39,128 nucleotides of DNA from an uncultured Coriobacteriaceae bacterium (GTDB lineage: Bacteria; Actinomycetota; Coriobacteriia; Coriobacteriales; Atopobiaceae): the NCBI GenBank assembly GCA_902797175.1, contig CADBRX010000065.1:1-39128 (forward strand). Reading direction: 5' to 3'. This document shows, in pieces, positions 1 to 39,128 of the stretch. Numbering within the stretch: position 1 is the first letter of the stretch; each line of letters starts with the position of its first letter. The notes below the pieces were generated by a model. It searched no databases and was not told the DNA's origin. It was given only the letters and a program-made list of their open reading frames with translations. A program made the translations under genes and the position numbers.

Positions 1-1064
1 ATGCCATGGAAGCGCAGGCCGCCGGCATGGTCGGGGCTGGGGATGAAGCCGTTGCCCAGCGTGTACATCTTGCAGAGCGGGGCGGTCTTGCCCGTGTCAG
101 GATAGTCGTAGGCATAGCGGCCGCGGGTGAGGCTGGGGCAGCTGGCGGGCTCAACGGCCACAAAGCGCGTGCTGGGCTTTGCGCCGCTCAGCTTGTCGCG
201 CATGAACGGCGCAATGAGGCCGCCCAGGTTGGAGCCGCCGCCTGCGCAGCCCACCACCACGTCGGGATACTCACCCAGCTGCTCAAAGGCCGTCTCGCAC
301 TCAAGGCCAATGATGGACTGGTGCAACAGCACCTGGTTGAGCACGCTGCCAAGCTGGTAGCGGCCGCGGTTTTCCGGCACGTGCAGTGCACGCTCCACGG
401 CCTCGGAAATGGCGGTGCCGAGCGAGCCCGTGTAGTTGTCGGGGTTCTGGAGCATCTTGCGGCCGATCTCGGTGGTGTCCGAGGGGCTGGGCGTGACCTG
501 GGCGCCAAAGGTCTCCATCACCGAGCGGCGGAAGGGCTTTTGCTCGTAGCTTGCGCGCACCATGAAGACGTCGCACTCCAGGCCAAAGCGCGCGGCCGCC
601 TCGGAGAGGGCCGTGCCCCACTGGCCGGCGCCCGTCTCGGTGGTGATGGTGGAAAGTCCCTGCTCGTAGGCATAGTAGGCCTGCGCGAGGGCCGAGTTGA
701 GCTTGTGGGAGCCGCTGGTGTTGTTGCCCTCAAACTTGTAGTAGATCTTGGCCGGGGTGCCAAGGGCACGCTCCAGGTTGTACGCGCGGCACAGCGGGCT
801 AGGCCGGTAGATCTTGTACATCTCGCGGATGCCCTCGGGGATGGGCGTGTAGCGCGTGTCGTCGTCGAGCTCCTGGCGACAGAGTTCCTCGGCAAAGACG
901 GGCGCTATGTGCACCACCTCGGCCGGCACACCGTTGGGCAAGAGCATGCGCCCAGGCTTTGTGGGCATGTCGGCGCGCAGGTTGTAGTAGCTGGTGGGGA
1001 TCTGGTCCTCACGCAGGTAGATGCGGTACGGGTCCTTCTTGGTGCGGACGTCCTGCTCGGCCAT
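1..1064 (-). CDS. trpB: TrpB2-type tryptophan synthase beta chain (3' end outside window)
   Basis: This PLP-dependent enzyme joins indole to serine to make tryptophan. The visible N-terminal 354 codons carry RPSPLCRAYNLE and then NTSGSHKLNSA, whose lysine is the expected PLP-binding residue. They also carry ETGAGQWGTAL and the glycine-rich phosphate loop GCAGGGSNLGG. The long N-terminal region (about 65 residues before the RPSPL motif) and the YEQKPFRRSVMETFGA stretch fit the TrpB2 subgroup rather than the canonical TrpB1 partner of TrpA. The start is the ATG at 1064-1062, preceded on the minus strand by an AGAAAGGAGG ribosome-binding site. The gene lies directly downstream of a tryptophan T-box leader, which independently supports the tryptophan assignment. 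No trpA is visible; further trp genes could lie beyond the left edge. TrpB2 proteins often salvage indole, but that role here is inference. Confidence 0.93.
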   Translation of the reverse strand, partial: MAEQDVRTKKDPYRIYLREDQIPTSYYNLRADMPTKPGRMLLPNGVPAEVVHIAPVFAEELCRQELDDDTRYTPIPEGIREMYKIYRPSPLCRAYNLERALGTPAKIYYKFEGNNTSGSHKLNSALAQAYYAYEQGLSTITTETGAGQWGTALSEAAARFGLECDVFMVRASYEQKPFRRSVMETFGAQVTPSPSDTTEIGRKMLQNPDNYTGSLGTAISEAVERALHVPENRGRYQLGSVLNQVLLHQSIIGLECETAFEQLGEYPDVVVGCAGGGSNLGGLIAPFMRDKLSGAKPSTRFVAVEPASCPSLTRGRYAYDYPDTGKTAPLCKMYTLGNGFIPSPDHAGGLRFHG

Positions 1065-1123
1065 GGTCGGCCTCCTTTCTGCGCCGTCTGGCGCGTTGAG
1101 GGCGGGCCTGGCCTTTGGCCAAC

Positions 1124-1168
1124 AAAAAAACGCCCGTCCTCGACCTATGGGGGTCTCGAGGACAAGCG
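1124..1168 (-). terminator. T-box attenuator terminator
   Basis: On the minus strand the arms GTCCTCGA (1163-1156) and TCGAGGAC (1143-1136) pair perfectly. They can extend through CGC/GCG around a small internal loop, and the structure is followed by seven T residues (1130-1124). It lies between the T-box core and the trpB ribosome-binding site, the position expected for the OFF-state terminator. Confidence 0.88.
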
Positions 1169-1440
1169 TCTATACGTGTGCACAGACACCTGCGGTGCCA
1201 CCTCGATTAGCGGGCGTGCGCCCGCTCTCTCTGTGGAGGGCCATCACCCTCCTGCCCTATGACGGGGGCCTCCGTCGCGACTTCCACCGCCTTGCGGCAG
1301 CCAACACTGCCAGCGGTTTCTTCGCGCCCTCGGCGGGTCCATTATGCCTGCCAGCTACTGCTCGGATCTCAGCTGCCCGAACTCTCTGTATGCGCCTCAG
1401 CAGGCTTTACTTCCGCCTCATTGGTTTTGGCAACGCTATG
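1124..1440 (-). promoter_or_regulatory. Tryptophan-specific T-box riboswitch upstream of trpB
   Basis: On the minus strand the leader holds the parts of a T-box in order. First is an AGTA-containing specifier-loop 5' side (about 1412-1407) flanked by GGCGG and GCCTGC. Next comes the AGAGAG and GGCAGCTGAGATCC distal Stem I segment (about 1386-1367). GCAGGC then closes the stem, followed by specifier codon TGG at 1341-1339 and A-CCCGCC, which pairs back with GGCGG. The T-box core AGGTGGCACCGCAGG is at 1203-1189, followed by an intrinsic terminator. UGG decodes tryptophan, which matches the downstream trpB. Uncharged tRNA-Trp would stabilise the antiterminator and switch trpB on. A weak promoter candidate is TTGCGC (1485-1480) with TAGACT (1461-1456) at 18-bp spacing. 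Confidence 0.9.
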
Positions 1441-1689
1441 CGGTTGTTGGTGGGCAGTCTACGGGAACGTCCGCACCACGCGCAATTGCGAGAAACAAAG
1501 GCGTTACAAGACAACAGGAAACGATATGGTTTCCTCCTGACGCATGACGAGGACACCACAGCATGCGTCAAACGCAAACTGGAATGCGAAGGAAGCAGGC
1601 AGGATAACGCGTTCATTACCTCATACTGGGAAACAGCAAAGCAACCCACGTGCGCTGACGTTGCGCACAACGCAAAGAAGGGACTTGGC

Positions 1690-2679
1690 ATGGACAAGCT
1701 GCAACTGGGCAAGAGCGACCTGTACGTCAGCCCCGTCGGCCTGGGATGCATGAGTTTCTCCCACGCCTCCGGCGACCCCACCGACGACGACGTGGCCATC
1801 GAGATGCTGCGTGCCGCTCACGAGATCGGCTATGACTTCTACGACACGGCTGAGGCCTACGTGGGCGTGAAGGCCGACGGCACCATCTCGTACAACGAGG
1901 AGCTGGTGGGAAAGGCCATCAAAGACTTCCGAGACGAGGTGGTCATCGCCACCAAGATGGGCGTGCACCACGATGCTAACAACAACCTGGTGCTGGACAG
2001 CCGCCCCGAGGTCATCCGCGCGAGCTGCGAGGAGAGCCTCCGCAAGCTGGGCATCGACTGCATCGACCTCTACTACCAGCACCGCATTGACCCAAAGGTG
2101 GAGCCCGAGGTGGTCGCCGAGGAGTTTGGCAAGCTCATCGCCGAGGGCAAGATCCGCGCGTGGGGCATCTCCGAGACCACCGAGGAGTACCTGCGTCGCG
2201 CTCACGCCGTGACCCCCGTCACCGCCATCGAGAACCGCTACTCCATGATGGCCCGCTGGCACGAGGGCATCTTCCCCACCTGCGTCGAGCTGGGCATCTC
2301 CTACGTCGCCTTCTCCCCCATGGCCAACGGCTTCCTCACTGGCGCCTACAACCCCAACACCAAGTTCGAGGGCAAGCAGGACTTCCGCGAGGGCATGCCG
2401 CAGTACACCGAGGAGGGCTACGCCAAGGCTAAGGACCTGCTTGATCTGCTCCACGCCATGGCCGACGAGAAGGGCTGCACCATGGGCCAGCTGAGCCTCG
2501 CGTGGATGATCAACAAGGACCCGCACATCATCCCCATCCCTGGCACCCGCAAGCTGGAGCGCCTGCGCGAGAACTTTGGCGCGGCGAGTGTGCCCATGAC
2601 AGCGGAAGAGATCGCCACCATTGACGCAAAGCTCGACACGATGAGCTTCGACGTGTTTGGCGGCCACGCAGCAAAGTAA
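1690..2679 (+). CDS. Aldo/keto reductase
   Basis: This is a 329-residue NADPH-type aldo/keto reductase with a TIM-barrel fold, close to the family's usual 310-340 residues. The catalytic tetrad is intact: D52 and Y57 in FYDTAEAY, K89 in IATK and H131 in LYYQH. The late motif IPIPGTRKLERLREN matches the cofactor-binding region of the family. The ATG at 1690 is preceded by AAGAAGGGAC and starts the typical MDKLQLGKSDLYVSPVGLG; a longer reading from 1021 would run through the T-box DNA and is rejected. The gene is divergent from trpB across about 600 bp and is followed by a convergent membrane-protein operon. The physiological substrate cannot be read from sequence. Confidence 0.92.
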   Translation: MDKLQLGKSDLYVSPVGLGCMSFSHASGDPTDDDVAIEMLRAAHEIGYDFYDTAEAYVGVKADGTISYNEELVGKAIKDFRDEVVIATKMGVHHDANNNLVLDSRPEVIRASCEESLRKLGIDCIDLYYQHRIDPKVEPEVVAEEFGKLIAEGKIRAWGISETTEEYLRRAHAVTPVTAIENRYSMMARWHEGIFPTCVELGISYVAFSPMANGFLTGAYNPNTKFEGKQDFREGMPQYTEEGYAKAKDLLDLLHAMADEKGCTMGQLSLAWMINKDPHIIPIPGTRKLERLRENFGAASVPMTAEEIATIDAKLDTMSFDVFGGHAAK

Positions 2680-2734
2680 CGATCACGGAACAAAACTCAG
2701 GCAAGTCGCACTTTCAGCAGAACGGCAGTCCAAA

Positions 2735-2820
2735 AGACCCACGAAAGGTGGGTTGAACGGGAAGCAATCGATCCTAAATGGTCGATAAGCTCCGGTTTGA
2801 CCCACCCTTCGTGGGTCGAT
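2735..2820. terminator. Nested inverted repeats, probable bidirectional terminator
   Basis: Two small hairpins lie here: ACCCAC-GAAAG-GTGGGT (2737-2753) and GACCCAC-CCTTC-GTGGGTC (2799-2817). Each is also nearly the reverse complement of the other, so the block can fold as two hairpins or as one long stem. An ATCGATCC/GGTCGAT pair sits between them. The block separates the ends of two convergent genes, as expected for a shared terminator, but there is no strong T-tract. Confidence 0.55.
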
Positions 2821-2842
2821 TCGTTCAAGGTGTGCGTGCGCC

Positions 2843-3535
2843 TTATCTCATCGCACGAGGTAGATGCCCAGAACCTGAATCATCCTTGCGTTTGCGACGA
2901 CTCAGCCGCTCACGAAGGAGGTAGGTAACCCCGGCAACGAGCGTGGCAATCGCGGTCCAGCGGGCAAAGGAAAGCACCAGCGGCGTCTGGAAGTCCACGG
3001 CAGCAAACTGCACCTGTCCCAGCAGGTAGGCAGGCAGTCCTAGATTCATGAATGACCACACGCCGTAGCAGGCAACGAGGTCCCATGCCAAGCGGCAAGC
3101 CCACAGGGATCTTGCAGACATGCGACGAGGGAGTCTCATGTGCAGGCCGGCATGGACGAAGGCGAGAACAAAGGCCCAGTACGAGCAGATCATGTGGACA
3201 CGCCGCGCCCAGGCCGCCCCTGGCAGCGCCGGCAAAAAGCCAAAGACGTGCTTGGAGAGAACGAGGCTGCTCGCGGCGAGACCCACGATGCAGCCCACGA
3301 GCAAGGCCATGGTAACCAGCTGCGCCGTCTGAAGTGCATTGCGGCGCCGGCGCAATACGGCAACGATCCATCGCCTGTTGAGCACAATGTGAGTGGTAAC
3401 CAGTACAAAGAGCGCGATGCCAAACCACTCGTGGGGAGCTTCTTGAACGATCGCCGTCGCCATGAGTGCAACCATGACTGCAGCCATCGCCGCGTCCACC
3501 ACGGTCTTTGCATGTCGCTTTCGTTGAGCGCTCAT
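2843..3535 (-). CDS. DUF4405-like integral membrane protein
   Basis: This is a 230-residue protein with about six hydrophobic segments and a basic C-terminus (RERLSRRKRK). Histidines sit inside or beside the helices: HEWFGI and TTHIVLN near residues 35-50, and RRVHMICSYW, FVHAGLHM near 115-135. Such paired His residues are typical of di-haem cytochrome b-like DUF4405 proteins, so haem binding and membrane electron transfer are plausible but inferred. The start is the ATG at 3535, which overlaps the kptA stop in an ATGA arrangement and has AAAGGATG upstream. A longer reading to 3595 would overlap kptA further without its own ribosome-binding site. It is the third gene of a LysR-kptA-DUF4405 operon. 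Confidence 0.75.
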   Translation of the reverse strand: MSAQRKRHAKTVVDAAMAAVMVALMATAIVQEAPHEWFGIALFVLVTTHIVLNRRWIVAVLRRRRNALQTAQLVTMALLVGCIVGLAASSLVLSKHVFGFLPALPGAAWARRVHMICSYWAFVLAFVHAGLHMRLPRRMSARSLWACRLAWDLVACYGVWSFMNLGLPAYLLGQVQFAAVDFQTPLVLSFARWTAIATLVAGVTYLLRERLSRRKRKDDSGSGHLPRAMR

Positions 3536-4101
3536 GAGCGTGTCATCCTTTCTATTTGCGACAGATATTGCGGAGGAACGCGGTCTGCCAGCCACGTGCT
3601 GTCATTGCCTGCATAAAACGCAACCCCATCGCGCGCCGCCGCTGCTGCGTCCACGCGCAGGATGATCGTCTGCCCGCCATGGCGCGTGCCAACCTGCTGT
3701 GCCGTCTCCACATCGGCAGAGAGGTGCACGACCTGCCGCCCCATGGGAAGCAGGCCGTCTGCCATGATGGAATCCACGTTTTTCTCTGCCGTACCGTGAT
3801 ACAGCACGGCGGGTGGCTCCGCCTTCTGGTATTCGACCCTAAGCGGTATGGAATGCCCGTAGCGCGCCCTGATGCGCCCGCCCTCGACGGCAAAGCGCTG
3901 CTTGGTGCCATGCTCCACAACCTGCATGACGTCTTCCTCGGTGATTTGCCTGGGCCATCCCCCGCGTCGATTGAGCGCATCGATGAGCACGCGGAGCTCC
4001 ACACTCCCATCTGGGGCCAGCGAAATACCCAGGCGTTCAGGACGATGTCTCAGCGCCTTTGACATAGCCTTGCTCAGGCTGACGTAGTTCAGCTCGCCCA
4101 T
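3532..4101 (-). CDS. kptA: RNA 2'-phosphotransferase KptA/Tpt1
   Basis: This 189-residue enzyme family transfers the 2'-phosphate of an RNA splice junction to NAD+, yielding ADP-ribose 1''-2''-cyclic phosphate. The N-terminal winged-helix part contains SKAMSKALRHRPERLGI and the segment IRARYGHSIPLR. The ADP-ribosyltransferase part contains LYHGTAEKNVDSI, the HLS of VVHLSADVETA, and the GQTIILRVDAAAA strand. These are the recognisable Tpt1 motifs and the length is typical. Bacteria generally lack the tRNA splicing that makes its eukaryotic substrate, so its role here is unknown. It starts 11 bp after the end of the LysR gene and overlaps the next gene by 4 bp, so it is translationally coupled in one operon. 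Confidence 0.92.
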   Translation of the reverse strand: MGELNYVSLSKAMSKALRHRPERLGISLAPDGSVELRVLIDALNRRGGWPRQITEEDVMQVVEHGTKQRFAVEGGRIRARYGHSIPLRVEYQKAEPPAVLYHGTAEKNVDSIMADGLLPMGRQVVHLSADVETAQQVGTRHGGQTIILRVDAAAAARDGVAFYAGNDSTWLADRVPPQYLSQIERMTRS

Positions 4102-4112
4102 TGCGCGCCTCC

Positions 4113-4952
4113 CTAGGCTGTCGCGAGGTCGAACAGTGCCCGTATGCGCTCTGGCGCGTCCTTGCGCACGCAGAGCCAGAAGGTCACGTGCGCTTCATCG
4201 TCCGTGATGGGAATGGCGCGACGCGACTCGTGGCCGCTCGTGTTCTCAGGCGCGTTGGTGGTAAACGTCAGCAGATTGGATGTGCGCACCTGCTGCAGAA
4301 AGATCGTGCGGTCTGGCTGCACCACAAACTGCGCGAAGGGCATCATGCGCTCGTGCACCTCGTGCCAAAAGCCGATGCCGCCATACACCAGAAAGGTCAT
4401 GCCGTCGAGCTCGGAAAACGTCAGCTCGTCGCGCCCATAGAGCACATGTCCGCTGGGCACGTTGGCATAGAGATCCTCGTGCATGAAAGTCTTCGAGCAG
4501 ATGGTGGGGATGCGCACTTCATGAGCCATCACGACAAGGTCGCAAGAGCCATTGATAAGGCGAGCCTCGGCCTCTCGTTCGCTGACGATATCCGGCTCGA
4601 GTATCTCGGTCGGGTACTGCTCCAAGATGAGCGAGCTAAGCCGCCATGTGGGAGCGGGAGCTACGCTTGCCACGCGCACGGTGCGCTCGCGCTTTGCCAG
4701 CGCACCGAAATCATCGCGGAGCCTGCGCTCCTCTGCCAAGATGAGCCGCGCGTGATCAAGCGCCAAACGCCCCGCTGCATTGAGACTCATGGAATTGCGC
4801 GTGCGGTCAAAGAGCGACTGTCCAAGGTCTTCTTCAAGACGTTTGAGCGAGCGCGAGAGCGCTGACTGCGAGAGATGCAGGTGCTCCGCCGCTGTCTGCA
4901 ACGTCCCATATTGCGCAACCATATCAAGCTGTCGTAGCTGCTCAAGCTCCAT
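4113..4952 (-). CDS. LysR-family transcriptional regulator
   Basis: This is a 279-residue regulator. The N-terminal winged helix-turn-helix is clear (YGTLQTAAEHLHLSQSALSRSLKRLEEDLGQSLFDR, about residues 13-47). A periplasmic-binding-like effector domain follows from about residue 90. The ATG at 4952 has GAAGGAGC eight bases upstream; a reading from 5003 would add an atypical N-terminus. It heads the operon with kptA and the DUF4405 gene and is divergent from a short-chain dehydrogenase, the usual arrangement in which a LysR protein controls both itself and the neighbour. The ligand is unknown. Confidence 0.92.
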   Translation of the reverse strand: MELEQLRQLDMVAQYGTLQTAAEHLHLSQSALSRSLKRLEEDLGQSLFDRTRNSMSLNAAGRLALDHARLILAEERRLRDDFGALAKRERTVRVASVAPAPTWRLSSLILEQYPTEILEPDIVSEREAEARLINGSCDLVVMAHEVRIPTICSKTFMHEDLYANVPSGHVLYGRDELTFSELDGMTFLVYGGIGFWHEVHERMMPFAQFVVQPDRTIFLQQVRTSNLLTFTTNAPENTSGHESRRAIPITDDEAHVTFWLCVRKDAPERIRALFDLATA

Positions 4953-4967
4953 ACGGGCTCCTTCAGT

Positions 4968-4982
4968 TTGCGTTCTGTGCAA
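4968..4982. promoter_or_regulatory. Candidate LysR-binding box
   Basis: TTGC-N7-GCAA forms a perfect dyad that satisfies the T-N11-A pattern of LysR sites. It lies 15 bp upstream of the LysR start in the 131-bp divergent region shared with the dehydrogenase. A second, wider TTTGCG (4967-4972) / CGCAAA (4994-4999) pair overlaps it. Binding is inferred. Confidence 0.45.
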
Positions 4983-5083
4983 TCTGACTCTATCGCAAAG
5001 CAATGTACATCCGCAAGCTATACCTGCATACTAGTCACCAAGGAAGCGAAGCGTCAGTAGGACGCAAAACGAAAGGGGACATC

Positions 5084-5920
5084 ATGGCAAAGACGTGGTT
5101 CATCACCGGTTGCTCCGAGGGCGGCATTGGCGAGGGCATCGCCCGCGCGGTGCTTGAGGCTGGCTACAACGCGGTCGTGACCGCCCGCACCACCGCCAAG
5201 GTTGAGGGCATCGTGGCCGACTACCCCGACGCCGCCCTTGCCGTGGCGCTCGACCTCACCCAGCAGGATTCCATCGACGCCGCATACGACGCGGCCATCG
5301 CCAAGTTTGGCCAGGTAGATGTGCTCGTCAACAACGCGGGCTACTGCTACCGCTCCTCCGTGGAGGAGGCCGATCCCGCAGGCGTCCAGGCGATGTTTGA
5401 CGCCAACTTCTTTGGCATGGTCGCCATGATCAAGAAGGTCCTGCCCGGCATGCGCGAGCGTCGTAACGGGGCCATCGTCAACGTGAGCTCCATCGGCGCG
5501 GTGCGCACGGGCGCCGCCTCAGGCTACTACGCCGCCACCAAGGCAGCCGTTGAGCTCATGACCGAGGGCCTGCGCGCCGAGGTCGCGCCCCTTGGCATCA
5601 AGGCTATGATCGTGGAGCCGGGCGCCTTCCGCACGCACTTCTACGACACCTCGCTCAAGGGCTCTGACAACACCGTGGGCGACTACGCCGAGACCGCCCA
5701 CAAGCGCTCCGTCGCCCAAAACGTCAACACCCGCCAGCAGCCGGGTGACCCCTTGAAGGCTGGCTATCCCATCATCAAGGCCGTCGAGGCTGACGATACC
5801 CCACTTCGCCTCTACCTGGGCTCTGACGCCCTGGCTGCCGTACGCGGCGCGCTTAACGCCCGCCTTGAGGAGCTGGAGAAGTGGGCCGAGGTCTCCAAGA
5901 CCACAGACTTCGACGCCTAG
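5084..5920 (+). CDS. Short-chain dehydrogenase/reductase (SDR)
   Basis: This is a 278-residue classical SDR. The Rossmann cofactor motif is TGCSEGGIG (residues 8-16). NNAGYCYRSS follows strand 4, NVSSIGA provides the catalytic serine region, and YYAATKAA is the YxxxK active site. EPGAFRTHFYDTSL is the substrate loop. The ATG at 5084 follows GAAAGGGGAC. The fold shows NAD(P)-dependent oxidation or reduction of an alcohol or ketone, but not the substrate. It is divergent from the LysR gene and probably its target. Confidence 0.92.
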   Translation: MAKTWFITGCSEGGIGEGIARAVLEAGYNAVVTARTTAKVEGIVADYPDAALAVALDLTQQDSIDAAYDAAIAKFGQVDVLVNNAGYCYRSSVEEADPAGVQAMFDANFFGMVAMIKKVLPGMRERRNGAIVNVSSIGAVRTGAASGYYAATKAAVELMTEGLRAEVAPLGIKAMIVEPGAFRTHFYDTSLKGSDNTVGDYAETAHKRSVAQNVNTRQQPGDPLKAGYPIIKAVEADDTPLRLYLGSDALAAVRGALNARLEELEKWAEVSKTTDFDA

Positions 5921-5952
5921 GCACTCTTTTACCGCGATACAAGAGCACATCT

Positions 5953-5989
5953 GCCCCGTTTGACATGAACGCCTCATGTCAAACGGGGC
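5953..5989 (+). terminator. Hairpin after the SDR gene
   Basis: Perfect 16-bp arms (5953-5968 and 5974-5989) enclose a 5-base loop, 33 bp after the SDR stop codon. No T-tract follows, so termination is likely but not certain. The upper stem contains the half-site TGACATGA, which recurs in the dyad at 6025-6043. Confidence 0.6.
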
Positions 5990-6024
5990 AATTAGCCTTG
6001 AAATCGGCTCGGATCAGCTGAAAT

Positions 6025-6043
6025 GACATGAGCTGCTCATGTC
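6025..6043. promoter_or_regulatory. Dyad GACATGAG-CTG-CTCATGTC, candidate operator
   Basis: This is an 8-bp perfect inverted repeat about 80 bp upstream of the RpiR-type regulator start. It carries the same GACATGA half-site as the hairpin just before it. Its position suits an autoregulatory operator; this is inference. Confidence 0.4.
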
Positions 6044-6121
6044 CACTCATCCACTGGTTGATTCATAATCAGTTTTGGGACCTCCAGAGAAGCTCAAGAC
6101 CCATCAAAGAAGTAGGTAGAA

Positions 6122-6889
6122 GTGATCTATGACAGGCTGCGGGTTACCCTGCTCACCGAGCTCATGACCCAGAAAGATGACTCGGCATATGCCGAGATAG
6201 CCCGCTATCTGCTGAGCCATAACTCGGAACAAGGCGAGCTCTCAATCAAAGAGATAGCACAAGCCTGTCACGTGGGCACAGGAACCGTCTCCCGCTTTGC
6301 CAAGGATGTGGGATTTGCAAGCTTTGCAGACCTCAGAGAGACATGCGAGCACAACCGAAACGTCTTTGATGTCGCGGCAGGCAATTCTCTATCAGAGCGC
6401 ACGGAGGGGCTCGCGCGCCACATCGCCCTTTCGGTCGCACAGGCAGCGGCGAGCATCAATGGCAACATGCTCAGGCAGCTCGTTGACGACCTTCGCTCGT
6501 TCGAAAAGGTTAGTGCCTATGGGTTGCTCAAGGCCCAGGCAGCAGCAGTCGACCTGCAGGTGGACCTCCTCATGCAGGGAAAGCAGATCAGTACCTGCGC
6601 GACTCCCGCCGAGCAGGCCCAGCGTATCGCCTCCGCACAATCTGACGAGCTCATCTTGATCTTCTCGTATACCGGCACGTACTTTGAAGGCAGCAGCCTA
6701 CTCGAATCACTCAGGCGTCCCAACCGTCCACGCATCTGGATGATTTGTGGCCAGGGAGAGGATATTCCCGCCTTTGTGCACAACCGCTTGCTCTTCTCGT
6801 CTGACCACTCCCAGTTTGGCCATCCCTACCAGCTCGAATGCATCGCTGACATCATCGCCCAGGAATATGCGGCAGCCGTGGCGCACTGA
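6122..6889 (+). CDS. MurR/RpiR-family transcriptional regulator
   Basis: This is a 255-residue regulator. The N-terminal helix-turn-helix reads LSIKEIAQACHVGTGTVSRFAKDVGFASFADLRE (about residues 40-73), the signature of the RpiR family. A C-terminal SIS-like domain (about 110-250) would sense a phosphosugar, but its loops are not canonical: SAYGLLKAQ and SYTGTYFE replace the usual GxGxS and SxSGxTxE. The start is taken as the GTG at 6122, which gives the usual MIYDRLR N-terminus; the upstream AAGAAGTAGG is a weak ribosome-binding site. A 6-phospho-beta-glucosidase gene lies about 1.4 kb away and is the most plausible target pathway, though this is not demonstrated. Confidence 0.88.
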   Translation: MIYDRLRVTLLTELMTQKDDSAYAEIARYLLSHNSEQGELSIKEIAQACHVGTGTVSRFAKDVGFASFADLRETCEHNRNVFDVAAGNSLSERTEGLARHIALSVAQAAASINGNMLRQLVDDLRSFEKVSAYGLLKAQAAAVDLQVDLLMQGKQISTCATPAEQAQRIASAQSDELILIFSYTGTYFEGSSLLESLRRPNRPRIWMICGQGEDIPAFVHNRLLFSSDHSQFGHPYQLECIADIIAQEYAAAVAH

Positions 6890-6934
6890 CGTGCGTCCAC
6901 GGCTGAGATTAGGCGATTTGTCCCTCGACCTGGG

Positions 6935-8137
6935 TTAGCGGCCACCCGCCTTTGCATAGAGCAGACGCCCCTTGATGTATCCAGGGTCGATACCCAGAGC
7001 TTCCATAATCTTGAAGGCAAAGGGGTACGGCGTTGCAGGACCTTGCGAGGTGACCGCGTTCTGGTCCCACACGGCAACCTCATCTGCCACAAACATGGCG
7101 CTCTTCAGCTTCGCGCCGTATCCGGTGTATCCCGTAGCGCACTTCCCAGCCAACACGCCCGCAGCCTCAAGGACCGTGGTCCCCGAACACATGGCACAGA
7201 CCAGCTTGCCTTGCTCGTCAAACCAACGAAGGGTATCCATCACCTCGTCGTTGGCAATGAGCGGAGCGGCGGCCGTGCGGCCACCAGGAACCACGATGAG
7301 GTCATAGTCGCGCACCTCCGGTCCAAAGACCTTGTCAGACCGTACGTCCATGCCCTGCATGGAGTGCACGAAGGGATCGTCCTGAAAGCGGAAGGTGTGC
7401 GCTTCCACGTCGGCGCGGCGCAGCAGGTCGACGATCTGCATGGTCTCGCTCTCCTCGTAGCCCTCCACCATGAGGACGGCCGCCCTAGGATGCTCTATGC
7501 GATGCGGTACCTGCTCGAAGGTGCGCTCGCCTTCCACGTCCCACGCGCCACGGGACAGTTCCCAAGAAGGAGTCCCGCCATCCACGTCAAAGGCGTTGTA
7601 GTACACCATGCGCTGCTTGATGGGCTCGCTGTCGACCCCCAGCGCATCCACCAAGGCATAGGCAAAGGCATAGGCCGTCGCGGGGCCCTGGCTCGTGATG
7701 AGGTTGCCATCGCGGACAACGACCTCGTCAACCCACGTCGCGTTCTTCTCCTCGATCTTGGGGGCGGTTCCTGGGTAGCAGGTGAAGCGCTTTCCTGCCA
7801 AGATGCCCGCCCGGTCGAGCGCAATGGGAGCGGCGCAGATGGCGCAGACCCACTTGCCGGCAGCGTTCATCGCGCGCAGGGCATCCTGAAAACGGTCGTC
7901 GTCACGCATGGCGTCGGCTCCACCATAGCCTCCAGGAAGCACGACCATGTCATAGCCATCAAGCGTTCCATCAAAGGCCACGTCTGTGCGCACGACGATC
8001 TCGTGACCACCTGCGACCTCGGCAGACGTGAGTCCCACCATGTCGCAGCCAATCTCTGCCCTCCGAAAGACGTCCACCAGAGCAAGGGCCTCTCCCTCTT
8101 CGAATCCTGGCGCAATGATGACGGCTACCTTTGCCAT
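6935..8137 (-). CDS. Tandem DJ-1/PfpI double-domain protein
   Basis: This 400-residue protein consists of two full DJ-1/PfpI domains (about 1-195 and 215-400), where most family members have one. Domain 1 has the conserved glutamate region APGFEEGEAL and a nucleophile elbow CAICAAP with Cys101. Domain 2 has VEGYEESETM and CAMCSGT with Cys317. Both domains repeat the same C-terminal block (TSQGPATAYAFAYALVDALG and TSQGPATPYPFAFKIMEALG), so the gene arose by internal duplication. Possible activities in the superfamily include glyoxalase/deglycase, protease and chaperone; none can be chosen. The ATG at 8137 follows GGGAGGAGATGCCAC. It is convergent with the RpiR gene. Confidence 0.9.
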   Translation of the reverse strand: MAKVAVIIAPGFEEGEALALVDVFRRAEIGCDMVGLTSAEVAGGHEIVVRTDVAFDGTLDGYDMVVLPGGYGGADAMRDDDRFQDALRAMNAAGKWVCAICAAPIALDRAGILAGKRFTCYPGTAPKIEEKNATWVDEVVVRDGNLITSQGPATAYAFAYALVDALGVDSEPIKQRMVYYNAFDVDGGTPSWELSRGAWDVEGERTFEQVPHRIEHPRAAVLMVEGYEESETMQIVDLLRRADVEAHTFRFQDDPFVHSMQGMDVRSDKVFGPEVRDYDLIVVPGGRTAAAPLIANDEVMDTLRWFDEQGKLVCAMCSGTTVLEAAGVLAGKCATGYTGYGAKLKSAMFVADEVAVWDQNAVTSQGPATPYPFAFKIMEALGIDPGYIKGRLLYAKAGGR

Positions 8138-8194
8138 GTGGCATCTCCTCCCAACGTTGACCTAGCTCATACCTTACAGCCGCCGACAACGGCA

Positions 8195-8229
8195 GATGCC
8201 CGATTTCCAAATCTCGGAAATCGGGCATC
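8195..8229 (-). terminator. Inverted repeat between the GH1 and DJ-1 genes
   Basis: Perfect 14-bp arms (8195-8208 and 8216-8229) surround a 7-base loop. The element is 46 bp downstream of the glucosidase stop on the minus strand. It has no T-tract, so it is either a weak terminator or an operator for the DJ-1 gene. Confidence 0.5.
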
Positions 8230-8275
8230 GTGAACGAAGGGGGAAGGGTGCCTGCCTGTCTGATGGCCGTTGGTC

Positions 8276-9757
<1,482 letters not shown>

Positions 9758-9895
9758 TCACTCTTTGCCAGCCTTTTGGCAGCGTTTACTTTTCTCATTA
9801 TCGTCTTTTCGTACAACCCCATTCGTCGACACAGCTGCTTGTATTAGCATGTCATAAGGATGAATTTGAGCTGTTCCCAACCATCGGAGGCCCGC

Positions 9896-10726
9896 ATGAT
9901 CGAAAAGATCACCGCCGTCATCGCGGATGTTGACGGCACCATCAACGTAAAGGGCTCCAAGCCCATGCCCCGCACGCTTGCTGCGCTTGAAGCGCTGCAT
10001 GAGCGTGGCATCCTCTTTGGCACCGCCTCGGGCCGCCCCCTTGACCAGCGCTCGCTCGACAAGGCCAGGGAGTGGGGCCTCTCCTTTGAGTTTGACCTCG
10101 CCATCGGCATGAACGGCGGCGACGTGTGGGACAAGGACCATGACGGCATCGAGCACCTCATGCGCCTCAAGAAAGACTACATCCAGGAGATCTGCGAGTT
10201 CATGTGGCCGCTCGACTGCAACGTCATCGTGTACGAGAACGCCTACGACCACGTGCTCGTCAAGCGCCGCGACGCACGTCTCGAGATGAGCATCTACCGC
10301 AACGGGTCGGTCGTGGAGCTCTCGACACCCAGCAAGATGGCCGAGAAGGACACCGGCAAGATCGAGATCCAATATGACCCGGAGGTTCCTGGTCTCATGG
10401 AGGAGATCGAGACTGTCGTCAATGCCCACAAGTCTCCCAACTGGGCTGATGTACGCACCTTTGCGGGTACCGTCGAGTTCATGACTCCTGGCCTTGACAA
10501 GGGCGTTGGTCTGCGTCGCTATGCCGAGCGCAACAACATCCCCATCGACGAGATCATGGCCTTTGGCGACATGGACAACGACATAGCCATGATCGCCGCC
10601 GCAGGCTGGGGCGTCGCCATGGCAAACGGCTGCGACGCCGCAAAGGCCGTTGCCAAGGACGTCACGGAGTACGGCGTGCTCGAGGATGGCATGGGACGCT
10701 ACCTCGAGAAGTACGTGCTTGCCTAA
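9896..10726 (+). CDS. HAD-superfamily (Cof-type) phosphatase
   Basis: This is a 276-residue HAD hydrolase. Motif I is ADVDGTI (nucleophile D11, acid/base D13), motif II is GTASGRP and motif IV is FGDMDND. A large C2-type cap lies between them (about residues 85-200). Such Cof-type enzymes dephosphorylate sugar phosphates or flavin-related compounds with broad specificity. The ATG at 9896 follows CGGAGGCCCGC; an upstream ATG in the same frame at 9860 lacks this signal. Divergent transcription from the 6-phospho-beta-glucosidase hints at sugar-phosphate metabolism, which is inference. Confidence 0.9.
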   Translation: MIEKITAVIADVDGTINVKGSKPMPRTLAALEALHERGILFGTASGRPLDQRSLDKAREWGLSFEFDLAIGMNGGDVWDKDHDGIEHLMRLKKDYIQEICEFMWPLDCNVIVYENAYDHVLVKRRDARLEMSIYRNGSVVELSTPSKMAEKDTGKIEIQYDPEVPGLMEEIETVVNAHKSPNWADVRTFAGTVEFMTPGLDKGVGLRRYAERNNIPIDEIMAFGDMDNDIAMIAAAGWGVAMANGCDAAKAVAKDVTEYGVLEDGMGRYLEKYVLA

Positions 10727-10749
10727 CCACCAGCAACGTTGACATGCAA

Positions 10750-10784
10750 AAGGGCCCGTCAAGCGAAATGCCTGACGGGCCCTT
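10750..10784. terminator. Bidirectional terminator
   Basis: Perfect 12-bp GC-rich arms (10750-10761 and 10773-10784) are flanked by AAAA on the left, which reads as a T-tract on the minus strand. The hairpin lies between convergent genes, the HAD phosphatase and the flavoprotein. Confidence 0.8.
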
Positions 10785-10796
10785 GTCTATTCATGA

Positions 10797-11420
10797 TTAG
10801 CGAATGAAGTTGGTGAAGATCTCCTTGTTGCGCTCGGGAATGCCGTATTCCTGGGCACCATCGGCGATGGCCCTCATCATGAAGGTCATGTTGCGCGCAA
10901 GGTTGCGGATGGTCTGCACGCCCTCCTCGTCTGTGTAGACGTCCTCTCCCTTGTAGCCATGCACGTCGTTCCAATAGGTGGAAGGCACCGTAGGCATGCC
11001 GCTGATGCCAAAGAACTGGTTGAGCGCCTCGAAGGTTGCGCTGTTGCCACCACGGCGGCAGCTCACGATGGATGCCCCGACCTTCATGCGCAGGTCGACC
11101 CCCGAGCTGTAGAAGAGCCGCTGCATGAACGAGAGCAGTGTGCCGTTGGGGTTTCCGTAGTACACGGGGCTGCCGATGATGATGCCATCAGCCTCGGCCA
11201 GCTTGGGCGCGCACTCGTTGACGAGGTCGTTGTCAAACGTGCATCTTCCCAGCTCGCCGCAGCGTCCGCAGGCGATGCAGCCGCGGATGTCCTTGTTGCC
11301 GACGACCACTTCCTTGCACTCGACGCCTGCCGCCGCAAACTCTTCCTTGGCAATGGCAAACGCGGTCGCGATGCAGCCCTTTGCCACGGGGCTGCCGTTA
11401 ACCATGAGTACCTTCATCAT
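10797..11420 (-). CDS. Flavodoxin-fold NAD(P)H oxidoreductase with CxxCxxC motif
   Basis: This 207-residue protein belongs to the NADPH-dependent FMN reductase/iron-sulfur flavoprotein group. The FMN phosphate loop is NGSPVAKGC near the N-terminus. CIACGRCGELGRC (about residues 48-60) resembles the compact cysteine motif of iron-sulfur flavoproteins. IIGSPVYYGNPNGTLLSFMQR is the flavin-binding loop. The start is ATG at 11420 with AGAGAGGACACG upstream; a second ATG follows at once, so the start is uncertain by one codon. It is divergent from the amidohydrolase operon. A role in electron transfer or reduction of small molecules is likely, but the partner is unknown. Confidence 0.85.
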   Translation of the reverse strand: MMKVLMVNGSPVAKGCIATAFAIAKEEFAAAGVECKEVVVGNKDIRGCIACGRCGELGRCTFDNDLVNECAPKLAEADGIIIGSPVYYGNPNGTLLSFMQRLFYSSGVDLRMKVGASIVSCRRGGNSATFEALNQFFGISGMPTVPSTYWNDVHGYKGEDVYTDEEGVQTIRNLARNMTFMMRAIADGAQEYGIPERNKEIFTNFIR

Positions 11421-11506
11421 CGTGTCCTCTCTCTTGTCATTCCCCCACGCATCACATTGTACCCGCTACGCTCAAGACCAAGAAAGCGCTGCTAATCGAC
11501 CGGTTA

Positions 11507-11535
11507 TTGATGAACGAAGTTAGAGTGTTGATACT
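11507..11535 (+). promoter_or_regulatory. Candidate sigma-70 promoter of the amidohydrolase operon
   Basis: TTGATG (11507-11512) and GATACT (11530-11535) are separated by 17 bp. They lie 33 bp before the ATG at 11569, which has a strong AGGGAGGAGA ribosome-binding site. Each box matches four of six consensus bases. Confidence 0.45.
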
Positions 11536-11568
11536 TAATACCAGCAACCCACCAGAGGGAGGAGATTC

Positions 11569-12483
11569 ATGACAAGAATCGATGTCTTTGCCCATGTGCT
11601 GCCACCGCGTTTCTACGAGACAATGAAGGCGGTCGAGCCAGCCATCCCAACACGTTATGCGTTCTTCAACAACCCTGTGCTGACCGACATGGAGCTGAGG
11701 CATTCCCATTGGGATGGGGTGACCAAGCAGGTCATCAGCCACGTGAATGCCCTGCCCGAAGACTACGTGGGCCCCGAAGAGGCAGCCGATCTCTGTCGCC
11801 AGGGCAACGACGAGCTGCTCGAGATGCTCGACGCCAACCGCGACATGTTTGAGGCGGCCGTCCTCATGGTCCCCATGAACAACATCGTCGAGGCGGTGCG
11901 CATCGTGCATGAGCAGGTGGCAACCAATCCCGACGTAGTTGGGGTGCAAATCTTCACGCGCGCGCTCGGAAAGAGTATCGCCGAGGAGGAATTCTTCCCC
12001 CTCTTTGCGGCCCTTGAGGAAGTGGGCGCCCCCGCATGGCTGCATCCCGTCTTCGATCTGCGCAAACCCGACAACAACCTGGTCTTCAGCTGGGAATACG
12101 AGCTGAGCCAAGCCATGCTGCAGATGGTCCAGGCGGGGCTTTTCCAGAAGCATCCCAACCTCAAGGTCATCGTGCACCATGCTGGTGGCATGGCACCCTT
12201 CTTTGCGGGACGCATCGACCGCATCATGAAGCCTGACCAGGCGGCGGATATGCGCAAGTTCTACGTCGATACCGCCATCCTGGGCAACCCCCGCGCACTC
12301 GACCTTGCCGCCGACTATTACGGCATCGACCACATCGTGCTGGGAACCGACGCTCCCCTTGGCATCCTGCCCGCTGGGGCCACCAAAGAGATCTGCGCCG
12401 CCATCGACGACATGCATATCAGCGACACGGACCGCGCTGCTATCTATTCTGGCAACTATCTGCGACTCATTGGAAAGGAGTAG
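11569..12483 (+). CDS. Amidohydrolase family 2 (ACMSD-like) protein
   Basis: This 304-residue TIM-barrel protein is of the amidohydrolase-2 family, which includes decarboxylases and hydrolases with a metal centre. It has IDVFAHVLPP at the N-terminus, HPVFDL mid-protein, VIVHHAGGMAPFFAGRID (metal His region) and LGTDAPLG (catalytic Asp). The usual N-terminal HxH metal pair is FxH here, so one ligand is replaced; I recall such variants in this family, but the metal site must differ from classic ACMSD. The gene ends 2 bp before an ABM-domain gene, so the two are co-transcribed and probably act on the same small molecule. The substrate is unknown. Confidence 0.87.
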   Translation: MTRIDVFAHVLPPRFYETMKAVEPAIPTRYAFFNNPVLTDMELRHSHWDGVTKQVISHVNALPEDYVGPEEAADLCRQGNDELLEMLDANRDMFEAAVLMVPMNNIVEAVRIVHEQVATNPDVVGVQIFTRALGKSIAEEEFFPLFAALEEVGAPAWLHPVFDLRKPDNNLVFSWEYELSQAMLQMVQAGLFQKHPNLKVIVHHAGGMAPFFAGRIDRIMKPDQAADMRKFYVDTAILGNPRALDLAADYYGIDHIVLGTDAPLGILPAGATKEICAAIDDMHISDTDRAAIYSGNYLRLIGKE

Positions 12484-12485
12484 CC

Positions 12486-13127
12486 ATGATTACGCGACTT
12501 TTTAGACTTGAACGCAATATGGACTACGAGGAGGCCTTCGACAAGGTTGGCGAGAACAACCTGCTCACCTCCCACAAGGTCGAGCCCGGTACGCTGGCCA
12601 TGTTCTCCACCCATGTGCCTGACGACCCCAAGACCTGCTATGTCTTTGAGGTCTACGCCGATGAGGATGCCTACAACGTGCACGCCGCATCCAAGCAGTT
12701 TGGTGCCTTTGTCGAGCTGGCAGGCAAGGCGCTCACCGGTCGCGCCGTCTATACCCTTAACCCTCGTCTCATGATAGAGAAGCCCGAGGAGATCTGCGTG
12801 ACGGGAGAGACCCCCATCGAGCCTCACCTGGTCTTTGTCGACATCAAGCCCGAAGGCGAGGAGGCGTTCCTCGAGGCCATCACGGCCAACATGCGCACCG
12901 CCATCGATGTCGAGCCTGGCGTGCTCGTGATGTACGCCGCCACCATTAACGATAACCCCAACCGCTGGGTGTTCTGGGAGGTCTACGGCAGTGCCGAGGC
13001 GTACGCCGCACACCGCGAGACGCAGCACTTCAAGGACTACATCGCCGCGACGGACGACATCGTCGTGGACAAGGAGTTCCACGTGCTCAAGGCAGACACC
13101 CTCGTGAGCAAGGGTTCTCTCCACTAG
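12486..13127 (+). CDS. Tandem ABM (antibiotic biosynthesis monooxygenase-like) domain protein
   Basis: This 213-residue protein is made of two dimeric alpha+beta barrel ABM repeats (about 1-100 and 108-205). Each repeat ends with the family pattern: CYVFEVYADEDAYNVHAASKQF and RWVFWEVYGSAEAYAAHRETQHF. Single ABM proteins dimerise to make the barrel, so this fusion could form the barrel within one chain. Some ABM proteins are cofactor-free monooxygenases or haem-degrading enzymes, and others are simple isomerase-like folds; no specific activity can be named. The ATG at 12486 lies 2 bp after the amidohydrolase stop, with AAAGGAG inside the end of that gene, so the two are translationally coupled. 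Confidence 0.85.
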   Translation: MITRLFRLERNMDYEEAFDKVGENNLLTSHKVEPGTLAMFSTHVPDDPKTCYVFEVYADEDAYNVHAASKQFGAFVELAGKALTGRAVYTLNPRLMIEKPEEICVTGETPIEPHLVFVDIKPEGEEAFLEAITANMRTAIDVEPGVLVMYAATINDNPNRWVFWEVYGSAEAYAAHRETQHFKDYIAATDDIVVDKEFHVLKADTLVSKGSLH

Positions 13128-13141
13128 GCATTCCCCAAGGA

Positions 13142-13209
13142 CTGACTCACAAGGGTCCCACCCCTTTGAGTTCAAAATGACTCAAAGGGGTGGGACCCTT
13201 GTGAGTCAG
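13142..13209. terminator. Long perfect palindrome with GGGTCCCACCC core
   Basis: Perfect 30-bp arms (13142-13171 and 13180-13209) enclose an 8-base loop. The right arm includes the stop codon of the hydroxyacid dehydrogenase, and the left arm begins 15 bp after the ABM gene. Each arm is itself a hairpin: ACTCA pairs with TGAGT and AAGGG with CCCTT. The two arm loops are complementary (TCCCA and TGGGA). A related element lies at 29284-29347. Bidirectional termination between convergent genes is the simplest role. Confidence 0.75.
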
Positions 13210-14174
13210 ATGACGATGTGCGTCAGCTCCTCGCCCTCAATGAAGCGACGCAAGTTCTCGCAGGCCACGGCACAGATGCGATCTTCTGTGCCGTGGCTCT
13301 TTCCAAAGCTTCCACCTGCCTGATGGGGCGTGATGAAGCAACGAGGCTCCTGCCAGAGCGGATGGCCCTTTGGCAGGGGCTCGGGATCGGTTACGTCGAG
13401 GGCTGCCCCCCGCAGATGGCCGTCGGCAAGCACGCGCGCCAAGGCATCGCAGTCAACAAAGTTGCCGCGCCCCACGTTGGCAAGAATCGCACCCTCCTTC
13501 ATGAGACGCAAACGTCGTTCGTCAAGCCAGTGGGCCGTCTCATCCGTATTGGGCAGGCAGTTTACGACAACGTCGGCATGCGGAAGCTCCCCTTCCGCCT
13601 CGTCGAGCGTGACAAGGCGCTCAAAGAAGGGGCGCGGACGTGACACGTCGCGGCACACACCCACGAAATGGCAGTCAAAGCCCGAAAGCCGCTTTGCCGT
13701 AAGCCCTCCTAGGTCTCCTGCCCCCAGGATGAGCACGTGGGCGCCTTCAAGAGACGCCACTGGGCCCACGCCAGCCCACACCTCGCGCTCTTGCTGGCGC
13801 ACATAGGCAGGAAAGTTCTGCGCTATCCCTATGATCTGCCCGACCACAAACTGGCTGATGATATGGCCAAATGCCGTTCCGGCCACATTGGTGAGCCGCA
13901 CCCCCTCGGGAAAGGGCACCGCGCCGCGGGTATACAGGTCGGTACCCGCCCAGGTCATCTGCACCCAGCGCACGGGGGTGCCCTCGGCCAGCAGGGCAGG
14001 CGCGGGCTCACCGATCACGGCGTCTGCCTCCTGCAGCAGCGATCTCATCTCTTGGCCAGCGGGGTCAACCCACACCTGTTTGAGCTCGGCACGATCCCCC
14101 GCCACCTCTCGGAGCACCGCCATGTGATGCTCCCTGAACGGCACAGTCACCAGAACGCGCAGCGTTTCTGCCAT
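13206..14174 (-). CDS. D-isomer-specific 2-hydroxyacid dehydrogenase
   Basis: This 322-residue NAD(P)-dependent dehydrogenase would interconvert a 2-oxoacid and a D-2-hydroxyacid. The nucleotide-binding loop is LILGAGDLGG. The catalytic arginine is in ANVGRGNFVD, the glutamate in DVTDPEPLPKGHPLW and the histidine in ITPHQAGGS. The ATG at 14174 follows GAAAGGAGCCACGT; a reading from 14318 would run through the promoter region of the divergent acetyltransferase. The stop codon lies within a long palindrome shared with the convergent ABM gene. The substrate is not determined; it is less like PdxB or SerA than the general hydroxyacid dehydrogenases. Confidence 0.92.
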   Translation of the reverse strand: MAETLRVLVTVPFREHHMAVLREVAGDRAELKQVWVDPAGQEMRSLLQEADAVIGEPAPALLAEGTPVRWVQMTWAGTDLYTRGAVPFPEGVRLTNVAGTAFGHIISQFVVGQIIGIAQNFPAYVRQQEREVWAGVGPVASLEGAHVLILGAGDLGGLTAKRLSGFDCHFVGVCRDVSRPRPFFERLVTLDEAEGELPHADVVVNCLPNTDETAHWLDERRLRLMKEGAILANVGRGNFVDCDALARVLADGHLRGAALDVTDPEPLPKGHPLWQEPRCFITPHQAGGSFGKSHGTEDRICAVACENLRRFIEGEELTHIVI

Positions 14175-14312
14175 ACGTGGCTCCTTTCGGTCGACACCTC
14201 CATCATACGGCAGCCCTCTGCCCGGCATCTGTTGCAGCAAAAACGAAATATGTGCCGCTGCGCTAAGATGGGACGACCACCAATGCCGGACAGGACCACG
14301 GAGAGGTGCTCC

Positions 14313-14810
14313 ATGCACATCCGAACGTCAACCGAGCGTGACTTCGATCGCATCATGCAGATCTACGACCACGCTCGCAACTTCATGGCAGCCACCGGAA
14401 ACCCCAACCAATGGGGACCCAACCAATGGCCACCAGCGGAGCTCATCCACCAAGACATCGCCGTCAGCAAGGGATACGTCTGTGAACACGACAATCGAGT
14501 GGTGGGCGTCTTCTTCTATGACCAGGGATATCGCATAGAGCCAACCTACGATCACATCGACGACGGTCGATGGATGGGCGACGAAACCTATGGCGTGGTG
14601 CACCGCATCGCCTCGGACGGTTTGGTGCCTGGTACGGGAAGATTCTGCCTTGAGTGGGCCTTCGAGCAATGCGGACACCTGCGCATCGACACGCACGGTG
14701 ACAACGTCATCATGCAGAACCTCCTGCGTAAGCTGGGCTTTGTCCACTGCGGGACCATCTACGTGCACGAGGACAACGACCCGCGCCTCGCCTTTGAGAA
14801 GCTCTCGTAG
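14313..14810 (+). CDS. GNAT-family N-acetyltransferase
   Basis: This is a 165-residue acetyltransferase of the GNAT superfamily. It opens with MHIRTSTERDFDRIMQIYDHARNFMAATGNPNQW, typical of one poorly characterised subgroup. GYVCEHDNRVVGVFFYD follows, then a late RIDTHGDNVIMQNLLRKLGFVHCGTIYV that includes the LxKLGF signature after the acetyl-CoA helix. The ATG at 14313 follows GGAGAGGTGCTCC. The acceptor substrate is unknown. It is divergent from the hydroxyacid dehydrogenase and is followed at once by the repeat block. Confidence 0.88.
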   Translation: MHIRTSTERDFDRIMQIYDHARNFMAATGNPNQWGPNQWPPAELIHQDIAVSKGYVCEHDNRVVGVFFYDQGYRIEPTYDHIDDGRWMGDETYGVVHRIASDGLVPGTGRFCLEWAFEQCGHLRIDTHGDNVIMQNLLRKLGFVHCGTIYVHEDNDPRLAFEKLS

Positions 14811-14832
14811 GAACGAGGCGCTGGACGGCGGC

Positions 14833-14976
14833 GCGACAACGGTTGCATGCGAGTTCAGCACGGCGCGATTCGCCGGCGTCGCGACAACGGTTGCATGCGA
14901 GTTCAGCACGGTGCGATTCATCACCGGGGCGACAACGGTTGGATGCGAGTTCAGCACGGCGCGATTCGCCGGCGTC
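14833..14976. repeat. Three tandem 48-bp repeats (unit A)
   Basis: Three exact-length copies lie at 14833-14880, 14881-14928 and 14929-14976. Each begins GCGACAACGGTT and continues ATGCGAGTTCAGCACGG, then GCGATTC. Copies 1 and 2 have TTGCATGC where copy 3 has TTGGATGC, and copy 2 diverges near its end. The array starts 22 bp after the acetyltransferase stop. Unit A is partly the reverse complement of the adjoining unit B. Confidence 0.93.
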
Positions 14977-15236
14977 GCGACAGCGACGTCGCAGCGAATC
15001 GCCCGGCTGGTTGTCTGAGCATCCAACCGTTGTCGTCCCGCTGTCAGTCCGGACGTAGCAGAACCCCGCCGGCGTCGCGAAAGCGACGTCGTAGCGAATC
15101 GCCCGGCTGGCTGTCTGAGCAGGCAACTGTTGTCGTCCCGCTGTCAGTCCGGACGTAGCAGAACCCTACCTGCGTCGCGACAGCGACGTCGCAGCGAATC
15201 GGCCGGCTGGTTGTCTGAGCATCCAACCGTTGTCGC
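14968..15236. repeat. Tandem 100-bp repeats (unit B), 2.7 copies, inverted relative to unit A
   Basis: The period is exactly 100 bp: copies start at 14968, 15068 and 15168, and the last is cut at about 15236. Each copy contains GCGTCGCGA, AGCGACGTCG, GCGAATCG, GGCTGG, TGTCTGAGCA and TGTTGTCG or CGTTGTCG. The first two also have CGCTGTCAGTCCGGACG. The segment GCATCCAACCGTTGTCG (15019-15035 and 15219-15235) is the exact reverse complement of the start of A copy 3 (14930-14946). The block fills the gap between two convergent genes, and I see no credible gene in it. Confidence 0.93.
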
Positions 15237-15265
15237 CCTTTAGCAGCTCATGTGGTTGACGCGTC

Positions 15266-16417
15266 CTAGGCAAACAGGGCAGCGGTCTTCTCCATGCGCT
15301 CGATGACGCCCACGCCAAACGGGCAGCGCTCTTCGCAACCGCCACAGGCAATGCATTCGTCAGCATGGTGGTCAAGCGCCAGGTAGTGGTCGCGCACGAG
15401 AGCCGGCACCTCTCCACCCTTTGCCACCTGCACCTCGGCAAGGTCATAGAACTTGTTGACCTGTGCCACGCTGATGCCCGTAGGACACGGTGCGCAGTGG
15501 CCGCAATAGGTGCAGAGACCCGTCGCGTTGTTGTGTGGAGCAGAAGCGAGCACGCTCGCATAGTCTCGCTCGTCCTCAGATGCTTCGCAGTACGCTGCAT
15601 CCGACTCGAGGTCCGCCACGCTGCCAAAGCCTGCCATGACGCTTGCCACGGCAGGTCGCGTCAGCGCATAGTGAATGCACATGGACGGGGTGAGGGCCAC
15701 GCCAAAGGGGCTGCGCTCGGCATCGAGCAGCCTTCCTCCCGCAAAAGCCTTCATGACGGTCAGCCCCACATCAGCGCGCTCGCAGGAGCGGTAGAACGCA
15801 AGCCTGTCGGCGTCAAAACCCGCATACTCGTCGCCTGCCGAGCTAGACAAGGTGTTGATGTCGTAGTCGCCTGGCTGCATGTCATAGGCAGGTTTGATGG
15901 AGAAGAGCATCATCTCCACCGCATCCTGCTCCACGGCATAGCGTCCGCACACGGCACTATGCGTGGACATGCCGATGTGGCGGATGGTACCCTCAGCCTT
16001 GAGCTGCTCGACAAAGTCGCGATACGGCCCCTCCAGGCAACGCTTGAGCTCGTCAAGGTCATCGATATAGTGCATCATGCCCAGCTCGACGTGGTCCGTG
16101 TGGAAGCGCGTAAGCAGGTCATCGAAGGCGACCTTGCACGCCTCCACGTCACGCGTGCGCACATACTGACCGTTCTGCCACGTAGAGCCGATGTGCCCCT
16201 GCACAATCCAGTGTCCCGGATTCTCCGCACAGGCGTCTCCCAGGCGCGTCCTGACCTCGGGATCGCTCATCCAGCAGTCCACGATGTTGACGCCCAGCTC
16301 GGCCGCACGCAGCGTGATGGCGCGCGCCTCCCCCGCACTCATGCGGTCCAGCCATTCCCCGCCATAGCCAATCTCGCTGACCATGAGCTCTGTCTTTCCC
16401 AGACGGCGATAATTCAT
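15266..16417 (-). CDS. Aldo/keto reductase-like protein with C-terminal 2[4Fe-4S] ferredoxin domain, degenerate active site
   Basis: This is a 383-residue protein with an AKR barrel (about 1-300) followed by a ferredoxin-like tail. The tail has CTYCGHCAPCP and CIACGGCEERCPFGV, which would bind two 4Fe-4S clusters. In the barrel the usual DTAxxY reads IVDCWMSD, so Asp47 remains but the catalytic tyrosine position is Asp52. The usual TK lysine region reads WIVQGH. Only the histidine (GMMHYID, H116) is clearly kept. It may therefore not be a normal NADPH reductase. The ATG at 16417 has GGGAGGACAC upstream; that motif would be coding if the ATG at 16429 were used. It lies 27 bp downstream of another AKR gene, in one operon. 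Confidence 0.88.
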   Translation of the reverse strand: MNYRRLGKTELMVSEIGYGGEWLDRMSAGEARAITLRAAELGVNIVDCWMSDPEVRTRLGDACAENPGHWIVQGHIGSTWQNGQYVRTRDVEACKVAFDDLLTRFHTDHVELGMMHYIDDLDELKRCLEGPYRDFVEQLKAEGTIRHIGMSTHSAVCGRYAVEQDAVEMMLFSIKPAYDMQPGDYDINTLSSSAGDEYAGFDADRLAFYRSCERADVGLTVMKAFAGGRLLDAERSPFGVALTPSMCIHYALTRPAVASVMAGFGSVADLESDAAYCEASEDERDYASVLASAPHNNATGLCTYCGHCAPCPTGISVAQVNKFYDLAEVQVAKGGEVPALVRDHYLALDHHADECIACGGCEERCPFGVGVIERMEKTAALFA

Positions 16418-16444
16418 GTGTCCTCCCACAAATAATGGTTTTAT

Positions 16445-17341
16445 CTATTGCAGCGAGCGCTCGGGCTTTCCCAGCACCATGCGCACGAAGTTCGGCTCGA
16501 AGTGCTTTGCGCGGCTGCCGCTGTAGCCCATGTCGTGGCTCGAGATCTTGGCCATCTCGTCAGCCGTGAGCTCGAAGTCCCAGATGTCAAAGTTCTCGCG
16601 AATACGCTCGACATGCGTCGACTTGGGAATGACGACCACGCCACGCTGCACGTTCCAGCGCAGGAGCACCTGGCCCACAGTCTTGCCATGCGTCTCGGCA
16701 ATAGCCAGGAAGTCAGGCTCCTCAAAGGGATTGTACCTGCCGCCGCCCAGGGGCGCCCACGCCTCGGGGACCACGCCGTAGTAGCGCATGACGTCCATGG
16801 CGGACTCCTCTGCCATAAGACCGTGCTCCTGGGTGTAGTAAGGATGCAGCTCGACCTGGTTGACTGCGGGAACCACGTCCACGACCTCGCAGAAGTTGGT
16901 CAAGACGTTGGGATAGAAGTTGGAGACGCCAATGGCGCGCAGCTTGCCCGCACGATAGGCCTCTTCCATGGCGCGCCACGCCGCAAAGTAGTCGTTGCAC
17001 GCCTGATGCTCGAGATAGAGGTCCAGGTAGCCGATGTCCAGCCGGGCAAGGGATGCGTCGATGCCCGCCGCGGCCGTCTCTTCGTTCTTCATGTCCGTCA
17101 CCCAGAGCTTGGACGTCACGAAGAGGTCCTCGCGCGTGCAGATGCCATCTGCGATGGCGCGCAGTACCGCAGCGCCAACAGCCTCCTCGTTGTGATATGC
17201 CGTGGCCGTGTCAATCAGGCGGTAACCGATCTTGATGGCCTCGTAGACCGAATCCTCACACTGCTGTAGGTCGGGCACCCGAAACACGCCAAAGCCCATC
17301 ATGCGCATCTTGGCACCAGTATTTAGCTCAACGTATTCCAT
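16445..17341 (-). CDS. Aldo/keto reductase (2,5-diketogluconate reductase-like)
   Basis: This 298-residue AKR has an intact catalytic set: LIDTATAYHNE (Asp, Tyr), FVTSKLWV (Lys) and LYLEHQA (His). AIGVSNFYPNVL, NQVELHPYY and VVIPKSTHVERIRENFDIWDFEL are classic family blocks, and the cofactor loop IPKSTH suggests NADPH. The closest type is the AKR5-like group that reduces small ketones and aldehydes. The ATG at 17341 follows AAAGGGAGCCAGCA. It is the first gene of a two-gene unit with the ferredoxin-fused AKR-like protein, which raises the possibility that the two work together. Confidence 0.93.
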   Translation of the reverse strand: MEYVELNTGAKMRMMGFGVFRVPDLQQCEDSVYEAIKIGYRLIDTATAYHNEEAVGAAVLRAIADGICTREDLFVTSKLWVTDMKNEETAAAGIDASLARLDIGYLDLYLEHQACNDYFAAWRAMEEAYRAGKLRAIGVSNFYPNVLTNFCEVVDVVPAVNQVELHPYYTQEHGLMAEESAMDVMRYYGVVPEAWAPLGGGRYNPFEEPDFLAIAETHGKTVGQVLLRWNVQRGVVVIPKSTHVERIRENFDIWDFELTADEMAKISSHDMGYSGSRAKHFEPNFVRMVLGKPERSLQ

Positions 17342-17521
17342 TGCTGGCTCCCTTTCAAACGGCCTTCCACGCACGGCATGCGACCTCGTCATCAATTGTG
17401 CGACAGGAGGTGCCGCCCGGCAAATGCCTTTCGCAACTACCTTCCATGCCTTTGGCGCATTCCAGGGACAAGAGGAACTTGCCCTGGCTCAGAGGCAATG
17501 CGCCCTAATCTGCCAGGCAAC

Positions 17522-17842
17522 CTAGAGCGCCCGAAGCGTCGCCGTTGCCACCTCGAGAGCGGCCAAGGCAGATTCGCGGGCACTCATCAGGGCCTCGTAG
17601 GGAAGGTCCTCCCCCAGCACGCCCCGGGCGAGGCCTTCGGGCAAAGCGCCGCGCTCATCCGCCTCGCGGTCCTTGTACCACTCCTGGCTCCCATAGTATG
17701 CGGACAGCTGACGAAGCGAGTCGAGTGCGTCCACCTGCGCCGCAATCGCCTCGGACAGCTGGTCCGCCGCCTCACGCGAGACGTTCAGCGCCTCCTCCAT
17801 GGCCTGGATGCGCTCGATCCTTGCCTGATTGCCCTTTGCCAT
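17522..17842 (-). CDS. DUF4298 protein
   Basis: This is a 106-residue soluble protein, mostly alpha-helical. It has a long N-terminal coiled-coil-like helix (RIERIQAMEEALN through LDSLRQL) followed by YYGSQEWYKDREADERGALPEGLARGVLGEDLPYEAL. The YYxSxEWxxDxE block and the LxxGVLxEDxxYxL segment are the hallmark of DUF4298. Its function is unknown. It lies 62 bp downstream of the rRNA methyltransferase gene on the same strand. The ATG at 17842 follows AAAAGGGGAACGTGA. Confidence 0.85.
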   Translation of the reverse strand: MAKGNQARIERIQAMEEALNVSREAADQLSEAIAAQVDALDSLRQLSAYYGSQEWYKDREADERGALPEGLARGVLGEDLPYEALMSARESALAALEVATATLRAL

Positions 17843-17904
17843 TCACGTTCCCCTTTTCTCTTCGGACGCAGAGCCACCTCTTGGGCAGATAGAAGCCAGG
17901 CAGC

Positions 17905-20115
17905 TCACTGGTGCGAGCCTGCCGGCCGTGAGAGCAGATAGACGCGCGCGTGTTCCTGAGCGCGCTCAAAGTCGTGCGGTACCATGCGCTCGGTAAGGTC
18001 CTCGACGGCAAGTGCGCACGTTGGGATGGGTCCCTGGGCAGGAAGCACCAACACGACGCTGCCGCTCGGCGACAGGATGCCCTGGATCTGGGAAAGGAGC
18101 GCGGAAAGATCCTTCTCCAGCTCCCATGCGCGACCCCGCGCCCCATGTGCAGCCAGCCGGCTTGGTGGCGAGCAGAGCACAAGGTCGTAGGCATGGCGTG
18201 CCTTCGTCTCACGGGTGAGCCATTCTCGCACGTCCATGCGTGCGAAGCGGTGCGCTCTTCCCTCGAGTCCGTTCTCCCGCAGGGCGCGTTCCGCCCATTC
18301 GAGTCGCTCCTTCGAGGCATCCACCGTCACCGTGCTCTTTGCCCCAGAGGCGGCGGCGCACACCGTCGACGCGTTCCCCGACGCAAAGAGGTTCGCAAAT
18401 CGGGCGCCCTGTGCCCGTGCCGCCACCATCCTTCTAACCAATCGCAGGTCAAGCGGCACGTTCTTTCCAGAAGCCCCATCAAGATCCACAAAGAACAGGC
18501 ATCCGTCCTCTGCCACGCATGCCTCGCGAGGCTCTCCCGTCGAGGTGCGCATGCGCTCGTAAAGCGAATCTGCCACCCAGGGATGCGCCGTGATCATGTC
18601 CTCATCGACGTCGAAGACGGCAGACACGATTGCGAGCGCATCGTAAAAGCGCCTTCCCGCGCCGAGTGCGTCAAGGCGTTTGGGTCGAGGCCGCTCCTCG
18701 ATAAGGGCGTGCAGCGTTCCCTCATCGACACCCGCACCAGTCAGGAGGTCGACCGAGACCGCGTAGTCAGGAAGGTCCGCATCATACACGCGGAAACACG
18801 AAATGCCTTCACGACGCGCCCAGCGCACTCTCTCCTTGCCCACTTTGCGCAGGCGATTCGCAAACTGGCTGCTCTCCAGGTTCGCCACCACAACGCGGCG
18901 CTGCCTGCCCGAAAGCGAGACCACATCGATGTGCTGACGCTCGCCCGTCAGGCCGTAGAGCCTCACCCATGCCTCGATGGAGCCATTGAAGCAGGAGACT
19001 ATCCTCTCTGGGACACGCCCCAAAGCCGTGTCGACGCCGGGATCGGGAGTGATGAGCGCAACAGACCAGCTGGAGGGCAAGGCGCCTATGGCAGAGGCAA
19101 GCGCCCGCCGTGCCCGGGGAAGCTCCGTGGGAGAAAGCAGCCTGAGACCATAGGGAGGGTTGGCCACCAGCAGACCGCGCGCATCCCCCAGCCCCCTGAG
19201 GTGACGCGACAGGTTTGCCGCATCGTCTACGTGAAGGCGCACGAGACGAGAAACCCCCGCACGCTCCGCATTGGCACGCGCTATGGCTATGGCTCCCTCA
19301 TCAAGGTCGCCGGCGATGACACGGGCCTTTGTGAAGCAGTCCTCCTTGCGCCTTCGCGCTTCGACAATGAGCCCATCCCACAACTGCCTGTCATGGCGGA
19401 CCCACCCCTCAAAGCCCCACCGCCCCCGCAAGAGGCCGGGGGCGATGTCTGCCGCCATCATCGCGCCCTCGATGGCAAGGGTGCCAGACCCGCACATGGG
19501 ATCCACGAGCACGCCGTTCTCTGCGGCAAGAGCGGGCCATCCCGCCATCATGAGCATGCCCGCAGCCAACGTCTCCTTGAGAGGCGCCTCGGTCTGCACG
19601 CCATCCTGACGATATCCACGCCGGTGCAGCGACTCTCCCGACAAGTCGAGGTAGAGCGTGGCACGCTGTTCGTGCACGGCAACGCTCACCAGAAAGCCAG
19701 GCCGCTTTGCATCCACGTCAGGCCGGCTCCCACGCACGCCTCTCAGCCGATCGCAAAGAGCGTCCTTGACCTTCAGGGCCGTGAACTGCGTGTTGCGAAG
19801 GTTTTGGTTGGTCCCATGCGCCACCACGGCAATGGTCGCCCCATCCCTAACATGCTTTTCCCAAGAGAATGATGCGGCATTGTGATACAGCTCGTCCGCA
19901 TCGGCTGCGGGGATGCGCGCAAGCACGAGCTGGACGCGCGTTGCCACCCTGCTCCACAGGCAGGAGGTGTAGGCATCGCGACGTGACCCAAAAAACGAGA
20001 CTCCACCATGGAGGGGACGAACGCGACGCATGCCGAGCGTGCGCAGCTCGTCCGCCAGCACGGGTTCGAACCCTCCGGCACATCGGGCAAAGAGCTCAAG
20101 GTTGGCGTCAGACAT
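17905..20115 (-). CDS. rlmL: Bifunctional 23S rRNA methyltransferase RlmKL
   Basis: This is a 736-residue fusion of two SAM methyltransferases that modify guanines of 23S rRNA (m2G2445 and m7G2069 in E. coli numbering). A THUMP-type RNA-binding region (about 40-155) precedes the RlmL domain with DPMCGSGT and VANPPYGLRL. The C-terminal RlmK-like domain starts near residue 400 and contains FANLFASGNASTVCAAASGAKSTVTVDASKERLEWAERALRENGL. In E. coli RlmK the later catalytic motif is DPPTF; here it reads LCSPPSRLA, so the aspartate and phenylalanine are missing and RlmK activity is uncertain. The ATG at 20115 follows GGAG with 6-bp spacing; in-frame ATGs at 20121 and 20130 are alternatives. It is divergent from the Nim-like gene. 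Confidence 0.9.
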   Translation of the reverse strand: MSDANLELFARCAGGFEPVLADELRTLGMRRVRPLHGGVSFFGSRRDAYTSCLWSRVATRVQLVLARIPAADADELYHNAASFSWEKHVRDGATIAVVAHGTNQNLRNTQFTALKVKDALCDRLRGVRGSRPDVDAKRPGFLVSVAVHEQRATLYLDLSGESLHRRGYRQDGVQTEAPLKETLAAGMLMMAGWPALAAENGVLVDPMCGSGTLAIEGAMMAADIAPGLLRGRWGFEGWVRHDRQLWDGLIVEARRRKEDCFTKARVIAGDLDEGAIAIARANAERAGVSRLVRLHVDDAANLSRHLRGLGDARGLLVANPPYGLRLLSPTELPRARRALASAIGALPSSWSVALITPDPGVDTALGRVPERIVSCFNGSIEAWVRLYGLTGERQHIDVVSLSGRQRRVVVANLESSQFANRLRKVGKERVRWARREGISCFRVYDADLPDYAVSVDLLTGAGVDEGTLHALIEERPRPKRLDALGAGRRFYDALAIVSAVFDVDEDMITAHPWVADSLYERMRTSTGEPREACVAEDGCLFFVDLDGASGKNVPLDLRLVRRMVAARAQGARFANLFASGNASTVCAAASGAKSTVTVDASKERLEWAERALRENGLEGRAHRFARMDVREWLTRETKARHAYDLVLCSPPSRLAAHGARGRAWELEKDLSALLSQIQGILSPSGSVVLVLPAQGPIPTCALAVEDLTERMVPHDFERAQEHARVYLLSRPAGSHQ

Positions 20116-20229
20116 CCGCATCTCCATCGACTGCACTCGGCATATGTCATCATATTGGGTAAAGCTTTGTTCACTATCTCATGCTACCCTCCCATGCATG
20201 CAGCCGCAAACCAACGGAAAGGAACGCCC

Positions 20230-20715
20230 ATGTTTCGCGAGATGCGCCGCATAAAGCAACAGCTCCCCCTCGAGCAGGACAAGGAGATCCTTGCCCAGGC
20301 ACGTCGAGGCGTGCTTTCCGTGCTGGGCGACGACGGATACCCCTACGGCGTGCCGCTCAACTTTGTCTATGACCCCGACTGCGGAGAGCTGGGCTCCATC
20401 TTCTTCCACAGTGCGCTCGCGGGCCACAAGGTCGATGCGATCACCACCTGCGACAAGGCCAGCTTCTGCGTCATGGACGAGGGCACCCGCAACGAGGGCG
20501 AATGGTGGTACTACGTCAACTCGGTCATTTGCTTTGGCAGGGTCTCGACTGTGGAGGATCCGGAGCGCAAGTACCAGGCGCTTGCCAAGCTGGGCAAGAA
20601 GTACTTTCCGCCCGAGGTCGACCTCCAAGACGAGATTGACTCCGGCTACGCACGCGTGCACATGATGGAGCTCAAGATCGAGCACGTGACGGGAAAGCAC
20701 GTTCAGGAGAAGTAG
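20230..20715 (+). CDS. Pyridoxamine 5'-phosphate oxidase-like (Nim-like) flavoprotein
   Basis: This 161-residue split-barrel FMN-binding protein resembles NimA-type proteins. Recognisable blocks are MRRIKQQLP, ARRGVLSVLGDDGYPYGVPLNFVYD, IFFHSALAGHKVDAI and NSVICFGRVSTVEDPERKYQAL. The family reduces nitro groups or other small molecules, and some members confer 5-nitroimidazole resistance; most annotated homologues have no tested function, so resistance should not be assumed. The ATG at 20230 follows GGAAAGGAACGCCC. It stands alone between the divergent rRNA methyltransferase gene and the Gfo/Idh/MocA gene. Confidence 0.88.
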   Translation: MFREMRRIKQQLPLEQDKEILAQARRGVLSVLGDDGYPYGVPLNFVYDPDCGELGSIFFHSALAGHKVDAITTCDKASFCVMDEGTRNEGEWWYYVNSVICFGRVSTVEDPERKYQALAKLGKKYFPPEVDLQDEIDSGYARVHMMELKIEHVTGKHVQEK

Positions 20716-20753
20716 CGGCGCGCGTTCCAGGCCTGCTTCTATCTGCTACGCTC

Positions 20754-20774
20754 TTTGATGACGCTGTCATCAAA
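20754..20774. promoter_or_regulatory. Perfect dyad TTTGATGAC-GCT-GTCATCAAA next to a ribosome-binding site
   Basis: This is a 9-bp perfect inverted repeat with a 3-base spacer. The ribosome-binding site (GGAGGGG) of the following oxidoreductase gene begins at its right edge. A TGCTACGCT resembling an extended -10 element lies just upstream (20745-20753). It could be an operator or a translational hairpin. Confidence 0.5.
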
Positions 20775-20785
20775 GGAGGGGCACC

Positions 20786-21844
20786 ATGGGCAAGCTGCGC
20801 ATCGCAACCATAGGTACGGGTATCGTCGTCGACTGGTTTCTTGATGCCGTCTCGCAATCGGAAGACATCGAGCTCGTGGGCGCCTACTCCCGCTCGCTCG
20901 AGAAGGCGCGCGCATGGGGCGAGCCGAGGGGTGCTCGTCTCTTCTTTGATGACCTCGACAACCTTGCGACATGCTCCGACATCGATGCGGTCTACATCGC
21001 CTCGCCCAACGCGATGCACATCCCTTACGCAAAGACCATGCTCGCGGCTGGCAAGCACGTGCTTGCCGAGAAGCCCCTTGCCTCTAACGTCCGCGAGGCG
21101 ACCGAGGCGTTTGCCCTGGCGCACGAGCATGGCGTCGTCCTCATGGAGGCCATGCGCAACGTGCACGGCCCCGTCTTCTCCACCATTCGCGATGCCCTGC
21201 CCCAGCTCGGCGACATTCGGTCTGCCACCTTCCGCTTCTCCAAGGTGTCGTCACGCGTGCCAGCCCTCATGGCGGGAAAGCTCACCAACACCTTTGACCC
21301 GCACATGTCGGGCGGCGGGCTCATGGACATAGGCGTGTACTGCGTGTCTGCCATGACGGCCCTCTGGGGTGCGCCGCAGCGCGTGATGGCCATGGGCACC
21401 ACCTTTGACGTCAGCACCATTGGAGGGGACGCCCGATGGCCCCTTGTGGAGCTTGGAGGAGAGGCCCTCTGTGACTACGGTGACTTCATCGTTAACCTCA
21501 GCTGGGGAAAGGTTGGAGACAACCACGTTCCTTCCCAGGTCATGGGTACCGAGGCAACGCTGGTCATCGATTCCATCAGCACGCCCGAGCATGTGGAAGT
21601 CGTGCTCCCCTCCCAGACCGACGGAGGCTATGGCTCGGGAGCGGGAGAGGCGACGCTTTTGGGCTTTCCCATGGACGGCAGCCTCATGACGGCAGAGGTC
21701 GATGACTTCTGTGCTGCATGCTCGGGCAGCCCAGAAGGCAGGGGGCTCGCCGAACGCTACGAGCGAATCTCGCTCGACGCGCTTTCGGTTATGGACCAGA
21801 TTCGAGCGCAGATCGGCGTGCGCTTCCCCGCAGACGAAGCCTAG
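20786..21844 (+). CDS. Gfo/Idh/MocA-family oxidoreductase
   Basis: This is a 352-residue NAD(P)-dependent sugar or polyol oxidoreductase. The Rossmann loop is IGTGIVVDWF at residues 9-18. VYIASPNAMHIPYAKTMLAAGKHVLAEKPLA carries the EKP motif with the catalytic lysine, and GGGLMDIGVYCVSAM is the conserved C-terminal-domain segment. Most relatives oxidise or reduce sugars, inositol or their derivatives; the substrate here is unknown. The ATG at 20786 follows AAAGGAGGGGCACC. The gene ends about 50 bp before the helicase gene on the same strand, so read-through is possible. Confidence 0.92.
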   Translation: MGKLRIATIGTGIVVDWFLDAVSQSEDIELVGAYSRSLEKARAWGEPRGARLFFDDLDNLATCSDIDAVYIASPNAMHIPYAKTMLAAGKHVLAEKPLASNVREATEAFALAHEHGVVLMEAMRNVHGPVFSTIRDALPQLGDIRSATFRFSKVSSRVPALMAGKLTNTFDPHMSGGGLMDIGVYCVSAMTALWGAPQRVMAMGTTFDVSTIGGDARWPLVELGGEALCDYGDFIVNLSWGKVGDNHVPSQVMGTEATLVIDSISTPEHVEVVLPSQTDGGYGSGAGEATLLGFPMDGSLMTAEVDDFCAACSGSPEGRGLAERYERISLDALSVMDQIRAQIGVRFPADEA

Positions 21845-21891
21845 GCTTCCACACCCAAGCCCCATGGCAGCCACAGAAAGCGAGACGAGCC

Positions 21892-24447
21892 TTGCCTGAT
21901 TCCTACAACCTCGGCATGTACGTACCCTACCTCGACGAGGACGTTCCGGCACTCGACGCCGAACAGTCGCTCGACCTGTTTCTCTCGTGGGTGGCAACCC
22001 AAGACCTTGAGCTCTGGCCCCACCAGGAGGACGCGCTCCTTTCGCTTGCAGCGGGAAACCATGTCATCTTGGGCACGCCGACCGGGTCGGGCAAGTCGAT
22101 GGTCGCCCTGGGCCTCTGCTTCATGGCCATGTGCACGGGCGGACGCGCGTTCTACACGGCGCCCATCAAGGCCTTGGTCAGCGAGAAGTTCTTTGACCTC
22201 GTGAACATCCTGGGCAAGGACAATGTGGGCATGATCACCGGCGACGCCTCCATCAACGCGGACGCCCCCGTCATCTGCTGCACGGCAGAGATTTTGGCTA
22301 ACCAGGCACTTCGGGAGGGAGAGTGGAGCGACGTCGCCTGCGTTGCCATGGACGAGTTCCACTACTTTGGCGACCACGACCGCGGCTGGGCATGGCAGGT
22401 CCCCCTGCTCACCCTCCTCCACACGCAGTTTCTGCTCATGAGCGCCACGCTCGGAGACGTGACGGCAATCCGCGACCTGCTCGAGCGCCAGACCGACCGC
22501 GACGTCGACCTGGTGCTCGACGCGCCACGACCCGTGCCGCTCTCGTACGAGTTTGTGGACACAGCGCTCGAGGCGACGGTGGAGCTTGCGGTGCGCCAGG
22601 AGAAGGCGCCCCTCTACATCGTCCACTTCAGCCAGGACGCGGCCCTCAAGAGCGCCCAGGCCTTGGCCAGCTATGGCGTGTCGACCAGGGAACAGCGCGA
22701 CGCCATCAGGGACGCCTGCAAGGGGACCCGCTTCACCACGGCCTTCGGAAAGACGCTCCAGCGGCTACTGGCCGCGGGCGTGGGCGTCCACCACGCCGGC
22801 ATGCTGCCACGCTACCGGCTCCTCGTGGAGAAGTTGGCCCAGCAGGGGCTCCTGCCCGTCATCTGCGGAACGGACACCCTGGGCATCGGCATCAACGTCC
22901 CCATTCGCACCGTGCTCCTAACCGCCTTGGCAAAGTACGACGGCCATCGTCAGCGGCGCCTGAACGCACGCGAGTTCCACCAGATCGCAGGCCGAGCTGG
23001 GCGCTCGGGCTTTGACACGGAAGGATCCGTCATCGCACAGGCGACCGAATACGACATAGAGCGGGCGCGCGCCCTGCTCAAGGCAGGGGGAGATCCCAAA
23101 AAGGCCCGCAACGTCAAGACCCGCAAACCTCCCGAGGGCTTTGTGGGTTGGAACAAGCAGACGTTCGAGCGGCTTGTGGAGGCCACGCCCGAGGCGCTCA
23201 TCCCCCGTCTGCAGATTACCCACTCCATGGTCTTGTCGGAGGTCGCCCAAGGTGGTGACGCACGCTCCCGGGTGAGCCAGCTCATCTCGGACTCAATGCA
23301 GACCGAAGCTCAGAAGGCAGAGCTCGAGGTTCGCGCCGACGAGGTGTTTGCCACGCTCATGGATGCCGGCGTCGTCCTGTGCGAGAAGGACGAGCAGGGA
23401 GAGGACGACTACTGGGTGACCATAGAGCTGCCTGAGTGGTTTGCTCTCGATCAGCCCCTCTCCCCCTTCCTGCTCGCCGCCCTTGAGCTTCTCGACCCTG
23501 AAAGCGAGACCTATGCGCTCGACGTCATCTCGCTCGTCGAGGCGACCATCGAGGATCCCCGACAGATCCTGGTTGCCCAGGAGAAGGCGGCGCGCGCCAA
23601 GGCGGTCGCCGAGATGAAGGCGGACGGTATCGAATACGAGGAGCGCATGGAGCGGCTTGAGGACGTCACGTACGAAAAGCCGCTCGAAGACATGATCGAC
23701 GCAGCCTATGCGCAGTACTGCGAGCAGGTCCCCTGGGCGCGCGACTTTGAGCCGAGGCCCAAGTCCGTGCTGCGCGACATGCTCGAGACGGCAAGCGACT
23801 TCAAGACCTATGTGCAGCGCTGCGGCATATCGCGCGCGGAGGGCATCCTCCTGCGCTACCTCTCCGAGGCCTATCGCGCCCTCGACCGCACCGTCCCTCT
23901 CGACAAGCGCGACGAGCGCCTGGAGGACATCGTGGCGTGGCTCTCCCTGGTGGTGCGTACCGTCGACTCCAGCCTCGTGGATGAGTGGGAAGGTTCGGAG
24001 ACTCCCGAGCTTGACGCAGGCGCACCTCCCGAGGAGGCTGACGAGGTCGTGCATGACCGTCGGGCGGTCACGCTGCTGGTGCGCAATGCCCTCTTTGCCC
24101 GCGTTCGGCTTGCTGCGGAGGAACGCTACGACGAGCTGGGCGCACTCGATGGCGACTGGGGCTGGCGTGCTCCGCGCTGGCAGCGCGTCATGGATGCGTA
24201 CTTTGAGGAGCATGACGAGGTCCTGCTGGATGGCGACGCACGCTCCTCTGCGTACCTGCAGATTGACGAATCCGACGAGAAGGCAACGCACCGCTGGCAC
24301 GTGCGGCAGACCTTCAGAGACCCCGATGAGGACCGCGACTTTGGCATCGCCGCCGACGTGGACCTTGATGCCACGCAGGACGAGGGGTCGGTGGTGTTCG
24401 ACAACTATCGCGTCGGATTTGTAGAGGATCTCCTCGACCTCGTGTAG
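21892..24447 (+). CDS. Ski2/Mtr4-like DEAD/DEAH-box RNA helicase with DUF3516 C-terminus
   Basis: This is an 851-residue superfamily 2 helicase. Walker A is GTPTGSGKS (61-69), motif II is DEFH (154-157), motif III is SAT (184-186) and motif VI is QIAGRAGR (364-371). The C-terminal 450 residues correspond to the DUF3516 extension of actinobacterial homologues. The family is related to Ski2/Mtr4/Brr2 helicases, so RNA unwinding linked to decay or ribosomes is plausible but unproven. The start is taken as the TTG at 21892 (giving MPDSYNLGMYVPYL), because the first in-frame ATG in the conserved region (21916) has no ribosome-binding site. Both choices are weak. The frame stays open back to an ATG at 21718 inside the previous gene, a less likely start. 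Confidence 0.9.
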   Translation: MPDSYNLGMYVPYLDEDVPALDAEQSLDLFLSWVATQDLELWPHQEDALLSLAAGNHVILGTPTGSGKSMVALGLCFMAMCTGGRAFYTAPIKALVSEKFFDLVNILGKDNVGMITGDASINADAPVICCTAEILANQALREGEWSDVACVAMDEFHYFGDHDRGWAWQVPLLTLLHTQFLLMSATLGDVTAIRDLLERQTDRDVDLVLDAPRPVPLSYEFVDTALEATVELAVRQEKAPLYIVHFSQDAALKSAQALASYGVSTREQRDAIRDACKGTRFTTAFGKTLQRLLAAGVGVHHAGMLPRYRLLVEKLAQQGLLPVICGTDTLGIGINVPIRTVLLTALAKYDGHRQRRLNAREFHQIAGRAGRSGFDTEGSVIAQATEYDIERARALLKAGGDPKKARNVKTRKPPEGFVGWNKQTFERLVEATPEALIPRLQITHSMVLSEVAQGGDARSRVSQLISDSMQTEAQKAELEVRADEVFATLMDAGVVLCEKDEQGEDDYWVTIELPEWFALDQPLSPFLLAALELLDPESETYALDVISLVEATIEDPRQILVAQEKAARAKAVAEMKADGIEYEERMERLEDVTYEKPLEDMIDAAYAQYCEQVPWARDFEPRPKSVLRDMLETASDFKTYVQRCGISRAEGILLRYLSEAYRALDRTVPLDKRDERLEDIVAWLSLVVRTVDSSLVDEWEGSETPELDAGAPPEEADEVVHDRRAVTLLVRNALFARVRLAAEERYDELGALDGDWGWRAPRWQRVMDAYFEEHDEVLLDGDARSSAYLQIDESDEKATHRWHVRQTFRDPDEDRDFGIAADVDLDATQDEGSVVFDNYRVGFVEDLLDLV

Positions 24448-24490
24448 TTCCAGAGAGATGGATATGCGCCGAAGATGCCGCCGCGCAGCC

Positions 24491-24517
24491 TTGCTGCGTC
24501 ACGGGGAACCCTACAAT
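24491..24517 (+). promoter_or_regulatory. Candidate promoter of the first lipoprotein gene
   Basis: TACAAT (24512-24517) matches five of six -10 bases. TTGCTG (24491-24496) lies 15 bp upstream, a short spacing. It is about 55 bp before the ATG at 24573. Confidence 0.35.
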
Positions 24518-24572
24518 GGTTTTCGTCGAGAGCCCATGGGCGCTCCGTGCACCAACAAGAAAGGACTTGGCG

Positions 24573-25382
24573 ATGAAACGAATATGGCCCGCGCTTGTCG
24601 CGGCGTTCGCCATTTGCCTCGCCCTCGCAGGCTGCGGAAAACCTAAGGACCCCGCCGAGGACTTCATCGGCAAGTGGGAAGTCATCAGCATCAGCTCTGA
24701 TGGAGAAGAGACCTCGGAGAAGGACCTGAACCTTCTCAAGGACCTCGACCTTCACGTCTACCTCGTCCTCAACGAAAACGGCATGGCCACGCTCGACGTC
24801 TTTGGCGATGGCATGGACGGCACCTGGAGCGTTTCGGAGAAGGGCAAGGGCTCGATCCTTCTTGATGGACAGGAGGTGCCCATGGTCATCAAGGGCGGCA
24901 AGCTCACCCTCGAGCAGGACCGCTCGTCCATGACATTCAAGAAGCTCGAAGACTCGGAGGAGGCGGCCACCAGCGCGGACGCCGGCCATGCGGCAACCTA
25001 CTTTGGCGGCGATACCATCAACGACCTCGACAATCCTACCGAGATGGATGTCCTTGTGGCCAATGACGACATCTGCACCATCAAGGTGACCGCCAGGGGC
25101 ACCTACGTGGGAAGCCCTGCGTTCCTCTTCGAGATCACCAACAAGACCGATGCCGACTTCCTTGTCGTCAACTCGACCGACGACTGGGCCGTCAACGGGG
25201 CCAAGCGCTCCGCCACCCTCTACAAGACGCTCAAGCCGCAAGAGACGCTCGGCTCCGTGGCCTGGTTTGTCCAGACCGGCTTTGATGACGACGTCAACGA
25301 GCTGACCAACGTCACGGGGACGATCATCATCTGCGACGCCAACGCCAACAACATCCTTGGCGAATACGAGTTTGCCCTCTAG
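24573..25382 (+). CDS. Exported lipoprotein, paralogue 1 of 3
   Basis: This is a 269-residue protein with a lipoprotein signal peptide (MKRIWPALVAAFAICLALAGC, lipobox LALAGC, acylated Cys21). The mature part has an N-terminal beta-rich domain (DFIGKWEVISISSDGEETSEKDLNLLKDLDL through SSMTFKKLE, about 29-130) like lipocalin/DUF-type folds in Gram-positive lipoproteins. A linker follows, then a C-terminal Ig-like or DUF4352-like domain (CTIKVTARGTYVGSPAFLFEITNKTDADFLV onward). The ATG at 24573 follows AGAAAGGACTTGGCG. It shares both domains with the genes at 25515 and 29458. The fold names are inference; the role is unknown, possibly binding a ligand at the cell surface. Confidence 0.85.
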   Translation: MKRIWPALVAAFAICLALAGCGKPKDPAEDFIGKWEVISISSDGEETSEKDLNLLKDLDLHVYLVLNENGMATLDVFGDGMDGTWSVSEKGKGSILLDGQEVPMVIKGGKLTLEQDRSSMTFKKLEDSEEAATSADAGHAATYFGGDTINDLDNPTEMDVLVANDDICTIKVTARGTYVGSPAFLFEITNKTDADFLVVNSTDDWAVNGAKRSATLYKTLKPQETLGSVAWFVQTGFDDDVNELTNVTGTIIICDANANNILGEYEFAL

Positions 25383-25514
25383 GCCTTCGGCATCCTCCCC
25401 CGAAGCAACACCCTCAGTTACCGAAAAGGCCCCATCCGCTCCACGGTCGCACATGCCGTTGCGACCTACGATGAGTCCTTGAGGAACCTATCCACCACAA
25501 CAAAAGGAGCAGCC

Positions 25515-26369
25515 ATGACAAAACGCCTCTGGACCACCCTGGCCATCGCATGCGCCCTCTGCCTTGCGCTCGTCGGATGCGGCAGCAAGGGATCTGCCTC
25601 CAAGGCCGACCCCAAGGACGCCTTCGTGGGCTCGTGGGAGGTCACCAGCATGGTCAACGGGGGCGAGGAGACCAGCATGGAAGACCTTGAGCAGCTCAAG
25701 GGGCTTGGCATGTTTGTCTATCTCGACCTCAACGAGGACGGGACGTTCTCCCTTGACGTTCTCGGCTCTCCCATGACCGGAACGTGGGAGGCAACCGACG
25801 AGAGCACCGGCACCATCACCTTGTCAGGCTCATCGGCGCCGCTCACCCTCAAGGACGGCCAACTCACCCTTGAGCAGGACGCTTCGTCCATGACCTTCAA
25901 GAAGATCGATCCGTCAGAGAAGGTCTCTGCTCCCACGCAGACGACCACCACAGAAGATGATGGCAACGAGTCGCTGATGACGCCCCAGTACTTTGGCGGC
26001 GACAGCATCCAGGACCTCGATGACCCCACCATGCTCGATGTTGCCGTGGTGGATGACAGCTTCTGCACCATCAAGATCACCGCAAAGGGAATGTACGAGG
26101 GCGACCCCGGCATCTTCTTCGAGATCACAAATAAGACCGACCAGGACATCCTCCTCGTGGGCGGAGATGACTGGACCATCGGCGGCACTTCCCACGAGGC
26201 GATCCTGTACGAGATGGTGAAGGCAGGAGAGAGCCTTGGCTCGATTGCCTGGTTCGACGCCGAAGAGGTCGGGACCGACATGGATGCCATAGCCGATGTC
26301 GCCGGCACCATCATCATCGCCGACAGCACGGGGACCGAGATGCTGGAGACCGTCAACTTCCAGCTCTAA
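25515..26369 (+). CDS. Exported lipoprotein, paralogue 2 of 3
   Basis: This is a 284-residue lipoprotein with lipobox LALVGC (Cys22). The N-terminal domain (FVGSWEVTSMVNGGEETSMEDLEQLKGLGMFVYLDLNEDG, then LTLEQDASSMTFKKI) aligns closely with paralogue 1. A Thr/Asp-rich linker follows (QTTTTEDDGNES). The C-terminal domain has YFGGDSIQDLDDPTMLDVAVVDDSFCTIKITAKG and EITNKTDQDILLVGGDDWTI, again matching paralogue 1. The order and sequence show a recent tandem duplication. The ATG at 25515 follows AAAAGGAGCAGCC. The function is unknown. Confidence 0.87.
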   Translation: MTKRLWTTLAIACALCLALVGCGSKGSASKADPKDAFVGSWEVTSMVNGGEETSMEDLEQLKGLGMFVYLDLNEDGTFSLDVLGSPMTGTWEATDESTGTITLSGSSAPLTLKDGQLTLEQDASSMTFKKIDPSEKVSAPTQTTTTEDDGNESLMTPQYFGGDSIQDLDDPTMLDVAVVDDSFCTIKITAKGMYEGDPGIFFEITNKTDQDILLVGGDDWTIGGTSHEAILYEMVKAGESLGSIAWFDAEEVGTDMDAIADVAGTIIIADSTGTEMLETVNFQL

Positions 26370-26400
26370 CGCCTCAGGAAAATAGGCTGCCTGAACGCAA

Positions 26401-26436
26401 GAAGGGGAGGCTCGTCATAAGACGGGCCTCCCCTTT
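26401..26436. terminator. Bidirectional terminator
   Basis: A 15-bp GC-rich stem (26402-26416 with 26421-26435, one G-T pair) and a 4-base loop end in TTT. It lies between the convergent lipoprotein and COG0523 GTPase genes. Confidence 0.8.
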
Positions 26437-26461
26437 CATCCTCAGTGATGCGAGGTGGAGC

Positions 26462-27607
26462 CTACTCCCACTCCTCATCCTTCTCGGGCGTCCAGTCGAC
26501 GAGGCAGCCGTCGAGGCCGGCCTCGATGGCCTCGCGATTCATGTGACGGCCGATGAAGACAATCTTGGTCATACGGTCACCATACACGTCGTCCCAGTCG
26601 TCCATGATCTCGGGATTGTCCGCCACGATGCGCTTGAACTCCTCCTCAGGAGCCGACGCCACAAACAGGCCGTTCTCTTGCAGATGCACCTGATGGCCTG
26701 CCTGCTCAAAGAGATAGGCCATGTTGGGGTCGTCGCTAAACCACGCAAGGCCCTTTGCACGGATGATCGTCTCGGGCCAGGTGCGCACATATCCCTCCAG
26801 CTTGTCCAGGCTAAACGGCTTGCGGCGCAGGTACACAAAGGTGGTGATGTCGTACTCCAGGACCTCGGGGTCCTCATGCTCCTCGGGATGCTCCATGGCC
26901 TCAATCCAGGCGGCGGAGCCGTAGGCCTCGTCAAAGCTGAAGCGGCCGGTGTTGAGAAGCTCGGAGAGGTCGACGTTGCCCTGGGTGGCCTCGACGATCT
27001 TTGCGTCCTTCTGCAGGCCACGGACGAGCGCGCGCAGCTCGGCCACCTGCTCAGGCGTGACGGTATCGACCTTGTTGAGGACGAGCGTGGTGCAGAACTC
27101 GAGCTGCTGGATCAGCAGGGCCTCGATATCCTCTTCGTCAATGTCGTCCTTGAGCAGGTCCTCGCCACCGTTGAACTCGTCAAACATGCGTGCGCAGTCA
27201 ACCACCGCGATGATGTTGTCAAGCGTGACGTCGATGCCTTCGGCCTTCATCTGCTTGCAGAAGTTGTCGATGGTAAACGCGATGGGCACGGGTTCGCAGA
27301 TGCCGCTTGCCTCGATGATGATGTGGTCGAACTTGCCCGATTCGGACAGCTCGCGCAGCTGGCGCGCCAGGTCATCGGCGAGGGTGCAGCAAATGCAGCC
27401 GTTGGTGAGGGGCACGAGCGTGTCGTCGACCTGCGTCACGACACCCGTCTTCTCGATGAGGCGCGCGTCCACATTGACCTCGCCAATGTCGTTGACGATG
27501 ACGGCGGCACGGATGCCCTCCTCATTGGACAGAATGTGGTTGAGCAACGTCGTCTTGCCTGCTCCAAGGTAGCCCGTGATGAGGGCGATCTTTACTGCGT
27601 TAGACAT
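26462..27607 (-). CDS. CobW/COG0523-family metallochaperone GTPase
   Basis: This 381-residue G3E GTPase is thought to deliver metal ions, commonly zinc, to client proteins. The Walker A motif is GYLGAGKTT (12-20). The metal-binding motif GCICC has Cys71, Cys73 and Cys74, and IIEASGICEPVPI and LNKVDTV (guanine specificity) follow. The C-terminal CobW_C domain spans about 255-370 (EYDITTFVYLRRKPFSLDKLEGYVRTWPETIIRAKG). The acidic C-terminus lacks the His-rich stretch seen in some members. The ATG at 27607 follows TCAAAGGAGAACC; a reading from 27682 adds an atypical N-terminus. The metal and client cannot be named, and I see no Zur box in the short upstream region. Confidence 0.92.
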   Translation of the reverse strand: MSNAVKIALITGYLGAGKTTLLNHILSNEEGIRAAVIVNDIGEVNVDARLIEKTGVVTQVDDTLVPLTNGCICCTLADDLARQLRELSESGKFDHIIIEASGICEPVPIAFTIDNFCKQMKAEGIDVTLDNIIAVVDCARMFDEFNGGEDLLKDDIDEEDIEALLIQQLEFCTTLVLNKVDTVTPEQVAELRALVRGLQKDAKIVEATQGNVDLSELLNTGRFSFDEAYGSAAWIEAMEHPEEHEDPEVLEYDITTFVYLRRKPFSLDKLEGYVRTWPETIIRAKGLAWFSDDPNMAYLFEQAGHQVHLQENGLFVASAPEEEFKRIVADNPEIMDDWDDVYGDRMTKIVFIGRHMNREAIEAGLDGCLVDWTPEKDEEWE

Positions 27608-27717
27608 GGTTCTCCTTTGAATTGATGGGTGCTGTAGGCAGTTTAGCAACTTTCTTGTGGGAGTATGAGGTCCACACCTCATATTCCATGACCTTGCTCG
27701 TATCCGAGGAGCCAGCC

Positions 27718-28521
27718 ATGACCGACATCAAAATGGTGGCCGTTGATGTTGACGGCACCTTTATCAGGAGCGACTACTCCTTTGACGTGACGCGCTTCAG
27801 GCGCATCCTTGACCATATGCATCGCTGCGGGGCCCAGTTTGTCATTGCCAGCGGCAACCAGTACTGGCAGCTTCGCGACTACTTTCCCGGCTACGACGAG
27901 GAGCTCTCCTTTGTCGCGGAGAACGGTGCCTACGTAAAGGACCACGACGAGGTCGTCTATGCGGGGGCGATGGAACACGACGTCGTGCTGCGGACGCTCG
28001 ACTGGATTGAGGACCACCCCGACGTGCAGAACGTCATGAGCTGCCTGAACTGCGCCTACGTTGAGCGGGGTCGCATGAGCGAGGACTTCTTTGAGTTCAT
28101 GCGCACCTATTACCACCGCATGGAGTGGGTCGACTCGCTGCGCGCGGTATCGGACCCCGTGCTCAAGTTTGCCCTGTCCGTGCCGCTTGACCGCACCATG
28201 GCCTACTACGACGAGATTCGCGCGACCCTCACGGCCGGGCTCGTGCCCACCACAAGCGGCCACGGCGCCATAGACCTCATCATTCCTGGCGCCCACAAGG
28301 CAAGTGGCCTCGAGCGCCTTGCCAGACGCTGGAATGTTGACCCGAGCGCATGCGCTGCCTTTGGAGATGGCGGAAACGACATCGAGATGCTGCGCTGGGC
28401 AGGGCACTCGTACGCCATGGCCAACGCCGCAGACGAGGTCAAGGAAGTTGCGAATGCCATCTGTCCCAGCAACGAAGAGCAGGGCGTGCTGACCACGCTC
28501 GAAGAGCTCTTTGGCCTGTAG
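27718..28521 (+). CDS. HAD-superfamily (Cof-type) phosphatase
   Basis: This is a 267-residue HAD hydrolase of the same C2-cap class as the gene at 9896. Motif I is VDVDGTF, motif II is VIASGNQYWQL, motif III includes the lysine of HKASGLERLARRW, and motif IV is FGDGGNDIEML. SGHGAIDLIIPGAHKASGL is the typical cap-to-core return. Likely substrates are sugar phosphates. The ATG at 27718 follows GAGGAGCCAGCC. It is divergent from the COG0523 gene, and yaaA starts 10 bp after its stop, so the two form an operon. Confidence 0.91.
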   Translation: MTDIKMVAVDVDGTFIRSDYSFDVTRFRRILDHMHRCGAQFVIASGNQYWQLRDYFPGYDEELSFVAENGAYVKDHDEVVYAGAMEHDVVLRTLDWIEDHPDVQNVMSCLNCAYVERGRMSEDFFEFMRTYYHRMEWVDSLRAVSDPVLKFALSVPLDRTMAYYDEIRATLTAGLVPTTSGHGAIDLIIPGAHKASGLERLARRWNVDPSACAAFGDGGNDIEMLRWAGHSYAMANAADEVKEVANAICPSNEEQGVLTTLEELFGL

Positions 28522-28531
28522 AAAGCAGACC

Positions 28532-29281
28532 ATGGAATTCACGATCATCGTTTCTCCCGCCAAGAAGATGAACGTGGTAGAAGGCCCTCCCTTCCCCACG
28601 ACCAAACCCCAGCTCATCGAGCGCACGCGAAGGCTCATGCGGGCGGTGCAGGACCTTTCGTACGAAGAGGCAAAGGCGCTCTGGAAGTGCAGCGACAAGC
28701 TCGCGACGCTCAATTACGAGCGCTTCCGCACCATGGACCTTGCGCATGACCTCACGGCCGCCTCCCTTGCCTACGAGGGCATCCAGTATCAGCACATGGC
28801 TCCACACGTCATGGACGAGCACGCGCTTGCCTACCTCGATGCGCGTCTGCGCATCCTCTCGGGGTTTTACGGAGTGCTTCGTCCCAGCGACGGCGTGGTT
28901 CCCTATCGGCTGGAGATGCAGGCGCGCCTTGCTGTTGATGGCTCGCGGGACCTGTACGGGTACTGGGGTACGACGCTTGCCGAGACGCTCCGCTCCGAGG
29001 CAGACACCGTCGTCAACGTCGCGTCCGTCGAATATGCCAAGGCGGTGGCACCTCACGCGCCGGGGCTTGACATGAAGGTCGTGACCTGCCTCTTCTGCCA
29101 GAGGGACAAGGGACGCCTTGTCCAGCGGTCCACCGAGGCAAAGGCCGCGCGTGGCACCTTTGTCCGTTGGTGTGCCGAAGAGGGCATAGCCGACGTGAAG
29201 GACCTCCCCTGCTTCGCGGAACGCGGCTATGTCTTTGATGCCGGACAGTCCCACGAAGACCAGCTCGTCTTTGTCAAGTGA
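28532..29281 (+). CDS. yaaA: YaaA/UPF0246 family protein
   Basis: This 249-residue protein matches the YaaA (DUF328) family, whose E. coli member limits free iron and oxidative DNA damage during peroxide stress and binds DNA. The visible family blocks are the opening IIVSPAKKM, the segment AYEGIQYQHM, the block RILSGFYGVLRPSDGVVPYRLEM, and the pair VVNVASVEYAKAV and VTCLFCQRDKGR. The PAKK and LRPxDxxxPYRLEM motifs are especially typical. The ATG at 28532 has GAAAGCAGACC upstream, a weak ribosome-binding site consistent with translational coupling to the preceding HAD gene. It is followed 3 bp later by a long palindrome. Confidence 0.92.
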   Translation: MEFTIIVSPAKKMNVVEGPPFPTTKPQLIERTRRLMRAVQDLSYEEAKALWKCSDKLATLNYERFRTMDLAHDLTAASLAYEGIQYQHMAPHVMDEHALAYLDARLRILSGFYGVLRPSDGVVPYRLEMQARLAVDGSRDLYGYWGTTLAETLRSEADTVVNVASVEYAKAVAPHAPGLDMKVVTCLFCQRDKGRLVQRSTEAKAARGTFVRWCAEEGIADVKDLPCFAERGYVFDAGQSHEDQLVFVK

Positions 29282-29283
29282 CT

Positions 29284-29347
29284 CTGATACGTAGGGGTCC
29301 CACCCTTTCGTATCACGATACGAAAGGGTGGGACCCCTACGTATCAG
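29284..29347. terminator. Long perfect palindrome with GGGTCCCACCC core
   Basis: Perfect 31-bp arms (29284-29314 and 29317-29347) have only 2 bases between them. Each arm folds on its own: GATACG pairs with CGTATC and GGG with CCC, leaving loops GTCCCA and TGGGAC that are complementary to each other. The core equals that of the element at 13142-13209, while the flanking tag differs (GATACG here, TGACTCA there). It lies just after the yaaA stop codon. Termination is plausible. Confidence 0.75.
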
Positions 29348-29457
29348 TTGCTCGTAGTAGGTTCCTGTTTTTATGGTGCAAGCAGGCCAGCTTATCCCAC
29401 ATGCACAGTATCCTGTGGTTTCTGTCATCCACGATCACCGTGCGAGAGGAGGCCCGT

Positions 29458-30411
29458 GTGAGGCGCTATCTCCCCATCGTCATAGCGCTGTTCGTCGCGA
29501 GCCTCGCGTGGCTCGGCTTTGCGTCCTACGCACGCTACGTCGAGAACTCTTGGGATGGCACCATGCCCGACGGCATGGACTTCATCGGCACGTGGCAGAT
29601 CGAGTCGCGCACGACCGACGGCCAGGAGCTGAGCGGCGACAACCTCAAGAAGGTCAGGGACTTTGGCTTTGACTCCTTCGTGACGCTCAACCTGGATGCA
29701 ACGGCGGAGCTCAACCTGTACGGAAACGTGTTCACAGGCGGATGGCTCGCCGAGGACGAAACCCATGCAACCATCCATACCGACGAGGTCGAAAAGCTCA
29801 TGAGGCTCGAGGCGGGAAAGCTCGTCCTTGGCGACGAGGACGACTTCTTTGTCTTTGTCCCCTCCACGCCCGAGGCCTACCAGGAATACCTGCGTCGCGC
29901 GGAGGAAATGAAGCACGCGCAGGAGATTGGCACGGACCTCGCGGAGCTGCTTGACATCGGCGATTACCAGGGGGCGAATCCTGAGGAGGAGTCCGATGTC
30001 CCCGCAGAGCCAGAAGAGGAGCCGACAGAGGCACCAAAGGAAGAGCCCAACGAGCAGGGCATCTACCCGATGGACCTCACCGTTGCCGATGACGCGCTGG
30101 TCCTCATCAAGATAACGGGCCGCGGAGAGGACAACTTGGGTTGCTCGGGCTACTACCTGACCATCCGCAACAAGTCTGACAAGCCCTTTACCGTGACGCG
30201 CGCAATCGACACCTTCACGGTTGACGGCAAAAGCACCACACCCGTGCTCAGCGAAAACCTCGAGCCCGGACAGTCGGTCGACGTGTTCATGTGGTGGGAC
30301 ATCACCGAGGTAAGAGACATCGAGCAGCTCGTCAAAGTCGAAGGTGTCATAGAGGTTGACGAGATCAACGGCTTCGAGGCATATGGCACCTACGACTTCG
30401 TCGTCTCGTAG
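29458..30411 (+). CDS. Membrane-anchored exported protein, paralogue 3 of 3
   Basis: This is a 317-residue homologue of the two lipoproteins at 24573 and 25515, but it lacks a lipobox. Instead it has an uncleaved-looking signal anchor (YLPIVIALFVASLAWLGF, about residues 4-21). The N-terminal domain DFIGTWQIESRTTDGQELSGDNLKKVRDFGFDSFVTLNLDATAELNLYG aligns with both paralogues. A long acidic, Pro/Glu-rich linker follows (PEEESDVPAEPEEEPTEAPKEEP, about 181-203), then the C-terminal domain (LVLIKITGRGEDNLGCSGYYLTIRNKSDKPFTV onward). The GTG at 29458 has GAGGAGG six bases upstream; an in-frame ATG at 29401 lacks a ribosome-binding site. The function is unknown. Confidence 0.82.
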   Translation: MRRYLPIVIALFVASLAWLGFASYARYVENSWDGTMPDGMDFIGTWQIESRTTDGQELSGDNLKKVRDFGFDSFVTLNLDATAELNLYGNVFTGGWLAEDETHATIHTDEVEKLMRLEAGKLVLGDEDDFFVFVPSTPEAYQEYLRRAEEMKHAQEIGTDLAELLDIGDYQGANPEEESDVPAEPEEEPTEAPKEEPNEQGIYPMDLTVADDALVLIKITGRGEDNLGCSGYYLTIRNKSDKPFTVTRAIDTFTVDGKSTTPVLSENLEPGQSVDVFMWWDITEVRDIEQLVKVEGVIEVDEINGFEAYGTYDFVVS

Positions 30412-30420
30412 ACAGACCAC

Positions 30421-30478
30421 GCAAAGGGAACACGCCCTCCCGAGCCAATACCGACTCGGGAGGGCGTGTCCCCTTTGC
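30421..30478. terminator. Long inverted repeat, bidirectional terminator
   Basis: The 24-bp arms (30421-30444 and 30455-30478) have one mismatch and a 10-base loop. They lie between the convergent paralogue 3 and MBL-fold genes. The AAAGGG/CCCTTT ends resemble those of the other long palindromes, but the self-folding arm structure is absent. Confidence 0.75.
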
Positions 30479-30487
30479 ATGAGTAAT

Positions 30488-31309
30488 TTAGAGTGAGAGT
30501 CCCTCGCCAAGCGCCAGCGCATGCACGCGATCGGGGTTCTTCACTTCCGCCTCGAGGCGCTCGGGGTCCCCGTTGAAGGGGGTGAACTCCGGAGCGTCCA
30601 CGCAGCCCCAGTGGATGAGCAGCAGCTGGGAATCGGGGTACTGGTTGGCCAGCTCCACGGCACCCTTGAAGCCGATGTGCCAGAAGTTGTCGGCAAAGTC
30701 AAAGAGCATCATGTCGGGAGCGGTCGGCCACTCGAGGAACTCGGGCAGCGGACGCGAGTCGCTCGGCAGCCAGATGGTTCCGTCGGGCGTGTCGATCCAG
30801 TAGCCGCAGTACTCTTTGCGCTCCCAAGTGCGCTCGGCGGCATGCTTGCCGTACTGCTGCCAGTTGTGCCACGTGGGCGTGAGGGTAAAGGTTATGCAGC
30901 CCACCTTGAACGACTCGCCGATGTCATGACCGATGGCGTTCTCAACGCCCTCCTCCTCACGGGCGACCTGCGCCACGTACTGCGTCGCGTGCAGCTCGCC
31001 GTACTTTCCCCGCAGCTCACCAAGGCAGATGCGCGCAAAGTGGTCGTTGTCGATGTGGGTGTAGAGCACCGCGTCAAAGGCGGGCACATCCGCCGGCAGG
31101 ATGGGGGGCTCGACCAGCGTGGGCATGTCAAAGCCCACCAGCAGCGGATCGCACATGACCACGGTGCCACGGCTGTTCAGCAGAAAGCCCGCATTTCCGA
31201 GCCAGTAGACGGTTGTCTTGTCAGAGGGGCCAAACGCCTCGGCAGGAAGCGCCACCGTCTCTCTCGGCATGGCCTGACCTGCCGCGCTCCTACGAATCTC
31301 TACGCTCAT
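30488..31309 (-). CDS. MBL-fold metallo-hydrolase
   Basis: This is a 273-residue protein of the metallo-beta-lactamase superfamily, UlaG/YcbL-like in general layout. The strand VYWLGNAGFLL near residue 35 and the metal-binding segment LYTHIDNDHF are clear. In that segment the usual HxHxDH reads HxDxDH, so the second histidine is Asp. WHNWQQYGKHA, LPSDSRPLPE and LLIHWGCVDAPEF supply further histidine and aspartate ligands. Hydrolysis of an ester, lactone or phosphodiester is expected; the substrate is unknown. The ATG at 31309 follows GAGAGGAACACATC. It lies downstream of the flavodoxin-fold gene on the same strand. Confidence 0.85.
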   Translation of the reverse strand: MSVEIRRSAAGQAMPRETVALPAEAFGPSDKTTVYWLGNAGFLLNSRGTVVMCDPLLVGFDMPTLVEPPILPADVPAFDAVLYTHIDNDHFARICLGELRGKYGELHATQYVAQVAREEEGVENAIGHDIGESFKVGCITFTLTPTWHNWQQYGKHAAERTWERKEYCGYWIDTPDGTIWLPSDSRPLPEFLEWPTAPDMMLFDFADNFWHIGFKGAVELANQYPDSQLLLIHWGCVDAPEFTPFNGDPERLEAEVKNPDRVHALALGEGLSL

Positions 31310-31456
31310 GATGTGTTCCTCTCGTCGCGTTCTCTTTCCCGCCAACCAAAGTATGCGCTGAAGGGCGGGGCTTCACAATCGGTAGACGCGTGCCGGCGTC
31401 CACAAATGGACAAAAACCAAGGCAGCTCACTTCGGGCCGCCATTGCGTCGAATGGC

Positions 31457-31990
31457 CTACAGTGACCGTCCAAGCTGGTAGGCCTCTTGCAGATGGCTCG
31501 AACGCTTGGTCATGCCCGTGGTGCCACACCCATAGCCCAGCACGCGACCACAGTCCTGCCAGCAAAGGTAACGCACCAGCGTGTTGTAGTGCGCCTCAAG
31601 CGCCTCGAAGGTCCAGCTGTCAGCATTCCAGGCAACGGTGAGCAGGGCGCTCTTCATCCGCTTGCGCGTGATGGAGGCGTTGACAGAGCAGAAGCGGTCA
31701 ATCACGCACTTGAGCTGTGCGGCCATGCCGTAGTAATACAGCGGTGTGGCCAGCACCAGCATGTCGGCCGCCAGGATCTGCTCGCGCAGGCCGTCCATGT
31801 CGTCGTGCTGCACGCACGGGCCCTCATAGCCGCAGGCAACGCACCCCGTGCACGGCGCAATGTCAAGCCGGTCCACATCTACGCGCGTGACCTCATGGCC
31901 CTTCTCGCGTGCGCCACGAGCAAACTCGTCAGCGAGCAGAGCCGTCGATCCGTTCAGGTTGGGACTTGCCTGCAGAACAAGAATCTTCAT
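31457..31990 (-). CDS. Flavodoxin-fold NAD(P)H-dependent oxidoreductase
   Basis: This 177-residue protein belongs to the NADPH-dependent FMN reductase group. It begins MKILVLQASPNLNGSTALLAD with the flavin phosphate loop. DIAPCTGCVACGYEGPCVQHDDM is the cysteine-containing loop, and LVLATPLYYYGMAAQLKCVIDRF is the flavin-ring loop. It is shorter than the related protein at 10797. The ATG at 31990 follows AAGGAGTTCAACTC. It is transcribed in the same direction as the MATE exporter 44 bp upstream. Reduction of quinones or other small molecules is the likely activity. Confidence 0.88.
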   Translation of the reverse strand: MKILVLQASPNLNGSTALLADEFARGAREKGHEVTRVDVDRLDIAPCTGCVACGYEGPCVQHDDMDGLREQILAADMLVLATPLYYYGMAAQLKCVIDRFCSVNASITRKRMKSALLTVAWNADSWTFEALEAHYNTLVRYLCWQDCGRVLGYGCGTTGMTKRSSHLQEAYQLGRSL

Positions 31991-32034
31991 GAGTTGAACT
32001 CCTTCAAAGCCTAGCACCTTACCATGCGTGGCAG

Positions 32035-33369
32035 CTACACCACGCGCTTTGACTTCCAGGCGCCGCTACGCCAGCGCCAAAAGAGCGCCACGGCACGGGC
32101 AAGCCAGTCGGCGCACATCGCCCACGCGATGCCCATGACCCCCATGCCAAACATCACACCGAGCACGTAGGACAGCACCAATCGCACGGCAAGCGTCGCC
32201 GCAATGGACACCCACATGGTAAAGGCCACATCGCCCGTGGCGCGCAGACCGTTGCCCAAGCACCCAGAAAACGGGAAGACCAGCGCGTTGAACGCGTTGT
32301 GCAGCGCGACCAACTGAATGACCAACGAAATCGTCTCTGGCTCGAGTGCGTAGAAACGCAGGATGAAGGGGGTTGCCACAAATACCAGCACGTTCCACGC
32401 CACCGAAAAGAGCAGGGTGACGCGCATGAGGCGCACAAAGTAGCGGTCAGCCGCCTCGACGTCTCCCGCGCCCATGCACTGGCCGATGACCGTGATGAAC
32501 ACCGGACCAAAGGCAGACCCCGCCAAGGCAGCCAAGCTCCAGATGCTCTGCGCCACGCCGTTGGCGGCTATCTGGTAGGTGCCAAAGAGTGCAACGATGG
32601 ACGAGAGTGCCACCTTGGTGAGCTGGAAGACGGCGTTCTCCGCCCCGTTGGGCACCGCAATGCCACCAATCTTGACGAGCAGCGGGGCATTCCACGCGCA
32701 GATCCAGCGCATGCGGTAGCGAACGTCAGCCTCGCGAAAGGCCAGCCAGCAGATGGCAACCGCCGACACGACACGCGCGACAAACGACGGCCACGCCACG
32801 CCCGCAACCCCCGCATGCAGCACAAAGATGCCCACGTAGTTGCCCACGACATTGACCACGTTGGAGATGATGGACACCACCATGGTGACGCTTGTCTTGC
32901 CAATGCTCCTAAAGAGCGCAGCCCCCGCGTTGTAGATGGCAAGCGCGGGGTATGAGAGGGCGGAAATGCGCAGGTATGTCATGCAGGCATCCATGACGTC
33001 CGCCTCCACGCGCCCAAACATGAGCGAAAGAAGAGGACGCGCAAAGAGGAGCACCAACACGGTCATGACCAGCGAGAAGACCGTAGAAAACATGAGCAGC
33101 TGGCTCGCCGCCTCGCTGGCGCGGTCGCGATCACCTGAGCCCACGTACTGCGACACCACGACGGCCCCGCCCGCCGCAAGTGCCGTAAACAGAAAGATGA
33201 ACACGGTATTGAACTGGTTGACCAGCGACACCCCCGCAACGGCGGCCTCGCCGGCCTGGCTGATGAAGAAGGTATCGGCCAGACCGACGAGCATGACCAG
33301 CAGCTGCTCAAAGAAGAGCGGCACGATCATGCGCGCCAGGTCACGGCCAGAAAAGAGTTCGTTTTCCAT
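32035..33369 (-). CDS. MATE-family multidrug/organic cation exporter
   Basis: This is a 444-residue integral membrane transporter of about 12 helices in two homologous halves. It opens ENELFSGRDLARMIVPLFFEQLLVMLVGLADTFFISQAGEAAVAGVSLVNQ, the typical first-helix and loop region of MATE proteins. Later it has MDACMTYLRISALSYPALAIYNAGAALFRSIGKTSVTM and PNGAENAVFQLTKV, the start of the second half. The family exports cationic drugs or metabolites in exchange for Na+ or H+. The ATG at 33369 has only a weak GGGGGTAG ribosome-binding site. It is preceded by a candidate promoter and lies downstream of an AKR gene. Confidence 0.92.
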   Translation of the reverse strand: MENELFSGRDLARMIVPLFFEQLLVMLVGLADTFFISQAGEAAVAGVSLVNQFNTVFIFLFTALAAGGAVVVSQYVGSGDRDRASEAASQLLMFSTVFSLVMTVLVLLFARPLLSLMFGRVEADVMDACMTYLRISALSYPALAIYNAGAALFRSIGKTSVTMVVSIISNVVNVVGNYVGIFVLHAGVAGVAWPSFVARVVSAVAICWLAFREADVRYRMRWICAWNAPLLVKIGGIAVPNGAENAVFQLTKVALSSIVALFGTYQIAANGVAQSIWSLAALAGSAFGPVFITVIGQCMGAGDVEAADRYFVRLMRVTLLFSVAWNVLVFVATPFILRFYALEPETISLVIQLVALHNAFNALVFPFSGCLGNGLRATGDVAFTMWVSIAATLAVRLVLSYVLGVMFGMGVMGIAWAMCADWLARAVALFWRWRSGAWKSKRVV

Positions 33370-33403
33370 AGAACGCTACCCCCAAAAGATGTTTTCACCT
33401 TTG

Positions 33404-33432
33404 AGTATGGGGGCGTGCAAGGCATATCTCAA
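33404..33432 (-). promoter_or_regulatory. Candidate sigma-70 promoter of the MATE gene
   Basis: On the minus strand TTGAGA (33432-33427, five of six) and CATACT (33409-33404, four of six) are spaced by 17 bp. They lie about 35 bp before the MATE start codon. Confidence 0.45.
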
Positions 33433-33493
33433 ATGCAATGTTTTGTTACCTTCCATGCATGCTGTGCATGGTTTGCCTACCTGGAACGCGATT

Positions 33494-34483
33494 CTAGCGC
33501 CTGTTCTGCGCCATCACGCCCACGAGCGCATGCGGCACGTAGGGCTCCTCAAGATAGGCGATGTCCTCGGGCGTGAGCACCAGGTCGGCCGCAGCTGCGG
33601 GGCCAGCGATGTGGCTCTTCTTGGTGGCGCCGACGATGGGGCTCGTCACCTTGGTCAGGAGCCACGCGAGGCTCACGGCCGTCATCGACGTCTCGTACCG
33701 CTCTGCCAGCTCGGCCACGCGCTCGATGATGACGCTGTCCTGCTCCGCCGTGGCGTCGTACTTGCCCTTGGCAAAGGTGTCCTGCTCGAGGCGCTTGCTC
33801 GTCTCGCCCGGCCTGCGCGACAGGCGTCCCGCCGCAAGAGAGCTGTACGGAACAGTGGAGATCTGGTCCTCCTCGCACAGCTGCAGAAGTTCGCGCTCGT
33901 CTTCGCGCGCAATGAGGTTCATGTGGCTCTGGATGACCTCGAAGCGTGCCCAGCCGCGCGCCTCGGCCAGCGCGTTGGCCTTTGCCAGCTGGTACGGATG
34001 GCAGTTCGAAACGCCAATCGCGCGCACCTTGCCCGCCACGACCGCGTCGTTCAAGGCCTCCATGCTCTCCTCGATGGGCGTGTGGTAGTCCCAGCTGTGC
34101 ATGTAGTAGAGGTCAATGACATCCACTCCCAAGCGCCTCAGGCTGTTGTCAAGACAGGTCTTGATGTAGTCGGCACCGCTCATGTCACGCGGCGCGTCCT
34201 TGGGCCTTGGGCTGTACTTGGTCGCGATCACCCACTGGTCACGTGGCGCAAGGGAGCGCAAAGCTGAACCCACGTATTCCTCCGACGTGCCAAAGGAGTA
34301 GGCCATGGCGGTGTCAAAGAAGGTGATGCCCGCATCCAGCGCCGCAGATATGATGTCGCGCGTGTCGTCAGGCCCCAGGGTCCAGGTGTGGAGCGCCCCC
34401 TCGCGCACCTCGCCAAAGCCCATGCAGCCCAGGCAGAACCTGCTGACCTCGATGTCCGTACGGCCCAGCTTTGCATATCGCAT
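33494..34483 (-). CDS. Aldo/keto reductase
   Basis: This is a 329-residue AKR with a complete catalytic set: FFDTAMAYSFG (Asp, Tyr), VIATKYSPR (Lys) and LYYMHSWD (His). AIGVSNCHPYQLAKAN, VIQSHMNLIARED and IVGATKKSHI are the usual barrel and cofactor blocks. It resembles the YajO/AKR11-type group that uses NADPH to reduce sugars or carbonyl compounds. The ATG at 34483 has AAGGAGG upstream. It is 66 bp downstream of the ferredoxin-fused AKR gene, with a hairpin between them, and 124 bp upstream of the MATE gene. Confidence 0.92.
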   Translation of the reverse strand: MRYAKLGRTDIEVSRFCLGCMGFGEVREGALHTWTLGPDDTRDIISAALDAGITFFDTAMAYSFGTSEEYVGSALRSLAPRDQWVIATKYSPRPKDAPRDMSGADYIKTCLDNSLRRLGVDVIDLYYMHSWDYHTPIEESMEALNDAVVAGKVRAIGVSNCHPYQLAKANALAEARGWARFEVIQSHMNLIAREDERELLQLCEEDQISTVPYSSLAAGRLSRRPGETSKRLEQDTFAKGKYDATAEQDSVIIERVAELAERYETSMTAVSLAWLLTKVTSPIVGATKKSHIAGPAAAADLVLTPEDIAYLEEPYVPHALVGVMAQNRR

Positions 34484-34504
34484 GATGCGCTACCTCCTTG
34501 TGAA

Positions 34505-34527
34505 GGGAGCCCCCAAAGGAGGCTCCC
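34505..34527 (-). terminator. Intercistronic hairpin between two AKR genes
   Basis: Seven-bp arms GGGAGCC and GGCTCCC surround a 9-base loop, just upstream of the second AKR ribosome-binding site. It lacks a T-tract, so partial termination or RNA processing is more likely than full termination. Confidence 0.4.
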
Positions 34528-34549
34528 CCGTTTCCTTGTGCCCCTTTGT

Positions 34550-35686
34550 CTAGTGCTCGAAGTGCGCAGCCACCTTCTCCAGCGTCTCGATGATGGGAAG
34601 GTGCTGCGGGCACATGCTCTCGCACTGGCCACAGCCGATGCACTCGCTCGCGCGGCCGAACTCCTTGGTCAGGTTATCGTAGTTGGTGAAGTTGATGGTC
34701 CACCCCTTGTGCTCCAGGTCGTCACGCATGTCCTCGTTGTAAAGCGAGAAGTACTCGGGGATGCAGATGTGCATGGGGCAGCCATCCGTGCAGTAGTGGC
34801 AAGCAGTGCAGGCGATGGCCGTCTGCCCGTTGATGATGTCCGCCACCTTGAAGCACGCGGAGCGCTCCTCGTCATTCAGCGGTTTGAAGTCGTCCATATA
34901 AGAGAGGTTGTCCTCCATCTGGGCAAGATTGCTCATGCCTGAGAGCACGCACATCACGTTGGGCAGGCTCGCCACAAAGCGAATGGCCCAGCTGGCAACG
35001 GAAAGGTCGGGCTCCATGCCCTTGAGGAGCTTCTCGGCCTCCTCGGGCACATTGGCCAGCGTGCCGCCCTTGATGGGCTCCATGACCACGACGGGCTTGC
35101 CATGCTTGGTCGCCACCTCGTAGCAGGCGCGCGACTGGATCCACTCGCTCTCCCAGTCAAGGTAGTTGATCTGCAGCTGCACGAACTCCATCTCGGGATG
35201 CTTGGTCAGGATCTCGCCAAGGAGCTCGGGTGCGTCATGGTACGAGAAGCCCACGTGCCGCACGAGACCTGCCGCCTTCTTGTCGAGCAGCCATTGGAAG
35301 CAGTCGTACTTCTCGTAATGCGGATAGCTGCCCGCCTCTATGCCGTGCAGCAGGTAGTAGTCAAAGTAGCCGGCACCCGTCTTCTCAAGCTGCTGGTTGA
35401 AGACTTCGTCGCGACCCTCGAGCGAGTTGAAGAAGCCGTTGTGCAGCTTGGTGGCAAGCGTGAAGCTCTCACGAGGATAGCGGTCGACCAGCGCTTCCTT
35501 GGCAACGTTTTCGCTCGCAAAGCCGTTGTACATCCACGCAGTGTCAAAGTAGGTGAAGCCTTTGGCCATGAACAGGTCAACCATCTGCTTGACCTGCTCG
35601 ACGTCGACGCTTGCACCGTCATTCGGGTCAAGCTGCGGCAGGCGCATAAGACCAAAGCCGAGCTTCTTTGCTGGTTTGAGTTCCAT
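34550..35686 (-). CDS. Aldo/keto reductase with C-terminal 2[4Fe-4S] ferredoxin domain
   Basis: This is a 378-residue protein. The AKR barrel has a normal active site: Asp48 and Tyr53 in YFDTAWMY, Lys in TLATKLHN and His in YYLLHGIE. The C-terminal ferredoxin part has ACTACHYCTDGCPMHICIP and ECIGCGQCESMCPQHLPI, enough for two 4Fe-4S clusters. Such fusions are common in anaerobes and may link carbonyl reduction to ferredoxin-type electrons. Unlike the ferredoxin-fused protein at 15266, this one keeps all catalytic residues. The ATG at 35686 follows GAGGAGAGGAATAGCT. It lies downstream of a LysR gene with a 120-bp gap. Confidence 0.93.
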   Translation of the reverse strand: MELKPAKKLGFGLMRLPQLDPNDGASVDVEQVKQMVDLFMAKGFTYFDTAWMYNGFASENVAKEALVDRYPRESFTLATKLHNGFFNSLEGRDEVFNQQLEKTGAGYFDYYLLHGIEAGSYPHYEKYDCFQWLLDKKAAGLVRHVGFSYHDAPELLGEILTKHPEMEFVQLQINYLDWESEWIQSRACYEVATKHGKPVVVMEPIKGGTLANVPEEAEKLLKGMEPDLSVASWAIRFVASLPNVMCVLSGMSNLAQMEDNLSYMDDFKPLNDEERSACFKVADIINGQTAIACTACHYCTDGCPMHICIPEYFSLYNEDMRDDLEHKGWTINFTNYDNLTKEFGRASECIGCGQCESMCPQHLPIIETLEKVAAHFEH

Positions 35687-35806
35687 AGCTATTCCTCTCC
35701 TCGAATACACAGAAAACCCCTGCTTATAAGTGTAACGTGCCATCATCCCATGCGACAAATGCCGTCTTTGGATGAAAAGCCATGCATGGTACGCATAGAT
35801 GGCACC

Positions 35807-36700
35807 TTACCTTGCGTCTTCGCACTCCTTGCGCATCGAGCGGAGAAAGGCCTCGCAGGCACGGGACAGGGGCTGGTAGCGCTTCCACACGAGATACGAG
35901 GACACCGGCTCCATGTCGGCAAACGGCACGAAGGCAAAGGGCGTGCCATCACCCGTCGCCACGATGCCGTCAAAGCTGACGGCGATTCCCAGGCCCTGCT
36001 CAACGAGCAGCGACGCGTTATAGAGCAGCGTGTAGGTCGCCACCACGTTGAAGCTCTCCTGCCCAAAGAACGTGATGGTCGGGTCGTCTTGGGACGCGGC
36101 GCTCGAGCTCTGGGCACTTGCGATGACACGCCTAGGCCGCAGCTCTTCGAGCGTTACGCTCTTCCGCCCCGCCAAGGGGTCGTCAGAGCGGACAAGCATG
36201 CCCCAGGTGTCCTTCCATGGCAGCATCAAGGAGTCATAGCGGGTAGGAGGCTCCTCTCCAAAGACGACGCCAAAGTCGAGCAGGCCCTTGTCGACACGCT
36301 CGACCACGTCGTCCCTGTTACCCGAATGAAGGCGCAGGCGTATGCCCGGATGCTTCTCCGACAGCCGCGTGACGACCTTTGCGACAGACTCGATGGCTCG
36401 AGACTCTCCGCCGCCGACCCATACGTCGCCCTCGATGTCCGCCTCGGGAGAGCGAATCTCGAGCTCTGCCCTATCGGCAAGCAGGACGATTTCTTCCGCT
36501 CGCTTGCGGAGGAGCATGCCGGCGTCGGTCAGCGTCACGCCGCGGCTCTCCCGGACGAGCAGCTCGCAACCAAGCTCGCGCTCAAGTTCCAGCAACTGCC
36601 GAGAAAGGGCGGGCTGCGTGATGTGCAGGGACCTCGCGGCACGTGTCACATTGCCTTCACGAGCAACGGCCAAAAACGAACGCAGCGTCCTGAGTTCCAT
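35807..36700 (-). CDS. LysR-family transcriptional regulator
   Basis: This is a 297-residue LysR regulator. The helix-turn-helix is GNVTRAARSLHITQPALSRQLLELERELGCELLVRESRG (about 16-54). The effector domain starts near residue 90 (GDVWVGGGESRAIESVAKVV) and has the usual GLGIAVSFDGI segment. It is divergent from the 71-aa and DUF3737 genes, with a strong dyad in the shared region, so control of that pair is the best guess. Control of the AKR genes downstream is also possible. The ATG at 36700 has CGGGGAGTATCGC upstream. The ligand is unknown. Confidence 0.93.
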   Translation of the reverse strand: MELRTLRSFLAVAREGNVTRAARSLHITQPALSRQLLELERELGCELLVRESRGVTLTDAGMLLRKRAEEIVLLADRAELEIRSPEADIEGDVWVGGGESRAIESVAKVVTRLSEKHPGIRLRLHSGNRDDVVERVDKGLLDFGVVFGEEPPTRYDSLMLPWKDTWGMLVRSDDPLAGRKSVTLEELRPRRVIASAQSSSAASQDDPTITFFGQESFNVVATYTLLYNASLLVEQGLGIAVSFDGIVATGDGTPFAFVPFADMEPVSSYLVWKRYQPLSRACEAFLRSMRKECEDAR

Positions 36701-36744
36701 GCGATACTCCCCGTCCCAGACATGTCATGCACCATCGTTATCTT

Positions 36745-36776
36745 AACTCATATTCAATAGGCATTTGTTATGAGTT
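36745..36776. promoter_or_regulatory. Candidate LysR operator dyad
   Basis: AACTCATA (36745-36752) and TATGAGTT (36769-36776) form a perfect 8-bp inverted repeat in the LysR/71-aa gene intergenic region. A second, outer pair, GTTATCT (36737-36743) and AGATAAC (36796-36802), partly surrounds it. The right arm overlaps the -35 box of the rightward promoter candidate. Confidence 0.55.
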
Positions 36777-36793
36777 GCCACACGGCATATCGT
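36765..36793 (+). promoter_or_regulatory. Candidate promoter of the 71-aa/DUF3737 operon
   Basis: TTGTTA (36765-36770) and TATCGT (36788-36793) are 17 bp apart, each matching four of six consensus bases. The start codon follows 28 bp later. Confidence 0.4.
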
Positions 36794-36820
36794 AGAGATA
36801 ACAGAAATCGAGGAGGAGTG

Positions 36821-37036
36821 ATGACCACCACCAGCAGAGAGTGCCTACGTGATGCCGGATGCTCGGACGTTTTCATAGAGAGCTATCTGGCGCGCGCCGC
36901 AACGGGAGATGACGAGACCTGCCTGCAGCTCCTCCGGCTTCATCGCTGCGAGCTCGTCTGCGCCCTGCATGAGGCGCAGAGGCCCATCGACGTGGTGGAC
37001 TGGATCATTCGTGACTTGGAGGCATCCCATGAGTAA
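36821..37036 (+). CDS. Small conserved-looking protein of unknown function
   Basis: This is a 71-residue soluble protein. It has five cysteines (8, 14, 34, 43, 47), a charged amphipathic middle (CLQLLRLHRCELVCALHEAQRPIDVVDWIIRDLE) and no signal peptide. From memory, similar short proteins with an HRCxLxxxLHxxQRxxDxxDxLI pattern occur in other gut anaerobes; I cannot verify this here. The ATG at 36821 has an excellent GAGGAGGAGTG ribosome-binding site. Its last 8 bp overlap the start of the DUF3737 gene, so the two are translationally coupled. No function can be assigned; the cysteines suggest possible metal binding or redox sensing. Confidence 0.8.
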   Translation: MTTTSRECLRDAGCSDVFIESYLARAATGDDETCLQLLRLHRCELVCALHEAQRPIDVVDWIIRDLEASHE

Positions 37037-37901
37037 CTGTGATTGCTGCATGATCGAGGAGCGCACGACCATTTCCGACCAGACGCTCGACGAGGAGCGC
37101 GCCCTCTACGGCCTCGCGCATGCAAATCTTGACCACGTGACCTTTGCCGGGCAAGCGGACGGGGAATCGGCTCTCAAGCAGTGCACCGACCTGGACATGC
37201 AAGACGTTCGCTTTGAGCTCCGCTATCCGCTCTGGCATGTAGACGGCCTCACGATGCGCGCGTCGACGATGACAGACACCTGCCGCGCCGCGCTTTGGTA
37301 TACGAACAACGCCTACATCGATGGCAGCGAGCTCCTGGGCATCAAGGCGCTGCGCGAGTGCTCAAACGTCACGATCGAGAACTCCCAAGTTTCGTCCTCG
37401 GAGTTTGGCTGGAGATGCCACAACGTTACGCTGGCAAACACCACCATCGACTCCGAGTATGCCTTCATGAACAGCAGGCACGTACGCCTCACCAACTGCA
37501 CCTTTGCAGGCAAGTACTCCTTCCAGTACGTTGAGGACCTCGTCATCGAAGGCGGCGTCTTTGACACCAAGGATGCCTTCTGGCACGCGCGCAACGTCAC
37601 CGTGCGCAACGCCGTGCTCAAGGGCGAGTACCTGGGCTGGTACTCGGACGGCCTCACGCTGGACCACTGCGTCACAGAAGGGACGCAGCCGCTGGTCAAC
37701 TGCCACAACCTTCGCGTCATTGACTGCGAGATGCATGGATGCGACCTCGCCTTCGAGGGCTCTGACGTTGAGGCGACCGTCCTTGGCCACGTGGATTCCA
37801 TTCGCGACCCCAAGAGCGGGCACATCACGGTCGGGTCGGTCGACGAGATCGTCCACGACACCATCTTTGGTTGCGGAGCAGAGATCACCGTCGTCGGGTA
37901 G
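37029..37901 (+). CDS. DUF3737 family protein, right-handed beta-helix
   Basis: This is a 290-residue protein of DUF3737. It has repeating strands of about 20 residues, each with a pattern such as VTIENSQVSSSEFGWRCHNVTLANTTIDSEYAFMNSRHVRLTNCTF, as expected of a right-handed beta-helix. FWHARNVTVRNAVLKGEYLGWYSDGLTLDHC is the most conserved-looking coil. No signal peptide is present, so it is probably cytoplasmic. The start ATG at 37029 has TTGGAGGCATCCC upstream inside the preceding gene. Beta-helices often bind or modify carbohydrates, but no catalytic site can be named for DUF3737. Confidence 0.88.
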   Translation: MSNCDCCMIEERTTISDQTLDEERALYGLAHANLDHVTFAGQADGESALKQCTDLDMQDVRFELRYPLWHVDGLTMRASTMTDTCRAALWYTNNAYIDGSELLGIKALRECSNVTIENSQVSSSEFGWRCHNVTLANTTIDSEYAFMNSRHVRLTNCTFAGKYSFQYVEDLVIEGGVFDTKDAFWHARNVTVRNAVLKGEYLGWYSDGLTLDHCVTEGTQPLVNCHNLRVIDCEMHGCDLAFEGSDVEATVLGHVDSIRDPKSGHITVGSVDEIVHDTIFGCGAEITVVG

Positions 37902-38063
37902 GCGGGGACACGCAAGACGTCGTCTTAGCTGCGCCTGTGCACAATTACGTCATAATAGCCCCCACTCTAACGTGCGGTTTTCCTGGACAGTGCTAGACTT
38001 TCTTGGCTTGCCACCGTGGCCTAGAGACAACAGAGCTCCCGGCCTTGCGTCGAAAGGGGCGTT

Positions 38064-39128
38064 ATGGGCAACAGCACTGAACTCGAACCCAAAAAGGATT
38101 CATCCCAACATTCTCACGAGGCCATTCCCTTCAGCCTCGGCATGGTCCTCGTCACCATGGGCGTCGTATACGGAGACATCGGCACGAGCCCGATGTACAC
38201 CCTGCGCGCCATCATGCACGGCAACGGCGGGCTCGAGACATGCTCTCCCGATGTCATCATCGGAGCGCTGTCGCTCATCATCTGGACGATGACCCTCATC
38301 ACCACCGTCAAGTACGTGCTCGTGGCCATGAAGGCCGACAACCACAACGAAGGCGGCATCTTTGCCCTCTACAGCCTCGTGCGCCGCTGTGGCGCCTGGC
38401 TCATCGCACCTGCCATGGTGGGTGGCGCGGCGCTTCTTGCCGACGGCATACTGACCCCCGCCGTCACGGTGACCACCGCCATCGAGGGTCTGCGCACCAT
38501 CGACCTCGTGCACCACATCATCGGTGACTCGCAGGGCATCGTGGTGACCATCACCCTCGCCATCATCTCGGCGCTCTTCATCGTGCAGCGCGCGGGCACC
38601 AGCTCGATTGGCAAGGCGTTCGGCCCCATCATGTGCCTGTGGTTTGCGTTTTTGGGCGGCGTGGGCATCCTCCACGTGTTTGCCGACCTCAACGTGCTGC
38701 GCGCCTTCAACCCGATCCGCGGCATCACGTTCCTCTTCAATGGCAACCTCAATCGAGCCGGCCTCATGGTGCTGGGCAACGTCTTCCTCTGCACCACCGG
38801 CGCCGAGGCGCTCTATTCCGACATGGGCCACGTGGGCAAGGCCAACATCTATGCGAGCTGGCCCGTGGTCAAGGCATGCCTCATCCTCAACTACCTTGGC
38901 CAGGGTGCCTGGATCATCGCAAACAACACCAACCCCGAGCTCATCGCCATGGGCGACACCATGAACCCGTTCTTCGAGATGCTGCCCGGCACCATGCGCA
39001 TCTTCGCGGTGCTGCTGTCCACCCTGGCCGCCATCATCGCGAGCCAGGCGCTCATCACGGGCAGCTATTCCATCGTGAGCGAGGCCATCCGCCTCGACCT
39101 CATGCCCCACATGAAGATCAACTACCCC
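38064..39128 (+). CDS. kup: KUP-family potassium transporter (3' end outside window)
   Basis: The first 355 codons of a KUP/HAK/KT potassium:proton symporter are present. The hallmark VYGDIGTSPMYTLRA follows a short cytoplasmic N-terminus. Further blocks are NHNEGGIFALYSLVRR, LLADGILTPAVTVTTAIEGL, ALFIVQRAGTSSIGKAFGPIM, TGAEALYSDMGHVGK and IIASQALITGSYSIVSEAIRL. At least seven membrane helices are visible; the cytoplasmic C-terminal domain lies beyond the window. The ATG at 38064 follows CGAAAGGGGCGTT. The 162-bp upstream gap holds CATAAT (37951-37956) and TGCTAGACT as possible -10 elements, but no clear c-di-AMP riboswitch. Confidence 0.94.
   Translation, partial: MGNSTELEPKKDSSQHSHEAIPFSLGMVLVTMGVVYGDIGTSPMYTLRAIMHGNGGLETCSPDVIIGALSLIIWTMTLITTVKYVLVAMKADNHNEGGIFALYSLVRRCGAWLIAPAMVGGAALLADGILTPAVTVTTAIEGLRTIDLVHHIIGDSQGIVVTITLAIISALFIVQRAGTSSIGKAFGPIMCLWFAFLGGVGILHVFADLNVLRAFNPIRGITFLFNGNLNRAGLMVLGNVFLCTTGAEALYSDMGHVGKANIYASWPVVKACLILNYLGQGAWIIANNTNPELIAMGDTMNPFFEMLPGTMRIFAVLLSTLAAIIASQALITGSYSIVSEAIRLDLMPHMKINYP

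Follow-up and report, generated by a model that had tools for sequence, protein, structure and literature searches.

Palindromic repeats of the REP, BIME and REPIN type carry GTAG or CGTC tags, and REP stems are 5-13 bp long (PMC3733652). The Correia elements of Neisseria (CREE or NEMIS) are inverted repeats of approximately 105-155 bp with a conserved core; RNase III binds or cuts their transcripts, variants stem from deletions and tandem duplication, and the terminal repeats are conserved and accompanied by target duplications (PMC2649163).

The element described here comes from an uncultured Coriobacteriaceae bacterium and lies in a 39,128-nucleotide stretch of DNA that was analysed as a whole, hereafter the window. 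Like REP, BIME and REPIN sequences, it is a short intergenic hairpin, often downstream of coding regions, dispersed at low to moderate copy number, sometimes clustered and found in several phyla. It differs from REP in an outer stem of 22-26 bp, arms that are unrelated between copies, an asymmetric internal loop and the lack of a link to RAYT. With CREE it has in common an inverted-repeat structure with a conserved core, as well as duplication variants, but CREE have conserved terminal repeats, whereas the terminal arms of this element are locus-specific in the genus and only the inside is conserved. We file the element as neither REP nor Correia, and by analogy would take REP and the RNase III-regulated Correia elements as its closest working models.

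Integron attC sites are folded hairpins located after a stop codon, with arms defined mostly by structure, a variable apical part and conserved unpaired bases. A single-stranded DNA hairpin recombination site of the attC kind would resemble the element in general anatomy: both are placed after stop codons and have locus-specific arms, a variable apical part and conserved unpaired bases. The conserved letters of attC are at the stem base, whereas those of the element are near the middle, and neither the attC triplet GTTRRRY/RYYYAAC nor any other tag was found at its stem base. The neighbours are chromosomal genes, such as those for aldo/keto reductase and presumed nrdD, with one fixed neighbourhood per locus and no cassette array seen. 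We consider this explanation, already weakened by these differences, very improbable.

One hairpin with duplicated halves between convergent genes

The repeat array lies in the 455-bp gap separating two convergent genes, for a GNAT-type acetyltransferase and an aldo/keto reductase. A Pfam search with the 165-aa acetyltransferase gave no match. The features of the locus, in window coordinates, are:

14313..14810, + strand: GNAT-type acetyltransferase, 165 aa, upstream gene (ORF; GNAT match to PDB 2pc1, E=2e-13)
14829..14876, + strand: A1, extra left half, with arm, 5' core half and inner 5' strand to near the tip
14877..14924, + strand: A2, second extra left half
14927..15038, no strand assigned: complete hairpin, A3 + B1, with outer stem, core and apical stem (MFE -85.0 kcal/mol)
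14937..15028, no strand assigned: 92-bp unit common to unlinked loci of the window's genome; flanking stem bases locus-specific
14945..14956, + strand: 5' half of the conserved core, GCGAGTTCAGCA
14979..14982, no strand assigned: hairpin tip, loop GACA, near the breakpoint common to the left-half and right-half duplications
15012..15020, + strand: 3' half of the conserved core, TGTCTGAGC
15067..15166, + strand: B2, extra right half plus a 28-bp linker
15167..15238, + strand: B3, another extra right half, with an arm that is the perfect complement of 14927-14946
15266..16429, - strand: aldo/keto reductase with a 4Fe-4S domain, 387 aa, downstream convergent gene

The original prediction, made from the sequence of the window, described 48-bp and 100-bp repeat families meeting head to head around a dyad. 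The repeats are where it placed them and their periods are exact. In brief, TRF reported, without indels, a period of 48 at 14826-14982 (3.3 copies, score 251) and a period of 100 at 14967-15235 (2.7 copies, score 468). The inner dyad pairs, GCGATTCG with CGAATCGC and GCGTCGC with GCGACGT, also lie at the coordinates given for them. The outer arms do form an inverted repeat, which is longer than the 17 bp claimed: against B1 it covers 25 nt at 92% (14922-14946/15019-15043), and against B3 it is perfect over 20 nt (14927-14946/15219-15238). Exact repeats reach a length of 20 when inverted and 40 when direct, more than in any of 60 dinucleotide-preserving shuffles, where the maxima were 16 and 12, respectively. 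GGATGC/GCATGC had been named as the one base that sets A3 apart from A1 and A2; since A2 and A1 are 87% identical and themselves differ at several bases, the A copies differ in more than this base.

The two repeats are instead the left and right half of one hairpin, each amplified on its own side of the tip. The repeats and the dyad thus make up a single hairpin element, the left and right halves of which are tandemly duplicated with breaks near the tip. The hairpin lies soon after a gene's stop codon at this locus. In the sister genome G001 a single hairpin lies between the same two genes, from which we infer that the array in the window grew from one element. Unrelated loci of other genomes (L178, L186, L213, L034 and L068) likewise have full hairpins with half-copies beside them, so that the array of the window is an instance of a process that recurs. 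It should be noted that the assembly holding the window (194 contigs, 81.6% complete, 4.35% contamination) could affect the array itself, though half-copy arrangements were found elsewhere too. Duplications of left and right halves that break at the tip would directly document that a hairpin provokes genome instability.

At L178 we suspected that one core had inserted into another; this locus is a full hairpin with flanking half-copies. Several loci of genome G258 have a full hairpin and, after it, a single right half-copy, as if the two had been copied together as one unit (for example C7:55741-55818, C7:149043-149122 and C10:22828-22907).

Distribution and anatomy of the hairpin family

The family to which the window hairpin belongs is dispersed, and its members share a conserved core, a variable apical stem and an outer stem of near-fixed length. 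Elsewhere in the same genome, at unlinked loci, the unit at 14937-15028 has copies that are 92%, 87%, 87% and 80% identical to it over 83-92 bp. What stays constant among these genome-mate copies is two short stretches only, GCGAGTTC(C/A)GCA and TGTYTGAGC, which face each other and form the asymmetric internal loop. A two-half pattern with a free gap gave 36 copies in 6 of the 18 genomes of the genus, and none with the reversed control. The core was found in 72 of 248 Coriobacteriia genomes, representing 39 of 111 genera, again with zero matches to the reversed pattern.

The first long exact pattern had no match in the multi-phylum contig set. With the core, the scan of these contigs gave at least 119 stretches, where approximately 7 chance matches are expected for the whole scan by uniform-composition arithmetic. 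Going by the contig titles, one MAG of the Planctomycetes has at least 56 homogeneous copies, and among the matches listed there are 15 copies in Latescibacterota, 2-6 in Omnitrophota and 3-7 in Lachnospiraceae. The cultured strain Adlercreutzia hattorii 8CFCBH1 (G301) has 27 exact copies. The two core halves nearly always occur together. No core was found in the viral contigs searched. With the covariance models of Rfam 15, neither the window nor four genome-mate loci nor 20 cross-phylum loci had a relevant match; the matches obtained in permissive mode were spurious ones of plant-miRNA type to a long hairpin, far below gathering scores. None of the catalogues searched describes this hairpin family.

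The copies elsewhere and the compensatory changes described below bear out the original prediction that the element is non-coding, structured, evolving and dispersed, and that it goes beyond a simple terminator. Its fallback, a chance local duplication, presupposed among other things that related genomes have no copies and that copies show no compensatory changes; such copies and changes were both found.

The core has the bipartite consensus GCGAGTTCMGC ... TGTYTGAGC, comprises approximately 20 fixed bases and forms the conserved asymmetric internal loop. The apical stem ranges from approximately 3 to more than 20 bp, and its sequence is lineage-specific and common within a lineage. The outer stem is almost fixed in length, 22-26 bp depending on lineage, while its sequence differs per locus, with three or four types of Watson-Crick pair at almost every position. 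Watson-Crick pairing at outer-stem positions is 81%, compared with 38% when partners are shuffled. The arms played no part in detecting copies. In the genus, pairing stays at approximately 0.9 up to position 22 and then falls to 0.64, 0.55, 0.45, 0.42 and 0.33; within the paired stretch there is a two-base internal mismatch at positions 4-5. Elsewhere the stem ends at 22-23 in the Latescibacterota genome G288, at 23 in G231, at 26 in G258 and at 25 in the planctomycete. The distal arms are locus-specific in the genus, and the planctomycete copies have conserved arms. We considered that the core inserts into the loops of pre-existing terminators; the sharp, uniform stem length speaks against a simple insertion of this kind, in which the palindromes would be of arbitrary length.

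The original prediction also called the element BIME-like, which stands by analogy only: GTAG and CGTC tags are lacking, the stem is approximately twice as long as that of REP, and RAYT/Y1 transposase genes are absent from five copy-rich genomes. Among 33 copies of the genus there are no conserved letters at the stem base, where CGTC occurs in 6 and GTAG in 2; position 20 is nearly always G or C, without a fixed letter or tag. PF01797, the RAYT/Y1 transposase family, is absent from G089, G104, G285, G122 and G182, which carry 11-25 copies each, though RAYT presence and flanking serve as a membership criterion for GTAG REPs only. No core lies within approximately 1.5 kb of a Y1 gene, the exception being a half-core at the distant edge of L291. 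Mobilisation by RAYT/Y1 is not supported, as the transposase is absent from these copy-rich genomes and Y1 genes are not flanked by cores.

Position, strand and change at gene ends

Gene-end placement was measured in the Coriobacteriia, using ORFs of at least 150 aa, called by simple ORF heuristics outside the window, and a distance limit of 60 nt. For copies of the genus, a stop codon lies within this distance on the core-complementary strand in 72% and on the core strand in 28%, compared with 6% for random positions. The distance from stop codon to element is mostly about 27-40 nt. In Coriobacteriia outside the genus the orientation bias is weaker (48% versus 27%). The preferred orientation suggests that the mRNA usually bears 5'-GCUCARACAGUCC...GGAACUCGC-3' soon after the stop codon.

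The mismatches and the stop-codon orientation give contradictory indications of strand. In the variable arms, outside conserved positions, G:T and A:C mismatches are about equally frequent, and a one-strand RNA is thus not supported by a G:U excess in the arms. In and near the core, the conserved mismatches are G:T when read on the core strand, opposite the mRNA strand, which points to a DNA hairpin or to that other strand. Taken together, a one-strand RNA accounts for these two observations less well than a DNA hairpin or constraints that act on both strands. Close core pairs in opposite orientation, always minus then plus, were seen at C178:1287-1501, G006:C48:104577-104966, G011:C175:42570-43030, L109 and L176; the pair on G006:C48 reflects the convergence of two genes that both have an element of their own.

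Ordinary terminators that carry the tip motif by chance, with the window array as a chance local duplication, would share the gene-end position, and plain terminator hairpins do follow the same gene in other species. The intrinsic, bidirectional terminators of the genus likewise have near-perfect stems. They lack the core, and in the window's genome the arms of plain hairpins range from 13 bp (the search minimum) to 28 bp instead of being fixed. For the core this explanation is refuted by its recurrence across phyla, approximately 20 fixed bases long, with zero matches in the reversed-pattern controls; the fixed stem length also speaks against it, as does the lack of a U-tract directly after the stem, where the T fraction is 0.26 on the mRNA strand and 0.20 on the other strand. 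We regard it as improbable as a whole, and terminator activity of the complete hairpin as possible. Plain long palindromes without a core also occur at gene ends of the window, with short loops, at 30421-30478 (24-bp arms) and 5952-5990 (17-bp arms).

At the window locus, the core is kept between G000 and its sister species G001 despite five double compensatory changes in the arms. In brief, eight stem pairs differ, five of them changed on both sides and three on one side. Three substitutions and one indel, all of them compensated, separate the orthologous gene ends L088+ and L093+, as read by eye, and at other orthologous gene ends the core is likewise kept while the arms change. The divergence of orthologous arms roughly matches that of four-fold degenerate sites in the adjacent gene, with complementarity kept; we had considered that arms evolve faster than neutral, and rejected this on account of the rough equality. 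The gene that we take to be nrdD, assigned from its protein sequence without a database match, has a strong hairpin after the stop codon in nearly all of 14 species, with differing arms. Some of these hairpins have this core, some another apical part and some neither.

In G012, G013 and G015 (L308, L314 and L307) the nrdD 3' end has another bipartite apical motif, ACGCGCTC ... GTCGCGCTTA, on long locus-specific stems, as if several core types share one site.

Possible function and spread

Based on these observations, our favoured account is that the element acts as a hairpin at mRNA 3' ends and, in addition, spreads as a unit of core and apical stem, at low copy and in the manner of REP or Correia elements. 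We hold this view tentatively and give it a little less than an even chance. RNA polymerase transcribing the adjoining gene, which at the window locus is the minus-strand aldo/keto reductase gene, would run into the hairpin sequence soon after the stop codon, so that the transcript includes it. The duplex of roughly two turns may then block read-through by RNA polymerase and/or 3' exonucleases, or be cut by a double-strand-specific nuclease. The asymmetric loop is a putative protein site, which would give the element its specificity. Core and apical stem could now and then be copied to other gene ends by some enzyme. Arm pairing would afterwards be kept by selection or arm-to-arm conversion, and the extra halves would have arisen as side products when replication slipped or the DNA broke at the hairpin.

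For an mRNA-end hairpin we count the unlinked copies, the cross-phylum core with zero controls, the sharp stem end, the arm pairing, the double changes, the core kept at orthologous gene ends, the stop-codon orientation, the recurrent half-copies and the nrdD hairpins. Against it we count the missing U-tract, the equality of G:T and A:C in the arms, the core G:T opposite the mRNA and the weaker bias outside the genus; in addition, no mobilising enzyme was found, and no exact empty site for the element was seen.

The main rival is a mobile hairpin of REP/MITE type that acts at the DNA level only. Here a recombinase that recognises hairpins would copy core and apical stem into palindromes at gene ends, a position that would merely be harmless. 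This would agree with an apical stem and inner arm common to unlinked loci of one genome whose distal arms differ, with orthologous gene ends that have different core types (L005 versus L078) or none, and with the homogeneous planctomycete copies, at least 56 in one genome. The arms without G:T/A:C strand bias and the G:T in the core also favour it. However, no ORF family recurs beside the copies as a possible autonomous partner, and the distribution of the Y1 transposase given above speaks against it. The uniform stem length is hard to obtain from pre-existing palindromes, and the core has been held for long at orthologous sites. On balance we find such a DNA-only hairpin unlikely.

A wider form of the mRNA-end reading, which we put forward as a rather doubtful proposal, is that the family represents an undescribed cross-phylum class of gene-end hairpins. 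A dedicated factor would read the asymmetric loop and the duplex length of 22-26 bp, not the sequence, while arms drift and the unit spreads. If a host factor does read loop and duplex length, it would be a new player in gene-end processing or hairpin mobilisation in Coriobacteriia. An odd local repeat is in this way tied to an element that is widespread and apparently uncatalogued, and whose stem is ruled by length and free in sequence. Many Coriobacteriia are gut bacteria, and the family supplies hundreds of natural variants for testing.

The genome also harbors another, separate palindrome family, TGACTCAAAGGGGTGGGACCC(TTGTGAGTCA), which occurs as inverted pairs at 13142-13209 of the window, at C57:9778-9822, at C66:489-533 and at many other places in G000. 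The window's genome has 55 matches, which make up approximately 30 palindromes, and 17 further species of the genus have none; this suggests a species-private, recently spread family of REP/MITE type.
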